From an uncultured Paracoccaceae bacterium (GTDB lineage Bacteria; Pseudomonadota; Alphaproteobacteria; Rhodobacterales; Rhodobacteraceae): 64,000 bases of DNA. The DNA lies in NCBI GenBank assembly GCA_947492825.1, contig CANLNT010000002.1, forward strand, positions 256,501 through 320,500, read 5' to 3'. The notes below the pieces were generated by a model. The model was given only the letters and a program-made list of their open reading frames with translations, searched no databases and had not been told where the DNA came from. This document shows, one piece after another, positions 1-64,000 of the stretch. The first letter of the stretch is position 1; each line of letters starts with the position of its first letter. Position numbers and translations under genes: made by a program.

Positions 1-838
1 CATGCAACCGCGCGGGTGCAGGCACCGTTCTGTCAGCGGCAAAATGGATCGCGGCAAGGTCCATCATGTTGACCCAAAAATCCGCCGTGGTGTCGACGGT
101 CAGTTCAGTAATGATCTGATCCACGCCCTCGAGATCAGCAAACAGCCGGGTCAACGGGGGTTTCACAACCATCTGAACTTTTGCGCCCCGATCTTTGAGC
201 ACGGGCAGGAACCGCGCGAACAAAACCGCATCGCCAAACCCCTGTTCCGGCAACACAACGATGGTCTTGCCGTCCAGAGGTTCGCCTTGCCATTCGGGAA
301 ATGGCAGATCACGCGGCTGCAGTTCCCCCGCAGCCCAGCGCGCCTTGTATGTCTGCAACGCGTTGGCGTAATCGCCTGCACCCAGCTGCGCAAAAGCCAG
401 CTGCAACTGCAGTTCAGGATCGTCGGGATGGTCCGAGATTGCGCCGGTAAGATAGGCGATGGACGCAGCATAGTCGCCCTTGCCACGCAGGCAACGCCCG
501 ATCATCGCTTTTTGTGTGCGATCGTCTGGCTTGTCCTGCAACAGACCACGTCGTATTTCCAGCGACCGGTCGTATTGGCCCAGATCGGACAGAATGTTTG
601 CCAGATTGTTGCGCACGCCCTTGTCGTTCGGATCCAGTGCAATGGCGCGTTCCTGCGCGCGCAGTCCGGCTGCGTGCCGACCCTGAACCCTGTGTAGCAC
701 ACCCAAATTGGACCAGACCCCAACATCGCCCGGGACTTGCGCCAGAAACTGGGCATAGCCGCGTGCGGCATCTTCAAACGCTCCGTCTTGATGCGATTTA
801 ACCGCCGCTTGGCGCAAGTCTTTGAGGGTGCCTGCCAT
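1..838 (-). CDS. TPR protein with glycosyltransferase-like C-terminal region (3' end outside window)
   Basis: Translating the minus strand from the ATG at 838 gives an open frame of about 279 codons running off the left edge. The first ~160 residues show tetratricopeptide repeats (NLGVLHRVQGRHAAGL, then NNLANILSDLGQYDRSL and ALDPNDKG-type turns). The part from about residue 195 (KTIVVLPEQGFGDAVLFARF) looks like the start of the glycosyltransferase-like domain that follows TPRs in many bacterial OGT/SPINDLY-type proteins. The gene starts 8 nt after the preceding unknown gene ends and is probably in its operon. The TPR call is firm. The enzymatic role is inferred, because the catalytic half is not in the window. 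Confidence 0.75.
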   Translation of the reverse strand, partial: MAGTLKDLRQAAVKSHQDGAFEDAARGYAQFLAQVPGDVGVWSNLGVLHRVQGRHAAGLRAQERAIALDPNDKGVRNNLANILSDLGQYDRSLEIRRGLLQDKPDDRTQKAMIGRCLRGKGDYAASIAYLTGAISDHPDDPELQLQLAFAQLGAGDYANALQTYKARWAAGELQPRDLPFPEWQGEPLDGKTIVVLPEQGFGDAVLFARFLPVLKDRGAKVQMVVKPPLTRLFADLEGVDQIITELTVDTTADFWVNMMDLAAIHFAADRTVPAPARLH

Positions 839-846
839 TGTCGGGC

Positions 847-1632
847 CTAGTCGGCCTTGTCCCGCTTGACGGGGTTGACCAATGTTCGCGGCCTGCGTTC
901 TTCCGCCGCTTCAAACAGCGAAAAGGTCTGGTTCACATAGTTCACCGCGCCCGAGATCATCTCCATATAGTCGTTCAGATCATCGGTCAGTTCAGCCTCG
1001 ACCAGTTGCACACCGCGGTCCTGCGGCATGGTCTCAAAGGTCACATAGAACAGCGGGTCACCCCGGTTGACTTTGATCGGACGGCTGGTGTCGTGCCATT
1101 CGAACGCCCACATCAATGGACGCGGCCAGACGTTGATCGGAAAGCGCCCACCAAAAATTGTGCCGGGCAGCGGGTTGCGCGAATGATGCATGAACGGTGC
1201 GATCTGGCTCATATAGACGGGCTGATCGGCGATAAAGACATACGGAAGCTCAAGCTGCAGGCTGGGCACATCCGGATAGCGCCATTCATGCTCTGCCGTG
1301 ATGTGCAGCTTTTCCCGCAGCTTGTTGCCCCTGATCCCGGACTTATCGCCATTGAGGTTCCGCATCGCCGGGCGGCCATCATTGTCGCGGATGAATTCCA
1401 GATGCAGATCGAACGGGCAGCGCACCACGAAATAGCGGCTTTCAAGGTTGATCACCGCCGGGCAGCGCGAGGCGCTCTTGGCGTGGTTCTTGTTCATCTC
1501 GACAGAGCGGACACGTTCAGGCGGATAATAGACGATGCTCGCCTTTTTCTGGTTCAGAAACCAACCCACCTGCACGGGTCCCTTGTCGGTTCCCGTGCCT
1601 TCGGTGTTTTCAAAATGCACCGATAGCTGCAT
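847..1632 (-). CDS. Conserved hypothetical protein, 261 aa
   Basis: I do not recognise this family. The start ATG at 1632 follows a good ribosome site (AAAGGAGAC, about 6 nt upstream). There is no signal peptide or transmembrane segment. The sequence is rich in aromatic residues and prolines, with a Cys near residue 57 (SRCPAVINLESRYFVVRCPFD), consistent with a compact cytoplasmic domain. It lies between a glycosyltransferase and a TPR/glycosyltransferase-like gene on the same strand, so a role in the same glycan pathway is plausible, but that rests on context only. Confidence 0.75.
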   Translation of the reverse strand: MQLSVHFENTEGTGTDKGPVQVGWFLNQKKASIVYYPPERVRSVEMNKNHAKSASRCPAVINLESRYFVVRCPFDLHLEFIRDNDGRPAMRNLNGDKSGIRGNKLREKLHITAEHEWRYPDVPSLQLELPYVFIADQPVYMSQIAPFMHHSRNPLPGTIFGGRFPINVWPRPLMWAFEWHDTSRPIKVNRGDPLFYVTFETMPQDRGVQLVEAELTDDLNDYMEMISGAVNYVNQTFSLFEAAEERRPRTLVNPVKRDKAD

Positions 1633-1707
1633 GCCTTGTCTCCTTTGCCTGCGGGCCGCTTGGCACAGTTATACCCACAGTCGACCAGATTGCCCAAGAC
1701 TGCGGCT

Positions 1708-3378
1708 TTATTTTGGCTTTTGCGGCGTAATCGTCACAAGATCGTATTTCGCCAGAAACAATACCGCCGCCTGCATTTGTTCCACACCCAGCGGCGAGGC
1801 GTCCTGCAATGCCGCAACGGGACATGGCCCCATTTCACTGATCAGCGACGACAGCGCGACGATTTGCGCATCCGGCATGACCTTGCGACCATAAAGAGCG
1901 CGCCCATTCAGCCTGTCCAAATTGCCGAGTGTCTCATGGTCAAGCGGTTTGCGCGATTGTACGATGTCCTCTGGATCCCAGCAGTTGGATGGATAACCCG
2001 CATAAAGCTGAAAAGCATCGACTTCGAGCGGATTGATCGCCCCGCTTCGCAGCGGCGGCGTTGACGGCTCACCAACTGCCCGCCGCTTGGATAGTTCATC
2101 GGCCAATGCCTCATACTGCGGGATAACAGCCGACCAATCAAAGGTCCGCCGCACATGCATCTGTGCTGCCTGCCCCATCTCCGCTCGCAATTCGGCGTCA
2201 TTGACCAACGCACCCAGCGCCTGCGCATAGGCACGCACGTCGATCTGGGTCTGTTGCTGCATCAGCGATAAAAAGCGAAGGTAATCATCGGTGCCATCGG
2301 CAAACCGTTCAGCCAGTCTGATCCCGCTGGCCTGCCCTGCATCCGGCATCCGTGTCGGGATCAGGAACCCGGTTTCACCATGCACGATAGTATCGCGAAA
2401 TCCGTTCCAATCCGGCATGACCACCGGCAGACCAGCGGCCATCGCCTCGACCGGGACAAGGCCAAATGTCTCCTGAATATTGTCCACCGGCAGGGTGAAG
2501 ATATCTGCGCCGCCCCATATATGCCGCCGTACGTCAGGCACGCGTCCGTCGATCAGCGTGACTTTGACCGATGGTGCCAGCGTCTTGGCACCGGTTTCAT
2601 GCAACGTCGTTTCCGCCTCTCGGCTGGCCCAGCCAACCATCCAAAGGTGGACCGGTTTGCCAGCGGCCTGCGCCACCTCTTCCAGCGCAAGGAACAAAGG
2701 CACCGGGTTGGCCTTTTCCACGCTGGTGATCCGTCCCATGGTCATCACCACGACGGCATCGTCTGGCGCGCCAAAGCGGGTGCGCATCGCGGCACGTTGG
2801 CTGGCACCTTGTTTAAATTCAGCCGTCTGAATGCCCAGTGGAATGATCGGCAGTTGCGGCTGCGGCACACGGGTCGCGCCAAAGCGTTGCCGGATGAAAT
2901 CCGCCTCGAGTGAGATCTGCTGACTGACCACGCTATGCACCGCGCGGCTGGTGCAGATGATCGCGTCCCAATCCTCAACCGGTTCAAGCATCAATCGGTG
3001 CAACCCCTCCATCACCCTCCGGGTGGACATGGTGTGGGTGATCCCGATCAATGAACATTTCTGCGCACCAAACCGCTGCCGCCGCCACGGCGCATCCAGA
3101 TAGCCCGGTCCGGGAAAGAAGATGGCGCTTTTGTCGGTAAAGTCGTGCGGACCGCGCAATGTGGCCACGTCGATAGGTCGGGTTTCGCCCATCGACCGGG
3201 CCAGTTCGTCAAACGTGGCCGCGGCTTTCTTGTGTTGGGTCACAGCGTGCAGGGTGTCGCCTGCCGCGTGGTCCAGATAGCCGCGCAAGAACGATTGCCC
3301 TGCGCTGCGCCGTCCGACCAGATCCTTTCCCGCACCTTCAATTGCATCGTCGTGGAAAAAGATCGCCGTTCTGGTCAT
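1708..3378 (-). CDS. Glycosyltransferase, GT4 family (GT-B fold)
   Basis: A 556-aa retaining glycosyltransferase. The C-terminal nucleotide-sugar half carries the GT4 E-x7-E signature (E303 and E311 in QETFGLVPVEAMAAGLPVV), followed by GFRDTIVHGETGFLIP. The N-terminal half contains IGITHTMSTRRVMEGL and ends with the interdomain IIPLGIQT. About 150 extra residues follow the usual GT4 end and match nothing I recognise. It probably transfers a sugar from an NDP donor to a cell-surface or storage glycan. It is transcribed just after the Gfo/Idh gene (3-nt gap) and shares its operon with ThuA and that oxidoreductase. Donor and acceptor are unknown. Confidence 0.85.
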   Translation of the reverse strand: MTRTAIFFHDDAIEGAGKDLVGRRSAGQSFLRGYLDHAAGDTLHAVTQHKKAAATFDELARSMGETRPIDVATLRGPHDFTDKSAIFFPGPGYLDAPWRRQRFGAQKCSLIGITHTMSTRRVMEGLHRLMLEPVEDWDAIICTSRAVHSVVSQQISLEADFIRQRFGATRVPQPQLPIIPLGIQTAEFKQGASQRAAMRTRFGAPDDAVVVMTMGRITSVEKANPVPLFLALEEVAQAAGKPVHLWMVGWASREAETTLHETGAKTLAPSVKVTLIDGRVPDVRRHIWGGADIFTLPVDNIQETFGLVPVEAMAAGLPVVMPDWNGFRDTIVHGETGFLIPTRMPDAGQASGIRLAERFADGTDDYLRFLSLMQQQTQIDVRAYAQALGALVNDAELRAEMGQAAQMHVRRTFDWSAVIPQYEALADELSKRRAVGEPSTPPLRSGAINPLEVDAFQLYAGYPSNCWDPEDIVQSRKPLDHETLGNLDRLNGRALYGRKVMPDAQIVALSSLISEMGPCPVAALQDASPLGVEQMQAAVLFLAKYDLVTITPQKPK

Positions 3379-3381
3379 GCG

Positions 3382-4437
3382 TTACACAACCACATCCACG
3401 CAGCCCTGACCATCCGATGTCACCGCCGCATCCAACGCCTTTTGCAGGCTGGCGCCACGGGCGAAATCCGGCCCCGCAGGCTGGCCCGCACGGATGGCCG
3501 CGATAAAGCGGGTATAGTTGGTTTCAACCGGCGGAACGGGCATGTCCTGCCATGCGCCGGTCTGCAAATCCGGCTCAAGGCAAGCGCGCAGGATGCTTTG
3601 GTTGTCTTCAAACCGCACATCCAGCCCACCTTTGGTGCCAAAGACCCGCAGGCGCAGATCATTGATATGCCCGCTTGCCATGCGGCTGGCGTGGATCACG
3701 CCCACAGCACCGTTTTCCAGCGCGACCTGCATGGTCATGCTGTCATTGGCATCAAGCGGATATTCCCCAATCTGGTTGCCCGGCGCTTTGTCGAACGTGG
3801 TCAGACGCGATGAAACGCGCGCCGCATCACCACCCGCCACAAGGCAGGCAAAGTCCAGAATGTGGACACCCACATCGCCCAGCACACCCATTGATCCGTG
3901 TTGCGTAGACAGACGCCACAACCACTGGCTTTCGGTCTTCCAATCGCCCCACGCGGCCTGTGTCAGCCAGCTTTGCAGATAGGACGCCTCAAAATGCCGG
4001 ACCTCTCCGATGGCACCGCTTTCCACGAGCCTTGCTGCCTCGATCACGGCGGGCACGTTTCGATAAGTCAGGTTGACCATGTTGACGACGCCAGCCTGTT
4101 TCGCCGCATCTGCCATCGCGGCTGCATCGGCATGGTTGGTCGCCAGCGGCTTTTCGCACAACACATGTTTGCCTGCGTCCAGCAGCGGCATGGTGGTCCG
4201 GTGGTGCACGGCATCTGGCGTCACATTCGACACCGCATCAAATGCGCCCCATGCAATCGCATCCGCCAGACTGTCAAAGCCGTGGCTGATCCCATATTTT
4301 GCGTTGAAGTCATGCAATTGCGCCGGATTGGTGTCGACACCGGCCACCAGTTGCACACCATCCATCGCCGCATAGGCGTCGGCATGCGCGTTGGCCATGC
4401 CGCCGGTGCCCAAGATCAGAACACGGATATCGCTCAC
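3382..4437 (-). CDS. Gfo/Idh/MocA family NAD(P)-dependent oxidoreductase
   Basis: A 351-aa sugar or inositol dehydrogenase-type protein. A Rossmann motif opens the protein (LILGTGGMANAHADAY, residues ~7-22), the family EKP motif is present (CEKPLATNHADAAAM, ~94-108), and a C-terminal alpha/beta domain follows. It overlaps the upstream ThuA gene by 4 nt (ATGA), so the two are translationally coupled. Pairing of a Gfo/Idh enzyme with a ThuA-domain protein is common in sugar-oxidation operons, where oxidised disaccharides or sugar derivatives are handled. The substrate cannot be read from the sequence. Confidence 0.88.
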   Translation of the reverse strand: MSDIRVLILGTGGMANAHADAYAAMDGVQLVAGVDTNPAQLHDFNAKYGISHGFDSLADAIAWGAFDAVSNVTPDAVHHRTTMPLLDAGKHVLCEKPLATNHADAAAMADAAKQAGVVNMVNLTYRNVPAVIEAARLVESGAIGEVRHFEASYLQSWLTQAAWGDWKTESQWLWRLSTQHGSMGVLGDVGVHILDFACLVAGGDAARVSSRLTTFDKAPGNQIGEYPLDANDSMTMQVALENGAVGVIHASRMASGHINDLRLRVFGTKGGLDVRFEDNQSILRACLEPDLQTGAWQDMPVPPVETNYTRFIAAIRAGQPAGPDFARGASLQKALDAAVTSDGQGCVDVVV

Positions 4438-5219
4438 CGGTAGCCCTCTTCACCGTCCTGATGCAGGCGCGGCCCGCGTTCCTCGATTGGCTCCAACGCC
4501 TCTGTCACCGGAACATTGGGTGCGGCGAGCGGATCCGCCACGCGGCGCACAGGGTTATGCGCCCATTTCACCGCATTGCGCAACACAGTCTGCACGTTGG
4601 CATCATGATAGGTTGGATAAGTCTCGTGCCCCGGGCGGAAGTAGAATATGTTTCCAGCCCCACGTTTGTAGGTCAGGCCAGAGCGGAACACCTCGCCCCC
4701 CTGAAACCAACTGACGAACACGGTTTCCAGCGGCTCTGGCACGCCAAAGGGCTCGCCATACATCTCTTCGTTTTCAAGCTCGAAATGGTCCGGAAGGCCC
4801 GCAGCGATTGGATGGTTCCGACTGGTCAACCAAAGCCGCTCCCGCTCGCCGGCTTCGCGCCAGGTCAGATTGCAGGCCGCACCCATCAACCGCGTGAAGG
4901 GCTTTGCGAAATGCGCCGAATGCAGCGCGATAAAGCCCATGCCGGACCAGACCGCTTCGACCACGCGCTGCGTGACCTCGTCAGAGACGTCACCGTGGGC
5001 TGCATGGCCCCACCACACCAGCACGTCTGTTTCGGCCAGACGTTCCTTGGTCAGACCATGTTCCGGCTCTTGCAAGGTCGCAGTGGTGGCGGCGATGTCG
5101 CCCGCGCTGTTCAGGCAATCCGCGATCGTTTGATGCATCCCACCGGGATAAAGATCGGCAACGATCTTGTTGGTTTGTTCGTGGACATTTTCGCCCCAGA
5201 CAACGGCCCTAATAGTCAT
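4434..5219 (-). CDS. ThuA-like (trehalose utilisation) domain protein
   Basis: A 261-aa class-I glutamine-amidotransferase-like protein of the ThuA family. Typical ThuA segments are ETDVLVWWGHAAHG (~65-78), GMGFIALHSAHFAKPF (~92-107) and YKRGAGNIFYFRPGHETYPTY (~188-208). ThuA-type proteins isomerise or process keto-sugars made by partner dehydrogenases. Here the partner is the overlapping Gfo/Idh gene. The start at 5219 is the first Met and lies 182 bp from the divergent flavodoxin gene. The reaction in this organism is inferred. Confidence 0.85.
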   Translation of the reverse strand: MTIRAVVWGENVHEQTNKIVADLYPGGMHQTIADCLNSAGDIAATTATLQEPEHGLTKERLAETDVLVWWGHAAHGDVSDEVTQRVVEAVWSGMGFIALHSAHFAKPFTRLMGAACNLTWREAGERERLWLTSRNHPIAAGLPDHFELENEEMYGEPFGVPEPLETVFVSWFQGGEVFRSGLTYKRGAGNIFYFRPGHETYPTYHDANVQTVLRNAVKWAHNPVRRVADPLAAPNVPVTEALEPIEERGPRLHQDGEEGYR

Positions 5220-5401
5220 GATTATATGGTCCCAAAACGCTTTGGATGATAGATTGCAACGCCTCTACCAACAATGCAACGACAAGCAACAGGAAACTGC
5301 GAACTGGCGTTCATTGATCTCGAACAAAGCGGCGCTGCTGGCGTTCTGGCAGGATCTTCACCACGCCCACCCAAGGGACACCATCAAAAAGGAGCGCCGC
5401 C

Positions 5402-5926
5402 ATGTCTGTTCTGATTCTGTTTGATACGATTGAAGGCCACACAGCCAAAATCGCCGCATTTGCGCAAAACGCGCTGGCCGCGGTGGGGCAATCGGTCGTG
5501 ATGTGCAACACATCTGACCAAAAAGTCGCGCCCGACTTTTCCGATGTGACCCACGTGGTACTGGCGGCCCCCGTGCATGAACGACGCCACCCCGAAACAT
5601 TCGAAGTGGTGCTGAACGCCAGCAGCGAAGAGTTATCTGCACGCAAGACATTGCTGTTATCTGTCAGCCTGAATGCCGCCTTTGCCGATGGGCTGGCAGA
5701 GGCGCAGGACTATGTGGACGAAATGGCACTGCGCACCGGGTTCTCCGCGTCAGATGTGATGTTGGTCGCCGGGGCCGTGAAAACTGGCAGTTACGACTAC
5801 TTTGAAACGCAGGTTGTGCGCCACGTTCTGCTTTCCGACAGGCCATATGATCCCAGTGATGGCGAGCGTGAATTCACTTACTGGGACGCGCTGACCGCGC
5901 GGCTGACCCGTTTTGCCGCCAGTTGA
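5402..5926 (+). CDS. Flavodoxin-domain protein, HemG-like (possible protoporphyrinogen oxidase)
   Basis: A 174-aa flavodoxin-fold protein. The N-terminus LILFDTIEGHTAKIA (residues ~4-18) matches the FMN phosphate-binding T-x-T/E-G-x-T loop. VVLAAPVHERRHPETF (~52-67) and the later MLVAGAVKTGSYDYFE segment match the menaquinone-dependent protoporphyrinogen oxidase (HemG) family. A strong ribosome site (AAAGGAG) precedes the ATG. It lies directly upstream of the bchG operon on the same strand but is separated from it by two PpsR sites, so it may have its own promoter. A role in tetrapyrrole synthesis fits family and position but is not proven. Confidence 0.7.
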   Translation: MSVLILFDTIEGHTAKIAAFAQNALAAVGQSVVMCNTSDQKVAPDFSDVTHVVLAAPVHERRHPETFEVVLNASSEELSARKTLLLSVSLNAAFADGLAEAQDYVDEMALRTGFSASDVMLVAGAVKTGSYDYFETQVVRHVLLSDRPYDPSDGEREFTYWDALTARLTRFAAS

Positions 5927-5946
5927 GTGCCATGAATTGTCGCACG

Positions 5947-5964
5947 TGTAAGGCCAAGTTTACA
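5947..5964. promoter_or_regulatory. PpsR/CrtJ operator, distal site of bchG
   Basis: Perfect TGT-N12-ACA palindrome (TGTAAGGCCAAGTTTACA), the consensus bound by the redox and light-responsive repressor PpsR/CrtJ. It lies 56 nt upstream of the bchG start, in the 76-bp gap after the flavodoxin gene. Confidence 0.8.
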
Positions 5965-5981
5965 CTTGCCGACTCTCACTA

Positions 5982-5999
5982 TGTCCACCTAAACTGACA
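5982..5999. promoter_or_regulatory. PpsR/CrtJ operator, proximal site of bchG
   Basis: Second perfect TGT-N12-ACA palindrome (TGTCCACCTAAACTGACA), 17 bp downstream of the first and ending 3 nt before the bchG ATG. Paired sites are typical of PpsR targets, which bind as cooperative tetramers. Its nearness to the start codon implies that repression would block initiation or early elongation. Confidence 0.8.
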
Positions 6000-6002
6000 T
6001 AC

Positions 6003-6908
6003 ATGAGTGTCACTTCTGATCTCTCCCCCGCGACACGCCGCTGGCCAGAGCCGCGCGCGGCATTGCGGCTGATTAAGCCTGTCACGTGGTTTCCCCCGAT
6101 GTGGGCCTACCTTTGTGGTGTCGTGTCTTCCGGCGCGTCCCCTGCCGGGCAATGGATGCTGGTGATCCTTGGCGTCATCTTGGCCGGGCCAATTGTGTGC
6201 GGCATGTCACAGGCCGCCAACGATTGGTGCGATCGCCACGTCGACGCCATCAACGAACCAGATCGCCCGATCCCTTCGGGACGCATTCCCGGTCGCTGGG
6301 GCCTTTGGATCGCCTTGGCGATGTCGGTGCTGTCACTTTGTGTTGGGTGGCAGCTTGGCACATGGGGCTTTGTCGCCACGTGCCTCGGCGTTGCCGCCGC
6401 CTGGGCGTATTCCGCCGAACCGGTGCGCCTGAAGATCTCTGGTTGGTGGGGACCGGGCCTTGTAGGCTTGTCATATGAGACCTTGCCGTGGATCACCGGG
6501 GCCGCCGTGCTGTCCGCTGGTGCCCCCAAGGTCGAAGTCCTCTTGATCGCCCTTATCTACGGAATCGGCGCGCACGGCATCATGACGCTGAACGATTTCA
6601 AGGCGCTGGAGGGCGACCGCCAAACCGGCGTCAATTCCCTGCCCGTTACACTTGGCCCCGCGCGCGCCGCGCGTGTTGCCTGCTGGATCATGCTGGTGCC
6701 ACAACTGGCCGTGACCGCCATGCTGATCGCCTGGGACAAGCCCTGGCACAGCCTGATCATTGGCGCGCTGATCCTTGCACAGGTCGCGGCGATGCGTGTT
6801 CTGCTGCGCGATCCGAAGGGCCGCGCGCCTTGGTACAACGGCACCGGCATCGTACTTTACATCAGCGGCATGATGGTCGCCGCCTTTGCCCTGCGAGGTT
6901 TGACATGA
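6003..6908 (+). CDS. bchG: Bacteriochlorophyll synthase (geranylgeranyl/phytyl transferase)
   Basis: A 301-aa UbiA-family prenyltransferase that esterifies bacteriochlorophyllide a with geranylgeranyl diphosphate in the membrane. The first Asp-rich motif NDWCDRHVDAINEPDRPIPSG is at about residues 74-94 and the second region LNDFKALEGDRQTGVNSLP at about 197-215. Seven to nine hydrophobic helices are spread along the chain. It is the first gene of bchG-(PucC-like)-bchP-idi; its TGA overlaps the next ATG. Two PpsR sites lie directly upstream. Length and motifs are normal for the family. Confidence 0.96.
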   Translation: MSVTSDLSPATRRWPEPRAALRLIKPVTWFPPMWAYLCGVVSSGASPAGQWMLVILGVILAGPIVCGMSQAANDWCDRHVDAINEPDRPIPSGRIPGRWGLWIALAMSVLSLCVGWQLGTWGFVATCLGVAAAWAYSAEPVRLKISGWWGPGLVGLSYETLPWITGAAVLSAGAPKVEVLLIALIYGIGAHGIMTLNDFKALEGDRQTGVNSLPVTLGPARAARVACWIMLVPQLAVTAMLIAWDKPWHSLIIGALILAQVAAMRVLLRDPKGRAPWYNGTGIVLYISGMMVAAFALRGLT

Positions 6909-8185
6909 CGCTATCCTGGCTCCAGATCGTTCGGCTTGGTTTCGTGCAAATGGCGCTTGGGGCCATCGTCGTCCTGACCACCTCGACCCTGAACCGTTTG
7001 ATGGTGGTCGAGCTTGCCTTGCCCGCTGTTCTACCCGGTGCTTTGGTGGCCCTGCACTACGGCATTCAAATGACCCGGCCGCATTGGGGCTTTGCCTCTG
7101 ACGCGGGCGGCCGACGCACCCGTTGGATCATTGGCGGCATGATCGTTCTGGCCGCCGGTGCGCTCTTGGCCGCATTTGGCGTGCTTCTTCTGGACGGCTC
7201 TTTCGCGCTCGGCATGGCTATCTCTGTTGTCGCCTATGCGTTGATCGGCCTTGGGGTCGGGGCTTCTGGCACGTCGCTTTTGGCATTGCTGGCCACGACC
7301 ACCGCCCCGCATCGCCGCGCGGCCGCAGCCACGATTACTTGGCTGATGATGATCTTTGGCATCGCCATGACCGCAGGCGTCGTGGGCGCGATGCTTGACC
7401 CCTATACCCCGGCCCTGCTGATCCGCATCGTCGCAATTGTAGTCAGTGCAGCAACCCTGCTGACTTGCCTTTCTGTCTGGCGGATCGAACGCGGGCTGAT
7501 CGCGGTCACCGCACCCGACCCCACACCCTTTCGCGATGGCCTGGCAGAGGTTTGGTCCGAACGCCGCGCCCGCAATTTCACCCTGTTCGTCTTCCTGTCG
7601 ATGACCGCCTATTTCATGCAGGAATTGATCCTGGAACCCTACGCGGGCCTTGTCTTTGCCTTCACACCGGGTGAATCCACCTCACTTTCAGGTGCCCAGA
7701 ACGGCGGCGTGTTTATCGGGATGCTGACTGTCGGTATCGCCGCCACCGGGTTCAAGATCGGAGCTTTGCGCAATTGGGTCATGGCGGGCTGTATGGGCTC
7801 TGCCGCTGCCCTCGCAGTCATCACCCTGCTTGGCCCGCTTGGTCCCGGCGCACCCTTAATGCCTGCGGTTGTGGGGCTTGGGTTCTTTAACGGCATGTTC
7901 GCCGTGGCCGCCATCGGGTCGATGATGGCGCTGGCCGGTCAGGGGCGCGAACGTCGCGAAGGCACGCGCATGGGGCTGTGGGGCGCGGCTCAAGCCATCG
8001 CCGCAGGTTTTGGCGGGCTGGTCGGCGCGGCCATGGTTGACCTGATGCGCCTGTCGTTCACCGACACCCAAGCCTTTGGCACCGTGTTCATTTTTGAGGC
8101 TTTCCTCTTCATCGCAGCCACTCTGATGGCTGCCAAAATCATGGACCGGCGGATCGCGCCGGCCCACATGGTGCCAGGAGAATGA
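6905..8185 (+). CDS. PucC/LhaA-family MFS protein (BCH2-type)
   Basis: A 426-aa, ~12-helix protein of the PucC family, which assists assembly of light-harvesting complexes or bacteriochlorophyll delivery. The start is the ATG at 6905 (MTLSWLQIVRLGFVQMALG), which overlaps the bchG stop by 4 nt; the open frame upstream of it is shadow. Characteristic pieces are LNRLMVVELALPAVLPGALVALHYGIQMTRPHWG (~25-58, given in part) and FALGMAISVVAYALIGLGVGASGTSLLALLATT. This gene is regularly found between bchG and bchP in Rhodobacteraceae. Its exact cargo is not established. Confidence 0.9.
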   Translation: MTLSWLQIVRLGFVQMALGAIVVLTTSTLNRLMVVELALPAVLPGALVALHYGIQMTRPHWGFASDAGGRRTRWIIGGMIVLAAGALLAAFGVLLLDGSFALGMAISVVAYALIGLGVGASGTSLLALLATTTAPHRRAAAATITWLMMIFGIAMTAGVVGAMLDPYTPALLIRIVAIVVSAATLLTCLSVWRIERGLIAVTAPDPTPFRDGLAEVWSERRARNFTLFVFLSMTAYFMQELILEPYAGLVFAFTPGESTSLSGAQNGGVFIGMLTVGIAATGFKIGALRNWVMAGCMGSAAALAVITLLGPLGPGAPLMPAVVGLGFFNGMFAVAAIGSMMALAGQGRERREGTRMGLWGAAQAIAAGFGGLVGAAMVDLMRLSFTDTQAFGTVFIFEAFLFIAATLMAAKIMDRRIAPAHMVPGE

Positions 8186-9369
8186 CCATGATCTATGATG
8201 TTGTTGTCGTAGGCGGCGGCCCCGCAGGTGCCACCGCGGCAGAGGACCTCGTCCGCTCCGGTCATACCGTCGCGATGCTGGACCGTGACGGGCGGATCAA
8301 GCCCTGTGGCGGCGCAATCCCGCCGCGTCTGATTGCAGACTTTTTCATCCCCGATGAACAGCTTGTTGCCAAGGTGAACACCGCGCGGATGATCTCGCCC
8401 ACGCAGCGCCACGTCGATATCCCGATTGAAAACGGCTTTGTCGGCATGGTGGACCGCGAACATTTTGATCCATTCCTGCGCCAACGCGCGGTGGATGCAG
8501 GCGCACATCGTTACACCGGCACCTTTACAAAGATTGAACGCGACGCGCAGGGCACGCATGTGGTGTTCCGCGACAAGATCAGCGGCAACCCGCAGCGCCT
8601 GACCGCCAAGCTGGTGATCGGGGCCGATGGTGCCCGGTCAAACGTCGCCAAGGCCGAAGTGCCGGGGGGCGACAAAATCCCTTACGTCATTGCTTATCAT
8701 GAGATTATCGAGGCACCGGCCAAGACCGAAGCCTACGACCCCAAACGCTGCGACGTGATCTATGATGGTCAGATCAGCCCGGATTTCTATGGCTGGATTT
8801 TCCCGCACGGCGGGCAGGCCAGTATCGGTATGGGGTCAATGGTCAAAAGCGTAGATGTAAAGGAGGCAACAGCCAGCCTGCGGGCCACCGCAGGCCTGTC
8901 TGAATGCAAGACGATCCGCCGCGAAGGCGCGCCTATCCCGCTGAAACCTTTGGACAAATGGGACAATGGTAAGGACGTGGTCCTGGCCGGCGATGCCGCC
9001 GGGGTGGTCGCGCCATCATCAGGCGAAGGCATTTATTACGCGATGGTTGGGGGCCGTGTTGCGGCCACAGCTGCGGCGGCCACTTTGGCCTCTGGCAGGG
9101 CGAAAGATTTGCAATTGGCGCGCAAATTGTTCATGCGCGAGCACAAGCAGGTTTTCCGGGTTCTTGGTGCGATGCAAAACGCCTACTACAAGTCAGATGA
9201 ACGGCGCGAAAGGTTTGTTTCGCTTTGCCACGACATCGACGTGCAGCGCCTGACGTTCGAGGCCTACATGAACAAAAAGCTTGTGAAATCAAGGCCTTTG
9301 GCGCACCTGAAAATCGGGATCAAGAACCTAGCCCATCTGACGGGCCTTGTGTCGGTGCTGCGGACATGA
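8182..9369 (+). CDS. bchP: Geranylgeranyl reductase (bacteriochlorophyll pathway)
   Basis: A 395-aa FAD-dependent reductase that hydrogenates the geranylgeranyl tail of bacteriochlorophyll to phytyl. An N-terminal FAD-binding motif VVVVGGGPAGATAAEDL spans residues ~5-21. GADGARSNVAKAEV (~149-162) and the second FAD site VVLAGDAAGVVAPSSGEGIYYAM (~268-290, given in part) are typical. It overlaps the PucC-like gene by 4 nt (ATGA) and idi by 4 nt, so the four genes form one translationally coupled operon. Confidence 0.95.
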   Translation: MTMIYDVVVVGGGPAGATAAEDLVRSGHTVAMLDRDGRIKPCGGAIPPRLIADFFIPDEQLVAKVNTARMISPTQRHVDIPIENGFVGMVDREHFDPFLRQRAVDAGAHRYTGTFTKIERDAQGTHVVFRDKISGNPQRLTAKLVIGADGARSNVAKAEVPGGDKIPYVIAYHEIIEAPAKTEAYDPKRCDVIYDGQISPDFYGWIFPHGGQASIGMGSMVKSVDVKEATASLRATAGLSECKTIRREGAPIPLKPLDKWDNGKDVVLAGDAAGVVAPSSGEGIYYAMVGGRVAATAAAATLASGRAKDLQLARKLFMREHKQVFRVLGAMQNAYYKSDERRERFVSLCHDIDVQRLTFEAYMNKKLVKSRPLAHLKIGIKNLAHLTGLVSVLRT

Positions 9370-9899
9370 CGATCATGATCCCGGCCTGGGTCAATGGCAC
9401 ACTCCAACCGGTTGAAAAGCTGGAAGCGCATCAAAAAGGGCTGCGGCATCTGGCAGTCAGCGTCTTTGTGATGAGCCGTGGAAAGGTCCTGATCCAGCAG
9501 CGTGCGATGGGCAAATACCACACCCCCGGCCTGTGGGCGAACACCTGCTGCACCCACCCCGCCTGGAACGAAGACCCGGCCAAATGCGCCGTGCGGCGGC
9601 TGGATGAAGAGTTAGGAATCAAGGGGTTACATCCCGCCTACCGCGAAAAGGTGGAGTATCGTGCGGATGTGGGAAATGGCCTGACAGAACACGAAGTGGT
9701 CGAGATTTTCGTGGCTGAAGCTCCCGATGATCTGACGCTGGACTTGAACCCAGAAGAGGTGATGGCGGTGCGTTGGGTGAACTATTATGACCTGTCCGCT
9801 GACGTGGCGCGACACCCTGAAAATTATACCCCCTGGCTGCAGATTTATCTGGCCAAACACACCGATGCGATCCTGGGCGAGATGGCGCGCACCGGCTGA
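9366..9899 (+). CDS. idi: Isopentenyl-diphosphate delta-isomerase, type 1
   Basis: A 177-aa Nudix-fold enzyme that interconverts IPP and DMAPP. The start is the ATG at 9366 overlapping the bchP stop; the longer open frame upstream is not used. The active-site cysteine region WANTCCTHPAWNED (~59-72), the Nudix-like RRLDEELGIKG (~78-88) and the acidic YRADVGNGLTEHEVVEIF segment are all present. As last gene of the bchG operon and neighbour of dxs, it supplies DMAPP for the prenyl tail and carotenoids. Confidence 0.95.
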   Translation: MTIMIPAWVNGTLQPVEKLEAHQKGLRHLAVSVFVMSRGKVLIQQRAMGKYHTPGLWANTCCTHPAWNEDPAKCAVRRLDEELGIKGLHPAYREKVEYRADVGNGLTEHEVVEIFVAEAPDDLTLDLNPEEVMAVRWVNYYDLSADVARHPENYTPWLQIYLAKHTDAILGEMARTG

Positions 9900-10249
9900 T
9901 CCGGGACATGCACAAAGCATACACATCCCATACACAACCCATGCATCAAAACGTCAGAATGCGCGCCAACAGCAAACAGCGCGCGCAGACCAATGCGCGT
10001 GTCTTTCGGTGCTAAAACCCGTCGCCAGCCCGCCGCGTGCTGCCCCGATACCAAGCTAACTAACGACAAATAAAAGATAACTTTTGCACGTGTCGGACGT
10101 TTTGCGTTGCGCATCTGGCAAAGCCGCGCACCCAGCAGCAAGCTAATCCAGGTCAGCAGTTGTGCCCCAATAGGTAATCAAGCGGTAACGTTTAGGCAAA
10201 GCACCGCACGGTGGGTGCTGTCGGGCAGCGGGACGCGCCCAAGCCCGGC
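9900..10249. other. 350-bp gap between convergent idi and dxs
   Basis: No gene with coding character was found. The first half is unusually rich in CA dinucleotides (cacaaagcatacacatccc and following) and the middle is A-rich. The only structure noted is the small inverted repeat at 10200-10219 near the dxs end. No PpsR-type palindrome was seen. Confidence 0.6.
10200..10219 (-). terminator. Weak hairpin downstream of dxs
   Basis: AGCACC and GGTGCT form a 6-bp stem with an 8-nt loop, 31 nt after the dxs stop codon in the dxs direction. There is no real T run (TTTGCC follows), so termination by this hairpin is only a possibility. Confidence 0.35.
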
Positions 10250-12163
10250 CTAAGCCTTGGAGGTGACGCGGGTCATGTCGACACCGGCGGCCTGCATCGC
10301 GGTGGCTGCGATGTCGGTCGCGGTCATGCCTGCGTCGGCGTACATCGCATCCGGTGCGGCCTGATCTATGAAACGGTCGGGCAGTGTGACGGTGCGGATC
10401 TGGCAGCGGCCATCCAGAAGGCCATCGTTGGCCAGATCATGCAGCACCATCGCGCCAAAGCCGCCGCGCGCGCCTTGTTCGATCGTCACCACCGCGCGGT
10501 GGTTGCGCACCAACTGCCGGATCAGATCCCGGTCGAGCGGCTTGGCAAAGCGGGCGTCGGCAATGGTGACGTCGATGCCCTGCATTTCCAACAGATCCGC
10601 GGCCTTGCGGCATTCGCCCAGATGCGCGCCAAAGGACAAAAGTGCGATGTCTGATCCTTCTTGCACGATCCGGCCCTTGCCAATCTCGATCAGCGCGCCG
10701 CGGTCGGGCATGGTCACGCCTTCGCCTTCGCCACGGGGGTAGCGAAAGGCGATAGGGCCATCGTCGTAGGCGGCGGCAGTGCGGACCATGTGCATCAGCT
10801 CTGCCTCGTCACTGGCGGCCATAACCACCATGTTGGGCAGCGCCGAAAGGTAGCCGATGTCAAAGGCACCGGCATGGGTAGGGCCATCGGCACCGACAAG
10901 ACCCGCGCGGTCGATGGCAAAGCGGACGGGCAGGTTTTGCAAAGCCACGTCATGCACGATCTGGTCGTAACCGCGTTGCAGGAAGGTCGAGTAGATCGCG
11001 CAGAAGGGTCTCAGCCCTGATGCGGCCATCCCGGCGGCAAAGGTCACGCCGTGCTGTTCGGCAATGCCCACGTCATGGACACGGGACGCGAAACGCTTGG
11101 CCATGATGTCGACGCCGGTGCCAGAGGGCATCGCGGCGGTGACGGCGACGATCCTCGGGTCATGTTCAGCCTCTTCCGTAAGGGCGTGACCGAAGACAGA
11201 TGTGTAGCTGGGCGCATTCGGCCGCTTTTTGGGCTGTTCGCCTGTGTTAGGGTCGAATTTCCCGACGCCGTGACCGCAATCTGCCGCGTTTTCAGCAGGT
11301 GCAAAGCCTTTGCCCTTGGTGGTACAGACATGGATCAGCACAGGGCCGGTGGCGCGGGTACGGGCGGCGCGCAGCACTGGCAAAAGCTGCGACATGTCGT
11401 GCCCGTCGATGGGGCCGACGTAGGAAAAGCCAAGCTCTTCAAACAATGTGCCGGAATTGCCCGGTGCTGCCCCGGTCACCAACTGCCGCGCGCGGCGGGC
11501 GTGGTCACGCAATGGGCCGGGCAAGGCGGCCTCGAACCCTTCGGCCATCTTGTGCATCTCTCCCAAGGGCGAGGCATAGAGGCTGGAAAGGTATTTCGAC
11601 ATCGCGCCCACGGGCGGGGCGATCGACATCTCATTGTCGTTGAGGATCACGAACATCCGCCGGCCTTCGGCACCTGCGTTGTTGAGCGCCTCATAGGCCA
11701 TGCCCGCGCTGATCGACCCATCACCGATGACAGCAATCGCATCGCCTGTGTCCATGCCTTCGTCGCGGCCAAGGGTGAAGCCAAGTGCTGCAGAAATCGA
11801 GGTGGAGGAATGCGCCGCGCCAAAGGGGTCATAAACGCTTTCGGCGCGCTTGGTGAAGCCGGACAGCCCGCCCTCTTGCCGCAGGGTGCGCATTTGATCG
11901 CGACGGCCGGTCAGCACCTTGTGCGGATAGCACTGGTGGCCCACGTCCCAGACCAGTTTGTCGCGCGGGGTGTCAAAGACAGCGTGGATCGCCACGGCAA
12001 GCTCTACCACGCCCAGGGACGACCCAAGGTGGCCGCCGGTCACTGACACCGCGTCGATCACCTCGGCGCGTAATTCGTCCGACAGGGTTGCCAGATCGGT
12101 GTCTGTCAGTGCGCGCAAGTCTGCGGGATAGTTGACGCGGTCAAGTGTTGGGGTCGGGATCAT
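10250..12163 (-). CDS. dxs: 1-deoxy-D-xylulose-5-phosphate synthase, puf-linked copy
   Basis: A 637-aa thiamine-diphosphate enzyme that condenses pyruvate and glyceraldehyde-3-phosphate in the first step of the MEP pathway. The start chosen is ATG 12163 ([10 protein letters not shown]); the 13 upstream codons lack family similarity. The [21 protein letters not shown] motif, ThDP-binding [16 protein letters not shown], catalytic His in [11 protein letters not shown] and the transketolase C-terminal half ([15 protein letters not shown]) are present. It follows pufX on the same strand after a run of hairpins. A second full-length copy lies at 55055-56968. Confidence 0.95.
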
Positions 12164-12228
12164 GGCAGCCTCCGCCGGTGAAAAAAGCGCGCCGCAACCC
12201 AAGGTGTGACCCTAAGTTGCGACGCGCG

Positions 12229-12303
12229 TTCCTGTAGCCAACAGGAAGGGAACTGGGGTGCCAGAGGCGCCCCGTGACCGGGCCCACCAGGGAGGGTGGC
12301 CCG
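12229..12303 (-). terminator. Three consecutive hairpins 3' of the puf operon
   Basis: In the puf direction the gap after pufX has three stems. The first, at 12279-12303, is CGGGCCCACC/GGTGGCCCG with a 6-nt loop and one bulge. The second, at 12255-12273, is GGGGTGCC/GGCGCCCC with loop AGA and one G-T pair. The third, at 12229-12247, is TTCCTGT/ACAGGAA with loop AGCCA. The second is followed by a pyrimidine-rich stretch. Such 3' stems stop transcription and protect puf mRNA from 3' exonucleases. Some readthrough into dxs is possible. Confidence 0.65.
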
Positions 12304-12351
12304 ATGGCAGAAGATACGGGCCGCGTCGCGCACCGCCCGCACCTATGGGGG

Positions 12352-12588
12352 TCAGACCGTGATGACCGTGACCGGGACGGTCAGGGCGGACCACGGTGTG
12401 GGGTCAGATGCATCGCGGCTTTCAGGGGGCAGCGCCCGTCCGATGCCTGCGATCACCGCAATCACCAGCCACAGGGCCAAGCAGAAGATGGCGGCATATC
12501 CCGCCCCCTTGAGCATCAGATAGGTGATGTCGGCTGACAGCCGGGACCGTTCTGCCCGGCCGAGGATGTTCATCTTTTCGTCGCTCAT
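12352..12588 (-). CDS. pufX: PufX, RC-LH1 core complex protein
   Basis: A 78-aa single-span protein directly downstream of pufM (16-nt gap). Its centre LMLKGAGYAAIFCLALWLVI followed by AVIAGIGRALP (residues ~24-54) has the PufX signature: a KGAG(W/Y) entry to the helix, small residues along the helix, and GR-x-LP at its end. PufX opens the LH1 ring and allows quinone exchange. The start at 12588 (MSDEK) is preferred because AGGA lies 8 nt upstream; two in-frame ATGs lie just before it. Length is close to the ~80 aa of Rhodobacter PufX. Sequence conservation in this family is always low, so the call leans on motif plus position. Confidence 0.85.
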   Translation of the reverse strand: MSDEKMNILGRAERSRLSADITYLMLKGAGYAAIFCLALWLVIAVIAGIGRALPPESRDASDPTPWSALTVPVTVITV

Positions 12589-12604
12589 CATCATCGTCCT
12601 TTCA

Positions 12605-13534
12605 TCAACGGTCCAACGGCGCATAGCCGTGGTCTTGGGCCCAGACGTACCAGTTATCGACCACCGTGCCGGTCAGCAGGATGCCGATGCCGCCGGTCAG
12701 CGTTGTCAGCACCGCAAACCACCACGCCCATCGGTGGATGCCTTCCATTGTGGCGTTGAAGCCCATGGTCCAGCGCCAGAACAGGGCGGCCCGTTCGGTG
12801 GCGGTACCCCGGTCGACGATCTGTTCGATCTCGCGCTCGCCGCCAAAGCGGCTGACCGCGAGGATCGTGGCCCCGTGCATCGCAAACAGCAGGGCAGAGC
12901 CATAGAGGAACGCAATGCTGAGCGCGTGGAAGGGGTTGTAGAACAGGTTGCCGTGGGTGATCGAAAAGAGGTTGGTCCAGTCGAGGTGGCTGAACACGCC
13001 ATAGGGGACCATTTCCGACCAGTCGCCCATCAGGATCGGGCGGAAGAGGCCCAGCACCAGAAACAGCCAGATGGCAGAGGCAAAGGCCCAGGCGACGTGT
13101 TTGCCCATGCCGAGTGCTTCAGCCCGCAGGTAGGTGCGGACCCACCACGTCATGACCGAGATCAGCAGAAAGAAGCTGGCGATCATGAAGTAGCCGCCGT
13201 CATCCATAGGTGGCATCGACAGTCCATAGCCCGGTGAGGGCGGATCAAGCGAGAGCCAGAACAGATCCCGCAGGAAAATCGCGGGGCTATAGTCAGCCTG
13301 CGCCCAGAAAGCGAGGCCCACCATCAGGAACCAGACCAGCCCCGTCGCAAGCGAGATCAGCCCGAAGGACCCCAGATAGACCGGGCCAAGTTGTGCGTTG
13401 CCAAAAAGGCCCGCCAGCTTGGAAAACCCGGTTGTCGTGCCGCGTTCGATGGCGCTGCCATCGTGTGCATCCACACCCATTTCGGCGGGTCCCTGGACCT
13501 GAACCTGGGTGAAAATATTCTGATATTCAGCCAT
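12605..13534 (-). CDS. pufM: Photosynthetic reaction centre subunit M
   Basis: A 309-aa five-helix membrane protein that binds the special pair, bacteriopheophytin and quinone QA with PufL. Expected ligands are visible: H183 (special-pair region, FSHLDW), H203, H220, E235 and H267 (non-haem iron ligands), each one higher than the usual numbering because Met is counted. [19 protein letters not shown] is typical. It lies 14 nt after pufL in the pufQBALMX operon. Confidence 0.98.
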
Positions 13535-13548
13535 TTTTCATGTCCTCC

Positions 13549-14379
13549 TTACAGGTCCACCCACCAGGGCAGCTCGTAATACCAATCCCACCAGATGATC
13601 CATTCGTCGAACCAGATGGTGCCGGAAATGACGATGCAGATCGCTGACCACAGGCCCGCATTCAGCGCCAGGAACAGGCCCAGACGGTGGATGCCAAGTG
13701 GCCCGATGGAGTAGCCGATCAGATCGCGGAAATAGGTGTCTTCGTGGTCGGGCGATTTGATCTCCTGCCCCTTGCCGGGGTTGACCGCCGAGAGCACCAG
13801 CGACCCGTGCAGCGCCAGCGCCAGACAGGTGGTGAAAAAGAAGGTGATCGCCACCATATGCGCGGGGTTGTAGTGGAAGTTGCCATAGGCGTAGCCCACG
13901 TTGTTCACCCAATCGAGGTGGCTGAAGATGCCATAGGGGAATGCGTGCCCCCAGGCCCCCATCAACACCGGCCGGATCACCACAAGGGTGACATAGGCCA
14001 GGATCGCCACGGAGAACGCGAACGGCACGTGATAACCGATGCCCAGCTTGCGGCAAATCTCGACCTCGCGCAGCGCCCAACTGACAAAGGCGCCAATCGC
14101 GCAGATCGTGATGATCTGCCATAACCCGCCTTCCAGCAGCGGTGCCGCACCCAACCCGTATTCCAGCGCCGGCGGATCAATCGAGATCAGCCAGGGGTTC
14201 CATGTTGGCCCCTGCGAGGCGCCGTAAAAGATCAGGATGGTGCCAAGCACGGCAAAAAAGAATGTCGTGACCCCGAAGAAGCCCACATAAAAGGGCCCCA
14301 CCCAAAAGTCGAACATGTCGCCGCCGATCAGCGTCCCACCACGGACCCGGTATTTTCTTTCGAAGCTGAGCTGTGCCAT
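13549..14379 (-). CDS. pufL: Photosynthetic reaction centre subunit L
   Basis: A 276-aa five-helix subunit of the reaction centre. The start at 14379 ([11 protein letters not shown]) is chosen over the upstream Met because GGAGAAGAAG lies just before it. Cofactor ligands H154 and H174 (bacteriochlorophylls) and H191 and H231 (iron) are present, as are E213 and D214, the proton-delivery pair of the QB site. [13 protein letters not shown] and [15 protein letters not shown] are family hallmarks. A long leader with an 11-bp hairpin separates it from pufA. Confidence 0.98.
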
Positions 14380-14445
14380 CTTCTTCTCCATTCATGGACA
14401 GGGCCGGTCCCGTGGGGTGTCCTGTCGTCTAGCGTCGTGTGGTTT

Positions 14446-14474
14446 GCTATGGGCGGACCAGGCCCGCCCATAGC
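14446..14474 (-). terminator. pufA-pufL intercistronic hairpin
   Basis: Perfect 11-bp inverted repeat GCTATGGGCGG / CCGCCCATAGC with a 7-nt loop, 28 nt after the pufA stop and 67 nt before pufL. In Rhodobacter a stem at this position stabilises the 3' end of pufBA mRNA, giving much more antenna than reaction-centre product. Conserved position and perfect pairing support the same role here. Confidence 0.85.
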
Positions 14475-14502
14475 GATCTTGTCCAAGCGTTACGCCCGGT
14501 TC

Positions 14503-14658
14503 CTATTGCGCGCCAAAGGCCAGCTGGAACCAGTTGGTGCCCTCGTTGCTGAGCAGGACGAGGTGAATCATCGCTGCCAGCAGGAAAAGGAACACGCCCT
14601 GTGCCACGAAAACGCGGCGCGGGTCGAAGATCAGCCAGATCTTGTAGAACTGTGCCAT
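14503..14658 (-). CDS. pufA: Light-harvesting 1 alpha chain
   Basis: A 51-aa antenna polypeptide, found by translating between the hairpin and pufB. It starts [20 protein letters not shown] and has one membrane span. H32 in [10 protein letters not shown] is the bacteriochlorophyll ligand, and W43 (EGTNWFQ) lies near the periplasmic end. The C-terminal tail is about seven residues shorter than in R. sphaeroides LH1 alpha. A good Shine-Dalgarno (AAAGGAAC) precedes the ATG, 16 nt after pufB. Confidence 0.96.
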
Positions 14659-14674
14659 TGCTTACGTTCCTTTC

Positions 14675-14830
14675 TTACCAAGAGAACCAGGGCAGTTGGA
14701 TGTACGTCAGCACATGGGCAACGACTGCGATCATCGTGAAGATCCACAGTCCGCTCATGTAGACTGAGTGCAATTCCTGCGCCTGCTCGTCTGTGAGACC
14801 TGTGAAAGACAGGTCACTTCTATCAGCCAT
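14675..14830 (-). CDS. pufB: Light-harvesting 1 beta chain
   Basis: A 51-aa LH1 beta polypeptide. The N-terminus [20 protein letters not shown] is nearly that of Rhodobacter PufB. The ligand H39 sits in AVVAHVLTY and the C-terminal Trp motif is LPWFSW. One membrane helix spans roughly residues 24-45. It is preceded by GGAGACAAGA and by two hairpins in the pufQ-pufB gap. Confidence 0.97.
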
Positions 14831-14855
14831 TCTTGTCTCCAATTATGAACTGACG

Positions 14856-14900
14856 CCGCAGAGCCCCTGCGGCCGGGTATTGACAGGGGAGAGCCCCCTG
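14856..14900 (-). other. Two hairpins in the pufQ-pufB leader
   Basis: CCGCAG/CTGCGG (14856-14872, loop of 5) and CAGGGG/CCCCTG (14884-14900, loop of 5) lie between pufQ and pufB. On pufBA mRNA they would form 5' stems, matching the idea of a processed, stable antenna transcript bracketed by this leader and the 3' hairpin at 14446-14474. Confidence 0.6.
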
Positions 14901-14949
14901 CCCTGATCCACCGCACCCGAAAGCATGGCGAATGTCGCATTTCAGCGCC

Positions 14950-15177
14950 TCAGGCACTGAAAATCTGTGGTGTTATGATCCGGGCTTGCGTCCAGGCCTT
15001 GGCGAATGGTCCCTTGGCCGGCAGCTTCATCTGGCGCATTGCCGACAGGCCCCACGTCAGGATCGCCAGCGGCAGGGTCGCCAGGAAGATGATCGCGAAA
15101 TAAGCGTAGTACTCGCGCTTGGGCGGTGCGGTGCGCGTGCGCGATGGCACGTCCACGTCGCTGGTGAAATCTGTCAT
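14950..15177 (-). CDS. pufQ: PufQ, bacteriochlorophyll biosynthesis/assembly factor
   Basis: A 75-aa protein starting 4 nt inside the bchZ end (ATGA overlap) with a strong GGAGGACAG site. One membrane helix lies at roughly residues 24-44 ([20 protein letters not shown]), followed by a basic tail [20 protein letters not shown]. PufQ is needed for normal bacteriochlorophyll levels and is thought to handle pigment intermediates. Position at the head of puf and the single-span pattern support the call. Confidence 0.9.
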
Positions 15178-16634
15178 TTCTGTCCTCCCGTTGATGTCTC
15201 TAATGTCTCGACCGTCTGCAGGACCACGCGGTCACTGCCTGCGTCGAGGGCCGCCCGTTCGGCGGCGTCCCGCAGCGTTTTCGCCGCGGAAATGCGTGTC
15301 AGGATCGGGTGTGTTGCCACGATCTCATCCAGTTTGGCCTGGGCATCTGCGTCCCACGGCATGTCGCGCCGCAGCGGTGTCAGGGTCGCATCGGTGGCGT
15401 CCATGTCAGAGGCCAGTGGCAGGATGTGAAACAGGCTGTCGAAAAGGCCATTGCAGACCTCTTGCAGAACATAAGTCGCCCCGGCGTAGCCCATGAAGGG
15501 CGTGCCAGTCGCGCGCCTGATCGCGGCACCGGGGAAGCTGGCGGGGATGAAGCTGGGGCTGGGGCCGTGGCCCGCCTTGGTTTCTGCCAGATACATTTTT
15601 TCGTTGATCGACCCCATCAGGATCAGGGGTTTCTTGCTGTGCACAAGGTTGCGCACCTCGTCGTTGTTGGTCTTGGCCCCGCGACAGCGCGCGACGGCAA
15701 AGGCGCAGGGGAAACCCAGATCGCCCTCAAGATAATGGCGCACGCCACGGGCGTAGGTTTCATTGGCGACGATGCCGAATTCGGCGGTGGCAAAGAAATC
15801 CTGCGTGACCGAACGCCACAAATCCCAGACCGGTTTGATGGTCGAGTGCTTTTCGCGTTCGATGAAGGGCTCAGGGTCAAGGCCGGTCAGCTCGCCCAGT
15901 TTGCGCAGAAACTTGGTGGTGCTGTCGATGCCAAAGGGGGCCTGCAGGTAGGGCTTGCCCAGGCATTCGGCCAGCCCGCGGCCAAACTCGCGGTACATGC
16001 AGATGTTTACGTCCGCATTCACCAGATTGCGCATTTCAGCCAGATGCGCGCCCAGCGGCATGACCATATTGACCTCTGCCCCAATGCCTTCGACCAAGCG
16101 CCGGATTTCCGCCAGATCAGACGGCATGTTGAATGTGCCGTACATCGGCCCAAGGATGTTGACGCGGGGGGGCGCATCATCGGGGCGCTTCTTCTCGGGC
16201 GGCATCCGACCCTTGGTCATGCCGAATTCGGTGAAAATCCACGTCATCGCGCGGTCGGCGCATTCCCATTGATCCTCATCAATGGTGCGCGGCAGGAAAC
16301 GCTGGATGTTGGTGCCTTGCGGCGTCACGCCGCCGCCAATCATCTCGGCAATCGACCCGGTGACGACCACCGCGGGCAAGGCGGGATCAAGCACGTTCCA
16401 CGCGCGTTTCATCGCCTCTTCGGTGCCTTCGCCCATCTCGGTCTCACCCAGACCGGTGACAACGATGGGCAGCTCATGCGGGGGCAAGCCGTCCGTGTAG
16501 TGCAATACAGAAGTCACGGGCAGATTTTCGCAGCCGACGGGGCCGTCAATCACCACTTGCAGGCCTTTGACGGCGCAGAAGGCATAGACAGCGCCCCAAT
16601 ATCCGCCTGCACGGTCGTGATCGGTGATCAGCAT
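15174..16634 (-). CDS. bchZ: Chlorophyllide a reductase subunit Z
   Basis: A 486-aa nitrogenase-like catalytic subunit of chlorophyllide a oxidoreductase, which reduces ring B of the macrocycle with BchY and BchX. The start at 16634 ([19 protein letters not shown]) matches the family and is preceded by GGAGGGTG; the nine upstream codons are discarded. The conserved [20 protein letters not shown] segment (~31-50) contains the cysteine region. It overlaps pufQ by 4 nt. Confidence 0.97.
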
Positions 16635-16658
16635 AGCGCACCCTCCGACCGGCGGGGG

Positions 16659-16707
16659 CAAATCTTCGTCAAAGATTTGGGGGTGGCGAATATTCGACGA
16701 ATATTCG
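16659..16707 (-). other. Paired inverted repeats between bchY and bchZ
   Basis: CAAATCTT/AAGATTTG with a 5-nt loop (16659-16679), and two copies of the palindrome CGAATATTCG one base apart (16687-16707). Both fall in the 76-nt gap inside the bchXYZ transcript. They could act as mRNA processing or stabilising stems, or be small mobile-type palindromes. Confidence 0.65.
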
Positions 16708-16710
16708 GGG

Positions 16711-18309
16711 TCATATCATTGCCGCCGCTTCTGCGGCCCTCTTTTGTTTATCCAGCTTTTTCTGGTGCTGGGCGCGGAAGTCGGGGCGCAGGTTGGGCGC
16801 GCCTTCCCAGACACCAGCGGTGTCGTCGTGGCCGACGCCTTCGAAAAAGGCTTTCATCTTGCCCATCTTCTCGGCACCGTTGATCGCGGCATTCACGACC
16901 TGTTGCAGGCTGCCGGCGCCAGCAGGCCCCATCAGCGGACGGGCCGAGATCAAGTTGGTGAAGTAAAGCGAGGGGATGCCCAATTCCTTGCCGCGCTGCA
17001 CCACCGGCGTGGTCCCGATGGCAAGGTCAGGCTTGACGCCTTCCATGGCTGACAGGTCATCCTCGAGACTGGCGCGGAACTTGACCTTCACGCCTTTGGC
17101 CTCAAGCCAAGCAGCATCGTCAGCGGACCATGGTGTTTTCGGGCAGGCGGTGCCGACATAGGGCACAGTCGCGCCGCTTTCGATCAACAGGCGCGCGACG
17201 AGGAGTTCAGACCCTTCGTAGCCAGACAGGGTGATCGTGCCGTCAATTCGCGCCCCGGCTAGCGCACCCTTGATGGCGGGCAAGAACGCGTTCTGGGCTG
17301 CGGCGATCTGGTCCGGCGCGACGTTGTAGGCGTCACCGATTGCTGCCAGCCAAGCCGCCGTGCCGTCATGACCGACAGGGGCAGAGCCCACGACCTTGCG
17401 GCCAGCGGCCTGAAATTCGCGCACGGATGCGGTGTAGAACGGGTGGATCGCAGCGGCGACGCCACAATCGAGGGCGGCGTAAAGCTCGCGCCACTCGCGG
17501 GTCGGCACCACAGGTCCGGCGGCAAGCCCCATGGGGGCCAACATGCCGCCGATCATCATCGGGTCGGCGGGGAACATCTCTCCCATCAGGGCGACAGCGG
17601 GGCGGTCATCTTTGGCAGCGGTGGGCCGGGCAACGGGGCCAGCGGCGGCCTCTTCCCTTGCATAGGCGAGCATGGCACCGGCCAGCACATCCTTGGCCTC
17701 TGCATGGGTGGGGATACCAAAGCCGGGGACGTCGATGCCGACGATGCGGACGCCGTTGATTTCCTTCGGCAGCAGACGCAGGGGCACACCGGATGCGGTG
17801 GGCACACAAAGGTTGGTGACCACAATCGCGTCGTAGCGGTCGGGGTCGGCCATATCGTGCACGCTTTCGCGGATATCCTCGAAGAGTTTGCCGGTGACCA
17901 AGGTTTCAGAGTTGAACGGCACGTAGCCGACCGAGCGGCGCGCGCCGTAGAAGTGTGAAACAAACGTCAGGCCGTAGACACAGCAGGCCGAGCCGGAGAG
18001 TACGGTGGCCACACGCTTCATCCGCAGGCCGACGCGCAGCGATCCGAAGGCGGGGCACATGGACTGCGGCTGATCGTGGGGGCCCTGAGGGTAGTCGGCG
18101 GCGTATTGATCAAGGATGTCGGATTTGCCAGCGGCGCGGGCGGCCGCCTCCATCGTGGCGGCACCGGCGGTGCAGCCGCCTTCCAACGCGGTGGCTTGGG
18201 TGACGCTCATCTCTTGCTGCGCGCGTTCTTCGCCACGGATGATTTCAACCTCACCGGCGGCGTCATAGCCGACTTCATAACCTTCGCGCTGTGGAGGTTG
18301 GCCAGTCAT
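16711..18309 (-). CDS. bchY: Chlorophyllide a reductase subunit Y
   Basis: A 532-aa partner of BchZ in the catalytic tetramer. The family segment [20 protein letters not shown] (~35-54) holds a conserved Cys. [52 protein letters not shown] (roughly 84-135) supplies further cluster cysteines. The start ATG overlaps the stop of a small upstream ORF by 4 nt. Length is normal for the family. Confidence 0.97.
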
Positions 18310-18455
18310 GACGGATCCTTTGGTGCGGGTGCGGGCGACTTCCCTGCTTTCACCTCATCCACGAAATCCGTCAGGACCTTTTTAAGATCGACCGCTTCAT
18401 CCTGCAGGATCTTGGCATTGCTGATGGCCCGTTTGATGCGATCATGCGTCGTCAT
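18306..18455 (-). CDS. Small protein (49 aa) between bchX and bchY
   Basis: Found by translating the gap between bchX and bchY. The ATG at 18455 lies 14 nt inside the bchX 3' end, with GAGGTGA 4 nt upstream. The TGA overlaps the bchY ATG (ATGA). The product starts [20 protein letters not shown], continues as a charged amphipathic helix to about residue 40, and ends in an Ala/Pro/Lys tail ([11 protein letters not shown]). It has no Cys, so it is not an iron-sulfur subunit. I do not recognise it. Position and double coupling suggest that it is translated in step with the chlorophyllide reductase subunits. Confidence 0.7.
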   Translation of the reverse strand: MTTHDRIKRAISNAKILQDEAVDLKKVLTDFVDEVKAGKSPAPAPKDPS

Positions 18456-19443
18456 AGATCACCTCAAGGCTTTCCCTGGGCTTGGCATTCTTGCCGCGCA
18501 TGTCGGTGTCAGTGGCAGGGGTCAGAACAAAGTTCGCGCCCGTGTCTTCGGCATCAAAAAGACCCAGCAACCCATCCTGATCGAGCGGCGTTGGCCGCAC
18601 CGGCGGGGCCACGCCGACGGCATCGGCAAGGCCTGCAAACATCTCGCCCCACTGCGATTCCATGGTGCCGACAATCTGGTAGTTGGCGGATTTCTTGCGC
18701 AGGTCATCATCCTGCGGAATGGCCGCAAGGATCGGGATATCGACCGCCTTGGCAAAGGCCTGCGCCTCGCCGGTGCCGTCATCCTTGTTGATAACAAGGC
18801 CCGCCACACCCACGTTGCCGCCCAGCTTGCGGAAGTATTCGACGGCGGAACAGACGTTGTTCGCCACGTAAAGCGATTGCAAGTCATTGGACCCCACAAG
18901 GATCACCTTTTGCGCCATGTCGCGGGCGATGGGCAGGCCAAAGCCGCCACAGACCACGTCACCCAGAAAGTCGAGCAACACATAGTCAAAGTCCCAGTCA
19001 TGGAACCCGAGCTTTTCCAACAGCTCGAACCCGTGGATGATACCGCGTCCGCCACAGCCGCGCCCAACCTCTGGCCCGCCAAGTTCCATCGCAAAGACGC
19101 CGCCGCGCTTGAAACAAACGTCGCCAATCGCGACTTCTTCGCCTGCGAGCTTTTTCTTGGCGGAGGTTTCGATGATCGTCGGGCAGGCCTTGCCGCCGAA
19201 CAGCAGGCTGGTGGTGTCGGATTTCGGGTCACAGCCAATCAGCAGCACGCGCTTGCCCTGTTCGGCCATCATGTGGCTGAGGTTGGCCAGCGTGAACGAC
19301 TTGCCGATCCCGCCTTTGCCATAGATCGCAATGATCTGGGTTTTGGACGTGGGTTCCCCTTGCGGAACCTCAAGCGTGGGCTGGGCCGCTTCATCGCGCA
19401 GGGCCTTGTCATAGCCCTTGAGGTTCGGAATTTCGTCCTTCAT
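18442..19443 (-). CDS. bchX: Chlorophyllide a reductase iron protein subunit X
   Basis: A 333-aa NifH-like ATPase that delivers electrons to BchYZ. The P-loop GKGGIGKS lies at residues 42-49. The [4Fe-4S] ligand regions are [20 protein letters not shown] (~127-146) and [10 protein letters not shown] (~162-171), and the switch region is [15 protein letters not shown]. It overlaps bchC by 4 nt at its start. The acidic C-terminus ([10 protein letters not shown]) overlaps the small ORF. Confidence 0.97.
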
Positions 19444-20378
19444 GCGGTTCCCCAGTTCAGGATCATTTTCAGGCAGGCCGGATCGGTAAAGGCCGTGGTG
19501 TAGGCCTTTGCCGCGTCCGCCGCGGGTCGTGTTTCAGAGATCAGATCGTCGAGCCGCAGCACGCCGCTTTCGACCAGCGCCTTGGTGGCGGTCATGTCGT
19601 CGGGCTGCCATTCGGCAGAGATGCGCATCCGGGCCTCTTTCATGAAGGCGGGTGGAAAGGCGAATTGCAGCGGCTGGGTGTAGAACCCGGCAAGGACGAT
19701 TTCACCGCCGCGCACCAAACGCCCGATCATGTCATTCAAAAGATCAGCACGGCCCGAGGCATCGTAGATGCTGGCGTAGTCGCGGCGCGTGTCGGCATCG
19801 GGGGTCACAACGTCATAGCCGTCCGCCCCATCCATTCGAAGCGGGTCGATTTCCCACACGGTGGGCGCGGGTGCGCCGGCTACGATGGTCAGCCGCGCCA
19901 GAAGGCGGCCCAGAACACCGTGACCGATGATCAAATCCGGCACAGCCTTGCCCGGTCCGGCCATCGCGTGGCGTGCGGTAGCGGCCAACGCCAAAAGCGC
20001 GCCGGACGCGCCCAGGCCCCGGTCGATCCGGGTCACGCGGGATGCAGGGGTGACAATGGTGGCAGAGGCCGCGCCAAAAAGGCCAAACGCCCCGTCATAG
20101 CAATTGGCACCGGGGACAAAGACATGTTCACCCACGCAGAACCCGCTGTCGGGGCCAGCCTCGACCACTTCGCCTGCGGCCTCATAGCCGGGGATCAACG
20201 GATAGCCCATGCCGGGAAAGGGGGGCATTTCGCCGGTCCAAAACAGCTTTTCCGTGCCGGTTGAAATGCCAGAGTGCAAGACGCGGACAACGATATCGCC
20301 GCGCGCTGGCGCGGTCAGGGTCACCGATTCGACACCCAATTCGCCGGGTGCGTTCAGAATGACGGCCTTTGTTCTCAA
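19440..20378 (-). CDS. bchC: Bacteriochlorophyllide a (3-hydroxyethyl) dehydrogenase
   Basis: A medium-chain dehydrogenase-type protein of 312 aa that oxidises the 3-hydroxyethyl group to the 3-acetyl of bacteriochlorophyllide a. The start is probably TTG at 20378 (product (M)[18 protein letters not shown]), with GGGGA 6 nt upstream. The in-frame ATG at 20435 would lie inside the promoter and PpsR sites. Typical features are the [20 protein letters not shown] region and [15 protein letters not shown] Rossmann motif. It is first gene of the bchCXYZ-puf transcript. Confidence 0.92.
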
Positions 20379-20436
20379 GGTTTTTCCCCGTTTTGTCCCG
20401 ACATTTGGCGCAGTTGAAGTGCGACAATCTGTCAAC

Positions 20437-20454
20437 TGTCAGTCTAGCCTTACA
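20437..20454. promoter_or_regulatory. PpsR/CrtJ operator 1 of bchC
   Basis: Perfect TGT-N12-ACA (TGTCAGTCTAGCCTTACA). It covers the proposed -10 element of the bchC promoter. Confidence 0.85.
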
Positions 20455-20468
20455 GTCACTTATGTCAA
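20441..20468 (-). promoter_or_regulatory. Predicted sigma-70 promoter of bchC
   Basis: Read on the minus strand, TTGACA (20468-20463) and TAGACT (20446-20441) are separated by 16 nt. The -10 lies 62 nt from the proposed TTG start. Both hexamers sit inside PpsR sites, a layout like the bchC promoter of Rhodobacter capsulatus, where CrtJ blocks RNA polymerase. Confidence 0.7.
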
Positions 20469-20480
20469 ATGATTTGGACA
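20463..20480. promoter_or_regulatory. PpsR/CrtJ operator 2 of bchC
   Basis: Perfect TGT-N12-ACA (TGTCAAATGATTTGGACA), 8 bp from operator 1, the classical spacing for cooperative binding. It covers the -35 TTGACA. Confidence 0.85.
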
Positions 20481-20487
20481 AACCGCG

Positions 20488-20505
20488 TGTCAGCTTGGCC
20501 TGACA
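20488..20505. promoter_or_regulatory. PpsR/CrtJ operator 3, over the crtF stop codon
   Basis: Third perfect TGT-N12-ACA (TGTCAGCTTGGCCTGACA), 7 bp beyond operator 2. It includes the last codons and stop of crtF. The core TGTCAG...CTGACA has extended dyad symmetry. Confidence 0.75.
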
Positions 20506-21632
20506 CCCCAGACCACGGATGTGACAAATGGCCGGTGCGGCTTTGGGGCCTTAAACTGGGCAAAGCCCGCCTGCTGCATCAACGCCTCCACCTGTGCGGC
20601 AGACCGGGCGCGACCGGTGCGCATGGCCATGCAATAAAGCGCGAAATAGGCGTCGCCAGCGCGCTGCGGGGCCTGCCCACCGGTCATCGGTTCGGACACG
20701 ATCAGCCGCCCCCCCGGCGGCAGCGCGTCAAAGGCCGCGCGCAAGAGCGCCAGCACAGTGTCATCGGCGTGATCGTAGAGCACCCGCACCAGCGTGATCA
20801 CATCCGCGCCCTGCGGCAGCGGATCATCGCGGAACGATCCCGGCGCAATCGTGGTGCGGTCCAGCAGGCCGGTATCAGCGAACCGTTTGGCAGCCGCGGG
20901 CGCCACGGCAGGCAGATCAAAAAGCGTCAAATGAGGCTTTGCCTCTGCCTGCCCCAAGGCGGTCAGAAAGGCGCCGGTGCCGCCGCCGATGTCCATCACA
21001 TGGGAGGCACCTGACCAGTTCACAGCCGCAATTGTATCAGCGGCCACGAGCGCCTGACTGTCGGTCATCAAGCGACTATAGCGCGCGGTCACATCAGGGT
21101 CGGTGGCACCGCCTGCGCCAAAGACATAGGGCCAGAAATCTGCCAGTTCGGTGTCGACCTCGCCCCGGAAAAACGCGACGGGGTCGGTCAGGTCGCGATA
21201 AAGCACATCGTGGTGGTCGATCATGCCTTGCAGGCCCGGCACCCCGGCCAGCGCCGTGCCGCGTGCGGTCAGTTGGTAGTATCCGCCCCGGCATTTCAGC
21301 AGGCGCAGCGAGACGGCGGCATTCAAAAGCACTTGCATCCGGTCGGGGGGCACCTGTGTGTCGGCGGCCAACGCGGCGGCGGTCATGCGGTGCGACAGCA
21401 GCAAGGTGGGAATGCGCAGACGGACCAGCGCCAGCAGGATCTGACTGTGGCAAAAGCCTGCGACCAGATCGAACATCGCCTCGCCTTCGGTGCGGACCAG
21501 TCGGCGCAAAAGCGGGACGCGAGCGGCCCAGGCCTGAAAGCCGGGGCGGGCGGGCAGACGCGCCAGACGCCCGGTGGGCAGCCGGTCAGGGCGTGCAGGC
21601 GCACGGCCCCCGGACAGGCCCACATCCGCCAT
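20490..21632 (-). CDS. crtF: Demethylspheroidene / hydroxyneurosporene O-methyltransferase
   Basis: A 380-aa SAM-dependent methyltransferase adding the 1-methoxy group in the spheroidene pathway. A plant-type O-methyltransferase dimerisation region is followed by the SAM motif VMDIGGGTGAFLTALG (~222-237) and the LVRVLYDHADDTVLALLRAAFDALPPGG region (~289-316, given in part). ATG overlaps the crtE stop by one base (TAATG). Order crtE-crtF-bchC is the standard one in purple bacteria. Confidence 0.95.
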   Translation of the reverse strand: MADVGLSGGRAPARPDRLPTGRLARLPARPGFQAWAARVPLLRRLVRTEGEAMFDLVAGFCHSQILLALVRLRIPTLLLSHRMTAAALAADTQVPPDRMQVLLNAAVSLRLLKCRGGYYQLTARGTALAGVPGLQGMIDHHDVLYRDLTDPVAFFRGEVDTELADFWPYVFGAGGATDPDVTARYSRLMTDSQALVAADTIAAVNWSGASHVMDIGGGTGAFLTALGQAEAKPHLTLFDLPAVAPAAAKRFADTGLLDRTTIAPGSFRDDPLPQGADVITLVRVLYDHADDTVLALLRAAFDALPPGGRLIVSEPMTGGQAPQRAGDAYFALYCMAMRTGRARSAAQVEALMQQAGFAQFKAPKPHRPFVTSVVWGVRPS

Positions 21633-22513
21633 TACTCGCCGGGCACTGACAAGCGGTCACGGGCCACGGCGGGCACCAGTTTGTCGGCATAGGCACGAAC
21701 CATCTGGGCCAGTGCGGCCTCTCCCGGGCAGGCGGGGATCGAGGAGATCGCGCCAGTCAGGATCGCGTCAAAGCGATCCACGGCCCCGGTCACACCAAGT
21801 TCCGTCACCGCATTGGGCCGCCCATGCAGATCGTCCTGTCCGGCGGGTTTGCCCAGCGTTTCGGCATCACACAGCGCGTCGCGCAAATCGTCGGCCACCT
21901 GAAACGCCTCGCCGATACGCGCACCAAGCTCTTCCCATTGGTCGGGTTCCTGCCCGGCGGCGATTGCCCCCATCTGGGTGGCGGCGATAAACAGCGCACC
22001 GGTCTTGGACTGGTGGTAGGCCGACAGGTCAATCACCTCTTCGCTTTCCCAGCCCTGCCCGGCACAGATGCCGTGCGGCATTCCGGAGCGCGTGGACAGC
22101 ACCTCGATCAGTTGCAGGGTCCGGTGCGGCATCAGGCCAGCAGCGCGGGCCAGCACCTGAAATGCCATGATGATCAGGCTGTCGCCGGTCAGCACGGCCA
22201 GCGGTTCGGAAAAGGCGCGGTGCAGCGCGGGTTTACCCCGGCGCAGGTCGGCATCATCAAAACAAGGCAGGTCGTCGTGAACCAGACTAGCCGAGTGCAT
22301 CAGTTCAAGCGCCACGGCGGCAGCATCAGTGACCTTGGGCTGGTCATCGCCACACGCCAGAGCCACGGACATCAGGATCGTCGGCCTGATCCGCGCGCCA
22401 CCCGGTGTGACGGCATAGCCGAGGGCTGCGGCCAGCTTGGCTGGTGCGGCCTCGCGCTGACCGTCAAAGATGGCCCGTGTCAGGGCGGTGTCAATCCGTT
22501 CTGCGATGCGCAT
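21632..22513 (-). CDS. crtE: Geranylgeranyl diphosphate synthase
   Basis: A 293-aa trans-prenyltransferase making GGPP for carotenoids and the bacteriochlorophyll tail. Both Asp-rich motifs are present: LVHDDLPCFDDADLRRGKP (~83-101) and QVADDLRDALCD (~216-227). The start at 22513 (MRIAERIDTALT) has GGGGGAC just upstream; the longer frame to 22582 would run through the PpsR sites. It is divergent from crtD. Confidence 0.95.
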   Translation of the reverse strand: MRIAERIDTALTRAIFDGQREAAPAKLAAALGYAVTPGGARIRPTILMSVALACGDDQPKVTDAAAVALELMHSASLVHDDLPCFDDADLRRGKPALHRAFSEPLAVLTGDSLIIMAFQVLARAAGLMPHRTLQLIEVLSTRSGMPHGICAGQGWESEEVIDLSAYHQSKTGALFIAATQMGAIAAGQEPDQWEELGARIGEAFQVADDLRDALCDAETLGKPAGQDDLHGRPNAVTELGVTGAVDRFDAILTGAISSIPACPGEAALAQMVRAYADKLVPAVARDRLSVPGE

Positions 22514-22532
22514 TTCTGTCCCCCTGCGGGCA

Positions 22533-22550
22533 TGTATCACTTGGCTGACA
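22533..22550. promoter_or_regulatory. PpsR/CrtJ operator in the crtE/crtD gap (crtE side)
   Basis: Perfect TGT-N12-ACA (TGTATCACTTGGCTGACA), 20 bp upstream of the crtE start. Confidence 0.85.
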
Positions 22551-22557
22551 GCCATTG

Positions 22558-22575
22558 TGTAAATCAAACTGGACA
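22558..22575. promoter_or_regulatory. PpsR/CrtJ operator in the crtE/crtD gap (crtD side)
   Basis: Perfect TGT-N12-ACA (TGTAAATCAAACTGGACA) embedded in a longer dyad, ATTGTGT-N12-ACACAAT (22554-22579). It is 7 bp from the neighbouring site. Together the two sites would control both divergent carotenoid transcripts. Confidence 0.87.
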
Positions 22576-22615
22576 CAATCACCTGCCTGAGTCAACACTG
22601 GGGATCGGAGGGACC

Positions 22616-24169
22616 ATGCCGAAAACCACCACGCGCGTGATCATTATCGGGGCCGGGATCGGCGGATTGGCCGCGGCTTTGCGGCTGGCGCACAGCGGGT
22701 GCGCTGTGACCGTGCTGGATATGCACGGCGGACCGGGCGGCAAGATGCGCACCCTGCCCTCGGCTGCGGGGCCGGTGGATGCAGGACCCACCGTACTGAC
22801 CATGCGCCCGGTCTTCGAGGCACTGTTCGCTGATTGCGGGCTGTCGCTGTCGGACCATCTGGCTCTGCGCCCCTTGGACGTGATCGCGCGCCATTTCTGG
22901 GATGACGGCACGACCTTTGATCTGATGGCGGACCGGGCGGCCACCGTGGCCAATGTCCACGCCACATTCGGCAGCAAGGCCGCCGCGCAATACACACGGT
23001 TCGCAGACCGGGCCGCGCGGTTATTCGCGGCGTTTGACGTTCCGATGATGCAGGCTGAGGCCCCGCGCCAGACCGCGCTGATTGCTCATGTGCTGCGCAA
23101 CCCGCGCCTGATTGCCGATATGGCCCCATGGCGCAACATGGCGCGCGATCTGTCTGCGTCGTTCCGTGACCCGCGACTGGCGCAGCTCTTCGGACGTTAC
23201 GCCACATATGTCGGTGGCTCGCCACTGGCATCGCCCGCGATCCTGTCGTTGATCTCGGACGCCGAGGCGCAGGGCGTTTGGGCGGTGGACGGCGGGATGC
23301 ACCGGTTGGCGCAGGTCTTGCAACAGCAGGCAGAGGCGCTTGGCGCCACATTCCAGTTCGACACCACGGTGACACGGATCATCAAGCAAGGCGGTGCGGT
23401 GACCGGGGTCGAGGCCGGGCATGACAGGTTCGACGCGGATGTGGTGCTGTTAAACGGCGATCCGCGCGCCTTACAGGTCGGCGCATTGGGCAAGGGCGTG
23501 ACCGAGGCCGTGCCCGCCAGCGCCACGGAACCGCGCAGCCTGTCGGCCTATGTCCATGCCTTTGCCGCCGCCCCGCGCGGGCCAGATCTGGCCCATCACA
23601 ACGTCTTTTTCGGCAAGATCGCCAATGCGGAATTCCAACCGCTGAGCCGGGGGAAGATGCCGCAAGACGCCACGCTTTATCTATGCGCGCAGGATCACGG
23701 TAGTGCCGCCACAGACGCCATGCAGCGGTTCGAGGTCATCATGAACGCCCCGCCGGTTGTCCGCGACCCGCAAGAGGAGAAACACATATGTCAGACACTG
23801 ACCTTCAGTCGCCTGGCGGCCTTCGGGCTGCGGTTCACACCAACGCCGGGGCCAGACACGCTGACCACACCGCAGGGGTTCGACGCACTGTGCCCGCACA
23901 GCATGGGGTCACTTTACGGGCGATCCCCGCAGGGGATGACGGCAGCCTTCAAACGGCCAACGGCGCGGACGAAAGTGAAGGGGCTGTATCTGTGCGGGGG
24001 CGGGACGCATCCCGGCGCGGGGGTGCCGATGGCCACACTCTCCGCCCGGCATGCGGCCGCAGCGATCATGACCGACCAAACTTTGACATCCACGTCCCCC
24101 GCGACGGCTATGCCTGGTGGTATGTCGATGGGATCAGCGACTGCGGGGCCAAAGCGGTCTCTGTCATAG
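22616..24169 (+). CDS. crtD: Hydroxyneurosporene desaturase (methoxyneurosporene dehydrogenase)
   Basis: A 517-aa FAD-dependent phytoene-desaturase-type protein that introduces the C-3,4 double bond in the spheroidene pathway. N-terminal VIIIGAGIGGLAAALRLAHSG (given as residues ~7-27) is the FAD motif. VDAGPTVLTMRP (~53-64) and the C-terminal LYLCGGGTHPGAGVPMATLS are typical. The start ATG 22616 has GGAGGG upstream. The last ~25 residues (TSTSPATAMPGG onwards) are read in another frame from crtC, an overlap common for this pair. Confidence 0.93.
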   Translation: MPKTTTRVIIIGAGIGGLAAALRLAHSGCAVTVLDMHGGPGGKMRTLPSAAGPVDAGPTVLTMRPVFEALFADCGLSLSDHLALRPLDVIARHFWDDGTTFDLMADRAATVANVHATFGSKAAAQYTRFADRAARLFAAFDVPMMQAEAPRQTALIAHVLRNPRLIADMAPWRNMARDLSASFRDPRLAQLFGRYATYVGGSPLASPAILSLISDAEAQGVWAVDGGMHRLAQVLQQQAEALGATFQFDTTVTRIIKQGGAVTGVEAGHDRFDADVVLLNGDPRALQVGALGKGVTEAVPASATEPRSLSAYVHAFAAAPRGPDLAHHNVFFGKIANAEFQPLSRGKMPQDATLYLCAQDHGSAATDAMQRFEVIMNAPPVVRDPQEEKHICQTLTFSRLAAFGLRFTPTPGPDTLTTPQGFDALCPHSMGSLYGRSPQGMTAAFKRPTARTKVKGLYLCGGGTHPGAGVPMATLSARHAAAAIMTDQTLTSTSPATAMPGGMSMGSATAGPKRSLS

Positions 24170-24999
24170 GGTTTATCGGATCGGTCTTTTCACCTTGGTA
24201 TGCGTGGTCGGGCCGCAAAGACCCTGCCAATCACTGCTGCATCAATGTGGCGACCTATGGCAAAGGCGGGCGTTTCACGATGACCGACCGGGGGCGAGCC
24301 GCGTTGAAGACAAGCCGCGATACGCTGAAGGTCGGTCCCAGCCAGATGCATTGGGACGGGCGGTCATTGGTGATCACCATCGACGAAATCGCAAGCCCGC
24401 CGCTGGTGTCGCGGGTCCGGGGGACCATCACCGTGACGCCGCGCGCGGTGACGGGGGTTGAACTGCCGCTGACGCGTGACGGGGCACACGTCTGGCGGCC
24501 CTTTGCGCCCCTGTCGGACATCCGCGTCGATCTGGAAGCAACGGGCTGGCAGTGGTCCGGCAAGGGATACTTTGACGCCAATTTCGGCACCCGCGCGCTT
24601 GAGGCGGATTTTGACAACTGGACATGGGGCAGCTTTCCCACGGGTGACGGGGCGACGGCGTTTTATGACGTGACCCGGCGCGATGGGTCGCAGTTTGAAA
24701 CCGCCGTGCGGTTTGACCCGGATGGCAGCGCGCGCCATGTCACCGCCCCCCCACGCAAGCGGTTCGCCAACTCGCTGTGGCAAGTGCGGCGCGAGACGCG
24801 GGCCGATCCGGGGACCACGCCAAAGCAGGCGCTGGCGATGCTGGACGCCCCGTTTTACACCCGCGCAGCAGTGACAACGCAGCTGGATGGAGAGATCACG
24901 ACAGGCGTGCACGAGGCGCTGGATTTGCGGCGGTTCCGGTCGCCACTGCTGAAGCCGATGCTGGCCGTCAGGGTGCCCCGGCGCGCGGGCTGGTCCTAG
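23992..24999 (+). CDS. crtC: Carotenoid 1,2-hydratase (hydroxyneurosporene synthase)
   Basis: Hydratase adding water to the psi-end of neurosporene or lycopene. Family similarity is clear from about 24092: DIHVPRDGYAWWYVDGISD, then SVIGFIGSVFSPWYAWSGR, DPANHCCINVATYG and MTDRGRAAL, to the end RVPRRAGWS. No ATG lies close upstream. GTG 23992 is the nearest plausible in-frame start and ATG 23788 is farther, so the start is uncertain and overlaps crtD by at least ~80 nt. The stop overlaps the convergent ynjD stop. Confidence 0.85.
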   Translation: MRGRDASRRGGADGHTLRPACGRSDHDRPNFDIHVPRDGYAWWYVDGISDCGAKAVSVIGFIGSVFSPWYAWSGRKDPANHCCINVATYGKGGRFTMTDRGRAALKTSRDTLKVGPSQMHWDGRSLVITIDEIASPPLVSRVRGTITVTPRAVTGVELPLTRDGAHVWRPFAPLSDIRVDLEATGWQWSGKGYFDANFGTRALEADFDNWTWGSFPTGDGATAFYDVTRRDGSQFETAVRFDPDGSARHVTAPPRKRFANSLWQVRRETRADPGTTPKQALAMLDAPFYTRAAVTTQLDGEITTGVHEALDLRRFRSPLLKPMLAVRVPRRAGWS

Positions 25000-25628
25000 G
25001 CCAGTGTGACAACCTCACCGCCAGCGGCGGCGGCATCTTCGGCGTCATGGGTGACCATCAGCACCGGCAGTTGCAGCGCACGGGCGCGATCGAACACAAG
25101 GCTGCGCACCTGCGCGCGGCGTTCTGTATCCAGACGGCTGAACGCCTCATCCAGCAGCAGTGCGCAAGGGTCCGCGAGCAGCATCCGCATCAGGGCCACG
25201 CGGGCCTTTTGCCCGCCTGACAGCGTGGCAGGATCGCGGTCAGCGAACCCGGCCAGCCCGACCTCTTCCAGTGCGGTATCAATCCGGGCGCGGCGGTCCG
25301 CGCGGCTGCCACCGGCGCGCAGGCCAAAGGCAAGGTTTTGCCCCACCGACAGGTGCGGGAACAGCAGATCATCCTGAAACAGGATACCCACCATCCGCTG
25401 GTGCGGTGGCTGGTCGGTGATGTCCTGCCCGTCCAGCAGCACGCGGCCCGCGCCGCGAAAGTCGCCCGCCAGCGTGCCGGTGACGAAGGACAGCAGCGTG
25501 GATTTACCCACGCCAGAGGGGCCCATGACGGTCAGCACCTCACCCGGTGCGATGTGCCGGTCAAGGGACACCAACGGTGCGCCGCCTTTGGTGATCACCA
25601 CCTGATCAAGCGTCAGACCCTTAGGCAT
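24996..25628 (-). CDS. ynjD: YnjD-type ABC transporter ATP-binding protein
   Basis: A 210-aa ABC ATPase. Walker A is GPSGVGKST (~35-43), the Q-loop is in ILFQDDLLFP (~78-87), the signature is LSGGQKARVALMR (~129-141), and Walker B is ALLLDEAFSRLD (~149-160). The start at 25628 (MPKGLTLDQVV) is chosen because upstream codons belong to the permease shadow. It overlaps ynjC by 8 nt. Its stop shares CTAG with the crtC stop. Confidence 0.88.
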   Translation of the reverse strand: MPKGLTLDQVVITKGGAPLVSLDRHIAPGEVLTVMGPSGVGKSTLLSFVTGTLAGDFRGAGRVLLDGQDITDQPPHQRMVGILFQDDLLFPHLSVGQNLAFGLRAGGSRADRRARIDTALEEVGLAGFADRDPATLSGGQKARVALMRMLLADPCALLLDEAFSRLDTERRAQVRSLVFDRARALQLPVLMVTHDAEDAAAAGGEVVTLA

Positions 25629-27312
25629 GTCGCAGCCCCCTTCTGTTGCGCCACCACAGCGCGGGCACCAGCAGCGCCAGCGCAAAGGGCAGCAGCGCGG
25701 CCCCGGTTTGCAGCAAGCCGTAGACACCAATCGCGCGCCTGTCACCCCCGGATGCCAGCGCCACCGCCTCTGTCGTGAGGGTCGACACACGGCCGCCACC
25801 AATCAGCAAGGTGGGCAGGTATTGCCCGACAGAGACGGCGATGCCAACGGCGGTGGCGGTCAGGATCGGGCGCAGCAGCATCGGCAGACGCACGCGCCAC
25901 AGCACCCGGTCAGGTGATCCGCCAAGGGCCGCGGCCACAGTACCGATGCGCGTGTCCCATGCGCGGAACGGGTCGGCCAATGACAAAAAGACGTACGGCA
26001 GCACAAAGACCAAATGCGCCAGCAACACCGGCCAGATGCCAACGTCCGCGCCGACCGACAAAAGCAGCGTTTGTAGACCCGGCAGAAAGGCAGTTTGCGG
26101 GATCAGTAGTGGCAAATAGAGCAGCCACATGCCGCGTGTCGTGACGCGCAGGTTGTAGCGGTATTCAGCCTCCAGACAGCCAATGGTCAGCATCAGCGCC
26201 ACGAAGGTGACACTGAGCGCGATGAGCGCGGTATCAGCCAAAGCGCCCAGCGCCGAAGGGCCGTGGCGCATCCAGTTCTTGAGCGTCGCACTATCAGGCA
26301 GGGCATCGGGAAAGCCCCAGAACCCCGCAAAGGACCAGACCGCCAGCACCGCCAGCCCCAGCAGCACCGCCAGTGCCGATGTGGTGCCAACGGCCAGCGC
26401 CGCACCGGCCACTGCGCGGTCAGCGCGGCCCCGGCCACCGGCAGCGATCCAGCGACGGCCAAGACGGGCCACAACGGTTTCGCCCAGACGCCAGGCGGCA
26501 AGTGCGCCAAGGACAAGGCCAAGTTGCAGCAAGGCGGCGGCGGCCGCTTGCAGCCGCAGGGCCAGAACCGGATCAGACATCCATTTGACGATTTGGACCG
26601 ACAGGGGCGGCGGCGTGTTGGGGCCAAGGATCACCGCCACGTCCACGACCGACATCGCATAGGCCAGCACCACATAGACCGGCAGACGGATCTGTGTATA
26701 GACGCGCGGGAACACGGTTTTCAGCCAGCCCGTGACCCGGCCATACCCCAGCGCGGCAGAGACGGCCTGCGCCCGAACCGCATCGGTTTGTCCAAGGGCC
26801 GAGAGGGTCATGAGCAGCAGAAACGGCACCTCTTTCACCACAAGGCCTGCCATCATGGTCAGCCCCCAGTGGTCCTGCACGATCAACAGATCAGGGGGTC
26901 TTTCCCAGCCAGTCAGCCCCGGTGACATCAAACGCGACACCCAGCCGGAAGGCGCGATCAGAAAGGCCAGACCAAAGGCGGCGGCGGCATGGGGCACCGA
27001 CAAAAGCGGCGAAAGGGCGCGTTCCAGCGCGCGAAACGAACGGGTGCCGGACCAGCCCGCGGTCAGCAGGGCCACGATCGTCAACGCGATCACGGTGGCC
27101 CCAATGCCGGTCAGCAGCGACAGCGTGACCGCGTGCGGCAGGCCCGGCCAATTGATCAGCGCGCGGAACGGGGCAAGGCTAGGGCCAGTTTCACCGGCGG
27201 CAGGAAAATGGCCAAAGGCGGGCAGCACCGTCCCCCAAAGCCCGGCCAAAACCGGGCCGAGCATCACCGCGAGCGTCACAAGCGGCAGGATGGGAAGCAG
27301 GGTGCGCTGCAT
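25621..27312 (-). CDS. ynjC: YnjC-type ABC transporter permease (double-length)
   Basis: A 563-aa membrane protein made of two fused permease halves, each with about six helices and an EAA-like loop (ALGYGRVTGWLKTVFPRV near residue 180; ALGGSPDRVLWRVRLPML near 470). Length and fused layout match YnjC of enteric bacteria, with which the neighbours YnjB, YnjD and YnjF also agree. The substrate is unknown; related systems import thiamine or iron. Confidence 0.85.
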   Translation of the reverse strand: MQRTLLPILPLVTLAVMLGPVLAGLWGTVLPAFGHFPAAGETGPSLAPFRALINWPGLPHAVTLSLLTGIGATVIALTIVALLTAGWSGTRSFRALERALSPLLSVPHAAAAFGLAFLIAPSGWVSRLMSPGLTGWERPPDLLIVQDHWGLTMMAGLVVKEVPFLLLMTLSALGQTDAVRAQAVSAALGYGRVTGWLKTVFPRVYTQIRLPVYVVLAYAMSVVDVAVILGPNTPPPLSVQIVKWMSDPVLALRLQAAAAALLQLGLVLGALAAWRLGETVVARLGRRWIAAGGRGRADRAVAGAALAVGTTSALAVLLGLAVLAVWSFAGFWGFPDALPDSATLKNWMRHGPSALGALADTALIALSVTFVALMLTIGCLEAEYRYNLRVTTRGMWLLYLPLLIPQTAFLPGLQTLLLSVGADVGIWPVLLAHLVFVLPYVFLSLADPFRAWDTRIGTVAAALGGSPDRVLWRVRLPMLLRPILTATAVGIAVSVGQYLPTLLIGGGRVSTLTTEAVALASGGDRRAIGVYGLLQTGAALLPFALALLVPALWWRNRRGLRHA

Positions 27313-27321
27313 GTCAGGTGG

Positions 27322-27349
27322 GCCGGGGCGGCAAGGATGCAGCCCCGGC
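27322..27349 (-). other. Hairpin between ynjB and ynjC
   Basis: GCCGGGGC/GCCCCGGC, 8-bp stem with 12-nt loop, just after the ynjB stop. A stem after a binding-protein gene usually limits readthrough and stabilises the upstream message, giving more binding protein than permease. Confidence 0.7.
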
Positions 27350-27357
27350 GAACGGAC

Positions 27358-28554
27358 TTATTGCGCCACGCCGTAGCGCTGCACCCAGTCGTCCGCAATG
27401 CGGGTCATCCAGCTGGGGTGCGGTTCTGCCTGCACGGTGCCCAACTCGGCCGGCGACAGGGTGGCGATGCCCAGTTCCAGCGCGTCAAAGGCGGCGCGGT
27501 CGTCAGCCGACAGCGCGTCCATGTTCAGCACCGTGCCATAGCCCAGAATGTTGGGGTCTTGCGCGCGGGCCTGTGCCTCTGGCGACATCAGGAAGTTGGC
27601 GACAACCATCGCACCTTCGGTGCTGCCAGAGTTATAGGGCACGGCCACAAAGGAGGCGTTGCCGATGGTCCCGCCGTCCAGCACAAAGGTGCGCACGGTG
27701 TCAGGAAGCTGGTTGTTGGCAATTGCGGCTGTCGCCTCACCGGGGCTAAAGGAAATCGCCAGATCAACCTCGCCATCTGCGATCAGTTGCAGCTGTGCGG
27801 GGCCGGTTGCGGGATAAGCGCGACCTTCGCGCCAAAGCGCTGGCGTCAGCTCGTCCAGATAGGCCCAAAGCGGCGCGGTGACGGCATCATAGTTCGCGTC
27901 CGTCGCCGGTTCGGCCAATGCAGAAGGGTCATCCAGCAGGTCAACCAGCGCCTGTTTCAGGAAGGTCGTGCCAAGGAAATCAGGGGGCTGCGGATAGGTG
28001 AAGCGCCCCGGATTGGCCTGCGCCCAGTTCAGGATCTGCACCATGTCGCCCAAGGGTTCTGCCAGATCAGCGGTGTCATGGATGAAGACAACCTGCGCCA
28101 TCGCCCAAGGGGCCTCGAACCCCTCAACCGGCACGGTGAAATCGGTCTGAACGGTCTTGCCGTCCACATCAACAAAGGCCCAGTTCGGCAGTTGCTCGGC
28201 GAAGGGGCCAAACAGCAGGTCCTGTTCCTTCATCGCAGCGAAGTTTGCGCCGTTGATCCAGATCATGTCGATTGCGCCATCGTCATCCTCGCCCGCCTGC
28301 TTTTCAGCCAGCACGCGGGTCACGGCATCTGCGGTGTCGGTCAGTTTGACGTGCTCCAGCGTGACGCCGTAATCCTCAGCCACACGGTCACCGACCCATG
28401 CGATGAAATCATTGGTGGTGGTCGACCCGCCCCATGCGTTCCAATAAACGGTCTGCCCTTCGGCGGCGGCGGTTACCGCGTCCCAGTCGGCGGGATCTGT
28501 TTGCGCCAGCGCCACGGTGGGCAGCAAGGCAGCAAGGTAAGCGAGGTGTTTCAT
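27358..28554 (-). CDS. ynjB: YnjB-type ABC transporter substrate-binding protein
   Basis: A 398-aa periplasmic binding protein with signal peptide MKHLAYLAALLPTVALAQ (cleavage after ALA). The mature start WDAVTAAAEGQTVYWNAWGG, then IDMIWINGANFAAMKEQDLLFGP and the C-terminal PSWMTRIADDWVQRYGV, are characteristic of the YnjB family. It lies upstream of ynjC and ynjD and 12 nt after ynjF. The ligand is not known. Confidence 0.88.
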   Translation of the reverse strand: MKHLAYLAALLPTVALAQTDPADWDAVTAAAEGQTVYWNAWGGSTTTNDFIAWVGDRVAEDYGVTLEHVKLTDTADAVTRVLAEKQAGEDDDGAIDMIWINGANFAAMKEQDLLFGPFAEQLPNWAFVDVDGKTVQTDFTVPVEGFEAPWAMAQVVFIHDTADLAEPLGDMVQILNWAQANPGRFTYPQPPDFLGTTFLKQALVDLLDDPSALAEPATDANYDAVTAPLWAYLDELTPALWREGRAYPATGPAQLQLIADGEVDLAISFSPGEATAAIANNQLPDTVRTFVLDGGTIGNASFVAVPYNSGSTEGAMVVANFLMSPEAQARAQDPNILGYGTVLNMDALSADDRAAFDALELGIATLSPAELGTVQAEPHPSWMTRIADDWVQRYGVAQ

Positions 28555-28566
28555 CTGAGTGGTCCT

Positions 28567-29175
28567 TCAGTCTTGGAAAATCTGACGCGCGCCCCAGATG
28601 CGCAGGCCAGCGGTGGCAAAGCACAGCAGACCAAACACCCAGGACAGCGCGGGAAAGGCGGCAGGGAAGAGGCACAGGAGGACGAAAAAGACGATGGTCT
28701 CTGTCCCCTCAAGAATGCCGTTTGAGTAGTAAAGCGATTTCTGGCCCTGTGCTGTGGTTTGCATGTCGCGCTTTTCCGCGAGGATCGCAAAGCCCAGAAA
28801 GCTGGTGCCATTGACGTAGAACGCGGTTAGCAGAAAGGCCCCTGCCGCCCCGTTGGCAGCCGGGTCATTCAGGACAAAGGCCAAGGGCACAGCACCGTAG
28901 AACAGAAAGTCAGCAGCGATATCAAGGTATCCGCCAAAGTCGGTTTTGCGCGTGGCGCGCGCCACGGCCCCATCCAAGCCATCCGCAATCCGGCTTGCCA
29001 GAAGCGGGATCAGCGCCAGCGCAAACCAGCCCAGCCAGATGCAAAGCGCCGCGATCAGACCAAGGGCAAGGCCGACCAGTGTGACGCCATCCGCTGACCA
29101 GCCACGGCCCGCCAACTGCTGACCAATGCGGTTCAGCGGCGGGTCGATGATCTGGCGGGCTGCACGGTCAAGCAT
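28567..29175 (-). CDS. ynjF: YnjF-type CDP-alcohol phosphatidyltransferase
   Basis: A 202-aa membrane enzyme. The CDP-alcohol motif D-G-x2-A-R-x8-G-x3-D-x3-D is present as DGLDGAVARATRKTDFGGYLDIAAD (~66-90, given in part). The start at 29175 (MLDRAARQIIDPPLN) matches enteric YnjF, which also begins MLDR; the longer reading frame is rejected. YnjF sits with ynjBCD in E. coli as here, so a conserved unit joins a lipid-type transferase and this importer. The product lipid is unknown. Confidence 0.87.
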   Translation of the reverse strand: MLDRAARQIIDPPLNRIGQQLAGRGWSADGVTLVGLALGLIAALCIWLGWFALALIPLLASRIADGLDGAVARATRKTDFGGYLDIAADFLFYGAVPLAFVLNDPAANGAAGAFLLTAFYVNGTSFLGFAILAEKRDMQTTAQGQKSLYYSNGILEGTETIVFFVLLCLFPAAFPALSWVFGLLCFATAGLRIWGARQIFQD

Positions 29176-29249
29176 GTCGGGGCGTCCAAGGTTTCGCGGT
29201 CTTGTCACCCATACCCGCGCTTCGCGCAATCGCCTTGACGCTTTCGTGA

Positions 29250-31259
29250 CTAGCCTGTCGCAATCCGGGGTCGCCCCGATGCGGTCACCCGCAGGGTGGC
29301 GCTGACGAACATGGTCCGGCCCTCGATCTGGGCATCATGCACATCGCGGGTGGTGCTGATCCGCGGGGCCATGACCCCGGCGGCCTGCGCCCGCGCGGTG
29401 GCATCATCGGTCAGTGCGGCCTCAAGCGCGGCAAAGGCTGCGTCTTGATCAGCAAAGTCTTGCGGCCCGGTGGTCAGATGAGCCACGAACCGGCCCGCAC
29501 TGGGTGCGGTCACCGTGCCTTCGGCTTGCATCCGTACCTGCCCGACCACCGCACCAATGGCATTGGCCACATCCGCATGGTCCGGCACGATCATCTTCGT
29601 GCCCAGCCGCTTCCCCACCGGGCCATAGTAGGACGCAGCAGAGGCACCGAGACCAATCACCGGCAAGCCCAACCGCAGGGTGGTTTCCACGATGCCCCGG
29701 TGCCGGTCCAACCCCGCGACGGTCAGCGGATGCGTCGCCAGCACATCTGATGTGCGGTCAAAGTCGCGCGCGTCTTCGGCAAAAGCGGCCTCAAGCAGGC
29801 AATCCACCGTTTGCGCGGTCACCTGATCCACGATCCGCCGCGCCAAAGTTTCGGCATCCGGCGCGACCCGGTCACCGGCCCCGGTGCGTTTGCGTGCAAA
29901 AAGCGCCAGCGCCTTTTGTGCGGCTTCTGCATCCCAGACTGCGACCAGCCCCAGCACATGGGCTGCGTCCGAGGGGGTCACACCGGCCACGATCACCATA
30001 CCGCGCGTCACCAACCGGGTCAGGGCCGGCCCTTCGATCCGGCTGGTGACCACATGGCCGACCCGTGCGGGGCCATCGGCCAGCCTTGCGGCCACCGCCG
30101 CCTCGCGCGGGTCAAGGCCTGTCGGCACCTCACCGGTCCACAGCGGGATCGCAAACTGCCCACCATCCGTGGCAGGCGCGTCCTGCGCCAGCGCCCGGTC
30201 CAACGTGTCATGCACCAGTGCCGGGTGGTCCCGCGCCAAAAGCGCGACGGGCATCAACCGGCGCGGCCCCAGCCGCAGCCCGCCTGCCAACCCCTCAACC
30301 AAATGCACAGCACTGTCACCACCCAGACCTGTGGTGCGCATCGCCACCGCCTCGACCATCGTGCGATAGGCCCCGACCCTTGCGCCCGCAGGATCAATCG
30401 CGGGCCTGCCGCCGCGCAACAGACAGACATCTGTCGTCGTCCCGCCAATATCGCTGACCAGCGCATCCGCCACCCCCGTCAGCCACCCGGCCCCGGCGAT
30501 CGACGCCGCAGGCCCGCTGAGGATCGTCTCAATCGGGCGTTCGCGCGCCAGGTTGGCCGGGATCAGCGCACCATCACCGCGCACGACCATCAGGCGGGCG
30601 GTGATGCCAATCGTCACCAGATGCGCCTCGCAAGCGCCGATCAGCCCGTCGATCATCCCGATAAGCCGCGCGTTCAGCACAGCGGTCAGCGCCCGTTTCG
30701 GCCCGCCCAGTGCGGACGACAGCTCATGACTACACGTCACGGGCAGCCCGGTGCGTGCGCGGATCAGGTCGCGCGCGGCCACCTCGTGCGCGGGGTTGCG
30801 CGTTGCGAAATGCGCGGCAATCGCAAAGCCGGTGACACCCGCATCCAACCCGTCCAACGCCGCGCCAAGCGCGTCCAGTTCCAGCGGGGTCACCTCTGCA
30901 CCGGCATGGCTATGCCCGCCGGGCAGCACGATCACCGGGTCCCCGGCCAAGGCATCACGCAGGCCCGCGCGGTCCAGCTCACCAGAGGCAAACCCGATAA
31001 ACACCAGCGCGACGCGCCCGCCCTGCCCTTCGACCAGTGCATTTGTCGCAAGCGTCGTGGACAGCGACACCATCGCCACGTCCGCCGTGGACACGCCCGC
31101 CCCGGCGATGGCCGCATCAATCGCAGCCCCTACGCCCAGCGCCAGATCAGGCCGCGTGGTTAAGGCCTTGGCCTTGGCCAATACCCGATCGCTGACCTCG
31201 TCCAGCACCACCGCATCGGTGTATGTCCCGCCGGTATCGACGCCCAACAGCAACGCCAT
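29250..31259 (-). CDS. Hydantoinase/oxoprolinase family protein (HyuA-like)
   Basis: A 669-aa ATP-dependent hydantoinase A/5-oxoprolinase subunit-type protein. The start at 31259 gives MALLLGVDTGGTYTDAVVLD, the actin-like phosphate-binding motif. The central VSDIGGTTTDVCLLRGGRPAI is the second nucleotide-binding site. The partner HyuB gene is absent from the window. It lies downstream of the pyrimidine operon, past a terminator, so it may act on a cyclic amide or hydantoin by itself. Substrate not determinable. Confidence 0.87.
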   Translation of the reverse strand: MALLLGVDTGGTYTDAVVLDEVSDRVLAKAKALTTRPDLALGVGAAIDAAIAGAGVSTADVAMVSLSTTLATNALVEGQGGRVALVFIGFASGELDRAGLRDALAGDPVIVLPGGHSHAGAEVTPLELDALGAALDGLDAGVTGFAIAAHFATRNPAHEVAARDLIRARTGLPVTCSHELSSALGGPKRALTAVLNARLIGMIDGLIGACEAHLVTIGITARLMVVRGDGALIPANLARERPIETILSGPAASIAGAGWLTGVADALVSDIGGTTTDVCLLRGGRPAIDPAGARVGAYRTMVEAVAMRTTGLGGDSAVHLVEGLAGGLRLGPRRLMPVALLARDHPALVHDTLDRALAQDAPATDGGQFAIPLWTGEVPTGLDPREAAVAARLADGPARVGHVVTSRIEGPALTRLVTRGMVIVAGVTPSDAAHVLGLVAVWDAEAAQKALALFARKRTGAGDRVAPDAETLARRIVDQVTAQTVDCLLEAAFAEDARDFDRTSDVLATHPLTVAGLDRHRGIVETTLRLGLPVIGLGASAASYYGPVGKRLGTKMIVPDHADVANAIGAVVGQVRMQAEGTVTAPSAGRFVAHLTTGPQDFADQDAAFAALEAALTDDATARAQAAGVMAPRISTTRDVHDAQIEGRTMFVSATLRVTASGRPRIATG

Positions 31260-31330
31260 CCACAGCCTCCTCTTTGCGCCGCAGATAGCCAAAGCCGCCG
31301 CACCCCGACCACCCAAAACCGACGCTCACT

Positions 31331-31364
31331 CTTTCTTTTGAACATAAATATGCCCGCCGGAGGC
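31331..31364 (+). repeat. Short dispersed repeat, copy a
   Basis: CTTTCTTTTGAACATAAATA followed by TGCCCGCCGGAGGC. Shares its layout with copies at 34252, 43123, 48141 (inverted), 48331 and 59025. Confidence 0.8.
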
Positions 31365-31381
31365 TCCCTTCGCACGCAAAA

Positions 31382-31405
31382 CGCCCCGCCGTTTCCAGCG
31401 GGGCG
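31382..31405 (-). terminator. Terminator of the pyrimidine ABC operon
   Basis: CGCCCCGC/GCGGGGCG, 8-bp stem with 8-nt loop, followed on the minus strand by TTTT. It lies 33 nt after the substrate-binding-protein stop, a standard intrinsic terminator separating this operon from the HyuA-like gene. Confidence 0.85.
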
Positions 31406-31437
31406 CTCATGCAGGTGGGCCATGTGCCCGCCCGGGC

Positions 31438-32433
31438 TTAGTTCAAAGCAGCATCCGTAATCTCGCTGGTCCACGCACCCTCTGGCTGCATGGTGATCAC
31501 CGGGTCAGAGCCACCGGCCAGAAGCGTATCCACCGTGCGCTGGAAATCAGCCTCATCCAGCGCGCCATTTGACCCTGCGGTCAGCTTGGCAATCTCGCCC
31601 ATCATGCGGACCTGATGCGCCTCTGTCTGGGCACCGGTTTCGTCGTAGTCCAGCACAATGGCTGCGGCCTCTTCCGGGTTGGCCTCAGCATCTTTCCAGC
31701 CCTTCATAGAGGCGCGGACAAAGCGCACCATCTTGTCAACGAACACCGGATCCTCAAGGTTCTCTTCCAGCGCATAGATGCCATCTTCCAGCGTCGCCAC
31801 GCCCTGCTCTTCATATTTGAAGGTCACAAGTTCATCTTCGCTGACGCCTGCATCCAAAACCTGACCATATTCGTTGTAGGTCATGGTCGAGATACAATCC
31901 GCCTGCCGCTGCAACAGCGGGTCAACGTTGAACCCCTGCTTCAGCACCGTCACACCGTCTTCACCACCATCGGTCGAAATGCCTTCCTGGCTCATCCACG
32001 ACAGGAACGGATATTCGTTGCCAAAGAACCAGACGCCAATGGTCTTGCCCTTGAAGTCCGCGACGCTCTCAATCCCGGTATCTTTCCAGCAGGTCAGCAT
32101 CAGACCAGAAGTCTTGAACGGCTGGGCGATGTTCACCACCGGCAAGCCCTTTTCACGAGCGGCCAGTGCCGATGGCATCCAGTTCAACATCACATCAGCG
32201 CCGCCGCCTGCCAGCACCTGTGGCGGGGCAATATCAGGACCACCGGGCAGGATCGTGACGTTCAGGCCTTCTTCTTCGTAGAAGCCTTTTTCGAGCGCCA
32301 CATAGTAGCCTGCAAACTGCGCCTGCGTGACCCACTGCAATTGCAGTGTCACATCATTGGCATGGGCATCGGCCTGCGCCATCCCTGCTGTGCCTGCGGC
32401 CAATGCCGCTGCCATCATCAGTTTCTTCATCAT
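31438..32433 (-). CDS. ABC transporter substrate-binding protein, NMT1/ThiY-like (pyrimidine uptake)
   Basis: A 331-aa binding protein. The start at 32433 (MMKKLMMAAALAAGTAGMAQ) has GGGAGA upstream and gives a signal peptide ending AQA. The mature part begins DVTLQLQWVTQAQFAGYYVA, with EEGLNVTILPGGPD and WMPSALAAREKGLPVVNIAQ, which is the NMT1/THI5-like family that binds pyrimidines and precursors. It is last gene of an operon with two permeases, an ATPase and dihydropyrimidinase, so uracil, thymine or a dihydropyrimidine is the likely ligand. Confidence 0.88.
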   Translation of the reverse strand: MMKKLMMAAALAAGTAGMAQADAHANDVTLQLQWVTQAQFAGYYVALEKGFYEEEGLNVTILPGGPDIAPPQVLAGGGADVMLNWMPSALAAREKGLPVVNIAQPFKTSGLMLTCWKDTGIESVADFKGKTIGVWFFGNEYPFLSWMSQEGISTDGGEDGVTVLKQGFNVDPLLQRQADCISTMTYNEYGQVLDAGVSEDELVTFKYEEQGVATLEDGIYALEENLEDPVFVDKMVRFVRASMKGWKDAEANPEEAAAIVLDYDETGAQTEAHQVRMMGEIAKLTAGSNGALDEADFQRTVDTLLAGGSDPVITMQPEGAWTSEITDAALN

Positions 32434-32456
32434 TATCTTTCTCCCTTTGGTTATCG

Positions 32457-33293
32457 TTAATGTCGTTGGCTCCGCTGTGACGGATGCCAAAATGTCAGGG
32501 CGCGTTCCGCCAGTGTCAGCAGCCCATAGAACAGGCTGCCCGCAAGGGCGGCGACCACGATCACAGCCCAAACCATATCAAGGCTCAACTGCCCCAGCGA
32601 GGCGTTGATACGGAACCCAAGGCCGGTGGTGGGCGAGCCAAAGAACTCTGCCACGATTGCCCCCACAAGTGACAGCGTTGCCGCAATTTTCAGCCCGTTG
32701 AAGATAAACGGCAAGGCCGCAGGCAGGCGCAGGCGGAACAATGTCTGCAAATAGCTGGCCCCATAGGTCCGCATTAGGTCGCGCTGCATCGCGGTGGTAT
32801 CGGCCAACCCCGCGACCGTGTTCACCAGCATCGGAAAGAACACCATAATCACGACCACAGCCGCCTTGGACTGCCAGTCAAAGCCGAACCACATCACCAT
32901 GATGGGCGCGACCCCGACAATCGGCAAGGCGGCCATGAAATTCGCAATTGGCATCAGCCCGCGCTGCAGGAATCCGTACCGGTCCACCAGCACCGCCACC
33001 ACAAGCGCGGCAATCACCCCCATGATGTACCCGCCCAACGCGCCTTTCAGGATTGTCTGCACAAAGTCCGCCCAAAGGATCGGAATGTTGCCTGCAAAGG
33101 TCTCAGCCACTTCGGTGGGTGCCGGCAGGATCACCTTGTCCACGCCAAGGCCGCGCACCAGCAATTGCCAGACCACGATGATGGTCAGGCCAAAGATCAG
33201 CGGCACCAAAACCCGCGCGCCGCGCCCGGCCAGCCAAACGTTCGCGGCCCAGGCGACGGCCCATAACACCAAGGCGGACAGCACCAGCATCAC
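32457..33293 (-). CDS. ABC transporter permease 2 (pyrimidine uptake)
   Basis: A 278-aa inner-membrane permease with about six to seven helices. The EAA loop is RTYGASYLQTLFRLRLPAALPF (near residues 173-194). It belongs to the SsuC/TauC/ThiX family of nitrate-taurine-type permeases. It overlaps permease 1 by 4 nt, and the binding protein follows 23 nt downstream. The two permeases probably form a heterodimeric channel. Confidence 0.9.
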   Translation of the reverse strand: MMLVLSALVLWAVAWAANVWLAGRGARVLVPLIFGLTIIVVWQLLVRGLGVDKVILPAPTEVAETFAGNIPILWADFVQTILKGALGGYIMGVIAALVVAVLVDRYGFLQRGLMPIANFMAALPIVGVAPIMVMWFGFDWQSKAAVVVIMVFFPMLVNTVAGLADTTAMQRDLMRTYGASYLQTLFRLRLPAALPFIFNGLKIAATLSLVGAIVAEFFGSPTTGLGFRINASLGQLSLDMVWAVIVVAALAGSLFYGLLTLAERALTFWHPSQRSQRH

Positions 33294-34240
33294 GGCTGCA
33301 CCCCCATCGCGTGCAGCGTGCGCCGCTCAACCCAGCCAATGAACCAGACCAGAAACGCCGCCAGCAGGGCTGCCACAAAAAGCGCCGCCCAGATCTGCTC
33401 GGTCTGGCCATAATAACTGCCGCCCAACATCCGCGCTCCAAGGCCACCGCGCTGCACCGGCAACTCGCCCACAATCGCGCCCACCAAAGACGCGGCAATC
33501 CCGATCTTGAGCGAGGCAAAAAGATAAGGCACAGAGGCCGGCAACCGCAGCTTCCAGAACGTATCGGATTTGCTCGCGTTATAAGTCCGCATCAGGTCCA
33601 ACTGCATGTGATCCGGCGCGCGCAGCCCCTTCACCATACCCACGACAACCGGAAAGAACGACAAATAGGCCGAGATTACCGCCTTGGCGAAAAGCCCCGG
33701 CAGCCCGACCGAATACAGCACCACGATGATCATCGGCGCGAGTGCGACAATCGGAATGGTCTGGCTGATGATCGCCCAAGGCATCACGCTCATGTCCATC
33801 ACGCGGCTGTAGACGATGCCCACCGCCAGCAACACGCCCGCCAGCGCACCAATCACAAAGCCCAGCGTCGTCGCCCCCAGCGTCACCCCACCGTGATAGA
33901 TCAACGACCGGTTCGACAAGCTGCCTGACCGCACGATCCCACGCCGCCCGGTGGTCTCTTCCACCCAGGTACTGTCCCACAACTCGGTCACTACCTGGTG
34001 CGGGGCAGGTAGACGCGACCGTTCCGATGACCACGTGGCCCCCAGATGCTCCAGATTGGCAAAGACCAACCCCCACCGCCCCGCGTCGCGCCGCTCTGCG
34101 GCAGAGGCCGGTTCAATCACCGCCCCGTCCCGCTCTGCCTGGGTCAGCACCTCTTTGACGTTCATCGGAATGGCCGCCGCATACCACAGCGCCAGGATCG
34201 CCAGCAAAACCGCCACCACAGGTCCGACGCGGCCCCTCAT
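33290..34240 (-). CDS. ABC transporter permease 1 (pyrimidine uptake)
   Basis: A 316-aa permease of the same family with a longer N-terminus. The start at 34240 (MRGRVGPVVAVLLAILALWY) begins with a membrane anchor. A ~75-residue periplasmic insert (ERRDAGRWGLVFANLEHLGA and following) precedes the core, and the EAA loop is RTYNASKSDTFWKLRLPASVPY. It is separated from the ATPase gene by 135 bp carrying dispersed repeat copy b and two hairpins. Confidence 0.9.
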   Translation of the reverse strand: MRGRVGPVVAVLLAILALWYAAAIPMNVKEVLTQAERDGAVIEPASAAERRDAGRWGLVFANLEHLGATWSSERSRLPAPHQVVTELWDSTWVEETTGRRGIVRSGSLSNRSLIYHGGVTLGATTLGFVIGALAGVLLAVGIVYSRVMDMSVMPWAIISQTIPIVALAPMIIVVLYSVGLPGLFAKAVISAYLSFFPVVVGMVKGLRAPDHMQLDLMRTYNASKSDTFWKLRLPASVPYLFASLKIGIAASLVGAIVGELPVQRGGLGARMLGGSYYGQTEQIWAALFVAALLAAFLVWFIGWVERRTLHAMGVQP

Positions 34241-34251
34241 GCGCGACCTCG

Positions 34252-34337
34252 TTTTTCTTTTGAATGCAAATATGCCCGCCGGAGGCACAGCGCGGCGCAG
34301 CCGCGCTGCCCCCTCAGGCCGAGACCTCTGGTCTCGG
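34252..34337. repeat. Dispersed repeat copy b with two hairpins, inside the operon
   Basis: The repeat core TTTTTCTTTTGAATGCAAAT followed by ATGCCCGCCGGAGGC (34252-34286) is followed by CAGCGCGGC/GCCGCGCTG with loop GCA (34288-34308) and CCGAGACC/GGTCTCGG with loop TCT (34319-34337). It sits between the ATPase and permease 1 genes and could form stable RNA stems in the operon transcript. Confidence 0.8.
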
Positions 34338-34375
34338 GGGAGGCGGGCGGGCATACCGTGGGAAGGCAGCGCTGG

Positions 34376-35149
34376 TCACGCATCAATATGCCCCGCGCGC
34401 AATCCATCCCGCACCCGATGCGCAATCTCGATGAACTCTGCACTGTCACGAATATCCAAAGGGCGTTCCTTGGGCAGCGGGCTGTCGATCACATCGGTAA
34501 TCCGCCCCGGTCGCGGCGACATCACCACGATCTTGGTACTCAGATAGACCGCCTCCGGGATGGAATGGGTCACAAAGCCAATCGTCTTTTCCGTCCGCGC
34601 CCAAAGCGCCAAGAGCTGTTCGTTCAGATGGTCACGAACAATCTCATCCAGCGCCCCGAACGGCTCATCCATCAGCAGGATATCCGCATCGAACGCCAGC
34701 GCGCGGGCTATGCTCGCGCGTTGCTGCATCCCGCCGGACAATTGCCACGGGTATTTCTTTTCAAAGCCTGCAAGATCCACCAGTTCAAGAACCCGCGTCA
34801 CCCGTTCGGCCTGCTCGGCCTTGGAAAACCCCATGATCTCAAGCGGCAGCTTGATATTGCCGCCAATCGTGCGCCAGGGATAAAGCCCTGCCGCCTGAAA
34901 GACATAGCCATAGGCGCGTGCTTTTCGCGCCTCCTCGGGCGTCATCCCGTTGACCGTGATCTCACCGCCCGTCGGCGTCTCCAACCCCGCGATGCAGCGC
35001 AGAAACGTCGTCTTCCCGCAGCCCGAGGGGCCGATGAAGGAAACGAATTCTCCCTTCCCAATCTCAAGATTCACATCCTTGAGCGCATGGACCGGCCCGT
35101 CATTGGTCTGGAAGGTGAGGTCGAGGTTTGAAGCCGAAATGACCGTCAC
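34376..35149 (-). CDS. ABC transporter ATP-binding protein (pyrimidine uptake)
   Basis: A 257-aa ATPase of the nitrate/taurine/ThiZ type. Walker A is GPSGCGKTT (~40-48), the signature is LSGGMQQRASIARAL (~138-152), Walker B is ILLMDEPFGALDEIVRD (~158-174), and the switch His is in GFVTHSIPEA. It overlaps the 73-aa gene by 4 nt (ATGA) and drives the two permeases downstream. Confidence 0.92.
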   Translation of the reverse strand: MTVISASNLDLTFQTNDGPVHALKDVNLEIGKGEFVSFIGPSGCGKTTFLRCIAGLETPTGGEITVNGMTPEEARKARAYGYVFQAAGLYPWRTIGGNIKLPLEIMGFSKAEQAERVTRVLELVDLAGFEKKYPWQLSGGMQQRASIARALAFDADILLMDEPFGALDEIVRDHLNEQLLALWARTEKTIGFVTHSIPEAVYLSTKIVVMSPRPGRITDVIDSPLPKERPLDIRDSAEFIEIAHRVRDGLRAGHIDA

Positions 35150-35367
35150 TTGTAACTTACTCCCAATTCGCGCTCTACTGAATCAAGCCATTTCTCGCGT
35201 GTCTCAAAGGCAGCAGGATCGATATCCCATTGGACCCGCGTAACGCGATCCTTGGCTTCCAGGAGACTATGGTCATGTTTCAACAATAGTTTAATCGCAT
35301 CTATCAATCTGCCATCCCGCACAAGCTGGTCGATCTCCTGCGAAACCGAAGCCGTTAGGTCGTTCAC
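35146..35367 (-). CDS. Small protein resembling the ribosomal L7/L12 C-terminal domain
   Basis: A 73-aa protein that begins with GTG immediately after the hydA stop (TGA-GTG) and overlaps the ATPase start by 4 nt. LVRDGRLIDAIKLLLKHDHS followed by LLEAKDRVTRV (residues ~15-45) follows the G-x-hydrophobic-x-AIK-x6-9-L-x-EAK pattern of the bL12 C-terminal domain. The gene is visibly less GC-rich than its neighbours. No role in pyrimidine metabolism is known to me; it may be an acquired passenger or a regulator of the operon. Confidence 0.65.
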   Translation of the reverse strand: MNDLTASVSQEIDQLVRDGRLIDAIKLLLKHDHSLLEAKDRVTRVQWDIDPAAFETREKWLDSVERELGVSYK

Positions 35368-36822
35368 TCAAACCCCCGTCGCTGGAATACCCGTCCGCTG
35401 GACGGGCTGCGGCGCGGTCAGCTCTTTCCAGCTCGACAGCGCCTTGTTCACCGTCCCGTTCGGGTCGCGTTTGACGAACTTGCCGTGGCCCTCTTTCGTG
35501 CGGATCTCGCCGTCGTGCACGGCTACGTGGCCGCGGGTCAGGGTGAAGCGCGGCAGGCCTTTGACGTGCTTGCCCTCGAACACGTTGTAGTCGATCGCCG
35601 ATTGCTGCGCGCCTGCAGTGATCGTCTTCTCCTTCTCTGGATCCCAGACCACCAGATCAGCGTCAGCCCCCACCAGCACCGCGCCCTTCCTGGGATAGCA
35701 GTTCAGGATCTTCGCGATATTGGTGCTGGTCACCGCCACAAATTCATTCGGCGTCAGCCGTCCGGTTTCCACCCCGTGAGTCCAAAGCATCGGCATCCGA
35801 TCTTCCAGCCCGCCGGTGCCGTTAGGGATTTTTGAAAAATCGCCAACGCCATAGCGTTTCTGTTCCGTCGTAAAGGCGCAATGGTCTGTGGCCACGACGC
35901 TGAGCGATCCCGATTGCAGACCAGCCCACAGGCTATCCTGATGTTTCTTGTTGCGGAAAGGTGGCGACATCACCCGGCGCGCGGCGTGGTCCCAGTCAGG
36001 GTTGAAATACTCGGATTCGTCCAATGTCAGATGCTGGATCAGCGGCTCACCCCAGACCCGCTTACCCTGCTGCTTGGCGCGCCGGATTGCCTTATGCGCT
36101 TCCTCGCAGGACGTGTGCACGACGTACAATGGCACGCCCGCCATGTCGGCGATCATGATCGCGCGGTTTGTCGCCTCGCCCTCGACCTGACTGGGTCGCG
36201 AATAGGCGTGCGCCTCTGGCCCGGTGTTGCCCTCTGCCAGCAGCTTCGCCGTCATCTCGGCCACCACGTCGCCGTTTTCGGCGTGGACCATGGCAATTGC
36301 GCCCAGTTCCGCCAGACGGTTGAAGCTGCTGAACAACTCATCATCGTTCACCATCAACGCGCCCTTGTAGGCAAGGAAGTGTTTGAATGTGTTGATGCCC
36401 CGGTCCTGCACGACCGTAGCCATGTCGTTGAACACCTGCTCGCCCCACCACGTCACGGCCATGTGGAAAGAATAGTCACAGTTCGCGCGGGTCGATTTGT
36501 TGTCCCAGCGCTTGATCGCGTCCAGCAGGCTTTCGCCCTGATTGGGCAGGCAGAAATCCACGACCATCGTGGTGCCACCGGCCAGCGCCGCCCGCGTCCC
36601 ACTTTCAAAATCGTCCGAGGAATAGGTGCCCATGAACGGCATCTCAAGATGCACATGGGGGTCGATCCCGCCGGGCATGACATAGCAGCCCGTCGCGTCG
36701 AGTTCCTCGTCACCCTTCAGCGCCATGCCAATCTCGATGATCTTGCCGCCGTCGATCAGCACGTCGCCCTTATAGGTCAGGTCCGCCGTGACGATGGTGC
36801 CGTTCTTGATGACTGTGGTCAT
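35368..36822 (-). CDS. hydA: Dihydropyrimidinase
   Basis: A 484-aa cyclic amidohydrolase opening dihydrouracil/dihydrothymine to N-carbamoyl-beta-amino acids. The metal HxH is in MPGGIDPHVHLEMPF (~48-62). The carboxylated lysine lies in FKHFLAYKGALM (~147-158), further metal His in YVVHTSCEEAHKA and the Asp in VVATDHCAF. A strong GAAGGAGAA precedes the ATG. A partial copy of its first 26 codons lies 333 bp upstream. It follows the amidohydrolase in the reductive pyrimidine operon. Confidence 0.95.
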   Translation of the reverse strand: MTTVIKNGTIVTADLTYKGDVLIDGGKIIEIGMALKGDEELDATGCYVMPGGIDPHVHLEMPFMGTYSSDDFESGTRAALAGGTTMVVDFCLPNQGESLLDAIKRWDNKSTRANCDYSFHMAVTWWGEQVFNDMATVVQDRGINTFKHFLAYKGALMVNDDELFSSFNRLAELGAIAMVHAENGDVVAEMTAKLLAEGNTGPEAHAYSRPSQVEGEATNRAIMIADMAGVPLYVVHTSCEEAHKAIRRAKQQGKRVWGEPLIQHLTLDESEYFNPDWDHAARRVMSPPFRNKKHQDSLWAGLQSGSLSVVATDHCAFTTEQKRYGVGDFSKIPNGTGGLEDRMPMLWTHGVETGRLTPNEFVAVTSTNIAKILNCYPRKGAVLVGADADLVVWDPEKEKTITAGAQQSAIDYNVFEGKHVKGLPRFTLTRGHVAVHDGEIRTKEGHGKFVKRDPNGTVNKALSSWKELTAPQPVQRTGIPATGV

Positions 36823-36837
36823 GGTATTCTCCTTCGA

Positions 36838-37068
36838 TTAGGGCAGACAGATGGGCGCGCCAAAGTCGTCGGTGACGACAAAGACGGCGCCGTTTTGGCT
36901 GTAGAAAAAGCAACCGTTGGTATCCTTGCCCACGGTATCCAGACTGACGCCCAATGGCAGTTGTTCAACAACAATGCCCGGCATGCCGGGGTTCAGCGGC
37001 GCATCGCGATCACCGCAGGCGGCGAGGACGAGGCAAGACAGGGCAAGGCAGGACTTGGTTTTCGCCAT
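36838..37068 (-). CDS. Small putative lipoprotein
   Basis: A 76-aa ORF, MAKTKSCLALSCLVLAACGD, with a lipobox (LAAC, Cys18) and a short secreted domain ending VFVVTDDFGAPICLP. No good ribosome site precedes its own ATG. It is in frame with the partial hydA copy upstream, which has a Shine-Dalgarno, so it may be made as a 106-aa fusion or by coupling. I do not recognise the mature domain (about 58 aa, two Cys). Confidence 0.6.
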   Translation of the reverse strand: MAKTKSCLALSCLVLAACGDRDAPLNPGMPGIVVEQLPLGVSLDTVGKDTNGCFFYSQNGAVFVVTDDFGAPICLP

Positions 37069-37077
37069 GACGCTTGT

Positions 37078-37155
37078 GCCGTTGTTGATCAGCACATCCG
37101 CCTCATAGCTAAGGTCCGCCGTGACGATGGTGCCGGTTTTGATGACTGTGGTCAT
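37078..37155 (-). pseudogene. Partial duplicate of the hydA 5' end
   Basis: ATGACCACAGTCATCAA and the following codons reproduce the first 26 codons of hydA with 67 of 78 bases identical by my alignment. It encodes MTTVIKTGTIVTADLSYEAD against MTTVIKNGTIVTADLTYKGD in hydA. Similarity ends abruptly before the lipoprotein start. GGGAG lies 8 nt upstream of its ATG, so it may still initiate translation. Confidence 0.85.
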
Positions 37156-37157
37156 TT

Positions 37158-37817
37158 CTAAAACTCCCAGTCGCACGCCTCGGACAACTCCGATGCGTAG
37201 GCGTTGATATTCTTGCTTTCGAATTGGTAGGTCTCAGCACCGTCTTCGAGGAATGCTCGAATAGTTATTAGTTTCGCGTCCCTTAGCGACTTGATGAAAG
37301 GAATGCTCTCGGACCCGCTCCAAAGACCCGCTGCTTGTCGATTTGAAGCCAAAGACCAATTCGCATCGACTGGCTCGTTTTCATCAATACGGACTGCTAA
37401 GCGCAACCGGTCTTGAATTTGGAAGTCATCAAAAAAGAGAACTACGGCCGTTGTATTGTCGAAGCACCGAAGTTGGAGGAAGACTGTTTTCTCCCCGCCA
37501 AAAAGGTTGAAGTGTGGCCCTGTCGGTTCAGCAAAGAATGAGATATTTTTGCGATCAGAGATCGGATCACGCTCCTCACGCCGCTCCCATTCGGAGAGGC
37601 CCGTCGCCAACTCGGTTTCTGGCTCTGAAAGTGTGGAGATCGCTTGATCTACCGCGTCTTCAACCGTCTCATTGTCCTGGATTACAATCTCGTCATAGCA
37701 CACCAAACGCTCTAAGGCGTTTTCGACTTTTCTACACTCAACGATGCCAGATTGATCTGCCACTGCCAACAAGGGCAAAGCCAAAAGCACACTGAGCAAG
37801 AGGGCTAGCGATTTCAC
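37158..37817 (-). CDS. Secreted VasI/TagO-like protein
   Basis: A 219-aa protein starting at GTG 37817, overlapping the amidohydrolase stop by 4 nt. Signal peptide MKSLALLLSVLLALPLLAVA. The mature N-terminus CRKVENALERLVCYDEI matches the C-x-hydrophobic-x-RL-x-CYD opening of the VasI/TagO family. Later RLRLAVRIDENEPVDANWSL and the terminal ELSEACDW also fit that family (T6SS-associated and stand-alone members). No T6SS genes are in the window. The gene is less GC-rich than its neighbours, suggesting acquisition. Confidence 0.7.
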   Translation of the reverse strand: MKSLALLLSVLLALPLLAVADQSGIVECRKVENALERLVCYDEIVIQDNETVEDAVDQAISTLSEPETELATGLSEWERREERDPISDRKNISFFAEPTGPHFNLFGGEKTVFLQLRCFDNTTAVVLFFDDFQIQDRLRLAVRIDENEPVDANWSLASNRQAAGLWSGSESIPFIKSLRDAKLITIRAFLEDGAETYQFESKNINAYASELSEACDWEF

Positions 37818-39064
37818 CCCACCACCTCTGCCGTCTCAATGACCGCGTGCATCAGCACATCAGCACCGGCCATGGCCCACTCCTTCGAAATCTCCTCGGC
37901 CTCGTTGTGGCTCAGCCCGTCCACACAGGGGCACATGACCATGGCGGTGGGATAGAGGTCGTTGATCCAGCAGGCGTCGTGGCCGGCGCCTGACACAATG
38001 TCCATGTGGGAATAGCCGAGCCGCTCTGCCGCATCGCGCACCGCCCCGACACAGCCTTCGTCAAAGGCGGGTGGGTCGAATTGGCCTACGATATGGGCGT
38101 CGAAACTGACCCCGATGTCTTCGCATAGCGCGGGTGCGCGCGCCATCAACTCGTCCACCATGCCGTTGAGCTTATCCACCAGATGCGTGCGCATATCGAC
38201 GGTGAAGACCACCTTGCCGGGGATGATGTTGCGGCTGTTGGGATAGACGTCGATGTGGCCGATGGCACCGACCGCATTCGGCTGGTTCTTCATAGCAATT
38301 TCATGCACCAGTTCGGTGATCAGCGCTAAACCGCGCCCTGCATTCTTACGCATATGCATGGGCGTTGACCCGGTGTGGCTTTCCTTGCCGGTCACGGTGC
38401 ATTCGATCCAGCGCAGACCCTGTCCGTGGGTCACAACGCCGATGTCCTTGCCCTCTGCCTCCAGAATAGGCCCCTGTTCGATGTGCAATTCAAAGAAAGC
38501 GTGCATCTTGCGATCACCCACCTTCTCGGGCCCCTTCCAGCCGATGCGCTCCAACTCATCCCCGAACCGTTTGCCGTCGGCATCAACCCGATCATAGGCC
38601 CAATCGAGCGCGTGTTTGCCGGCAAAAACACCGGAGGCCAGCATCGCGGGGGCATAGCGCGTGCCTTCCTCATTCGTCCAGTTGGTGACGACGATGGGAT
38701 GCTTTGTCTTGATGTCGAGGTCATTCATCGTGCGGATGATTTCCAACCCGCCGAGCACACCCAGCACACCGTCATACTTGCCGCCCGTGGGCTGCGTATC
38801 CAGATGACTGCCGACATAGACGGGCAGCGCGTCGGGGTCGGTGCCTTCGCGGCGGGCGAACATATTGCCGATCTCATCGACGCCCATGGTCATGCCCGCG
38901 GCCTTGCACCAATCGGCAAACAGGTGGCGGCCTTCGCTGTCTTCATCCGTCAGGGTCTGGCGGTTGTTGCCGCCTGCAATGCCGGGGCCGATCTTGGCCA
39001 TCTCCATCAGACTGTCCCACAAACGGTCGCCGTTGATCCGCAGATTTTCACCCGGTGCCGCCAT
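37814..39064 (-). CDS. Zn-dependent N-carbamoyl-beta-alanine amidohydrolase (beta-ureidopropionase type)
   Basis: A 416-aa M20-family amidohydrolase releasing beta-alanine, CO2 and NH3 from ureidopropionate. The start at 39064 (MAAPGENLRINGDRL) has GGGGGATGA upstream. Metal ligands appear in VYVGSHLDTQPTGGKYDGVLG (given in part), TNWTNEEGTRYAP and ELHIEQGPILEAEG, and the late His in MDIVSGAGHDACW. It is first gene of the operon, facing rutR across the operator. Allantoate or hydantoin derivatives are alternative substrates of this family, but context supports pyrimidine breakdown. Confidence 0.9.
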   Translation of the reverse strand: MAAPGENLRINGDRLWDSLMEMAKIGPGIAGGNNRQTLTDEDSEGRHLFADWCKAAGMTMGVDEIGNMFARREGTDPDALPVYVGSHLDTQPTGGKYDGVLGVLGGLEIIRTMNDLDIKTKHPIVVTNWTNEEGTRYAPAMLASGVFAGKHALDWAYDRVDADGKRFGDELERIGWKGPEKVGDRKMHAFFELHIEQGPILEAEGKDIGVVTHGQGLRWIECTVTGKESHTGSTPMHMRKNAGRGLALITELVHEIAMKNQPNAVGAIGHIDVYPNSRNIIPGKVVFTVDMRTHLVDKLNGMVDELMARAPALCEDIGVSFDAHIVGQFDPPAFDEGCVGAVRDAAERLGYSHMDIVSGAGHDACWINDLYPTAMVMCPCVDGLSHNEAEEISKEWAMAGADVLMHAVIETAEVVG

Positions 39065-39093
39065 GTCATCATCCCCCGCCGTGCATTCATGAT

Positions 39094-39109
39094 TTGACCA
39101 ACTGGTCAA
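39094..39109. promoter_or_regulatory. RutR operator
   Basis: Perfect palindrome TTGACCAACTGGTCAA (extended by T/A on each side, 39093-39110), identical to the RutR consensus TTGACCA-N2-TGGTCAA known from E. coli. It lies 29 bp upstream of the amidohydrolase start and 123 bp upstream of rutR, so it can control both. Confidence 0.93.
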
Positions 39110-39232
39110 ACGAACGCTAACAGAGGGATGGAACCAGTCAAGTTTCTCGCGCAAAGAAGTGGCATCCGCCGCCTTTTGAGGCGCACAACCCCGCCCGTTG
39201 TTCCGGGCGCCTAAATATCGGGCACCGACCTT

Positions 39233-39841
39233 ATGAGCAAAAAGCCGCAGACCCGCATTCAGGCCAAGAACCGCGCCGCCATTCTGGCCGCAGGTCTGGA
39301 TGCCTTTTCGCAATACGGTTTCCGCGGCACCACGCTTGACCAGATTGCCGAAGCGGCGGGCCTGTCAAAGCCCAACCTGCTGTATTATTTCCCGTCCAAG
39401 GACGCGATCTATACGGCCTTGCTGGAACGCCTGCTGGAAACCTGGCTTGATCCGCTGATCGCGATGAACCCGCAAGGCGACCCGGTGAAAGAGATCATGG
39501 CCTATGCCATGCGCAAGCTGGAGATGAGCCGCGACTACCCCCGCGAAAGCCGCCTGTTTGCCACCGAAATTCTGCAAGGCGCACCGCATATCGCGGGGCA
39601 TTTGTCAGGTGATTTGAAAGAGCTGGTCGACGAAAAAGCGGTGGTGATCCGCGCTTGGGCAGCGGAAGGCAAGATCGCCGAGGTTGACCCGCACCACCTG
39701 ATCTTTTCCATCTGGTCACTGACTCAGCACTACGCCGATTTTGAGGTGCAGGTGAACGCGGTGCTTGGGCGCAAAGACTGGTTCGAAGACGCAGGGGCCC
39801 ATCTGGATACCCTGCTGCGCGCGCGATTGCGCCCTGTCTAG
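39233..39841 (+). CDS. rutR: RutR-like TetR-family pyrimidine regulator
   Basis: A 202-aa TetR-family repressor. The helix-turn-helix region ILAAGLDAFSQYGFRGTTLD followed by QIAEAAGLSKPNLLYYFPSKDAIY (residues ~17-60) is that of RutR. The C-terminal ligand domain includes RESRLFATEILQGAP and HHLIFSIWSLTQHYADFEVQ. RutR binds uracil or thymine, which releases it from DNA. The matching operator is directly upstream, and the divergent genes degrade pyrimidines. Confidence 0.9.
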   Translation: MSKKPQTRIQAKNRAAILAAGLDAFSQYGFRGTTLDQIAEAAGLSKPNLLYYFPSKDAIYTALLERLLETWLDPLIAMNPQGDPVKEIMAYAMRKLEMSRDYPRESRLFATEILQGAPHIAGHLSGDLKELVDEKAVVIRAWAAEGKIAEVDPHHLIFSIWSLTQHYADFEVQVNAVLGRKDWFEDAGAHLDTLLRARLRPV

Positions 39842-39860
39842 TGCTTTGGATTGCGGTGGC

Positions 39861-40080
39861 TGCTTTGCGGACGAAGCCGACTTTCGCGCATAGCTGGACC
39901 CATCGCCGACACGCGGGTGGGCGACCCAACGGAGATGCTTCTGCGCTTTATGGTTGTAGGGTCATCTTCCGCATCAGCGGTGCGCGCGGATGGCAAATCG
40001 CCGACCCGTCGGGGCGGGTCGGCGATGGGCCCGGCGGGCTAAAACCCTTGTTCCGGGCCTGCCAGCGCGCTGAATGAATG
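39861..40080 (+). repeat. ~220-bp dispersed repeat, copy 1
   Basis: Colinear with 54232-54450 without obvious gaps, starting TGCTTTGCGGACGAAGCCGA and ending CAGCGCGCTGAATGAA. It contains a perfect 12-bp hairpin, ATCGCCGACCCG/CGGGTCGGCGAT with loop TCGGGG (39997-40026). It begins 19 nt after the rutR stop. A 78-codon frame runs through it, but the conservation is nucleotide-level and includes stem positions, so I call it a non-coding repeat. Confidence 0.85.
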
Positions 40081-40383
40081 TCATTTTGGGCTCTTAGCTG
40101 ACCTTCAAAGCAAAATGACTTGAGGGCCGCAAGGCAGACGAAACTGCCGCTCGCCTCGCATCAAACAAAGCAACCAAAGTGCAGCCTCCGGTGTCACATC
40201 CAGAAAGTCGTGATGTCGTCAAAGACCTCACGCCCATCCAAAACCACACACCCCAAACGAATTGAGCGGCGGTTGCTCCACACAACACGCCGCTCAGATC
40301 ACTCACAATCCGTCACCCTTAGTATGGGGAGGTTGTGCCGTATTTTCCCCGTCTGGTGAAAGTAAGGTATTCCTTACCCTGGG
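40081..40383. other. Gap between repeat copy 1 and preA
   Basis: 303 bp of mixed, lower-GC sequence. A 70-codon minus-strand frame (40094-40306) has no ribosome site and no recognisable feature. The only structure seen is the terminator-like hairpin at 40362-40377. Confidence 0.5.
40362..40377 (-). terminator. Hairpin downstream of preA
   Basis: GTAAGG/CCTTAC with loop of 4, directly after the preA stop; TTTC follows on the minus strand. Likely a weak intrinsic terminator. Confidence 0.5.
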
Positions 40384-41688
40384 TCACTCGGCCGCGACAG
40401 CGCCGGGATTATTGGGGTGCGTGGTCCAGTTGGCGTACTCTTTTTCGACCACTTTCCCGGTGCGTGGATCGACCTGTCCGGGTTCCATCGGGACCATGCT
40501 GATGCAGTCCTGCACCGGGCAGACGTCCACACACAGGTTGCAGGCCACGCATTCCTCGTCGATGACCGTAAACGTCCGATCTTCTGACATGGCAATCGCC
40601 TGATGGCTGGTGTCTTCGCAGGCCGCATAGCACCGCCCGCAGGAAATGCAGCTGTCCTGATCAATCTTCGCCTTGGCCACGTAGTTCAGATTCAGGTACT
40701 GCCAGTCGGTCACATTGGGCACAGCCATGCCGATGAAATCCGCCGTGCTGGCATGGCCCTTTTCGTCCATCCACTGCGAAAGCCCGCTGATCATTTCCTG
40801 CACGATCTTGAAGCCATAGGTCATCACCGCAGTGCAGACCTGCACGTTGCCACAGCCCAGCGCCATGAACTCTGCCGCGTCGCGCCAAGTGGTAATCCCG
40901 CCGATGCCAGAAATCGGCAAGCCATGCGTGGGTTCATGCCGCGCAATCTCACTCACCATCGACATCGCGATAGGCTTGACCGCCGGGCCGCAATAGCCGC
41001 CATGGCTGCCCTTGCCGTCGATTGAGGGTTCGGGCGACATCGTGTCCAGATTGACGCTGGTGATCGAATTGATCGTGTTGATCAGGCTCACCGCATCCGC
41101 GCCACCGTTCTTGGCCGCCAGCGCGGGTTTGCGCACGTCCGTAATGTTCGGCGTCAGCTTCACGATCACCGGGCGGTCGTAATACTGCTTGCACCAGCGG
41201 GTCACCATTTCGATGTATTCCGGCACCTGCCCAACGGCAGCCCCCATGCCCCGTTCAGACATCCCATGCGGGCAGCCGAAATTCAGCTCGATCCCGTCGG
41301 CATTTGTTTCGGCCACCCGTGGGAGGATGTCTTTCCAGGCCTGCTCTTCACAGGGCACCATGATGGATGCGATCAGCGCACGGTCGGGGTAATCCGCCTT
41401 CACCCGCGCCATTTCTTCCAGATTGGTTTCCAACGGGCGATCGGTGATCAGCTCGATATTGTTAAGCCCCAAAAGCCGCCGGTCCGCACCATAAATCGCG
41501 CCATAACGTGGACCATTGACGTTGACCACCGGTGGCCCCTCGGCCCCGAGCGTTTTCCAGACAACACCGCCCCAGCCCGCCTCAAAGGCGCGGCGCACGT
41601 TGTATTCCTTGTCCGTGGGCGGGGCAGAGGCCAGCCAGAATGGATTGGGGCTTTTGATGCCCAGAAAGTCTGTTGTCAGATCAGCCAT
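40384..41688 (-). CDS. preA: NAD-dependent dihydropyrimidine dehydrogenase subunit PreA
   Basis: A 434-aa FMN protein reducing uracil and thymine to 5,6-dihydro forms. The active-site cysteine is in ELNFGCPHGMSERGMG (~134-149). FMN-site glycines lie in ISGIGGITTWRDA and the C-terminus carries two [4Fe-4S] motifs, CISCGRCYAACEDTSH (~342-357) and CVACNLCVDVCPVQDC (~378-393). It follows preT by one nucleotide. With HydA and the amidohydrolase it completes the three-step reductive pathway. Confidence 0.95.
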   Translation of the reverse strand: MADLTTDFLGIKSPNPFWLASAPPTDKEYNVRRAFEAGWGGVVWKTLGAEGPPVVNVNGPRYGAIYGADRRLLGLNNIELITDRPLETNLEEMARVKADYPDRALIASIMVPCEEQAWKDILPRVAETNADGIELNFGCPHGMSERGMGAAVGQVPEYIEMVTRWCKQYYDRPVIVKLTPNITDVRKPALAAKNGGADAVSLINTINSITSVNLDTMSPEPSIDGKGSHGGYCGPAVKPIAMSMVSEIARHEPTHGLPISGIGGITTWRDAAEFMALGCGNVQVCTAVMTYGFKIVQEMISGLSQWMDEKGHASTADFIGMAVPNVTDWQYLNLNYVAKAKIDQDSCISCGRCYAACEDTSHQAIAMSEDRTFTVIDEECVACNLCVDVCPVQDCISMVPMEPGQVDPRTGKVVEKEYANWTTHPNNPGAVAAE

Positions 41689-41689
41689 T

Positions 41690-43027
41690 TCAGTTCGCTC
41701 CCATCAAGGTTGCATGAATATCCATCGCCGCATCGCGCCCCTCGGCCACGGCCACCACGGTCAGATCATCGCCCGGTGTGCAATCACCACCGGCCCAGAC
41801 ACCTTCGCGGCTGGTGCGGCCTGTTGGCCCCATAGCAATCTTGCGCCCGTCCAGTTCAAGTCCGGCATCCAACGTCAGCGTCTGCCCAATCGCGCTGAAC
41901 AGTTGATCGGCGGGCAGACGCACCGTCTCACCTGTGCCTTTCAGGCCATCACCTGTATCTGCGGTATATTCCAGCTCCACCGCGGCAAGGTATTCATCTT
42001 CATCGGCAAGCGCCTCTTTCGGCTGCACGTTGAACATCAGGTTCACGCCCTTGGATGCGGCCAAATCCTGTTCATAGGCGCTCGCCCCCATCTGGTCGCG
42101 CCCACGACGATAGGCAACCGTCACATTCTGCGCGCCTAGCAGTTTGGATTGCACGGCCGCATCAATCGCTGTCATGCCGCCGCCAATCACCACCACATTG
42201 CGGCCAATCGGCAGCTCGCTCATGTCCTTGGACTGCCGCAGATGCGCGATGAACCGCACCGCGTCGACCACATCATCCAGATCCTCACCGGCCACGCCCA
42301 GCGCATTCACACCGCCAAGCCCAACACCCAGGAACACCGCGTCAAACGACCCGGCCACCTCTTCAAGCTGAAAACTCTCGCCCAAAATCTGCCCGGTGTG
42401 CAGCTCAATCCCGCCGACACCCAGCAGCCATTCCACCTCGCGCGCGGCAATGTCATCGGTGGCTTTGTAGGCGGCGATGCCAAACTCATTCAGCCCGCCC
42501 GCCTTGCCCTTCGCCTCAAGCAGCACAACATCATGCCCCAGCATCCCCAGCCTGTGCGCGCACGCCAGCCCCGCTGGCCCCGCGCCAATCACTGCGACCC
42601 GCTTGCCGGTGCTTGGCGCACGCACAAAAGGATGCCCCTGCTGCGCCATCAGCGTATCGGTCGCATGGCGTTGCAAGCGCCCGATCTCGACCGGCTTGCC
42701 CTCCGCCATTTCACGCACACAAGCGCCCTCGCACAAATCCTCGGTCGGACAAACGCGCGCACACATGCCGCCCAGAATGTTCTGGTCAAAAATCGTCCGC
42801 GCCGCAGCCTCTGGCGTGCCGGTGCTAATCTGCCGGATGAACAGTGGGATATCGATGTCCGTGGGACAGGCCGTCACACAAGGCGCATCATGACAGAAAT
42901 AACAGCGATCCGCTGCCACAACCGCCTCGTGCGGGGTCAGCGCGGGGTGCAGATCGTCAAAATTCTGCGCCAGCGCGTCAGCATCCAATCGGCCAACGGC
43001 CAGTCCGGGGGTCATCACATCTGCCAT
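41690..43027 (-). CDS. preT: NAD-dependent dihydropyrimidine dehydrogenase subunit PreT
   Basis: A 445-aa flavoprotein of the GltD type passing electrons from NADH to PreA. The start ATG 43027 has GGAGTGACC upstream; the GTG two codons earlier is less likely. N-terminal cysteines lie in CYFCHDAPCVTACPTDIDIP (~41-60) and CARVCPTEDLCEGAC. FAD motif VAVIGAGPAGLACAHRLG, NAD motif VVVIGGGMTAIDAA. No RutR-type operator was seen just upstream, so its regulation may differ from the hydA operon. Confidence 0.94.
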   Translation of the reverse strand: MADVMTPGLAVGRLDADALAQNFDDLHPALTPHEAVVAADRCYFCHDAPCVTACPTDIDIPLFIRQISTGTPEAAARTIFDQNILGGMCARVCPTEDLCEGACVREMAEGKPVEIGRLQRHATDTLMAQQGHPFVRAPSTGKRVAVIGAGPAGLACAHRLGMLGHDVVLLEAKGKAGGLNEFGIAAYKATDDIAAREVEWLLGVGGIELHTGQILGESFQLEEVAGSFDAVFLGVGLGGVNALGVAGEDLDDVVDAVRFIAHLRQSKDMSELPIGRNVVVIGGGMTAIDAAVQSKLLGAQNVTVAYRRGRDQMGASAYEQDLAASKGVNLMFNVQPKEALADEDEYLAAVELEYTADTGDGLKGTGETVRLPADQLFSAIGQTLTLDAGLELDGRKIAMGPTGRTSREGVWAGGDCTPGDDLTVVAVAEGRDAAMDIHATLMGAN

Positions 43028-43122
43028 GGTCACTCCGTCAGAAAATACTGACCACAGCCTGCCACAACTTCATTTTTTATCAAATGGTAAATTTTAGGCA
43101 GCGCATAAACCGCCCAACCGTC

Positions 43123-43178
43123 TCTTTCTTTTGAACTTAAATATGCTGGGGGAGCGCGAGGGGGCAAAGCCCCCTCGT
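43123..43178 (+). repeat. Dispersed repeat copy c
   Basis: TCTTTCTTTTGAACTTAAAT followed by ATGCTGGGGGAG and the perfect hairpin CGAGGGGGC/GCCCCCTCG with loop AAA (43157-43177). Lies between preT and the dehydrogenase gene. Confidence 0.8.
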
Positions 43179-43235
43179 ATCGCGACGCCGAATGGCGGCG
43201 CAAAACATCACGTGCGCGCTTCGCGCGCTCAATGC

Positions 43236-44141
43236 CTAGAATGCAAAGGGTGCAACGGTCACGCGACGGCCCAGCGTCAGGGCATCCGCCACATGCACCA
43301 TCGGGGCCAGATCAACATCCGACACACCGCGCCTGACCAAATCCGCCATCCGGTCATAAAGCGCCGGATATTCGCGGTTCGGCCCGACATCCTGCGCCAC
43401 GCCTTCAATCAAAAGCGTCGCACCACCATCGGCCAGTTCCAGCAAACCGGCATCCGTCTCGACCACCATGCCCCAGGTCTGCGGCCCTTTCTGCCGCCAA
43501 TCGAAATCTGCCGTCACTCCGCCGGTAAAGCTCAGCTCTGCTGCAATCGGCGTATCCCGGTTTTCGGGGAACTCTAGCCTCGCTTCGCGCAGGAACACTG
43601 GTGCTGGCAAAATTTCGGTCAGGATCGACAGCGCGTTGATGCCCGGGTCAAAAACCCCCATGCCGCCGGGGTCGAACACCCACTCTTGCCCCGGATGCCA
43701 TTTGCGCACGTCCTCGCGCCAGGTGATGTGCAGCCGCTTGATCTGTTTGTCCGCTAACCAAGCCTTGGCCCCCGCGACACCCGCCGCCATCCTGCTGTGC
43801 CATGTGGCAAACAGCACCACGCCCGCGTCATCCGCCATCTGCTGCAGCGCATGCACTTCGGCCAGCGTCGCACCGGGGGGCTTTTCCAGCATCACATGCC
43901 GCCCTGCCGCAATCGCCTTGGCGGCATAATCAAACCGCGGCACAGGCGGCAAACAAAGTGAGATCACAGGGACATCACTATCCGCCAGGAAGGCGTCGAA
44001 ATCAGTAAACGCAGGCACGCCCTCAACAAACCCTGACCGGCTGACCGTGGCGGCCAATGTCCAGTCCGCGCTGGCGTTCAGCGCAGGCACATGTTGGTCC
44101 TGCGCGATCTTGCCGATCCCGACCAGGCAGATATCCATCAT
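43236..44141 (-). CDS. L-arabinose/D-galactose 1-dehydrogenase-type Gfo/Idh/MocA oxidoreductase
   Basis: A 301-aa enzyme very similar in layout to Azospirillum L-arabinose 1-dehydrogenase. LVGIGKIAQDQHVPALNAS (~6-24), HVMLEKPPGATLAEVHAL (~82-99), FATWHSRMAAGV, REDVRKWHPGQEWVFDPGG and GVFDPGINALSI are the family landmarks. It starts at ATG 44141, overlapping the dehydratase stop by 1 nt (TGATG). The pair would oxidise the sugar to its lactone and then dehydrate the aldonate. Confidence 0.87.
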   Translation of the reverse strand: MMDICLVGIGKIAQDQHVPALNASADWTLAATVSRSGFVEGVPAFTDFDAFLADSDVPVISLCLPPVPRFDYAAKAIAAGRHVMLEKPPGATLAEVHALQQMADDAGVVLFATWHSRMAAGVAGAKAWLADKQIKRLHITWREDVRKWHPGQEWVFDPGGMGVFDPGINALSILTEILPAPVFLREARLEFPENRDTPIAAELSFTGGVTADFDWRQKGPQTWGMVVETDAGLLELADGGATLLIEGVAQDVGPNREYPALYDRMADLVRRGVSDVDLAPMVHVADALTLGRRVTVAPFAF

Positions 44142-45895
44142 CAATGCGCCTCTTTCCCCACGGCATTGCCGCGGCAACCCACAAGGAAATCAAAATCGGC
44201 CCCGGTATCAGCCCCCAGAACCCTGTCATGATATAGCTGCGCATAGCCGCCATCCGGGCGCGGGTTCGCACCCGAATTCTCCACCTGCCAGGCATCCATC
44301 CGCGCGGCCAGTTCGGCATCCGAAATATCCAGATGCAGTTTGCGGTTCGGCACGTCCAATTCGATCATATCGCCCGATTGCACCACCGCCAGCGGCCCGC
44401 CCACCGCCGCCTCGGGTGAGGTATGCAGCACCACGGTGCCAAAGGCTGTGCCGGACATCCGCGCATCCGAAATCCGCACCATATCGGTGATGCCCTTGCG
44501 CAGAATTTTCGGCGGCAGACCCATGTTACCCACCTCTGCCATGCCCGGATAGCCGCGCGGCCCGCAGTTTTTCAGGACCATCACGCAGGTCTCATCAATA
44601 TCCAGATCCTCGTCATCAATCCGCGCCTTGTAATCGTCGATGTCCTCGAACACGACAGCCCGACCCTTGTGGACCATCAGGCTTTCGGTGGCGGCGGAAG
44701 GTTTCAGCACCGCACCCTTGGGCGCGAGGTTCCCGCGCAAAACCGCAATACCGCCCGACTGCGCCAGCGCTTTTTCCACTGGCAGGATCACATCGTCATT
44801 CCAGTTTTTGACGTCCTTCACCTCGTCCCAGATCGACCCACCAGACACGGTCAGCGCATCCTTGTGCAACAGCCCACTGTCGCCCAGATGCTTGATCACC
44901 ACCGGCAGGCCGCCGGCATAAAAGAACTCTTCCATCAGATACTTGCCCGAGGGCATCAGGTTCACAATCGTCGGCACATCGCGCCCGCAACGATCCCAGT
45001 CATCCAGCGTCAGATCAACGCCGACCCGGCCTGCCACGGCCAGCAAATGCACAACCGCATTGGTCGACCCGCCAATCGCGCCATTGGTGCGGATCGCGTT
45101 TTCGAACGCCTCTTTGGTCATGATGTCCGATGGTTTCAGGTCATCCTTGACCATGTCCACAATCCGGCGGCCCGTCATATGTGCGGCCACCCGGCGGCGG
45201 CTGTCCACGGCGGGAATCGCGGCATTGCCAGACAAGGCCATGCCCAGTGCCTCTGCCATGCTGGCCATCGTGCTGGCGGTGCCCATCGTGTTGCACGACC
45301 CCGGACTGCGCGACATGGAGGCTTCGGCCTCGACGAATTCTTCTGCTGTCATCTCGCCTGCGCGCACGGCTTCGGAAAACTTCCACAGATGCGTGCCGGA
45401 CCCGACCCGTTCACCCCGGAAATGCCCGTTCAGCATCGGCCCGCCCGACACCACAATCGCCGGCAAATCGACCGAGGCCGCGCCCATCAGCAGCGCCGGC
45501 GTGGTCTTGTCACAGCCCGCCAGCAAGACAACCCCGTCCATCGCCTTGCCGCGGATCGCTTCTTCCACGTCCATCGCACAAAGGTTGCGGTACATCATCG
45601 CTGTCGGCCGCAGTGTCGATTCAGACGGCGAAAACACCGGGAATTCCACCGGGAAACCGCCCGCCTCGTAGACGCCGAATTTCACCCGCTCTGCCAGATC
45701 GCGCAGATGCGCGTTGCACGGGGTCAGCTCTGACCATGTGTTGCAAATCCCGATCACAGGGCGGCCATCCAGCAAATCCGCAGGCAGACCCTGATTTTTC
45801 ATCCACGACCGGTGATAAATCGCATCTTTCGACGTGCCGCCAAACCATTCCTGAGAGCGAAGCTTGCGGGGCCATTTGGCGGGTTTGAAAGCCAT
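44141..45895 (-). CDS. IlvD/Edd-family aldonate dehydratase (L-arabinonate dehydratase type)
   Basis: A 584-aa Fe-S sugar-acid dehydratase. KLRSQEWFGGTSKDAIYHRS (~11-30), GICNTWSELTPCNAHLRDLA (~49-68), LAGCDKTTPALLMGAASVDLP (given in part) and SRSPGSCNTMGTASTM carry the three cluster cysteines. KNCGPRGYPGMAEVGNMG and GRAVVFEDIDDY are typical of L-arabinonate/D-fuconate dehydratases rather than IlvD. It is upstream of the dehydrogenase. The final aldolase or dehydratase of the pathway is not obvious beside it. Confidence 0.9.
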   Translation of the reverse strand: MAFKPAKWPRKLRSQEWFGGTSKDAIYHRSWMKNQGLPADLLDGRPVIGICNTWSELTPCNAHLRDLAERVKFGVYEAGGFPVEFPVFSPSESTLRPTAMMYRNLCAMDVEEAIRGKAMDGVVLLAGCDKTTPALLMGAASVDLPAIVVSGGPMLNGHFRGERVGSGTHLWKFSEAVRAGEMTAEEFVEAEASMSRSPGSCNTMGTASTMASMAEALGMALSGNAAIPAVDSRRRVAAHMTGRRIVDMVKDDLKPSDIMTKEAFENAIRTNGAIGGSTNAVVHLLAVAGRVGVDLTLDDWDRCGRDVPTIVNLMPSGKYLMEEFFYAGGLPVVIKHLGDSGLLHKDALTVSGGSIWDEVKDVKNWNDDVILPVEKALAQSGGIAVLRGNLAPKGAVLKPSAATESLMVHKGRAVVFEDIDDYKARIDDEDLDIDETCVMVLKNCGPRGYPGMAEVGNMGLPPKILRKGITDMVRISDARMSGTAFGTVVLHTSPEAAVGGPLAVVQSGDMIELDVPNRKLHLDISDAELAARMDAWQVENSGANPRPDGGYAQLYHDRVLGADTGADFDFLVGCRGNAVGKEAH

Positions 45896-46047
45896 GACGA
45901 CATCTTTCTTTGGGGTTTGTTTCGGCGCGGATCATTCCAGATCGGCCCGCCGGGAACAATGCCCAGCCCGACAAATCCCGGCGCGTCTTCATAATTCTTG
46001 CCTCAGGCCCGTTTCGCTGGCAGCGTGTTGCGCAAAAAGGGACCGCC

Positions 46048-46797
46048 ATGAACGCACCACAGCACAATATGACCCACTGGGCCGAAAGGGTCGATCTGGC
46101 CGCGGCCTTTCGCTGGACTGCGCGGCTGAACATGCACGAAGGTGTCGCGAACCACTTTTCCCTTGCGATCAACGATGACGGCTCCCGGTTCCTGATGAAC
46201 CCCAATCAGATGCATTTTGCCCGGATCAACGCCAGCGACATGATCGAGGTGGACGCCAACGACCCCGATACCTTGTCCGGCCCGAACGCACCTGACCCCA
46301 CGGCCTGGGGCCTGCACGGCGGCATTCACCGGCTTGTGCCGCACGCCCGCTGCGCGATGCATGTCCATTCGATCCACGCCACGGTGCTGGCCAGTCTGGC
46401 CGACAGCACCCTGCCGCCCATCGACCAGAACTGCTGCACCTTCTTCAACCGTGTTGTCGTCGATGGCGACTACGGTGGGCTTGCATTTGAAGACGAAGGC
46501 GCGCGCTGCGCGGCCCTGTTCACCGACCCGAAAAAGAAGGTCATGGTCATGGGCAATCACGGCATCCTGATCATCGGGGCCACAGTGGCAGAGACTTTCA
46601 ACCGGCTCTATTATTTTGAACGCGCGGCAGAGACCTATATCCGCGCCCTGCAAACCGGCCAGCCCTTGCGGCTGATCCCCGACGACATCGCGGAAAAGAC
46701 CGCGCGCGAGCTGGAAGATTACCCTGACCAGGACACCCGCCACCTGAGCGAGTTGAAGGCGATCCTTGACGAAGAGGGGTCGAGTTATGCCCACTGA
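46048..46797 (+). CDS. Class II aldolase/adducin-family protein
   Basis: A 249-aa protein of the FucA/adducin fold. The start at 46048 (MNAPQHNMTHWAERVDLAAA) has AAAAAGGGA upstream. The metal-binding His pair is in HARCAMHVHSIHATVLASL (~97-115), with the catalytic Glu region FEDEGARCA and the third His in VMGNHGILIIG (~169-179). Divergent from the dehydratase with a 152-bp shared promoter region. It may cleave or epimerise a sugar-derived intermediate; which one is not evident. Confidence 0.85.
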   Translation: MNAPQHNMTHWAERVDLAAAFRWTARLNMHEGVANHFSLAINDDGSRFLMNPNQMHFARINASDMIEVDANDPDTLSGPNAPDPTAWGLHGGIHRLVPHARCAMHVHSIHATVLASLADSTLPPIDQNCCTFFNRVVVDGDYGGLAFEDEGARCAALFTDPKKKVMVMGNHGILIIGATVAETFNRLYYFERAAETYIRALQTGQPLRLIPDDIAEKTARELEDYPDQDTRHLSELKAILDEEGSSYAH

Positions 46798-46947
46798 CGC
46801 CGAAGCGCGCGACGCCGTCCGCAATAAGCAGATGTCAACATGACGGTCTTCTGCGACGACCTATCGCTTTGGACAAGCACCCGCCGACCGGGATGAACGT
46901 GGGCAGCTGCCCATCGCAATTGTCCCAAACAAAACGCAGAGTGTCCC

Positions 46948-48111
46948 ATGAGCACCTATGGCCTGACTGACGAACATACCATGATCGCGGAAACCGTCCG
47001 CAGCTTCGTCGAGAAAGAGATTTACCCCCACGAAGACCTTGTTGAACGCACCGGCGAAGTGCCCGCTGAGATCGCGCAAGAGATCAAGGAAAAGACTCTA
47101 AACCTGGGGTTTTATGCCTGCAATTTCCCGCAAAGCGTCGGCTGCGCGGGACTCACCCATGTCGAATTTGCGCTAGTTGAACGAGAGCTGGGGCGCGGAT
47201 CAATGGCGCTGAACCACTTCTTTGGGCGGCCGCAAAACATCCTGATGGCCTGTCAGGGCGAACAGATCGACCGCTATTTGATGCCCGCTGTCCGGGGCGA
47301 GCGGATGGATGCGCTGGCCATGACAGAACCCGGCGCCGGGTCGGACGTTCGGGGGATGAAGTGTTCCGCTGTGCGCGATGGCGGGGATTGGGTGCTGAAC
47401 GGGACGAAGCATTTTATCTCGGGCGCGGATCACGCTGATTTTCTGATCGTCTTTGTCGCAACGGGTGAGGATCAGACGCCGCGCGGCCCGAAGAAGCGGA
47501 TCACGACGTTTCTGGTGGATCGCGGCACACCCGGCTTTACGATCCGCGATGGTTACAAATCGGTCAGCCACCGTGGCTACAAGAACATGATCCTTGAATT
47601 CGACGACTGCCGCCTGCCGGATGCGCAGGTGTTGGGCGAAGTTGATGGCGGCTTTGATGTGATGAACGCATGGCTTTATGCCACGCGGATCACAGTCGCC
47701 ACCATGTCCGTGGGCCGGGCGCGGCGGTGTTTCGATTATGCGCTGAACTATGCCGCAGAGCGAGAGCAATTCGGCCAGAAGATCGGCAAATTCCAAGGGA
47801 TCAGCTTTCAGCTTGCCGACATGATCACCGAAATCGACGCCGCCGATCTCCTGACCCTCGCCGCCGCCGACCGGCTCGACAAGGGTCTGCCCGCGAACCG
47901 AGAGATCGCGAGCGCCAAGCTCTACGCCTCTGAAATGCTGGCGCGGGTGACTGATGCCGCGATCCAGATTCACGGTGGGATGGGCTTGATGGATGATTAC
48001 CCGCTGGAACGGTTCTGGCGCGATGCACGGGTGGAAAGGATCTGGGACGGAACATCTGAAATTCAGCGCCACATCATCAGCCGCGATCTTTTGCGCGCGT
48101 TGGGCGCCTAG
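46948..48111 (+). CDS. Acyl-CoA dehydrogenase
   Basis: A 387-aa FAD enzyme of the acyl-CoA dehydrogenase family. LAMTEPGAGSDVRGMKCSAV (~124-143) is the FAD-binding segment. EREQFGQKIGKFQGISFQLAD (given in part) and the C-terminal QIHGGMGLMDDYPLERFWRD, IWDGTSEIQRHIISRDLL are standard; the catalytic Glu position is the E or D in the last block. With the following ligase and CaiD-like hydratase it probably oxidises a carnitine- or betaine-related acyl-CoA. Confidence 0.9.
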   Translation: MSTYGLTDEHTMIAETVRSFVEKEIYPHEDLVERTGEVPAEIAQEIKEKTLNLGFYACNFPQSVGCAGLTHVEFALVERELGRGSMALNHFFGRPQNILMACQGEQIDRYLMPAVRGERMDALAMTEPGAGSDVRGMKCSAVRDGGDWVLNGTKHFISGADHADFLIVFVATGEDQTPRGPKKRITTFLVDRGTPGFTIRDGYKSVSHRGYKNMILEFDDCRLPDAQVLGEVDGGFDVMNAWLYATRITVATMSVGRARRCFDYALNYAAEREQFGQKIGKFQGISFQLADMITEIDAADLLTLAAADRLDKGLPANREIASAKLYASEMLARVTDAAIQIHGGMGLMDDYPLERFWRDARVERIWDGTSEIQRHIISRDLLRALGA

Positions 48112-48140
48112 CATGTTGCGCCGCAAGATTGCGTCGCCGT

Positions 48141-48204
48141 GGGAGGGGGGCCAGCCCCCCGTCCGCAAGCGGACTCCCCCCGGGATATTTTTGGCCAGAA
48201 GAAG
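48141..48204 (-). repeat. Dispersed repeat copy d (inverted)
   Basis: On the minus strand CTTCTTCTGGCCAAAAATAT then CCCGGGGGGAG, GTCCGCTTGCGGAC and a GGGGGG/CCCCCC stem. Nearly the same as copy f at 59025, but opposite in orientation. Confidence 0.82.
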
Positions 48205-48281
48205 TAACGGTCCCTTAACCGGAATCGCGCAGCTTCTGCGGGCGGTACAGGCGGGGACGTCGATGACCGCGCCAGGAGAAG

Positions 48282-48308
48282 CCTCTCGCGGTCTGAGGAC
48301 GCGAGAGG
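48282..48308. other. 9-bp hairpin between acyl-CoA dehydrogenase and ligase genes
   Basis: CCTCTCGCG/CGCGAGAGG with a 9-nt loop. It lies between repeat copies d and e in a 285-bp gap, and no gene was found there. Possible terminator or mRNA stem. Confidence 0.6.
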
Positions 48309-48330
48309 TGGACCCCTTGGCACAACCTGG

Positions 48331-48370
48331 TCTTCTTCTGGCCAAAATAATCCCCGCCGGAGGCTTCCCC
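48331..48370 (+). repeat. Dispersed repeat copy e
   Basis: TCTTCTTCTGGCCAAAATAA followed by TCCCCGCCGGAGGC, 33 nt upstream of the ligase ATG. It faces copy d about 130 bp away as an inverted pair. Confidence 0.82.
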
Positions 48371-48396
48371 CGTTTCAGACAGCGTTGGTGCCTGCC

Positions 48397-50397
48397 ATGA
48401 CGCGCGATCTGTCCCGTTTGCTGAACCCCAAGTCCGTTGCCGTGATTGGCGGCGGCGCCTGGTGCGCGGCTGTGCTCTTGCAGCTGGAAAAGATCGGCTA
48501 TGCCGGAGAGATTTGGCCAATTCACCCTGTAAAAGACACTATTCTGGGGCGAAAGGCTTACCGAGGTGTGCCTGACCTGCCCGGTGTTCCGGACGCGGCT
48601 TTTGTCGGAATCAACCGGGATGCGACCATTGGAGCCGTGGAACGGTTGCGCCGCGCGGGTGCTGGCGGCGCGGTTTGTTTTGCCTCTGGTTTTGACGAGG
48701 TCGCGGATGGTGGCGATCTGCATGACCGTTTATTGAAAGCGGCTGGTGAGATGCCGATATTGGGGCCCAATTGCTATGGGTTGATCAACGCGCTGGATGG
48801 TGCGGCGCTATGGCCCGATCAGCACGGGCTGATTGCCTGCGACAGGGGCGTGGCGATCCTGACGCAGTCGTCCAACATCGCGATCAACCTGACGATGCAG
48901 ACGCGCGGCCTTCCGATCAGTCATGTGATCACCTGCGGCAATCAGGCGCAAACCACGCAGGCGCAGATCGCGACCTCCCTGCTGGATGATCCGCGTGTCA
49001 CTGCCATTGGATTGCATATCGAAGGGTTCGGCGATCCCCACGATTGGGAAGTTCTGGCGCGCAAAGCCCGCGCAAGGAACATCCCCATTGTCGCGCTGAA
49101 GGTCGGCCGCTCGGCCGAGGCGCAGGCCAGCACTGTATCCCACACCGCCTCGCTCGCGGGGCAAGACGCGGCGAGTGCAGCGCTTTTGGCGCGGCTCGGG
49201 ATCGCGCGGGTGGATGATCTTGGCACGCTGATCGAAGCGTTGAAGCTGTTGCATGTGACCGGGCCGCTGCCACATGGCGACATCGCCACGATCAGTTGTT
49301 CTGGCGGAGAAGCGGCATTGGCCGCTGATCTGGCGCAGCGGCATGGGCTGCGCTTTCCCCCGTTGAAGCCGCAGCAGAAAAAGGCGCTGTCTGCAGCCCT
49401 GGGCCCCAAGGTCGCGCTGGCAAATCCGCTGGATTATCACACCTACATTTGGCGCGACACCAATGCCATGACGGCTGCATTTTCCGCCATGTTAGACACT
49501 GATCTGGCCCTTACGATGCTGATCGTAGACTTCCCTCGCGCCGACCGCTGCGATGCTGCAGATTGGGACTGCGCGATTGATGCGGCCAAGGCCACGCGGG
49601 CGAAAGGCGGCTTGCCGGTGGCAATGATTGCGACTCTGCCAGAGCTGATGCCAGAGGCCGTTGCCACCGACCTGATGCAAGCGGGACTCGTGCCGCTGAA
49701 CGGGTTGGACACCGCGATGGCCGCCGTCGCCGCGGCGGTTCAGCGGGATGCACCGGATTTGGAATTGGACCTGTGCCGCCACAACGCGCTGGGTGGGAAT
49801 GTTCTGACTGAACATGCCGCCAAGTCGGCGCTAGCCGCATATGGTGTGGCGATCCCCCATGGCACCACCGCGCTGGACCAGATCGACACGCTGTCCGCGC
49901 CGCTGGTGCTGAAAGGATCCGGCTTTGCCCACAAGACGGATCATGGCGCGGTCAAGTTGCATCTTACTCATGCGGATGTGCCCGACGCCGCCACCCAAAT
50001 GAACGCGCCCGGCTACCTTGTCGAAGAGATGGTGACAGACGGCGTGGCAGAGCTTTTGGTGGGGATCACCGCCGATCCGACTTGTGGGTTTCTGATGACC
50101 ATCGGCGCAGGTGGCACATTGACGGAACTGCTGGATGACACCGTGCATCTGTTGCTGCCGGCCTCTAAAAATAGCGTGAAACAGGCTCTAACAAGGCTGA
50201 AAACGTCCAAATTGCTTGCCGGGTATCGCGGTAAACCTGCCGCAGACCACGCTGCGATTGTTGCGGCAATCATGGCGATACAGGACTATGTCCTTGCCCA
50301 TGCGGACACCATTGCCGAAGTTGAGGTGAACCCGCTGATTTGCACCCCCACCCGCGCGGTTGCAGCGGATGCGCTGATAAGGAAAGCCGATGACTGA
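48397..50397 (+). CDS. Acetate-CoA ligase (ADP-forming) family acyl-CoA synthetase
   Basis: A 666-aa single-chain synthetase: CoA-binding domain (LLNPKSVAVIGGGAWCAAVL, ~6-25), succinyl-CoA-synthetase-like middle (PILGPNCYGLIN, SNIAINLTMQTRGLPISHVI; phospho-His region KVGRSAEAQASTVSHTASLA) and a C-terminal ATP-grasp domain (KGSGFAHKTDHGAVKLHLTH). The start ATG 48397 is used; the TTG four codons earlier is unlikely. It overlaps the CaiD-like gene by 8 nt. It likely activates the substrate consumed by its neighbours. Confidence 0.87.
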   Translation: MTRDLSRLLNPKSVAVIGGGAWCAAVLLQLEKIGYAGEIWPIHPVKDTILGRKAYRGVPDLPGVPDAAFVGINRDATIGAVERLRRAGAGGAVCFASGFDEVADGGDLHDRLLKAAGEMPILGPNCYGLINALDGAALWPDQHGLIACDRGVAILTQSSNIAINLTMQTRGLPISHVITCGNQAQTTQAQIATSLLDDPRVTAIGLHIEGFGDPHDWEVLARKARARNIPIVALKVGRSAEAQASTVSHTASLAGQDAASAALLARLGIARVDDLGTLIEALKLLHVTGPLPHGDIATISCSGGEAALAADLAQRHGLRFPPLKPQQKKALSAALGPKVALANPLDYHTYIWRDTNAMTAAFSAMLDTDLALTMLIVDFPRADRCDAADWDCAIDAAKATRAKGGLPVAMIATLPELMPEAVATDLMQAGLVPLNGLDTAMAAVAAAVQRDAPDLELDLCRHNALGGNVLTEHAAKSALAAYGVAIPHGTTALDQIDTLSAPLVLKGSGFAHKTDHGAVKLHLTHADVPDAATQMNAPGYLVEEMVTDGVAELLVGITADPTCGFLMTIGAGGTLTELLDDTVHLLLPASKNSVKQALTRLKTSKLLAGYRGKPAADHAAIVAAIMAIQDYVLAHADTIAEVEVNPLICTPTRAVAADALIRKADD

Positions 50398-51172
50398 CCC
50401 GATCAAGACCCAGCGCGATGGCGCGATCCTGACTGTGACGCTCGACCGGCCAAAGGCCAATGCGATTGATTTGCAAACCAGCCGTCGCATGGGCGAGGTG
50501 TTTGCCACTTTCCGCGACGACCCGGACCTGCGCGTGGCGATCATTACCGGTGCCGGTGAAAAGTTCTTTTGCCCCGGTTGGGACCTCAAGGCCGCGAACG
50601 ACGGTGATGCGGTGGATGGCGACTATGGCGTTGGCGGATTTGGGGGGCTGCAGGAATTGCCACAAATGAATAAGCCGGTGATCGCCGCTGTGAACGGCAT
50701 TTGCTGCGGCGGCGGGCTGGAATTGGCGCTGTCGGCGGACATCATTCTGGCTGCGGACCACGCCACCTTTGCCCTGCCCGAGATTCGGTCAGGCACCGTG
50801 GCGGATGCCGCCAGCGTCAAATTGCCCAAGCGCATCCCCTATCACATCGCGATGGAGCTGCTTCTGACCGGGCGCTGGTTTGATGCGTCAGAGGCGCACA
50901 GTTGGGGCATCGTGAACCATATTCATCCGGGGCCAGACCTGATGGCCGAAGCGCAGAAGATGGCCGGACTGATCGCAAGTGGCCCGCCGCTGGTCTATGC
51001 CGCGATCAAAGAGATCGTGCGCGATGCGGAAGATGCGAAATTTCAAGACAGCATGAACCGGATCACCAAACGGCAGTTGCCCACTGTTGACCGGCTCTAC
51101 GCCAGCGAGGATCAGGCAGAGGGTGCGCGCGCCTTTGCGGAAAAGCGCGATCCGGTCTGGAAGGGGCGCTAG
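50390..51172 (+). CDS. caiD: CaiD-like enoyl-CoA hydratase (carnitinyl-CoA dehydratase type)
   Basis: A 260-aa crotonase-fold enzyme. TLDRPKANAIDLQTSRRMGE (~17-36) and IITGAGEKFFCPGWDLKAAN (~53-72), and the terminal AFAEKRDPVWKGR closely follow E. coli CaiD, crotonobetainyl-CoA hydratase. The oxyanion-hole glycines are in AAVNGICCGGGLELALSAD. The usual glutamates are replaced near GTVADAASV, as in CaiD-like members. The operon with a synthetase and acyl-CoA dehydrogenase supports carnitine or related quaternary-amine catabolism. Confidence 0.8.
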   Translation: MTDPIKTQRDGAILTVTLDRPKANAIDLQTSRRMGEVFATFRDDPDLRVAIITGAGEKFFCPGWDLKAANDGDAVDGDYGVGGFGGLQELPQMNKPVIAAVNGICCGGGLELALSADIILAADHATFALPEIRSGTVADAASVKLPKRIPYHIAMELLLTGRWFDASEAHSWGIVNHIHPGPDLMAEAQKMAGLIASGPPLVYAAIKEIVRDAEDAKFQDSMNRITKRQLPTVDRLYASEDQAEGARAFAEKRDPVWKGR

Positions 51173-51798
51173 CGCAGTTTCAGGATCAGAAGCTTGGCCA
51201 GATCGTTGCGATGCTGTTCCTCGGCGCGGTCATCGTAGATGCGCACGTCCTGTACCTTCTGTTCGGCAAAAACAGTGTCTAAAGCGGACAAAACAGGGGC
51301 AAATCCGGCAGAATCGTAATGTCCGGCATTGACAGACAGCACGCAGGTAGCACCGGGGGCTGCGAGTGCAAGAAGAGGCCGCAAACCTTCTGGCCCAACG
51401 TGTCCATGAGTGAATGTCCCGGCACTGACGATCCCGGCATAGGACGCAGGCGCAAGGGTGTGACCAGGTTCAAAAATGTCGTCACTGTAAAGGTCGCGAT
51501 AGTGGCCTTTGCTTTGGGCAACACGCAGCATCTTTTCGGACAGGTCGACAGCGTCAATGGGACCGATCCGCATATGCGCCAGATGATCCGCGACCAGCCC
51601 TGTACCGGCCCCGAAATCAAGCACGGGGCCCACGCCACCGGCGCCTGCAAAGGCAAGGGCAACGGCACGCGGCAATTGATATCCCATCGCCTCGCCAAAA
51701 CCGGCGTCATAGGTCTGCGCCCAAGCGTCATAAAGCGCGCGAATGCCGTCGTCTGACGACAGCGCATAAGCATCCGACAGGTTGGGCAGCTTGGGCAT
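51169..51798 (-). CDS. Class I SAM-dependent methyltransferase
   Basis: A 209-aa methyltransferase-like protein. Motif I is PVLDFGAGTGLVADHL (~62-77), the acidic loop is PIDAVDLSEKMLRVA (~81-95), and a post-motif SAGTFTHGHVGPEGL follows. The ATG at 51798 (MPKLPNLSDAY) is used because the apparent first codon at 51804 is TTG. Convergent with the CaiD-like gene (4-nt overlap). Substrate unknown. Confidence 0.8.
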   Translation of the reverse strand: MPKLPNLSDAYALSSDDGIRALYDAWAQTYDAGFGEAMGYQLPRAVALAFAGAGGVGPVLDFGAGTGLVADHLAHMRIGPIDAVDLSEKMLRVAQSKGHYRDLYSDDIFEPGHTLAPASYAGIVSAGTFTHGHVGPEGLRPLLALAAPGATCVLSVNAGHYDSAGFAPVLSALDTVFAEQKVQDVRIYDDRAEEQHRNDLAKLLILKLR

Positions 51799-51852
51799 AG
51801 GCAAACGTTAACATAACCTTGCATCCCGTCCAGTGCTGGGCCATCCCAAGGC

Positions 51853-52707
51853 ATGACACAGACTTTGCTTTCATTCGGTCACGGTTACTCTGCGCAGGCG
51901 CTTGAACCGCATGTGCGGGACTGGCGCGTGATCGGCACCACCCGGAACGAGGATAAACTGGCCGCCATGATGGCGCGCGGGGTTGAGCCGCGGATCTGGC
52001 CCGGCGCAAACATGATCCCCGCGCTGGATGCGGCCACGCATCTGTTGATCTCGGCCGCGCCGGATGAAAACGGCGACCCGGTACTGGCAGAACTGCGGGA
52101 TGAAATTGCACAGCGCGCCGGGCAATTCCAATGGGTCGGCTATCTGTCCACGACCGGGGTCTACGGCGACCATCAGGGCGATTGGGTGGATGAGGACACG
52201 CCCCTGACCCCGGCCACCAAACGCGGAATCGCCCGTGTTAGAGCCGAAAGCGAATGGTCAGCCATCCCCGGACTTCCACTGCACATCTTCCGCCTTGCGG
52301 GCATCTACGGCCCCGGACGTGGCCCCTTTGCCAAGGTGCGAGCTGGTACGGCGCGGCGGATCATCAAGCCCGGTCAGGTGTTCAGCCGCACCCATGTGAC
52401 GGATATCGCGCAAGTCCTCGCCGCCTCAATCGCGCGGCCAAATCCGGGTGCTGCCTACAACGTCTGTGACGATGACCCGGCCCCACCCGAAGACGTGATC
52501 GCGCACGCGGCCGACTTGCTGGGCCTGCCCGTGCCAGAGGCCGAAGAATTCGCAACGGCAGAGATGACGCCAATGGCACGCAGCTTTTACGCCGAAAGCA
52601 AGAAGGTGCGGAACGACCGGATCAAATCAGAGCTGGGCGTTACCCTGCGCTACCCGGATTATCGGGCAGGGCTTGCTGCCCTTCTGGCCGCGGAAACATC
52701 CGCCTGA
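51853..52707 (+). CDS. NAD-dependent epimerase/dehydratase-family (extended SDR-like) protein
   Basis: A 284-aa Rossmann protein related to YeeZ. The N-terminus LLSFGHGYSAQALEPHV replaces the classic GxxGxxG by GHGYSA, as in YeeZ-type members. The active-site Tyr region is YLSTTGVYGDHQGDWVDED (~96-114) and RLAGIYGPGRGPFAKV (~148-163) is typical. Its last 68 nt overlap the convergent membrane-protein gene. Substrate unknown. Confidence 0.82.
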   Translation: MTQTLLSFGHGYSAQALEPHVRDWRVIGTTRNEDKLAAMMARGVEPRIWPGANMIPALDAATHLLISAAPDENGDPVLAELRDEIAQRAGQFQWVGYLSTTGVYGDHQGDWVDEDTPLTPATKRGIARVRAESEWSAIPGLPLHIFRLAGIYGPGRGPFAKVRAGTARRIIKPGQVFSRTHVTDIAQVLAASIARPNPGAAYNVCDDDPAPPEDVIAHAADLLGLPVPEAEEFATAEMTPMARSFYAESKKVRNDRIKSELGVTLRYPDYRAGLAALLAAETSA

Positions 52708-53323
52708 CACCCCAGGCGATGCCCGCAAAGGCCAGCAACAGCACCCCGGCGGCGGCAAAATAGGTAACATAAGTCGCCAGGCGGTCGGGCACCGTCAGCG
52801 AGTTCAGGAACGGATAGGGCAGACCATTGGTCACTGTGCCGCGCGGCGTCGTCGCCAGCGTCTGCACCACAAACTCTATCCAGCAAATATAGACACTAAT
52901 CAGGCCAATCAGCCACAATGCACCCGCCTTTAGCCTGCGGAAAGCGCGGTGAATGAAGGTGGCGTCGATCCATTGCAGCAGCGGGCCAAGACCGTGCAGA
53001 TAAAGCTCCAGATAGGGTTCGCCCAGCTTGCCGTCGCGGGTCACGGATGTTGGATCGTTCAGGAACAGCGACCAGTAAAGATAGACAACCATCGCGTTCA
53101 CGACCGCGGTCATGCTGACGAACCCGTCCCAGCGTTTGGTGCTGCGGCCTTCCTCGATCGCCATCATGCGGCTGGCGGCAAAGAAAGAGCAAAACAGCGC
53201 CCAGACCGTCAGAAATCGGAACGGCCCCGCGAATTGCGCGTAGTCGCTGAGAAACACCATGCGCAGGCAATAGCCAGCGGCCAGCAAGAACACGATCCAG
53301 CGATAGATTTTGACGGCTTTCAT
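52640..53323 (-). CDS. Pr6Pr / FAR-17a-AIG1-like membrane protein
   Basis: A 227-aa integral membrane protein. The start at 53323 (MKAVKIYRWIVFLLAAGYCL) has GGAGGGACC upstream; the longer frame is discarded. About six helices are visible, with conserved-looking HGLGPLLQWIDATF and YPFLNS segments seen in this family. Its 3' end overlaps the epimerase by 68 nt. Function unknown; some eukaryotic relatives hydrolyse fatty-acid esters of hydroxy fatty acids. Confidence 0.7.
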   Translation of the reverse strand: MKAVKIYRWIVFLLAAGYCLRMVFLSDYAQFAGPFRFLTVWALFCSFFAASRMMAIEEGRSTKRWDGFVSMTAVVNAMVVYLYWSLFLNDPTSVTRDGKLGEPYLELYLHGLGPLLQWIDATFIHRAFRRLKAGALWLIGLISVYICWIEFVVQTLATTPRGTVTNGLPYPFLNSLTVPDRLATYVTYFAAAGVLLLAFAGIAWGVRRMFPRPEGQQALPDNPGSAG

Positions 53324-53459
53324 GTGGTCCCTCCGGTTTGCGTCAGACTGCCGCGCGCAGCGCCCGCTTGCAAACCCTGACCCTGCGTCGCGATTTCCCT
53401 TGAAGCCATGCCGCACGCGCCACATATCCACACGGGACAGCAACGGGGCCAGCACCACC

Positions 53460-54227
53460 ATGCGCACAGCCATCGCCGCCTTTCTTGACCACGCCGCCGT
53501 GCGGCGCGGGATCATCGCGGTGATCCTGTTCAACGCCGTTATTTTGGGGTTAGAGACGTCATCGACCGTCATGGACACCTATGGCCCGCTGATCCTGCGG
53601 CTTGATGCGATCTGTCTGGCGATCTTCGTGACAGAGATCGCGCTGAAACTTTTCGCCCATCGCCTCGCTTTCTTCCGCGATGGCTGGAACATCTTTGATT
53701 TTGTGATCGTCGGCATCGCCTTGGTGCCCGCCGCCCAAGGGCTGTCGGTGCTGCGGGCGCTGCGCATCCTGCGGGTGCTGCGCGTCGTCTCGGTGGCGCC
53801 CAGCCTGCGCCGCGTGGTCGAAGGTTTCATCACAGCGCTGCCCGGCATGGGATCGGTATTCATGCTGATGGGGATCATCTTCTACATCGGCGCTGTCATG
53901 GCGACAAAGCTTTTCGGCGCAAGTTTCCCGCAATGGTTCGGGTCACTCGGGCAATCGGCCTATTCGTTGTTTCAGATCATGACGCTGGAAAGCTGGTCCA
54001 TGGGAATCGTGAGACCCGTGATGGAGGTCTACCCCTACGCCTGGGCCTTTTTCATCCCCTTCATCATGGTCACAACTTTTGCGGTGGTGAACTTGCTGGT
54101 GGGTCTGATCGTGAACTCCATGCAAGACGCCCACCACGAAGAAGACGTCGCCGCCACAGACGCCTACCGGGATGAAGTCATGGCCAAACTGGATGCGATT
54201 GAAAAGCGGCTGGAAGGGCGGGGGTAG
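53460..54227 (+). CDS. Voltage-gated sodium channel, NaChBac (BacNav) type
   Basis: A 255-aa single-domain six-helix channel. Voltage sensor S4 carries arginines at every third position, R99, R102, R105, R108 (LRALRILRVLRVVSV). The selectivity filter TLESWSM (175-181) is the BacNav sequence. S6 is FIPFIMVTTFAVVNLLVGLI, followed by an acidic linker and a short coiled coil (~230-255) for tetramerisation. The start ATG 53460 gives the usual short N-terminus. These channels conduct Na+ and, in some bacteria, affect motility and chemotaxis. Confidence 0.93.
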   Translation: MRTAIAAFLDHAAVRRGIIAVILFNAVILGLETSSTVMDTYGPLILRLDAICLAIFVTEIALKLFAHRLAFFRDGWNIFDFVIVGIALVPAAQGLSVLRALRILRVLRVVSVAPSLRRVVEGFITALPGMGSVFMLMGIIFYIGAVMATKLFGASFPQWFGSLGQSAYSLFQIMTLESWSMGIVRPVMEVYPYAWAFFIPFIMVTTFAVVNLLVGLIVNSMQDAHHEEDVAATDAYRDEVMAKLDAIEKRLEGRG

Positions 54228-54231
54228 GGTC

Positions 54232-54450
54232 TGCTATGCGGACGAAGCCGACCTTCGCGACGAGCCGGGCCCATCGCCGATCCGCGGGTGGGCGATCCGA
54301 CAGAATTTTTGCAGCGCTTTATGGTTGTCAGGTCATCTTCCGCACTAGCGGTGCGCGCGGCTGGCAAATCGCCAACCCGTCGGGGCGGGTCGGCGATGGG
54401 CCCGGCGGGCTAAAGCCCTTGTTCCGGGCCCGTCAGCGCGCTGAATGAAC
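54232..54450 (+). repeat. ~220-bp dispersed repeat, copy 2
   Basis: Same sequence order and strand as 39861-40080, beginning CTATGCGGACGAAGCCGACC, 4 nt after the sodium-channel stop. The hairpin is ATCGCCAACCCG/CGGGTCGGCGAT (54368-54397, one mismatch against the perfect stem of copy 1). Ends CAGCGCGCTGAATGAAC. Confidence 0.85.
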
Positions 54451-54479
54451 ATTGATTTGAGCTCAGAGCCGCCCCTGAA

Positions 54480-54956
54480 CTAATTTTTGGCGGCCGCGTA
54501 TGCGTCGGCGAATGGCACGAATTTTGGAAGCTTTCGGAAGAACGTGTCGGTGTCAGCGAGCTCGTAGAAGCGGCTGTCCAGATCGCCGAAATCCATCGGA
54601 TCAACTGGCGGCCCCACAATCTTCTCTCTTTCGATCTTTTTGCCAGGAAACGGTGTGCCTAACCTTACCATGGCTTCTTCGATTGTTTGACCAACGTCGC
54701 GCATTCCGATGGCTACGAAACCCTCCGCAGCTTCCGGTGCTGTCGTTCCGGTCGAGTTATAGAAGTACTGCCAGAAGCCACCATTGTAGACTTCCAGATG
54801 GAGCCAATGAACGGTGAAGAGATGAACCGCTTTGGTCGGTACACCCAGGATGCTTTTCAACCACGCCTCACGACCGTTGTAGAAGTCAAAGTCATCATAG
54901 TATGGCTCATAAAATGCAGGGTATGCACGAGGAGAATTGAGCAATCTGTAGAGCAT
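54480..54956 (-). CDS. DUF4375-like (DMP19-type) protein
   Basis: A 158-aa cytoplasmic protein. LEVYNGGFWQYFYNSTGTTA (~53-72), then EAAEGFVAIGMRDVGQTIEEAM, match the NGG-hydrophobic-x-QYF/Y-N-S-x-G pattern of the DUF4375 family. The gene has clearly lower GC than its surroundings and a weak ribosome site. It stands alone between repeat copy 2 and dxs, suggesting acquisition. Function unknown; the start could lie elsewhere. Confidence 0.65.
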   Translation of the reverse strand: MLYRLLNSPRAYPAFYEPYYDDFDFYNGREAWLKSILGVPTKAVHLFTVHWLHLEVYNGGFWQYFYNSTGTTAPEAAEGFVAIGMRDVGQTIEEAMVRLGTPFPGKKIEREKIVGPPVDPMDFGDLDSRFYELADTDTFFRKLPKFVPFADAYAAAKN

Positions 54957-55054
54957 CCCAACACACCAAAGTCGGCAAAGTTCGCCTCACCATGCCAGCC
55001 AATGATGGCATAAATTCGACGATCTGTTTGGGTTCATACCAGACATTCGTCCAA

Positions 55055-56968
55055 TCAAGCCCGCTTCCCCACAGACGCCACGCCCAGCACCTCAAGCACC
55101 TTCGCCTCGATATCCTCGGCATTCAGGCCCGCGACCGCGTACATGTCGCGCGGGCTGGCTTGGTCGATGAAGATATCGGGCAGCACCATCGAGCGATACT
55201 TCAGCCCGTGATCGAACACACACTCATCCGCCAGCAACTGCGCCACATGTGACCCAAATCCACCGACTGACCCTTCCTCAATGGTTATCAGCGCGTCGTG
55301 CTCTGCTGCCAGTTTCAGGATCATGTCCCTGTCCAGCGGCTTGGCGAAACGGGCATCGGCAATCGTTGGGGTGATGCCCTTTGCCGCAAGTGCTTCACAG
55401 GCGGTTTCGACCTCTGCGAGGCGCGTTCCAAACGACAAAATCGCTACTTTAGAGCCTGTTTTGACGATCCGGCCCTTGCCGATCTCCAATGGCTCCGCAC
55501 CCTCGGGTATCTCGACGCCCACGCCCTCGCCACGTGGGAACCGGAAGGCGGACGGCCCGTCCTCATAGGCCGCGGCCGTCGCGACCATGCGCACCAGCTC
55601 GGCCTCATCCGCGGCGGCCATGACCACAAACCCCGGCAGGTTTGCCAGATAGGCCACATCAAACGCGCCAGCATGGGTCGCGCCGTCAGCCCCCACCAGC
55701 CCGGCACGGTCAATCGCAAAGCGCACCGGCAGGCGCTGGATCGCCACATCATGCACCACCTGATCATAGCCGCGCTGCAGAAAGGTCGAATAAAGTGCGC
55801 AAAACGGCTTCATCCCACCGGCGGCCAACCCAGCGGCAAAGGTCACCGCGTGTTGTTCGGCTATCCCCACGTCAAAGCAGCGCGAGGCATAGCGCTGCAT
55901 GAACTTGTTCAGCCCGGTGCCATCGGGCATCGCCGCCGTGATCGCGCAGATTTTAGAGTCTGTTTCGGCCATTTTGACCAATGTATCGGCAAAAACGCTC
56001 GTATAGCTGGGCGCGTTGGACGGGGCTTTCTTCTGCTCGCCCGTGACCACGTTGAACGTGCCAACCCCGTGGCCCTTGTCGCGCGCGGCCTCTGCCGGGC
56101 CATAGCCTTTGCCCTTCTTTGTGATCGCATGGATCAGGGTCGGCCCTGTGGCGCGTGCCTTGACCGTACGCAAGACAGCCAGCAGCTGATCCATGTCATG
56201 CCCGTCAATCGGGCCCAGATAGCTGAACCCCAGTTGTTCAAACAGCGTGCCGCCCACGGTCATATGCTTGACCATATCCTTGGCCCGCTTGGCCCCTTCG
56301 CGGAAGGGTTCGGGCAGCAGGCTGACGGCCCCCTTCGCTGCCGCCTTTAGCTCTTGAAACGGCTCACCTGCATAAAGCTGGCTCAGATAAGACGACATCG
56401 CGCCCACCGGCGGGGCAATCGACATTTCGTTGTCGTTCAGGATCACAATCAGCCGTTTTTTCAGGTGGCCCGCGTTGTTCATCGCCTCATAGGCCATACC
56501 CGCCGACATCGCGCCGTCACCGATCACCGCAATCGCGTCACCGCCTTCACCGCCCAGATCGCGCGCCGTGGCAAAGCCAAGTGCTGCGGAAATCGAGGTG
56601 CTGGAATGCGCGGCACCAAAGGGGTCATATTCGCTTTCGCTGCGCTTGGTGAAACCCGATAGCCCATCCTTCATCCGCAAGGTACGGATGCGGTCACGCC
56701 GCCCAGTCAGAATCTTGTGCGGATAACATTGGTGGCTGACGTCCCAGATGATCTTGTCCTTGGGCGCATCAAAAACCGCGTGCAGCGCCACGGTCAGTTC
56801 CACCACACCCAGGCCCGCGCCCAGATGCCCGCCGGTGACGCTGACCGCACTGATCGTCTCTTCGCGGACCTCATCGGCAAGCCGGCGCAACTCGGCATCA
56901 GACATCCCCTTCATATCGGCAGGGGTGGCGACACAATCCAAAAGGGGGGTCACAGGGCGTTCGGTCAT
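55055..56968 (-). CDS. dxs: 1-deoxy-D-xylulose-5-phosphate synthase, ispA-linked copy
   Basis: A 637-aa [23 protein letters not shown], the catalytic His in [11 protein letters not shown], ThDP motif [16 protein letters not shown] and [16 protein letters not shown] are present. It is clearly paralogous to the copy at 10250-12163 and of the same length. It follows ispA and xseB (8-nt gap to ispA), the usual housekeeping arrangement in alphaproteobacteria, so this is probably the general-purpose copy. Confidence 0.96.
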
Positions 56969-56976
56969 GTCGTGTC

Positions 56977-57843
56977 CTATCTGTCCCGGGCGATGACAAA
57001 TTGCGCAGCCGCGCGCAAGGTGTCAGCCTTCGCCCCATAGGGATTTAGCGCATCACAGGCCGAATCCACCAGTTCGCTTGCGCGGCTTTTCGCCCCATCC
57101 AGCCCCAAAAGCGAAACAAATGTCGCCTTTCCGGCAGCATCGTCCTTGCGTACGGCCTTGCCCACGGCGGCGGCATCGCCTTCCACGTCCAAAATGTCAT
57201 CCGCGATTTGAAAGGCGAGGCCAAGTGCATCGCCATAGGCCCGCAAAGGCGCCTCATCCGCGCCCGCCATCCGGGGGCCCGCACAGCAGGACCAGGTGAT
57301 CAGCGCGCCGGTCTTGCCACTTTGCAACGTGATGATCTGATCTAGCGTCAGCGGCGTGGCTGCGGTCTCTGCAGCAATGTCCAGCATTTGCCCGCCGATC
57401 ATCCCGTCGATGCCTGCGGCTTGCGCCAACGAGCGGATCAACCGCAGTTTGGCCGCATCATCAAGCCCCAGATCGCCCAGCGCCTCGAACGCCAACGTCT
57501 GAAGCGCGTCACCCGCCAGCACGGCAATCGCCTCGTCCCATTTGCGATGCACGGTTGGCTTGCCCCGGCGCAGGTCGTCGTCATCCATGCACGGCAGATC
57601 ATCGTGGATCAGCGAATAGGCGTGCAAGGCTTCAATCGCCAGTGCCGCATCCCCGGCCTGACCGGGGGTGATCCCGTGCAATGCCGCACCTTCCAGCACC
57701 AGAAATCCACGTAGCGCCTTGCCACCTTCCAGCGCATAGGTCGCTGCCGCTTTCAGGACGCCATCACGCGGGGCCATCGCGGCCGCCATCCGGGCCGCAA
57801 CAACCGCCTGCGCCTGACGCAATGCGTCGGCAAAGTCAGTCAT
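56977..57843 (-). CDS. ispA: Farnesyl (polyprenyl) diphosphate synthase
   Basis: A 288-aa trans-prenyltransferase. Asp-rich motifs are [20 protein letters not shown] (~80-99) and [12 protein letters not shown] (~217-228). The start at 57843 ([12 protein letters not shown]) overlaps the xseB stop by 8 nt. The order xseB-ispA-dxs is conserved in many proteobacteria. It provides FPP, which CrtE and others can extend. Confidence 0.94.
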
Positions 57844-58069
57844 CCAGCGGCGCGGTCCCGGTGGGTTGACCGGAGCCATCCAGCGTAATCTTGGCGACCT
57901 TTTCTTCGGCCTCTTTCAGCTTGGCTTCACAGCGGGCTTTCAACGCAGCCCCCCGCTCGTACAGCTTGATCGACTCGTCCAGCGCCACATCACCGCGCTC
58001 CAACTGGCCCACAACCTGTTCCAGCTCTTTCATCGCGTCTTCAAAGCTCATCGCATCGACATCACTCAT
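57836..58069 (-). CDS. xseB: Exodeoxyribonuclease VII small subunit
   Basis: A 77-aa helical protein. MSFEDAMKELEQVVGQLERGDVALDESIKLYERG (~7-40, given for location; key residues FE, LE-x2-V, LE-x-G, L-x-ES) is the XseB signature. It binds the large subunit XseA. It overlaps both the deacetylase-like gene upstream (4 nt) and ispA downstream (8 nt). Confidence 0.95.
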   Translation of the reverse strand: MSDVDAMSFEDAMKELEQVVGQLERGDVALDESIKLYERGAALKARCEAKLKEAEEKVAKITLDGSGQPTGTAPLDD

Positions 58070-58989
58070 GTCGCCCGCTCCTTCAATACTGTCACATGGG
58101 CCGCCGCAGCCGCACCCAGCGCCTCAAGGTCATACCCGCCCTCAAGGCTTGATACCACCCGGCCCGCGCAATGTTCAGCCGCCACATCGCACAGCCGGTC
58201 CGTCACCCAGGCAAAATCCTCTGTCGTCAGGTTCATCCCCGCCAATGGATCAGCCTCATGTGCATCAAATCCCGCCGAAATCAGCAGAAGTTGCGGAGAG
58301 AACGCATCGACCCTTGGCAACACGACCCGCTCCATCACATCGCGAAACGGCTTTGAACCGGTGCCGCCCGGCAAGGGCACGTTCAACACATTGCCCACGC
58401 CCGTTTCATGCGCGGCCCCGGTGCCGGGATAGAGCGGGCTTTGATGGGTCGAACAGAACAGGATGCGTGCGTCTTCCTCCACCAGATCCTGCGTGCCATT
58501 GCCGTGATGCACGTCGAAATCGACAATCGCCACACGGTCCAACCCGTGATGATCCAGCGCATATTTCGCCGCAATCGCGACATTGCCAAAGAAACAAAAC
58601 CCCATTGCCGTCTCACGCTCTGCATGATGGCCGGGTGGGCGCATCGCGACAAAGGCGTTGTCCGCCTCGCCCGCCATCACCAGATCAACCGCGCGGACAA
58701 TCCCGCCCACCCCACGGAACGCGGCGGCCAGCGTGCCCACGGACATATGGGTATCCGCATCCAGCGACCGCCAGCCTTCGGTAGGGGCGGCACGGCGGAT
58801 GCTGTTGATATGTCCCTGCGGATGACAGCGCAGAATGTCGTCCTCTGCCCCCAACGGGGCCTTCACGCGCAACAGCTCCAACCCTTCAAGCGCGCCCAAA
58901 ACGGCATCCAGCCGCGCCACCTGTTCAGGGTGGCCGGGCGGGGTCACATGGTCATAACAATCGGGGTGGGTGATCAATGCTGTGGTCAT
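58066..58989 (-). CDS. Histone-deacetylase-family (acetoin/acetylpolyamine) hydrolase
   Basis: A 307-aa zinc hydrolase. The start at 58989 (MTTALITHPDCYDHVTPPGH) is preferred over the Met six codons earlier. The catalytic His pair is in AMRPPGHHAERETAMGFC (~115-132) and zinc ligands are in VDFDVHHGNGTQDL (~157-170). The distal Asp is in LLISAGFDAHEADPLAG (~243-259), with EGGYDL near the end. Bacterial members act on acetylated polyamines or similar amides. Confidence 0.9.
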   Translation of the reverse strand: MTTALITHPDCYDHVTPPGHPEQVARLDAVLGALEGLELLRVKAPLGAEDDILRCHPQGHINSIRRAAPTEGWRSLDADTHMSVGTLAAAFRGVGGIVRAVDLVMAGEADNAFVAMRPPGHHAERETAMGFCFFGNVAIAAKYALDHHGLDRVAIVDFDVHHGNGTQDLVEEDARILFCSTHQSPLYPGTGAAHETGVGNVLNVPLPGGTGSKPFRDVMERVVLPRVDAFSPQLLLISAGFDAHEADPLAGMNLTTEDFAWVTDRLCDVAAEHCAGRVVSSLEGGYDLEALGAAAAAHVTVLKERAT

Positions 58990-59024
58990 GCCCGCAACCT
59001 CCCCCATCGCGCCGGAACCTGCAA

Positions 59025-59100
59025 CTTCTTCTGGCCAAAATAATCCTGGGGGAGTCCGCTTGCGGACGGGGGCAAAGCCCCCAAAAGGGGGTCGTCATTT
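59025..59100 (+). repeat. Dispersed repeat copy f with two hairpins
   Basis: CTTCTTCTGGCCAAAATAAT then CCTGGGGGAG, GTCCGC TT GCGGAC and GGGGGC AAA GCCCCC. It lies upstream of the deacetylase-like gene, in opposite orientation to its close relative at 48141-48204. The rest of the 279-bp gap to petR shows no gene. Confidence 0.82.
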
Positions 59101-59245
59101 TCGCGCCATTGGTCCGAGGGGAAATGGCGACGGGCGGGCACCGCCCCCACCCCAAGAGAGCAAACGAAGCGCGACGCTGGCTGTTTCGCACCGTCCACCT
59201 GTGTGCGGCCGCAATTTTGCAAGCAAAATCGCTTACCCGCACCGG

Positions 59246-59278
59246 CCCCGATTAAGGGGCGTTGCCCCTTAATCGGGG
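59246..59278 (-). terminator. Strong hairpin spanning the petR stop codon
   Basis: Perfect 15-bp stem CCCCGATTAAGGGGC/GCCCCTTAATCGGGG with a 3-nt loop. The petR TAA (59271-59269) lies inside one arm. There is no T run, so it is either a processing or stability stem or a Rho-aided terminator. Confidence 0.75.
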
Positions 59279-59970
59279 GCCAACATATACCCGGCACCGC
59301 GGACGGTTTGCAGATATCGGGGCTGTTTGGGGTCGGCCTCGATCTTGCGACGCAGCCGGGTGATCTGCACGTCGACGGCGCGTTCCTGCGTTTGCCCACC
59401 GGACCGGCTGAGCTCTTCGACCAGCCGCGCGCGGGTCATCGCCTCGCCCGGCGCGCTGGAAAAGATGCGCATCAACTGGCTCTCGGTGGCGGTCAACCGC
59501 ACAAGATCATCACCCTGCCACATCTCACCGCGCGCGATGTCATAGCGGATCGGGCCAAGGTTCAGCACCTTGGGTGCAACCACCACAGGTTCGGCCTGCG
59601 GCACGCGCCGCAAAATCGCGTTGATCCGCAACAACAGCTCTTTGGGTTCAAACGGCTTGGCCAGATAGTCATCGGCCCCTGCTTCCAACCCGGTGATCCG
59701 GTCATCCGTCTCACCTTTGGCGGTCAACAACAGGATCGGCGTGGTGATGGTCTTGCGCAGATCGCGGCACAGGCTCATGCCATCTTCGCCCGGCATCATC
59801 ACATCCAGCACGATCAGATCGAATTCCAACCCCGACAGAATGCGCCGCGCGTGGGCGGCATCGCGCGCGCCACTGACCAGAAACCCCGACCGCATCAGGA
59901 ACTTCTGCAACAACGTCCGAATGCGTTCGTCATCGTCAACAATCAACAAATGGGCGTCGTCAGCGTTCAT
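59269..59970 (-). CDS. petR: OmpR-family response regulator PetR
   Basis: A 233-aa regulator. Receiver acidic pocket DDDE (~11-14), phospho-Asp in LIVLDVMMPGEDG (~52-64), and Lys in DYLAKPFEPKELLLRI (~100-115). A winged-helix DNA-binding domain ends RTVRGAGYMLAPD-type. The start ATG 59970 (MNADDAHLLIVDDD) has AAGGACC upstream and overlaps petP by 11 nt. With PetP it matches the petP-petR pair known upstream of petABC in Rhodobacter capsulatus. The petABC genes are not adjacent here. Confidence 0.85.
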   Translation of the reverse strand: MNADDAHLLIVDDDERIRTLLQKFLMRSGFLVSGARDAAHARRILSGLEFDLIVLDVMMPGEDGMSLCRDLRKTITTPILLLTAKGETDDRITGLEAGADDYLAKPFEPKELLLRINAILRRVPQAEPVVVAPKVLNLGPIRYDIARGEMWQGDDLVRLTATESQLMRIFSSAPGEAMTRARLVEELSRSGGQTQERAVDVQITRLRRKIEADPKQPRYLQTVRGAGYMLAPD

Positions 59971-60472
59971 CAACCTGGTCCTTCAGCGCGTCATAGTAAA
60001 AGCGCATTTCTTCATCCATCATCGCCTCCAGCACCTGCCGAAAGCCCGCCACGGCCTCTGGCCCGGCGGTGCGGTAAGCGTGGCGCATCCGGTCGCGTTG
60101 TGCGTCCGACAGGGCCCGTTCCAGCGCGGCCCCGGCATCGGTCAGCGTCAAATGTCGCTCGCGCTTGTCGCGCTTGCCTACCGTGCTCGCTACCAAACCG
60201 TCCTCGATCAAAGTGCGCAATACACGATTAAGCGATTGTTTCGTCACGCCAAGAACCGACAACAGGTTATTGACCGTTGTGCCGGGGCTACGATGGATGA
60301 AATGGATCGCCCGATGATGCGCCCGGCCATAGCCTTGATCCGACAGGATGCGATCCGGATCAGCGGTAAAGCCGCGATAGGCGAAAAACATCGCCTCGAT
60401 CCCCTTGCGCAACTGCTCGTCGGTCAGGAACAGCAGGCTTTGTCCGGTCCCTCCGGGTGTCCCCTGCGCCAT
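59960..60472 (-). CDS. petP: MarR-family regulator PetP
   Basis: A 170-aa winged-helix regulator. The start at 60472 (MAQGTPGGTGQSLLFLTDEQ) has GGGGGAGG upstream; the longer frame is shadow. The recognition region is TTVNNLLSVLGVTKQSLNRVLRTLIEDGLV (~63-92, given for location) and the wing is KRDKRERHLTLT. PetP is required with PetR for cytochrome bc1 gene expression in Rhodobacter. Divergent from ilvE. Confidence 0.83.
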   Translation of the reverse strand: MAQGTPGGTGQSLLFLTDEQLRKGIEAMFFAYRGFTADPDRILSDQGYGRAHHRAIHFIHRSPGTTVNNLLSVLGVTKQSLNRVLRTLIEDGLVASTVGKRDKRERHLTLTDAGAALERALSDAQRDRMRHAYRTAGPEAVAGFRQVLEAMMDEEMRFYYDALKDQVDER

Positions 60473-60551
60473 TGTGCCTCCCCCTCTTTGGTGTGAAGAT
60501 ACGTCAGCCTTGTTGACATTCCAAGGCGCGATTGATACCGATTCACAGAAT

Positions 60552-60590
60552 TTGCGCAATTTTATGTCCGATGCGGACCTACTTGCGCAA
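60552..60590. promoter_or_regulatory. Candidate operator with paired TTGCGCAA palindromes
   Basis: TTGCGCAA occurs at 60552-60559 and again at 60583-60590, 31 bp apart (about three helix turns). They flank GTCCG-ATG-CGGAC (60566-60578). It lies in the petP/ilvE divergent gap, ending 30 nt before the ilvE ATG. A dimeric regulator such as PetP could bind; that link is inference. Confidence 0.5.
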
Positions 60591-60619
60591 CAAATGCAAA
60601 TCCGGAGCGGGAGGTTCCA

Positions 60620-61486
60620 ATGGCGGGTTACGATGATCGTGATGGCAAAATCTGGCTGGATGGCCAATTGGTTGACTGGCGCAGCGCACAGGTTCACGTC
60701 CTGACCCACGCGCTGCACTATGCCTCTTCAGTGTTCGAGGGCGAACGCTGCTATAACGGCAAGATCTTCCTTGACCGTGAACATTCTGACCGGCTGCATT
60801 TCTCTGCCAGCCGCATGGATTTCGAAATTCCTTACACTTCTGACGAACTTTCCGCCGCCAAGGCAAAGGTTCTGGCCGCCAACGGCCTGACCGACGCCTA
60901 CGTGCGCGCCTTTGCATGGCGCGGCGCGGGTGAGGACATGGGCGTCGCCTCTGCCAAGAACCCGGTGCGCACCTGCATCGCGGCCTGGGCCTGGGGCAAC
61001 TACTATGGCGACGCTAAAACCAAGGGCGCGAAACTCGACATCGCCAAATGGAAGCGCCCCAGCCCCGAAACCATCCCGCATGACGCCAAGGCGGCGGGGC
61101 TCTATATGATCGCCACCATGTCGAAACACGCGGCAGAGGCAAAAGGCTGCTCAGACGCGCTGATGTTCGACTATCGCGGCTATGTCGCCGAATGCACCGG
61201 CGCGAACCTGTTCTTTGTGAAAGACGGAGAGGTCCACACCCCCACCGCTGATGCCTTCCTGAACGGGCTGACCCGCCAGACGGTCATCAAGATGCTGCGC
61301 GAAAAGGGCGTGACTGTCCACGAACGCCACATCATGCCTGAAGAGCTTGAGGGCTTTCAGCAATGCTGGCTCACCGGCACCGCGGCCGAGGTCACGCCCG
61401 TCGGCCAAATCGGCGACTACACCTTTGAGGTCGGCGCACTGACACTGGACGTGGCCGACAGCTACGAGAAACTGGTGCGGGTCTAA
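60620..61486 (+). CDS. ilvE: Branched-chain amino acid aminotransferase
   Basis: A 288-aa fold-type IV PLP enzyme transaminating Leu, Ile and Val. HALHYASSVFEGERCYNGKI (~33-52) is the family opening. The PLP lysine is expected in the MSKHAAEAKGCSDALMFDYRGYVAE region (~157-181, given in part), with ECTGANLFFV and LNGLTRQTVI following. A GGGAGG site precedes the ATG. Confidence 0.93.
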   Translation: MAGYDDRDGKIWLDGQLVDWRSAQVHVLTHALHYASSVFEGERCYNGKIFLDREHSDRLHFSASRMDFEIPYTSDELSAAKAKVLAANGLTDAYVRAFAWRGAGEDMGVASAKNPVRTCIAAWAWGNYYGDAKTKGAKLDIAKWKRPSPETIPHDAKAAGLYMIATMSKHAAEAKGCSDALMFDYRGYVAECTGANLFFVKDGEVHTPTADAFLNGLTRQTVIKMLREKGVTVHERHIMPEELEGFQQCWLTGTAAEVTPVGQIGDYTFEVGALTLDVADSYEKLVRV

Positions 61487-61500
61487 GCCGCCGCGACACT

Positions 61501-61548
61501 TGCCCGGTTGTTCGCAATATGCGAATCTTGCGTCATAGCAACCGGGCA
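61501..61548. promoter_or_regulatory. Nested inverted repeat upstream of hicB
   Basis: TGCCCGGTTG (61501-61510) and CAACCGGGCA (61539-61548) form a perfect 10-bp inverted repeat enclosing TTCGCA-ATA-TGCGAA (61511-61525). It starts 14 nt after the ilvE stop and ends at the hicB Shine-Dalgarno. It could be the HicB autoregulatory operator, a leader stem masking the ribosome site, or the ilvE terminator. Confidence 0.65.
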
Positions 61549-61558
61549 GGAGCATCCG

Positions 61559-61813
61559 ATGTCCAACCTCAATTTCGAAGTGACAGCTGTCTGGGATAAC
61601 GAGGCAGAGGTCTGGATTTCCGAAAGCAACATCACCGGACTTCACATCGAAGCCGACACGCTTGAAGAGTTCGAAAGCGAAGTGCGCGCGCACGCGACAG
61701 ACCTGATTGTCGAAAATCACATCGCAAAGGCAGATCTTGCCAGCAAGCCTTTGCGCGAATTGATCCCAACGGTATTCTGGCGTCAGGCGTCAAGCGGCCC
61801 AGCCACATCCTGA
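61559..61813 (+). CDS. HicB-like antitoxin (DUF1902 type)
   Basis: An 84-aa protein. The start at 61559 (MSNLNFEVTAVWDNEAEVWI) has AGGAG 7 nt upstream. FEVTAVWDNEAEVWISESNI, then GLHIEADTLEEFESEVRAHA, form the partial RNase-H-like fold of HicB/DUF1902 proteins. No clear DNA-binding domain follows. It is 4 nt ahead of the HicA-like gene, so it would be made first and neutralise it. Confidence 0.82.
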   Translation: MSNLNFEVTAVWDNEAEVWISESNITGLHIEADTLEEFESEVRAHATDLIVENHIAKADLASKPLRELIPTVFWRQASSGPATS

Positions 61814-61817
61814 TCCC

Positions 61818-62012
61818 GTGTCAGAGTTTCACCGCAAGGTCACAGCGCTGCTGCGCCAACACCTTTTCGAAAAGGCTCCCGGTGGTAAAGGGTCACACGA
61901 AAAGTGGCGTGGCGGGCAGCCAAAGGTCACGTTGACTGTGCCCAAGAATCTGAAAAGCCGCCACACCGCCAATGCGATACTGAAATCGGCTGGCCTCAAG
62001 AACCGCTTTTAG
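61818..62012 (+). CDS. HicA-like mRNA interferase toxin
   Basis: A 64-aa dsRBD-fold toxin. The start is GTG at 61818. KAPGGKGSHEKWRGGQPKVT (~19-38) contains the catalytic-type His (GSH) and is followed by VPKNLKSRHTANAILKSAGL (~41-60), the C-terminal half of HicA. The order antitoxin-toxin is the reverse of classical hicAB but common for DUF1902 pairs. Its stop overlaps a small convergent ORF. Confidence 0.82.
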   Translation: MSEFHRKVTALLRQHLFEKAPGGKGSHEKWRGGQPKVTLTVPKNLKSRHTANAILKSAGLKNRF

Positions 62013-62185
62013 GCCTCACCACCCTTTTCAATCCGCAGGAAATGCCGTGCCCGTTGCGCGGCATTTTCGCGTCTGGGCCGCTTTTGCAGCGCAAGCGTGG
62101 CCTTGCTGGGGTATTTGGACTTTTCGATATCAACCAGCCGTTTGGTCCGTGGGGCGGGTTGGTCTTGGGTGCGTTGTGCAATCAT
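62009..62185 (-). CDS. Small basic protein (58 aa)
   Basis: Found by translating the gap after hicA. ATG at 62185 with GGAGG 6 nt upstream. The product begins MIAQRTQDQPAPRTKRLVDI and contains many Arg/Lys (KRPRRENAAQRARHFLRIEK), so it is strongly basic and helical. It overlaps the hicA stop by 4 nt on the opposite strand. No family recognised; it may bind nucleic acid. Confidence 0.6.
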   Translation of the reverse strand: MIAQRTQDQPAPRTKRLVDIEKSKYPSKATLALQKRPRRENAAQRARHFLRIEKGGEA

Positions 62186-62248
62186 CTCAATCCTCCATCC
62201 ATGACCGCAGTCTAACAGATGTCGGCGAAATCGCCAAAAAACCGGGGG

Positions 62249-62449
62249 CTAGTGCTTTCGCACGGGCCCAATGCCCAGAAGATACCGCAGGTTGCTTTTT
62301 GCGCGATCCAGTGGCGATTCTTCTTGAGTTTTCAACGGTTCCGGTTCTTCAGGCGGCAGCGCTTTAGACGCCTCAACCGCTTGTTTTTGCTTGCGAACCG
62401 CGCGTTCCAGAAACGCGCCCTGCACACCACCCGTGGCATTCATATTCAT
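62249..62449 (-). CDS. Small hypothetical protein (66 aa)
   Basis: Open frame from ATG 62449 (MNMNATGGVQGAFLERAVRK) to 62249 (LLGIGPVRKH). Charged, with a Pro/Glu-rich middle (LPPEEPEPLKTQEESPLDRA), and a short helix at each end. The ribosome site is weak (GAGAGTA). Codon use looks coding-like, but no family is recognised. Confidence 0.45.
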   Translation of the reverse strand: MNMNATGGVQGAFLERAVRKQKQAVEASKALPPEEPEPLKTQEESPLDRAKSNLRYLLGIGPVRKH

Positions 62450-62528
62450 TACTCTCATCACACGAAACATCGAACAGGCCTTATTTCTACCACATTTCGC
62501 GGGCGGAGTCTTGCCGGACGCGGCGGCA

Positions 62529-63452
62529 CTAATTTCCGCCCGGGTGTCCCATCGCCTTGCGTTGCTGCGCGCGGGCCAGTCCCAGTTTCCGTTCGCGCCA
62601 GATAATCAGCACACCAGCAAGGATCACAATGCCCGCACCTAGCAGCATGGTGCCTGTCGGCACTTCGTCAAAGACCAGATAGCCAATGATCAGCGCCAGC
62701 AGCATCGAGGTATAATCAAAGGGCGCCACAAGTGATGCATCGGCATAGCGATAGCTTGATGTCAGCAGAATTTGCCCGGTCCCGCCCAAAAGCCCAGCCG
62801 TGACCAGCAGCACCACCACTGTGGGCGAGGGCATCGCCCATCCCCAAGGCAGCGTGAACAGCGCCAATGTGCTGGAGGTCACCGAAAACCAGAACACGAT
62901 TGCAGCGGTGCCTTCGGTCTGAACCAGTTTGCGCACGAAAACCTGCGCCATTGCGGCCATCATGGCCCCCATCAACACGACCACCGCACCCAGCGTTTCT
63001 GCCGTGTTCAGGCCTGCGCCGACCGAAAGGCGCGGCGACAACACGATCAGCACACCGACCATTCCCAGCGCCACGGCTGACAGGCGAAAGCCGCGCACCT
63101 CTTCGCCCAGAAACATCGCCGCGAAGATCACCACCAACAGTGGCGCGGCATAGCCGATGGCCGTCACTTCTGGCAGCGGCAACAGGCCCAATCCGGTGAA
63201 CATCAGCCCCATGGCCGTCGTCCCCACCAGCCCGCGCCAAACATGGCCCATCGGGTTTTGGGTCTTCAAGCCACTGCGCAATTCACCCCGAAACGCCAGC
63301 CAGCCGAAAATGACCGGCAAGGCAAAGAACGACCGGAAAAATACCGCCTGACCGGGCGGGACATCGACGCTTGCTGCTTTCACCATCGAGGCCATGCCCA
63401 TAAAGGTCACGACCGACAGGATTTTGAACAGGATGCCGCGCAGGGGATGCAT
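62529..63452 (-). CDS. EamA/DMT-superfamily transporter
   Basis: A 307-aa protein with ten hydrophobic helices in two EamA repeats. The first repeat ends near LSPRLSVGAG (~140) and the second begins at AVVVLMGAMMAAMAQVFVRK (~155). SSYRYADASLVAPFDYTSML and a basic cytoplasmic tail (WRERKLGLARAQQRKAMGH) are typical. It probably exports or imports small metabolites. Confidence 0.88.
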   Translation of the reverse strand: MHPLRGILFKILSVVTFMGMASMVKAASVDVPPGQAVFFRSFFALPVIFGWLAFRGELRSGLKTQNPMGHVWRGLVGTTAMGLMFTGLGLLPLPEVTAIGYAAPLLVVIFAAMFLGEEVRGFRLSAVALGMVGVLIVLSPRLSVGAGLNTAETLGAVVVLMGAMMAAMAQVFVRKLVQTEGTAAIVFWFSVTSSTLALFTLPWGWAMPSPTVVVLLVTAGLLGGTGQILLTSSYRYADASLVAPFDYTSMLLALIIGYLVFDEVPTGTMLLGAGIVILAGVLIIWRERKLGLARAQQRKAMGHPGGN

Positions 63453-63507
63453 AGGCGCAAACTACGCAGCGGCGTTCGTCCTTCAATCCGTGATCTGGTG
63501 TTAGCTG

Positions 63508-64000
63508 CTATGCGTCTGGCGCGTGGCTGTCTTTCAGGTCCGCAATGGCCGCGCGATAGTCGTCCGCCATATGCACCTTGACGCCAGCCGCTTTCAGTAC
63601 AGAAACCTCGGCTTCATCCTCTGGTCCGATGGCCCCAGCGGTCCGCAAGATGACCCGCGCGATGCGCCCGGGATGCCGCTGGACCGCTGCGGCATAGACA
63701 TGCGGATCATGCTGACCGGTGTCACCCACCAGCACAAAGGGCAGATCGGGGTGCGCGGCCATCAAGATATCAATCGCCGCCCCCTTGTGATCACCGTGTG
63801 TGCCGGTGATGAACTGGGTCTCGCTGATCCCATAGTCGCGCAGAAACATCGGCGCGCGCGGCAGCCCCGCGCGGGCAAAGACCGCGGCCAGAAAATCATG
63901 CAGGTTCCACGGGGAAGAGCTGACATAGTAGATTGGGTTGCGGTCCTGTCCGCGCAGCACATCCATCAGGTCCACCGCGTCGGCAAAGACCTCGCGCGTG
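63508..64000 (-). CDS. App1-type phosphatidate phosphatase-like protein (5' end outside window)
   Basis: An open frame enters from the right edge and ends at 63508; at least 163 codons are visible (TREVFADAVDLMDVLRG onwards). PIYYVSSSPWNLHDFLAAVF, then GTHGDHKGAAIDILMAAHPD and FVLVGDTGQHDPHVYA are the C-terminal HAD-like motifs of the App1/DUF2183 family. The N-terminal DxDGT motif would lie outside the window. Confidence 0.87.
   Translation of the reverse strand, partial: TREVFADAVDLMDVLRGQDRNPIYYVSSSPWNLHDFLAAVFARAGLPRAPMFLRDYGISETQFITGTHGDHKGAAIDILMAAHPDLPFVLVGDTGQHDPHVYAAAVQRHPGRIARVILRTAGAIGPEDEAEVSVLKAAGVKVHMADDYRAAIADLKDSHAPDA

Follow-up and report, generated by a model that had tools for sequence, protein, structure and literature searches.

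A candidate accessory protein encoded between bchX and bchY in Rhodobacteraceae

Chlorophyllide a reductase performs a committed step to bacteriochlorophyll. The alternative nitrogenases have a small extra protein, the delta subunit AnfG or VnfG, that is encoded among the genes of the enzyme and made with it. AnfG and VnfG are larger than the protein described here, are conserved, and are encoded between the two genes for catalytic components, not after the Fe-protein gene. The 49-residue protein that is our subject resembles them in being small and in having its gene amid those of a nitrogenase-like enzyme, an association seen in our case at the level of operon position. It differs in that its open reading frame (ORF) follows the Fe-protein gene, bchX, and in having no significant family match.

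A second likeness is to PufX and PufQ, small accessory proteins of the phototrophy operons of the Rhodobacteraceae, where a slot can hold alternatives. PufX replaces PufC, so that one slot carries either of the alternative genes pufC and pufX, according to the sections consulted of PMC6052148. However, the ORF studied here lies at another position and matches no family significantly. At the level of titles, abstract openings and text passages, no description of a gene between bchX and bchY was found in the literature. The photosynthesis gene cluster table of Dinoroseobacter shibae has nothing between the two genes in the portion consulted (PMC6052148), and no gene at this junction is mentioned in the corresponding portions of PMC10890935, PMC12654162 and PMC6920907.

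The bchX-bchY junction in the window

We analyzed 64,000 nucleotides from an uncultured Paracoccaceae bacterium (positions 256,501 to 320,500 of contig CANLNT010000002.1, assembly GCA_947492825.1), and we call this whole stretch the window. The gene bchX, for the iron protein of chlorophyllide a reductase, lies on the minus strand at 18442..19443 (TIGR02016, 434 bits, E = 2e-130), and bchY lies on the same strand at 16711..18309 (TIGR02015, 737 bits, E = 7e-222). They are flanked, also on the minus strand, by a probable bchZ at 15174..16661, assigned by position and appearance, and a probable bchC at 19440..20435, assigned by position, which overlaps bchX by 4 nt. The order annotated in plasmid records of relatives is bchC-bchX-(ORF)-bchY-bchZ.

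The 49-residue ORF occupies 18306..18455 on the minus strand, with its ATG at 18455-18453 and its TGA at 18308-18306. It overlaps the last 14 nt of bchX, and its end overlaps the start of bchY by 4 nt as ATGA. The preliminary description had placed the ORF here with both overlaps, leaving the strand unstated, and it is correct on each point. The GAGGTGA site that it reported is also present; this Shine-Dalgarno-like sequence lies on the minus strand at 18459..18465, 3 nt ahead of the ATG and inside the BchX codons L-E-V-I. However, the site and the ATG double as codons of the conserved BchX end SLEVIYDD, which is found also in loci that have no junction ORF. Furthermore, in 38 of the 107 loci without one, a start codon is available in the bchY frame at -13/-10. 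The Shine-Dalgarno site and the ATG alone are therefore weak evidence for a gene. The double coupling is real, yet its start half comes "for free."

The opposite strand carries a 475-residue open frame at 18076-19503 (plus strand), antisense to bchX and bchY. Most probably it is a by-product of G/C-rich coding DNA, a shadow ORF.

Coding potential and predicted fold of the ORF

Six genomes represented the genus of the window. All six have bchX, and five have the 49-residue ORF: that of the window, another from its species, and three more. The sixth, G397, has in its place an ORF of family B, which is defined below. The preliminary description had tied the standing of the ORF to conservation of its frame in relatives; the frame is kept in these five genomes, but the exact protein was found only in the genus. 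The genus has four distinct alleles, each of 49 codons with identical overlaps, and the evidence for selection on the window ORF comes from these four. A comparison of synonymous and nonsynonymous changes, which the preliminary description had proposed, gave dN/dS of 0.17 to 0.27 in five of the six allele pairs (NG86, codons 6 to 48). In the sixth pair, dS was saturated (pS 0.78, pN 0.26). In the other two frames, pN exceeded pS in 8 of 12 comparisons, and pS exceeded pN by only 0.01 to 0.05 in the other 4. Variable sites among the alleles numbered 19, 15 and 31 at codon positions 1, 2 and 3 (p = 0.011). The window ORF thus shows signs of purifying selection at the sequence level. Its codon score was 0.33, compared with 0.31 ± 0.09 for segments of six neighboring ORFs and -0.34 ± 0.14 for off-frame reading. 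One antisense frame of the same DNA, with one stop, also scored as gene-like in codon usage (0.22).

An AlphaFold model built on an alignment of three sequences predicts a single helix spanning residues 3 to 36, with a mean pLDDT of 88. By ten-residue block, the pLDDT is 95, 98, 96, 84 and 66, and the Ala/Pro/Lys tail is of low confidence. The model agrees with the charged amphipathic helix and Ala/Pro/Lys tail that had been read from the sequence earlier. A heptad seam runs along the predicted helix (I7, A10, A14, L17, A21, L24, L28, F31 and V35). All nine a/d positions are hydrophobic in all four alleles, and six of them are invariant. The heptad contrast, a measure of our own devising, was matched by 0, 0, 0 and 1 of 300 shuffles of the four alleles. 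With its predicted long helix and a/d seam, the window protein would belong to the coiled-coil class. Because dN/dS, codon positions, codon usage and the predicted helix with its conserved seam all point the same way, we regard the 49-residue ORF as very probably a protein-coding gene.

The Pfam and NCBIfam libraries contain models for the AnfG/VnfG delta subunit, PufX and PufQ. Neither library gave the ORF a significant match, to these or to any other family. The sole Pfam match at E ≤ 1, EntA_Immun (E = 0.085), fell below the cut-off, and NCBIfam returned nothing at E ≤ 1. Searches beyond these libraries gave a PHROG head-tail connector at E = 0.056 and, among PDB chains, NDUFV2, IF2 and tropomyosin at E = 0.6 to 10, none of which is significant. 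For BchY, no PDB chain matched by sequence at E ≤ 1e-5.

Small ORFs at the junction in other Rhodobacteraceae

A direct protein search recovered the window protein in 2 of 394 genomes of the family at E ≤ 0.01, both of the window's species. We therefore surveyed the junction itself. BchX was present in 159 of the 394 genomes; seven of these did not enter the survey, and a few had no bchY. The first survey comprised 155 loci, 145 from the 394-genome search, 5 from the genus and 5 from plasmid records; 80 loci of named records were added later (2 without bchY). The gap from the bchX stop to the bchY start was at least 45 nt in 101 of the 155 junctions, and bchY started within 45 nt in 54. A coupled ORF ran from the bchX end to the bchY start in 83 of the 101 gapped junctions; 200 dinucleotide shuffles gave 47 on average and at most 59. 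Seventy-four of the 83 had the exact 4-nt overlap (shuffle mean 39, maximum 49), and the gap was in the one coupling frame in 76 of the 101 junctions, where one-third would be expected. Among the remaining 18 gapped junctions are three with tandem ORFs (L030, L089 and L150), several that the bchY frame crosses without a stop, and a few that show neither arrangement. The excess of coupled ORFs, the bias to the coupling frame and the signs of purifying selection on the window's own ORF argue for more than chance.

Much of this would also suit a simple translational relay, in which the translated gap carries ribosomes to bchY and the peptide is of little consequence. In most junctions, bchY starts close by or an ORF in one frame spans the gap, the ORF sequences differ strongly between lineages, and the start codons in the bchY frame of ORF-less loci fit as well. 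However, a pure relay does not predict a dN/dS near 0.2 or a conserved heptad seam. A relay with a dispensable peptide is the main rival of an accessory protein, but a relay role and a protein role are compatible.

We then sorted 136 junction ORFs (130 distinct) by iterated profiles, starting from motif-chosen seeds (25 for family B, 35 for family A) with an inclusion limit of 1e-4; the best shuffled-peptide decoys reached 0.24 (A) and 0.005 (B). Family A has 47 ORFs (46 distinct) with the motif M[FL]DL[DE].L at the -7 ATG, and family B has 40 (39 distinct) with the motif ARPEQ[IL].RLL.DI. An earlier sorting of fewer loci had given 44 A and 19 B members, with no reverse-strand decoy at E < 0.01. 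The 49 ORFs outside A and B (45 distinct) include group C, the window's own type (D), very short or repeat-derived ORFs, and orphans. Named carriers are Yoonia vestfoldensis and Roseovarius mucosus for family B and Roseobacter litoralis Och 149 for group C. Group C, 57 residues long and from eight Roseobacter loci, was gathered by eye, and its profile recruited only a duplicate. In a comparison of B with C, hhalign gave p = 5e-4 to 7e-4 but a probability of only 10 to 14%, and we kept the two separate. Among the A (18) and B (17) members scanned, no Pfam or NCBIfam family was consistent; single weak matches to various families (E = 0.005 to 0.1, the commonest in 4 of 17 members) were set aside. 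A and B are undescribed families, defined in this analysis. They share with the window ORF the slot and the coupling geometry, but differ from it in sequence.

The preliminary description knew of no named protein at this position. As to names this holds, with no literature description and no family match, but RefSeq does annotate unnamed "hypothetical proteins" there. Four of the five plasmid records examined, out of 11 matches, carry one with the same two overlaps, 14 nt with bchX and 4 nt with bchY. These proteins, of 57 to 63 residues, are WP_158308178.1 (R. litoralis), WP_169642524.1 (R. ponti), WP_076630660.1 (T. omphalii) and WP_259993782.1 (Sulfitobacter sp. S190). They occupy the same slot as the window ORF, but their sequences differ from it. 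The two Roseobacter proteins served as seeds of group C, and the other two fall in no family.

We considered whether the window ORF belongs to any of these sets. It lacks the M-[FL]-D-L of family A; five of the six window-type rows gave no reported match to A, and the sixth gave E = 57. For family B, E was 1.6 to 3.7, compared with 0.005 for the best decoy, and the scores of the window core against B were reached by 166, 494, 528 and 858 of 1,000 shuffles. The hints of kinship with B are the same slot, the same length and a PAPKDP tail common to a relative, L194, but the profile and core scores do not support a diverged B member. Profile-profile comparison of the window type with B gave p = 6e-4 over eight N-terminal columns, most of them constrained by the bchX overlap, and the p values of 0.013 to 0.019 obtained elsewhere include those columns. 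An N-terminal likeness, MT[TMK][PH][DE], might suggest a common origin of many junction ORFs, but we did not use it, since the overlap with the BchX codons Y-D-D-A-stop leaves little freedom for residues 1 to 5. The window alleles were absent among the best 32 matches listed for group C (hhalign p = 0.65 to 0.76). KYDA-stop ends beside IYDDA-stop in Yoonia relatives raised the idea that the ORFs duplicate the BchX C terminus; comparison with the BchX tail did not bear it out (hhalign p = 0.95, 0.85, 0.78 and 0.76 for B, A, C and D).

Several features of individual ORFs and gaps were observed. The long A members (for example, L045, L123, L031, L091 and L059) have a C-terminal CPF or CPH, several with further cysteines, which is absent from short members and is possibly a metal or thiol site. 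The B-type ORFs of L011, L025, L029, L030, L082 (just under the family B limit), L139, L230 and L233 begin with MCDxC or MCxxC. Part of this motif is dictated by the upstream gene, where GTG-TGA in the overlap gives M-C-D, but the second cysteine lies beyond the overlap. In the tandem loci L030, L089 and L150, an ORF of 57 to 63 residues precedes an A or B member, and the two are joined by a ATGTTTGA/ATGTGTGA overlap like that joining bchX to A or to MCD-type B elsewhere. In L089 and L150, the first ORF ends in the ATGTTTGA overlap seen at the bchX-A joint. Nine gaps (L032, L072, L078, L081, L086, L103, L161, L241 and L257) contain a palindromic G/C-rich repeat and no A, B, C or D ORF. The repeat is followed by CGGAGT or a similar stretch, and GCAAGATGAAG also occurs in four of the nine. 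We take it to resemble a dispersed intergenic repeat; one form of it, with up to three mismatches allowed, had no match in the window.

Among 219 distinct bchX loci of the Rhodobacteraceae type, 112 have a small junction ORF and 107 have none. Coupled junction ORFs of at least 20 residues are absent from all 18 loci of other alphaproteobacterial families, one of which has a 16-residue frame by a loose rule. Judged by the loci sampled here, the slot seems peculiar to Rhodobacteraceae, its contents often gained, lost or replaced. A FastTree bchX tree (last 60 nt omitted) was built from 237 rows with distinct bchX: the 219, 17 outgroup rows, and L162, from another family. The 112 ORF-bearing rows are 46 A, 37 B, 7 C, 4 D, 3 tandem and 15 others; a few of these others are repeat-derived, and four of the A and B rows scored slightly below the limit and were included manually. 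ORF presence changes at least 52 times on the tree, compared with a mean of 74 and a minimum of 64 for shuffled labels. Yoonia vestfoldensis SKA53 has a B ORF and its sister Yoonia sp. M30B39 has none (support 99); likewise, B is present in Roseobacter sp. CCS2 but absent from Y. maricola (support 55). With 107 loci lacking the ORF and at least 52 changes of state, the junction ORF cannot be essential for chlorophyllide reductase. The preliminary description had pointed to this junction in relatives as a check. Small coupled ORFs are indeed common in the slot, but the window protein itself was found only in its genus. Because other species fill the slot with other ORFs or leave it empty, the window protein is not a general partner of chlorophyllide reductase.

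Such turnover might instead reflect ephemeral new genes, if the built-in Shine-Dalgarno site and ATG of the junction repeatedly turned insertions into short-lived, functionless orphan peptides. The many changes on the tree, the share of ORFs outside A and B, and the palindromic repeat-like inserts in several junctions are in keeping with this. However, A and B are widely spread, and there are signs of purifying selection both in the window's genus and in family B, where variation at codon positions 1, 2 and 3 was 35, 30 and 78 (five independent pairs; p = 1.5e-7). We consider functionless peptides very improbable as the explanation. Individual groups within B differ in this respect (p = 0.23 for L216/L258 and 0.058 for the Y. 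vestfoldensis group), that is, in codon-position variation. Family A gave 66, 56 and 88 (eight pairs; p = 0.006). In group C the codon-position bias was not significant (9, 6 and 14, p = 0.068; 39, 35 and 45, p = 0.17).

The end of bchX itself is associated with the family that follows it. Of 46 A loci, 44 have GTT or GCT as the last codon of bchX, compared with 13 of 174 other loci, and these two make up about 6% of GTN/GCN codons inside the same bchX genes. Either one makes the overlapping ORF read M-F-D or M-L-D, with F or L as residue 2. Over 12 independent pairs, a mean of 10.8 agreed with the link and none opposed it (median p about 0.001). Neither this link nor the motifs shared by the A and B members is predicted by a pure relay, and as a full account we find the relay rather unlikely. 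An accessory protein that also relays translation is the reading that we favor.

For the other ORFs, the codons of the BchX end are less telling. GAGGT is present in 61 of 66 non-A ORF loci, 13 of 46 A loci, 50 of 108 ORF-less loci (which include L162, of another family) and 3 of 17 outgroup loci. The enrichment of the GAG (Shine-Dalgarno) and TAT (start) codons is striking in raw counts and suggestive, but as marks of selection by non-A ORFs they gave median p values of 0.125, 0.146 and 0.25 on independent pairs. In Rhodobacteraceae, the BchX-end codons double as the Shine-Dalgarno site and start of the next ORF. The BchX end SLE[VI][IV]Y[DE] is conserved also in the 18 loci outside that family and is therefore not explained by a downstream start alone.

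Proposed role of the junction proteins

We suggest that the 49-residue ORF is a genuine, translated small gene, that its product is an optional, co-translated, lineage-specific accessory protein of chlorophyllide reductase, and that its translation also serves as a relay to bchY. We give this joint reading, accessory role included, a probability of roughly one-half. In this scenario, ribosomes leaving bchX would restart at the ATG of the ORF, make the peptide, and restart again on bchY. Through such termination-reinitiation, synthesis of the peptide would keep pace with that of the Fe protein (BchX) and of the catalytic component (BchY/BchZ). The product may self-associate as a coiled coil, or its hydrophobic seam may pack onto BchX or BchYZ, and it could aid the assembly, stability or docking of chlorophyllide a reductase. 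Relatives would fill the slot with family A, family B, group C, orphans or nothing, and in the last case bchY could sometimes start at the same ATG.

The preliminary description had suggested a small partner, assembly or protective factor of the enzyme, and the partner role of the window protein is one that we infer. The product could instead serve the pigment pathway without binding the reductase, for example, as a pigment carrier, a regulator or a PufQ-like assembly factor. The operon position would suit other steps equally well, and the A and B members tested match no known family across members. We also looked for BchX or BchY residue states that follow ORF presence. Among 526 column/residue tests, the best uncorrected p was 6e-7, and none of the 12 top-ranked states was significant by median p on independent pairs (0.18 to 1; lowest single pairing, 0.012), so no residue association with BchX or BchY was seen. 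However, when the profiles were run against the 394 genomes, all 37 matches to A adjoined bchX, as did 19 of 21 matches to B, the other two being weak (E = 4e-4 and 6e-4). Matches returning to bchX are partly so by construction, and the informative part is their scarcity elsewhere. A product that acts away from the reductase is unlikely, and the accessory reading stays our preferred one.

A broader reading would make the bchX-bchY junction an accessory-subunit slot. Unrelated small helical proteins (A, B, C, D and others) would be swapped in and out of it, each as an optional, lineage-specific partner of chlorophyllide reductase, and selection would act on the bchX end to specify the BchX tail together with the beginning of the partner. 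We put this forward tentatively, as a possibility that we hold with some doubt.

The coexpression of 18 genes in Escherichia coli verified a minimum set for the pathway, according to the sections consulted of a 2023 paper (PMC10443036). Should many natural operons encode small accessory proteins in addition to this minimum set, such proteins might influence yield, oxygen tolerance or the stability of the complex. The slot is, moreover, a clean case of selection on overlapping genes, in which the last codon of BchX goes with residue 2 of the next protein. Close relatives carrying A, B, C, D or none would be natural replicates for how small proteins join an old enzyme.
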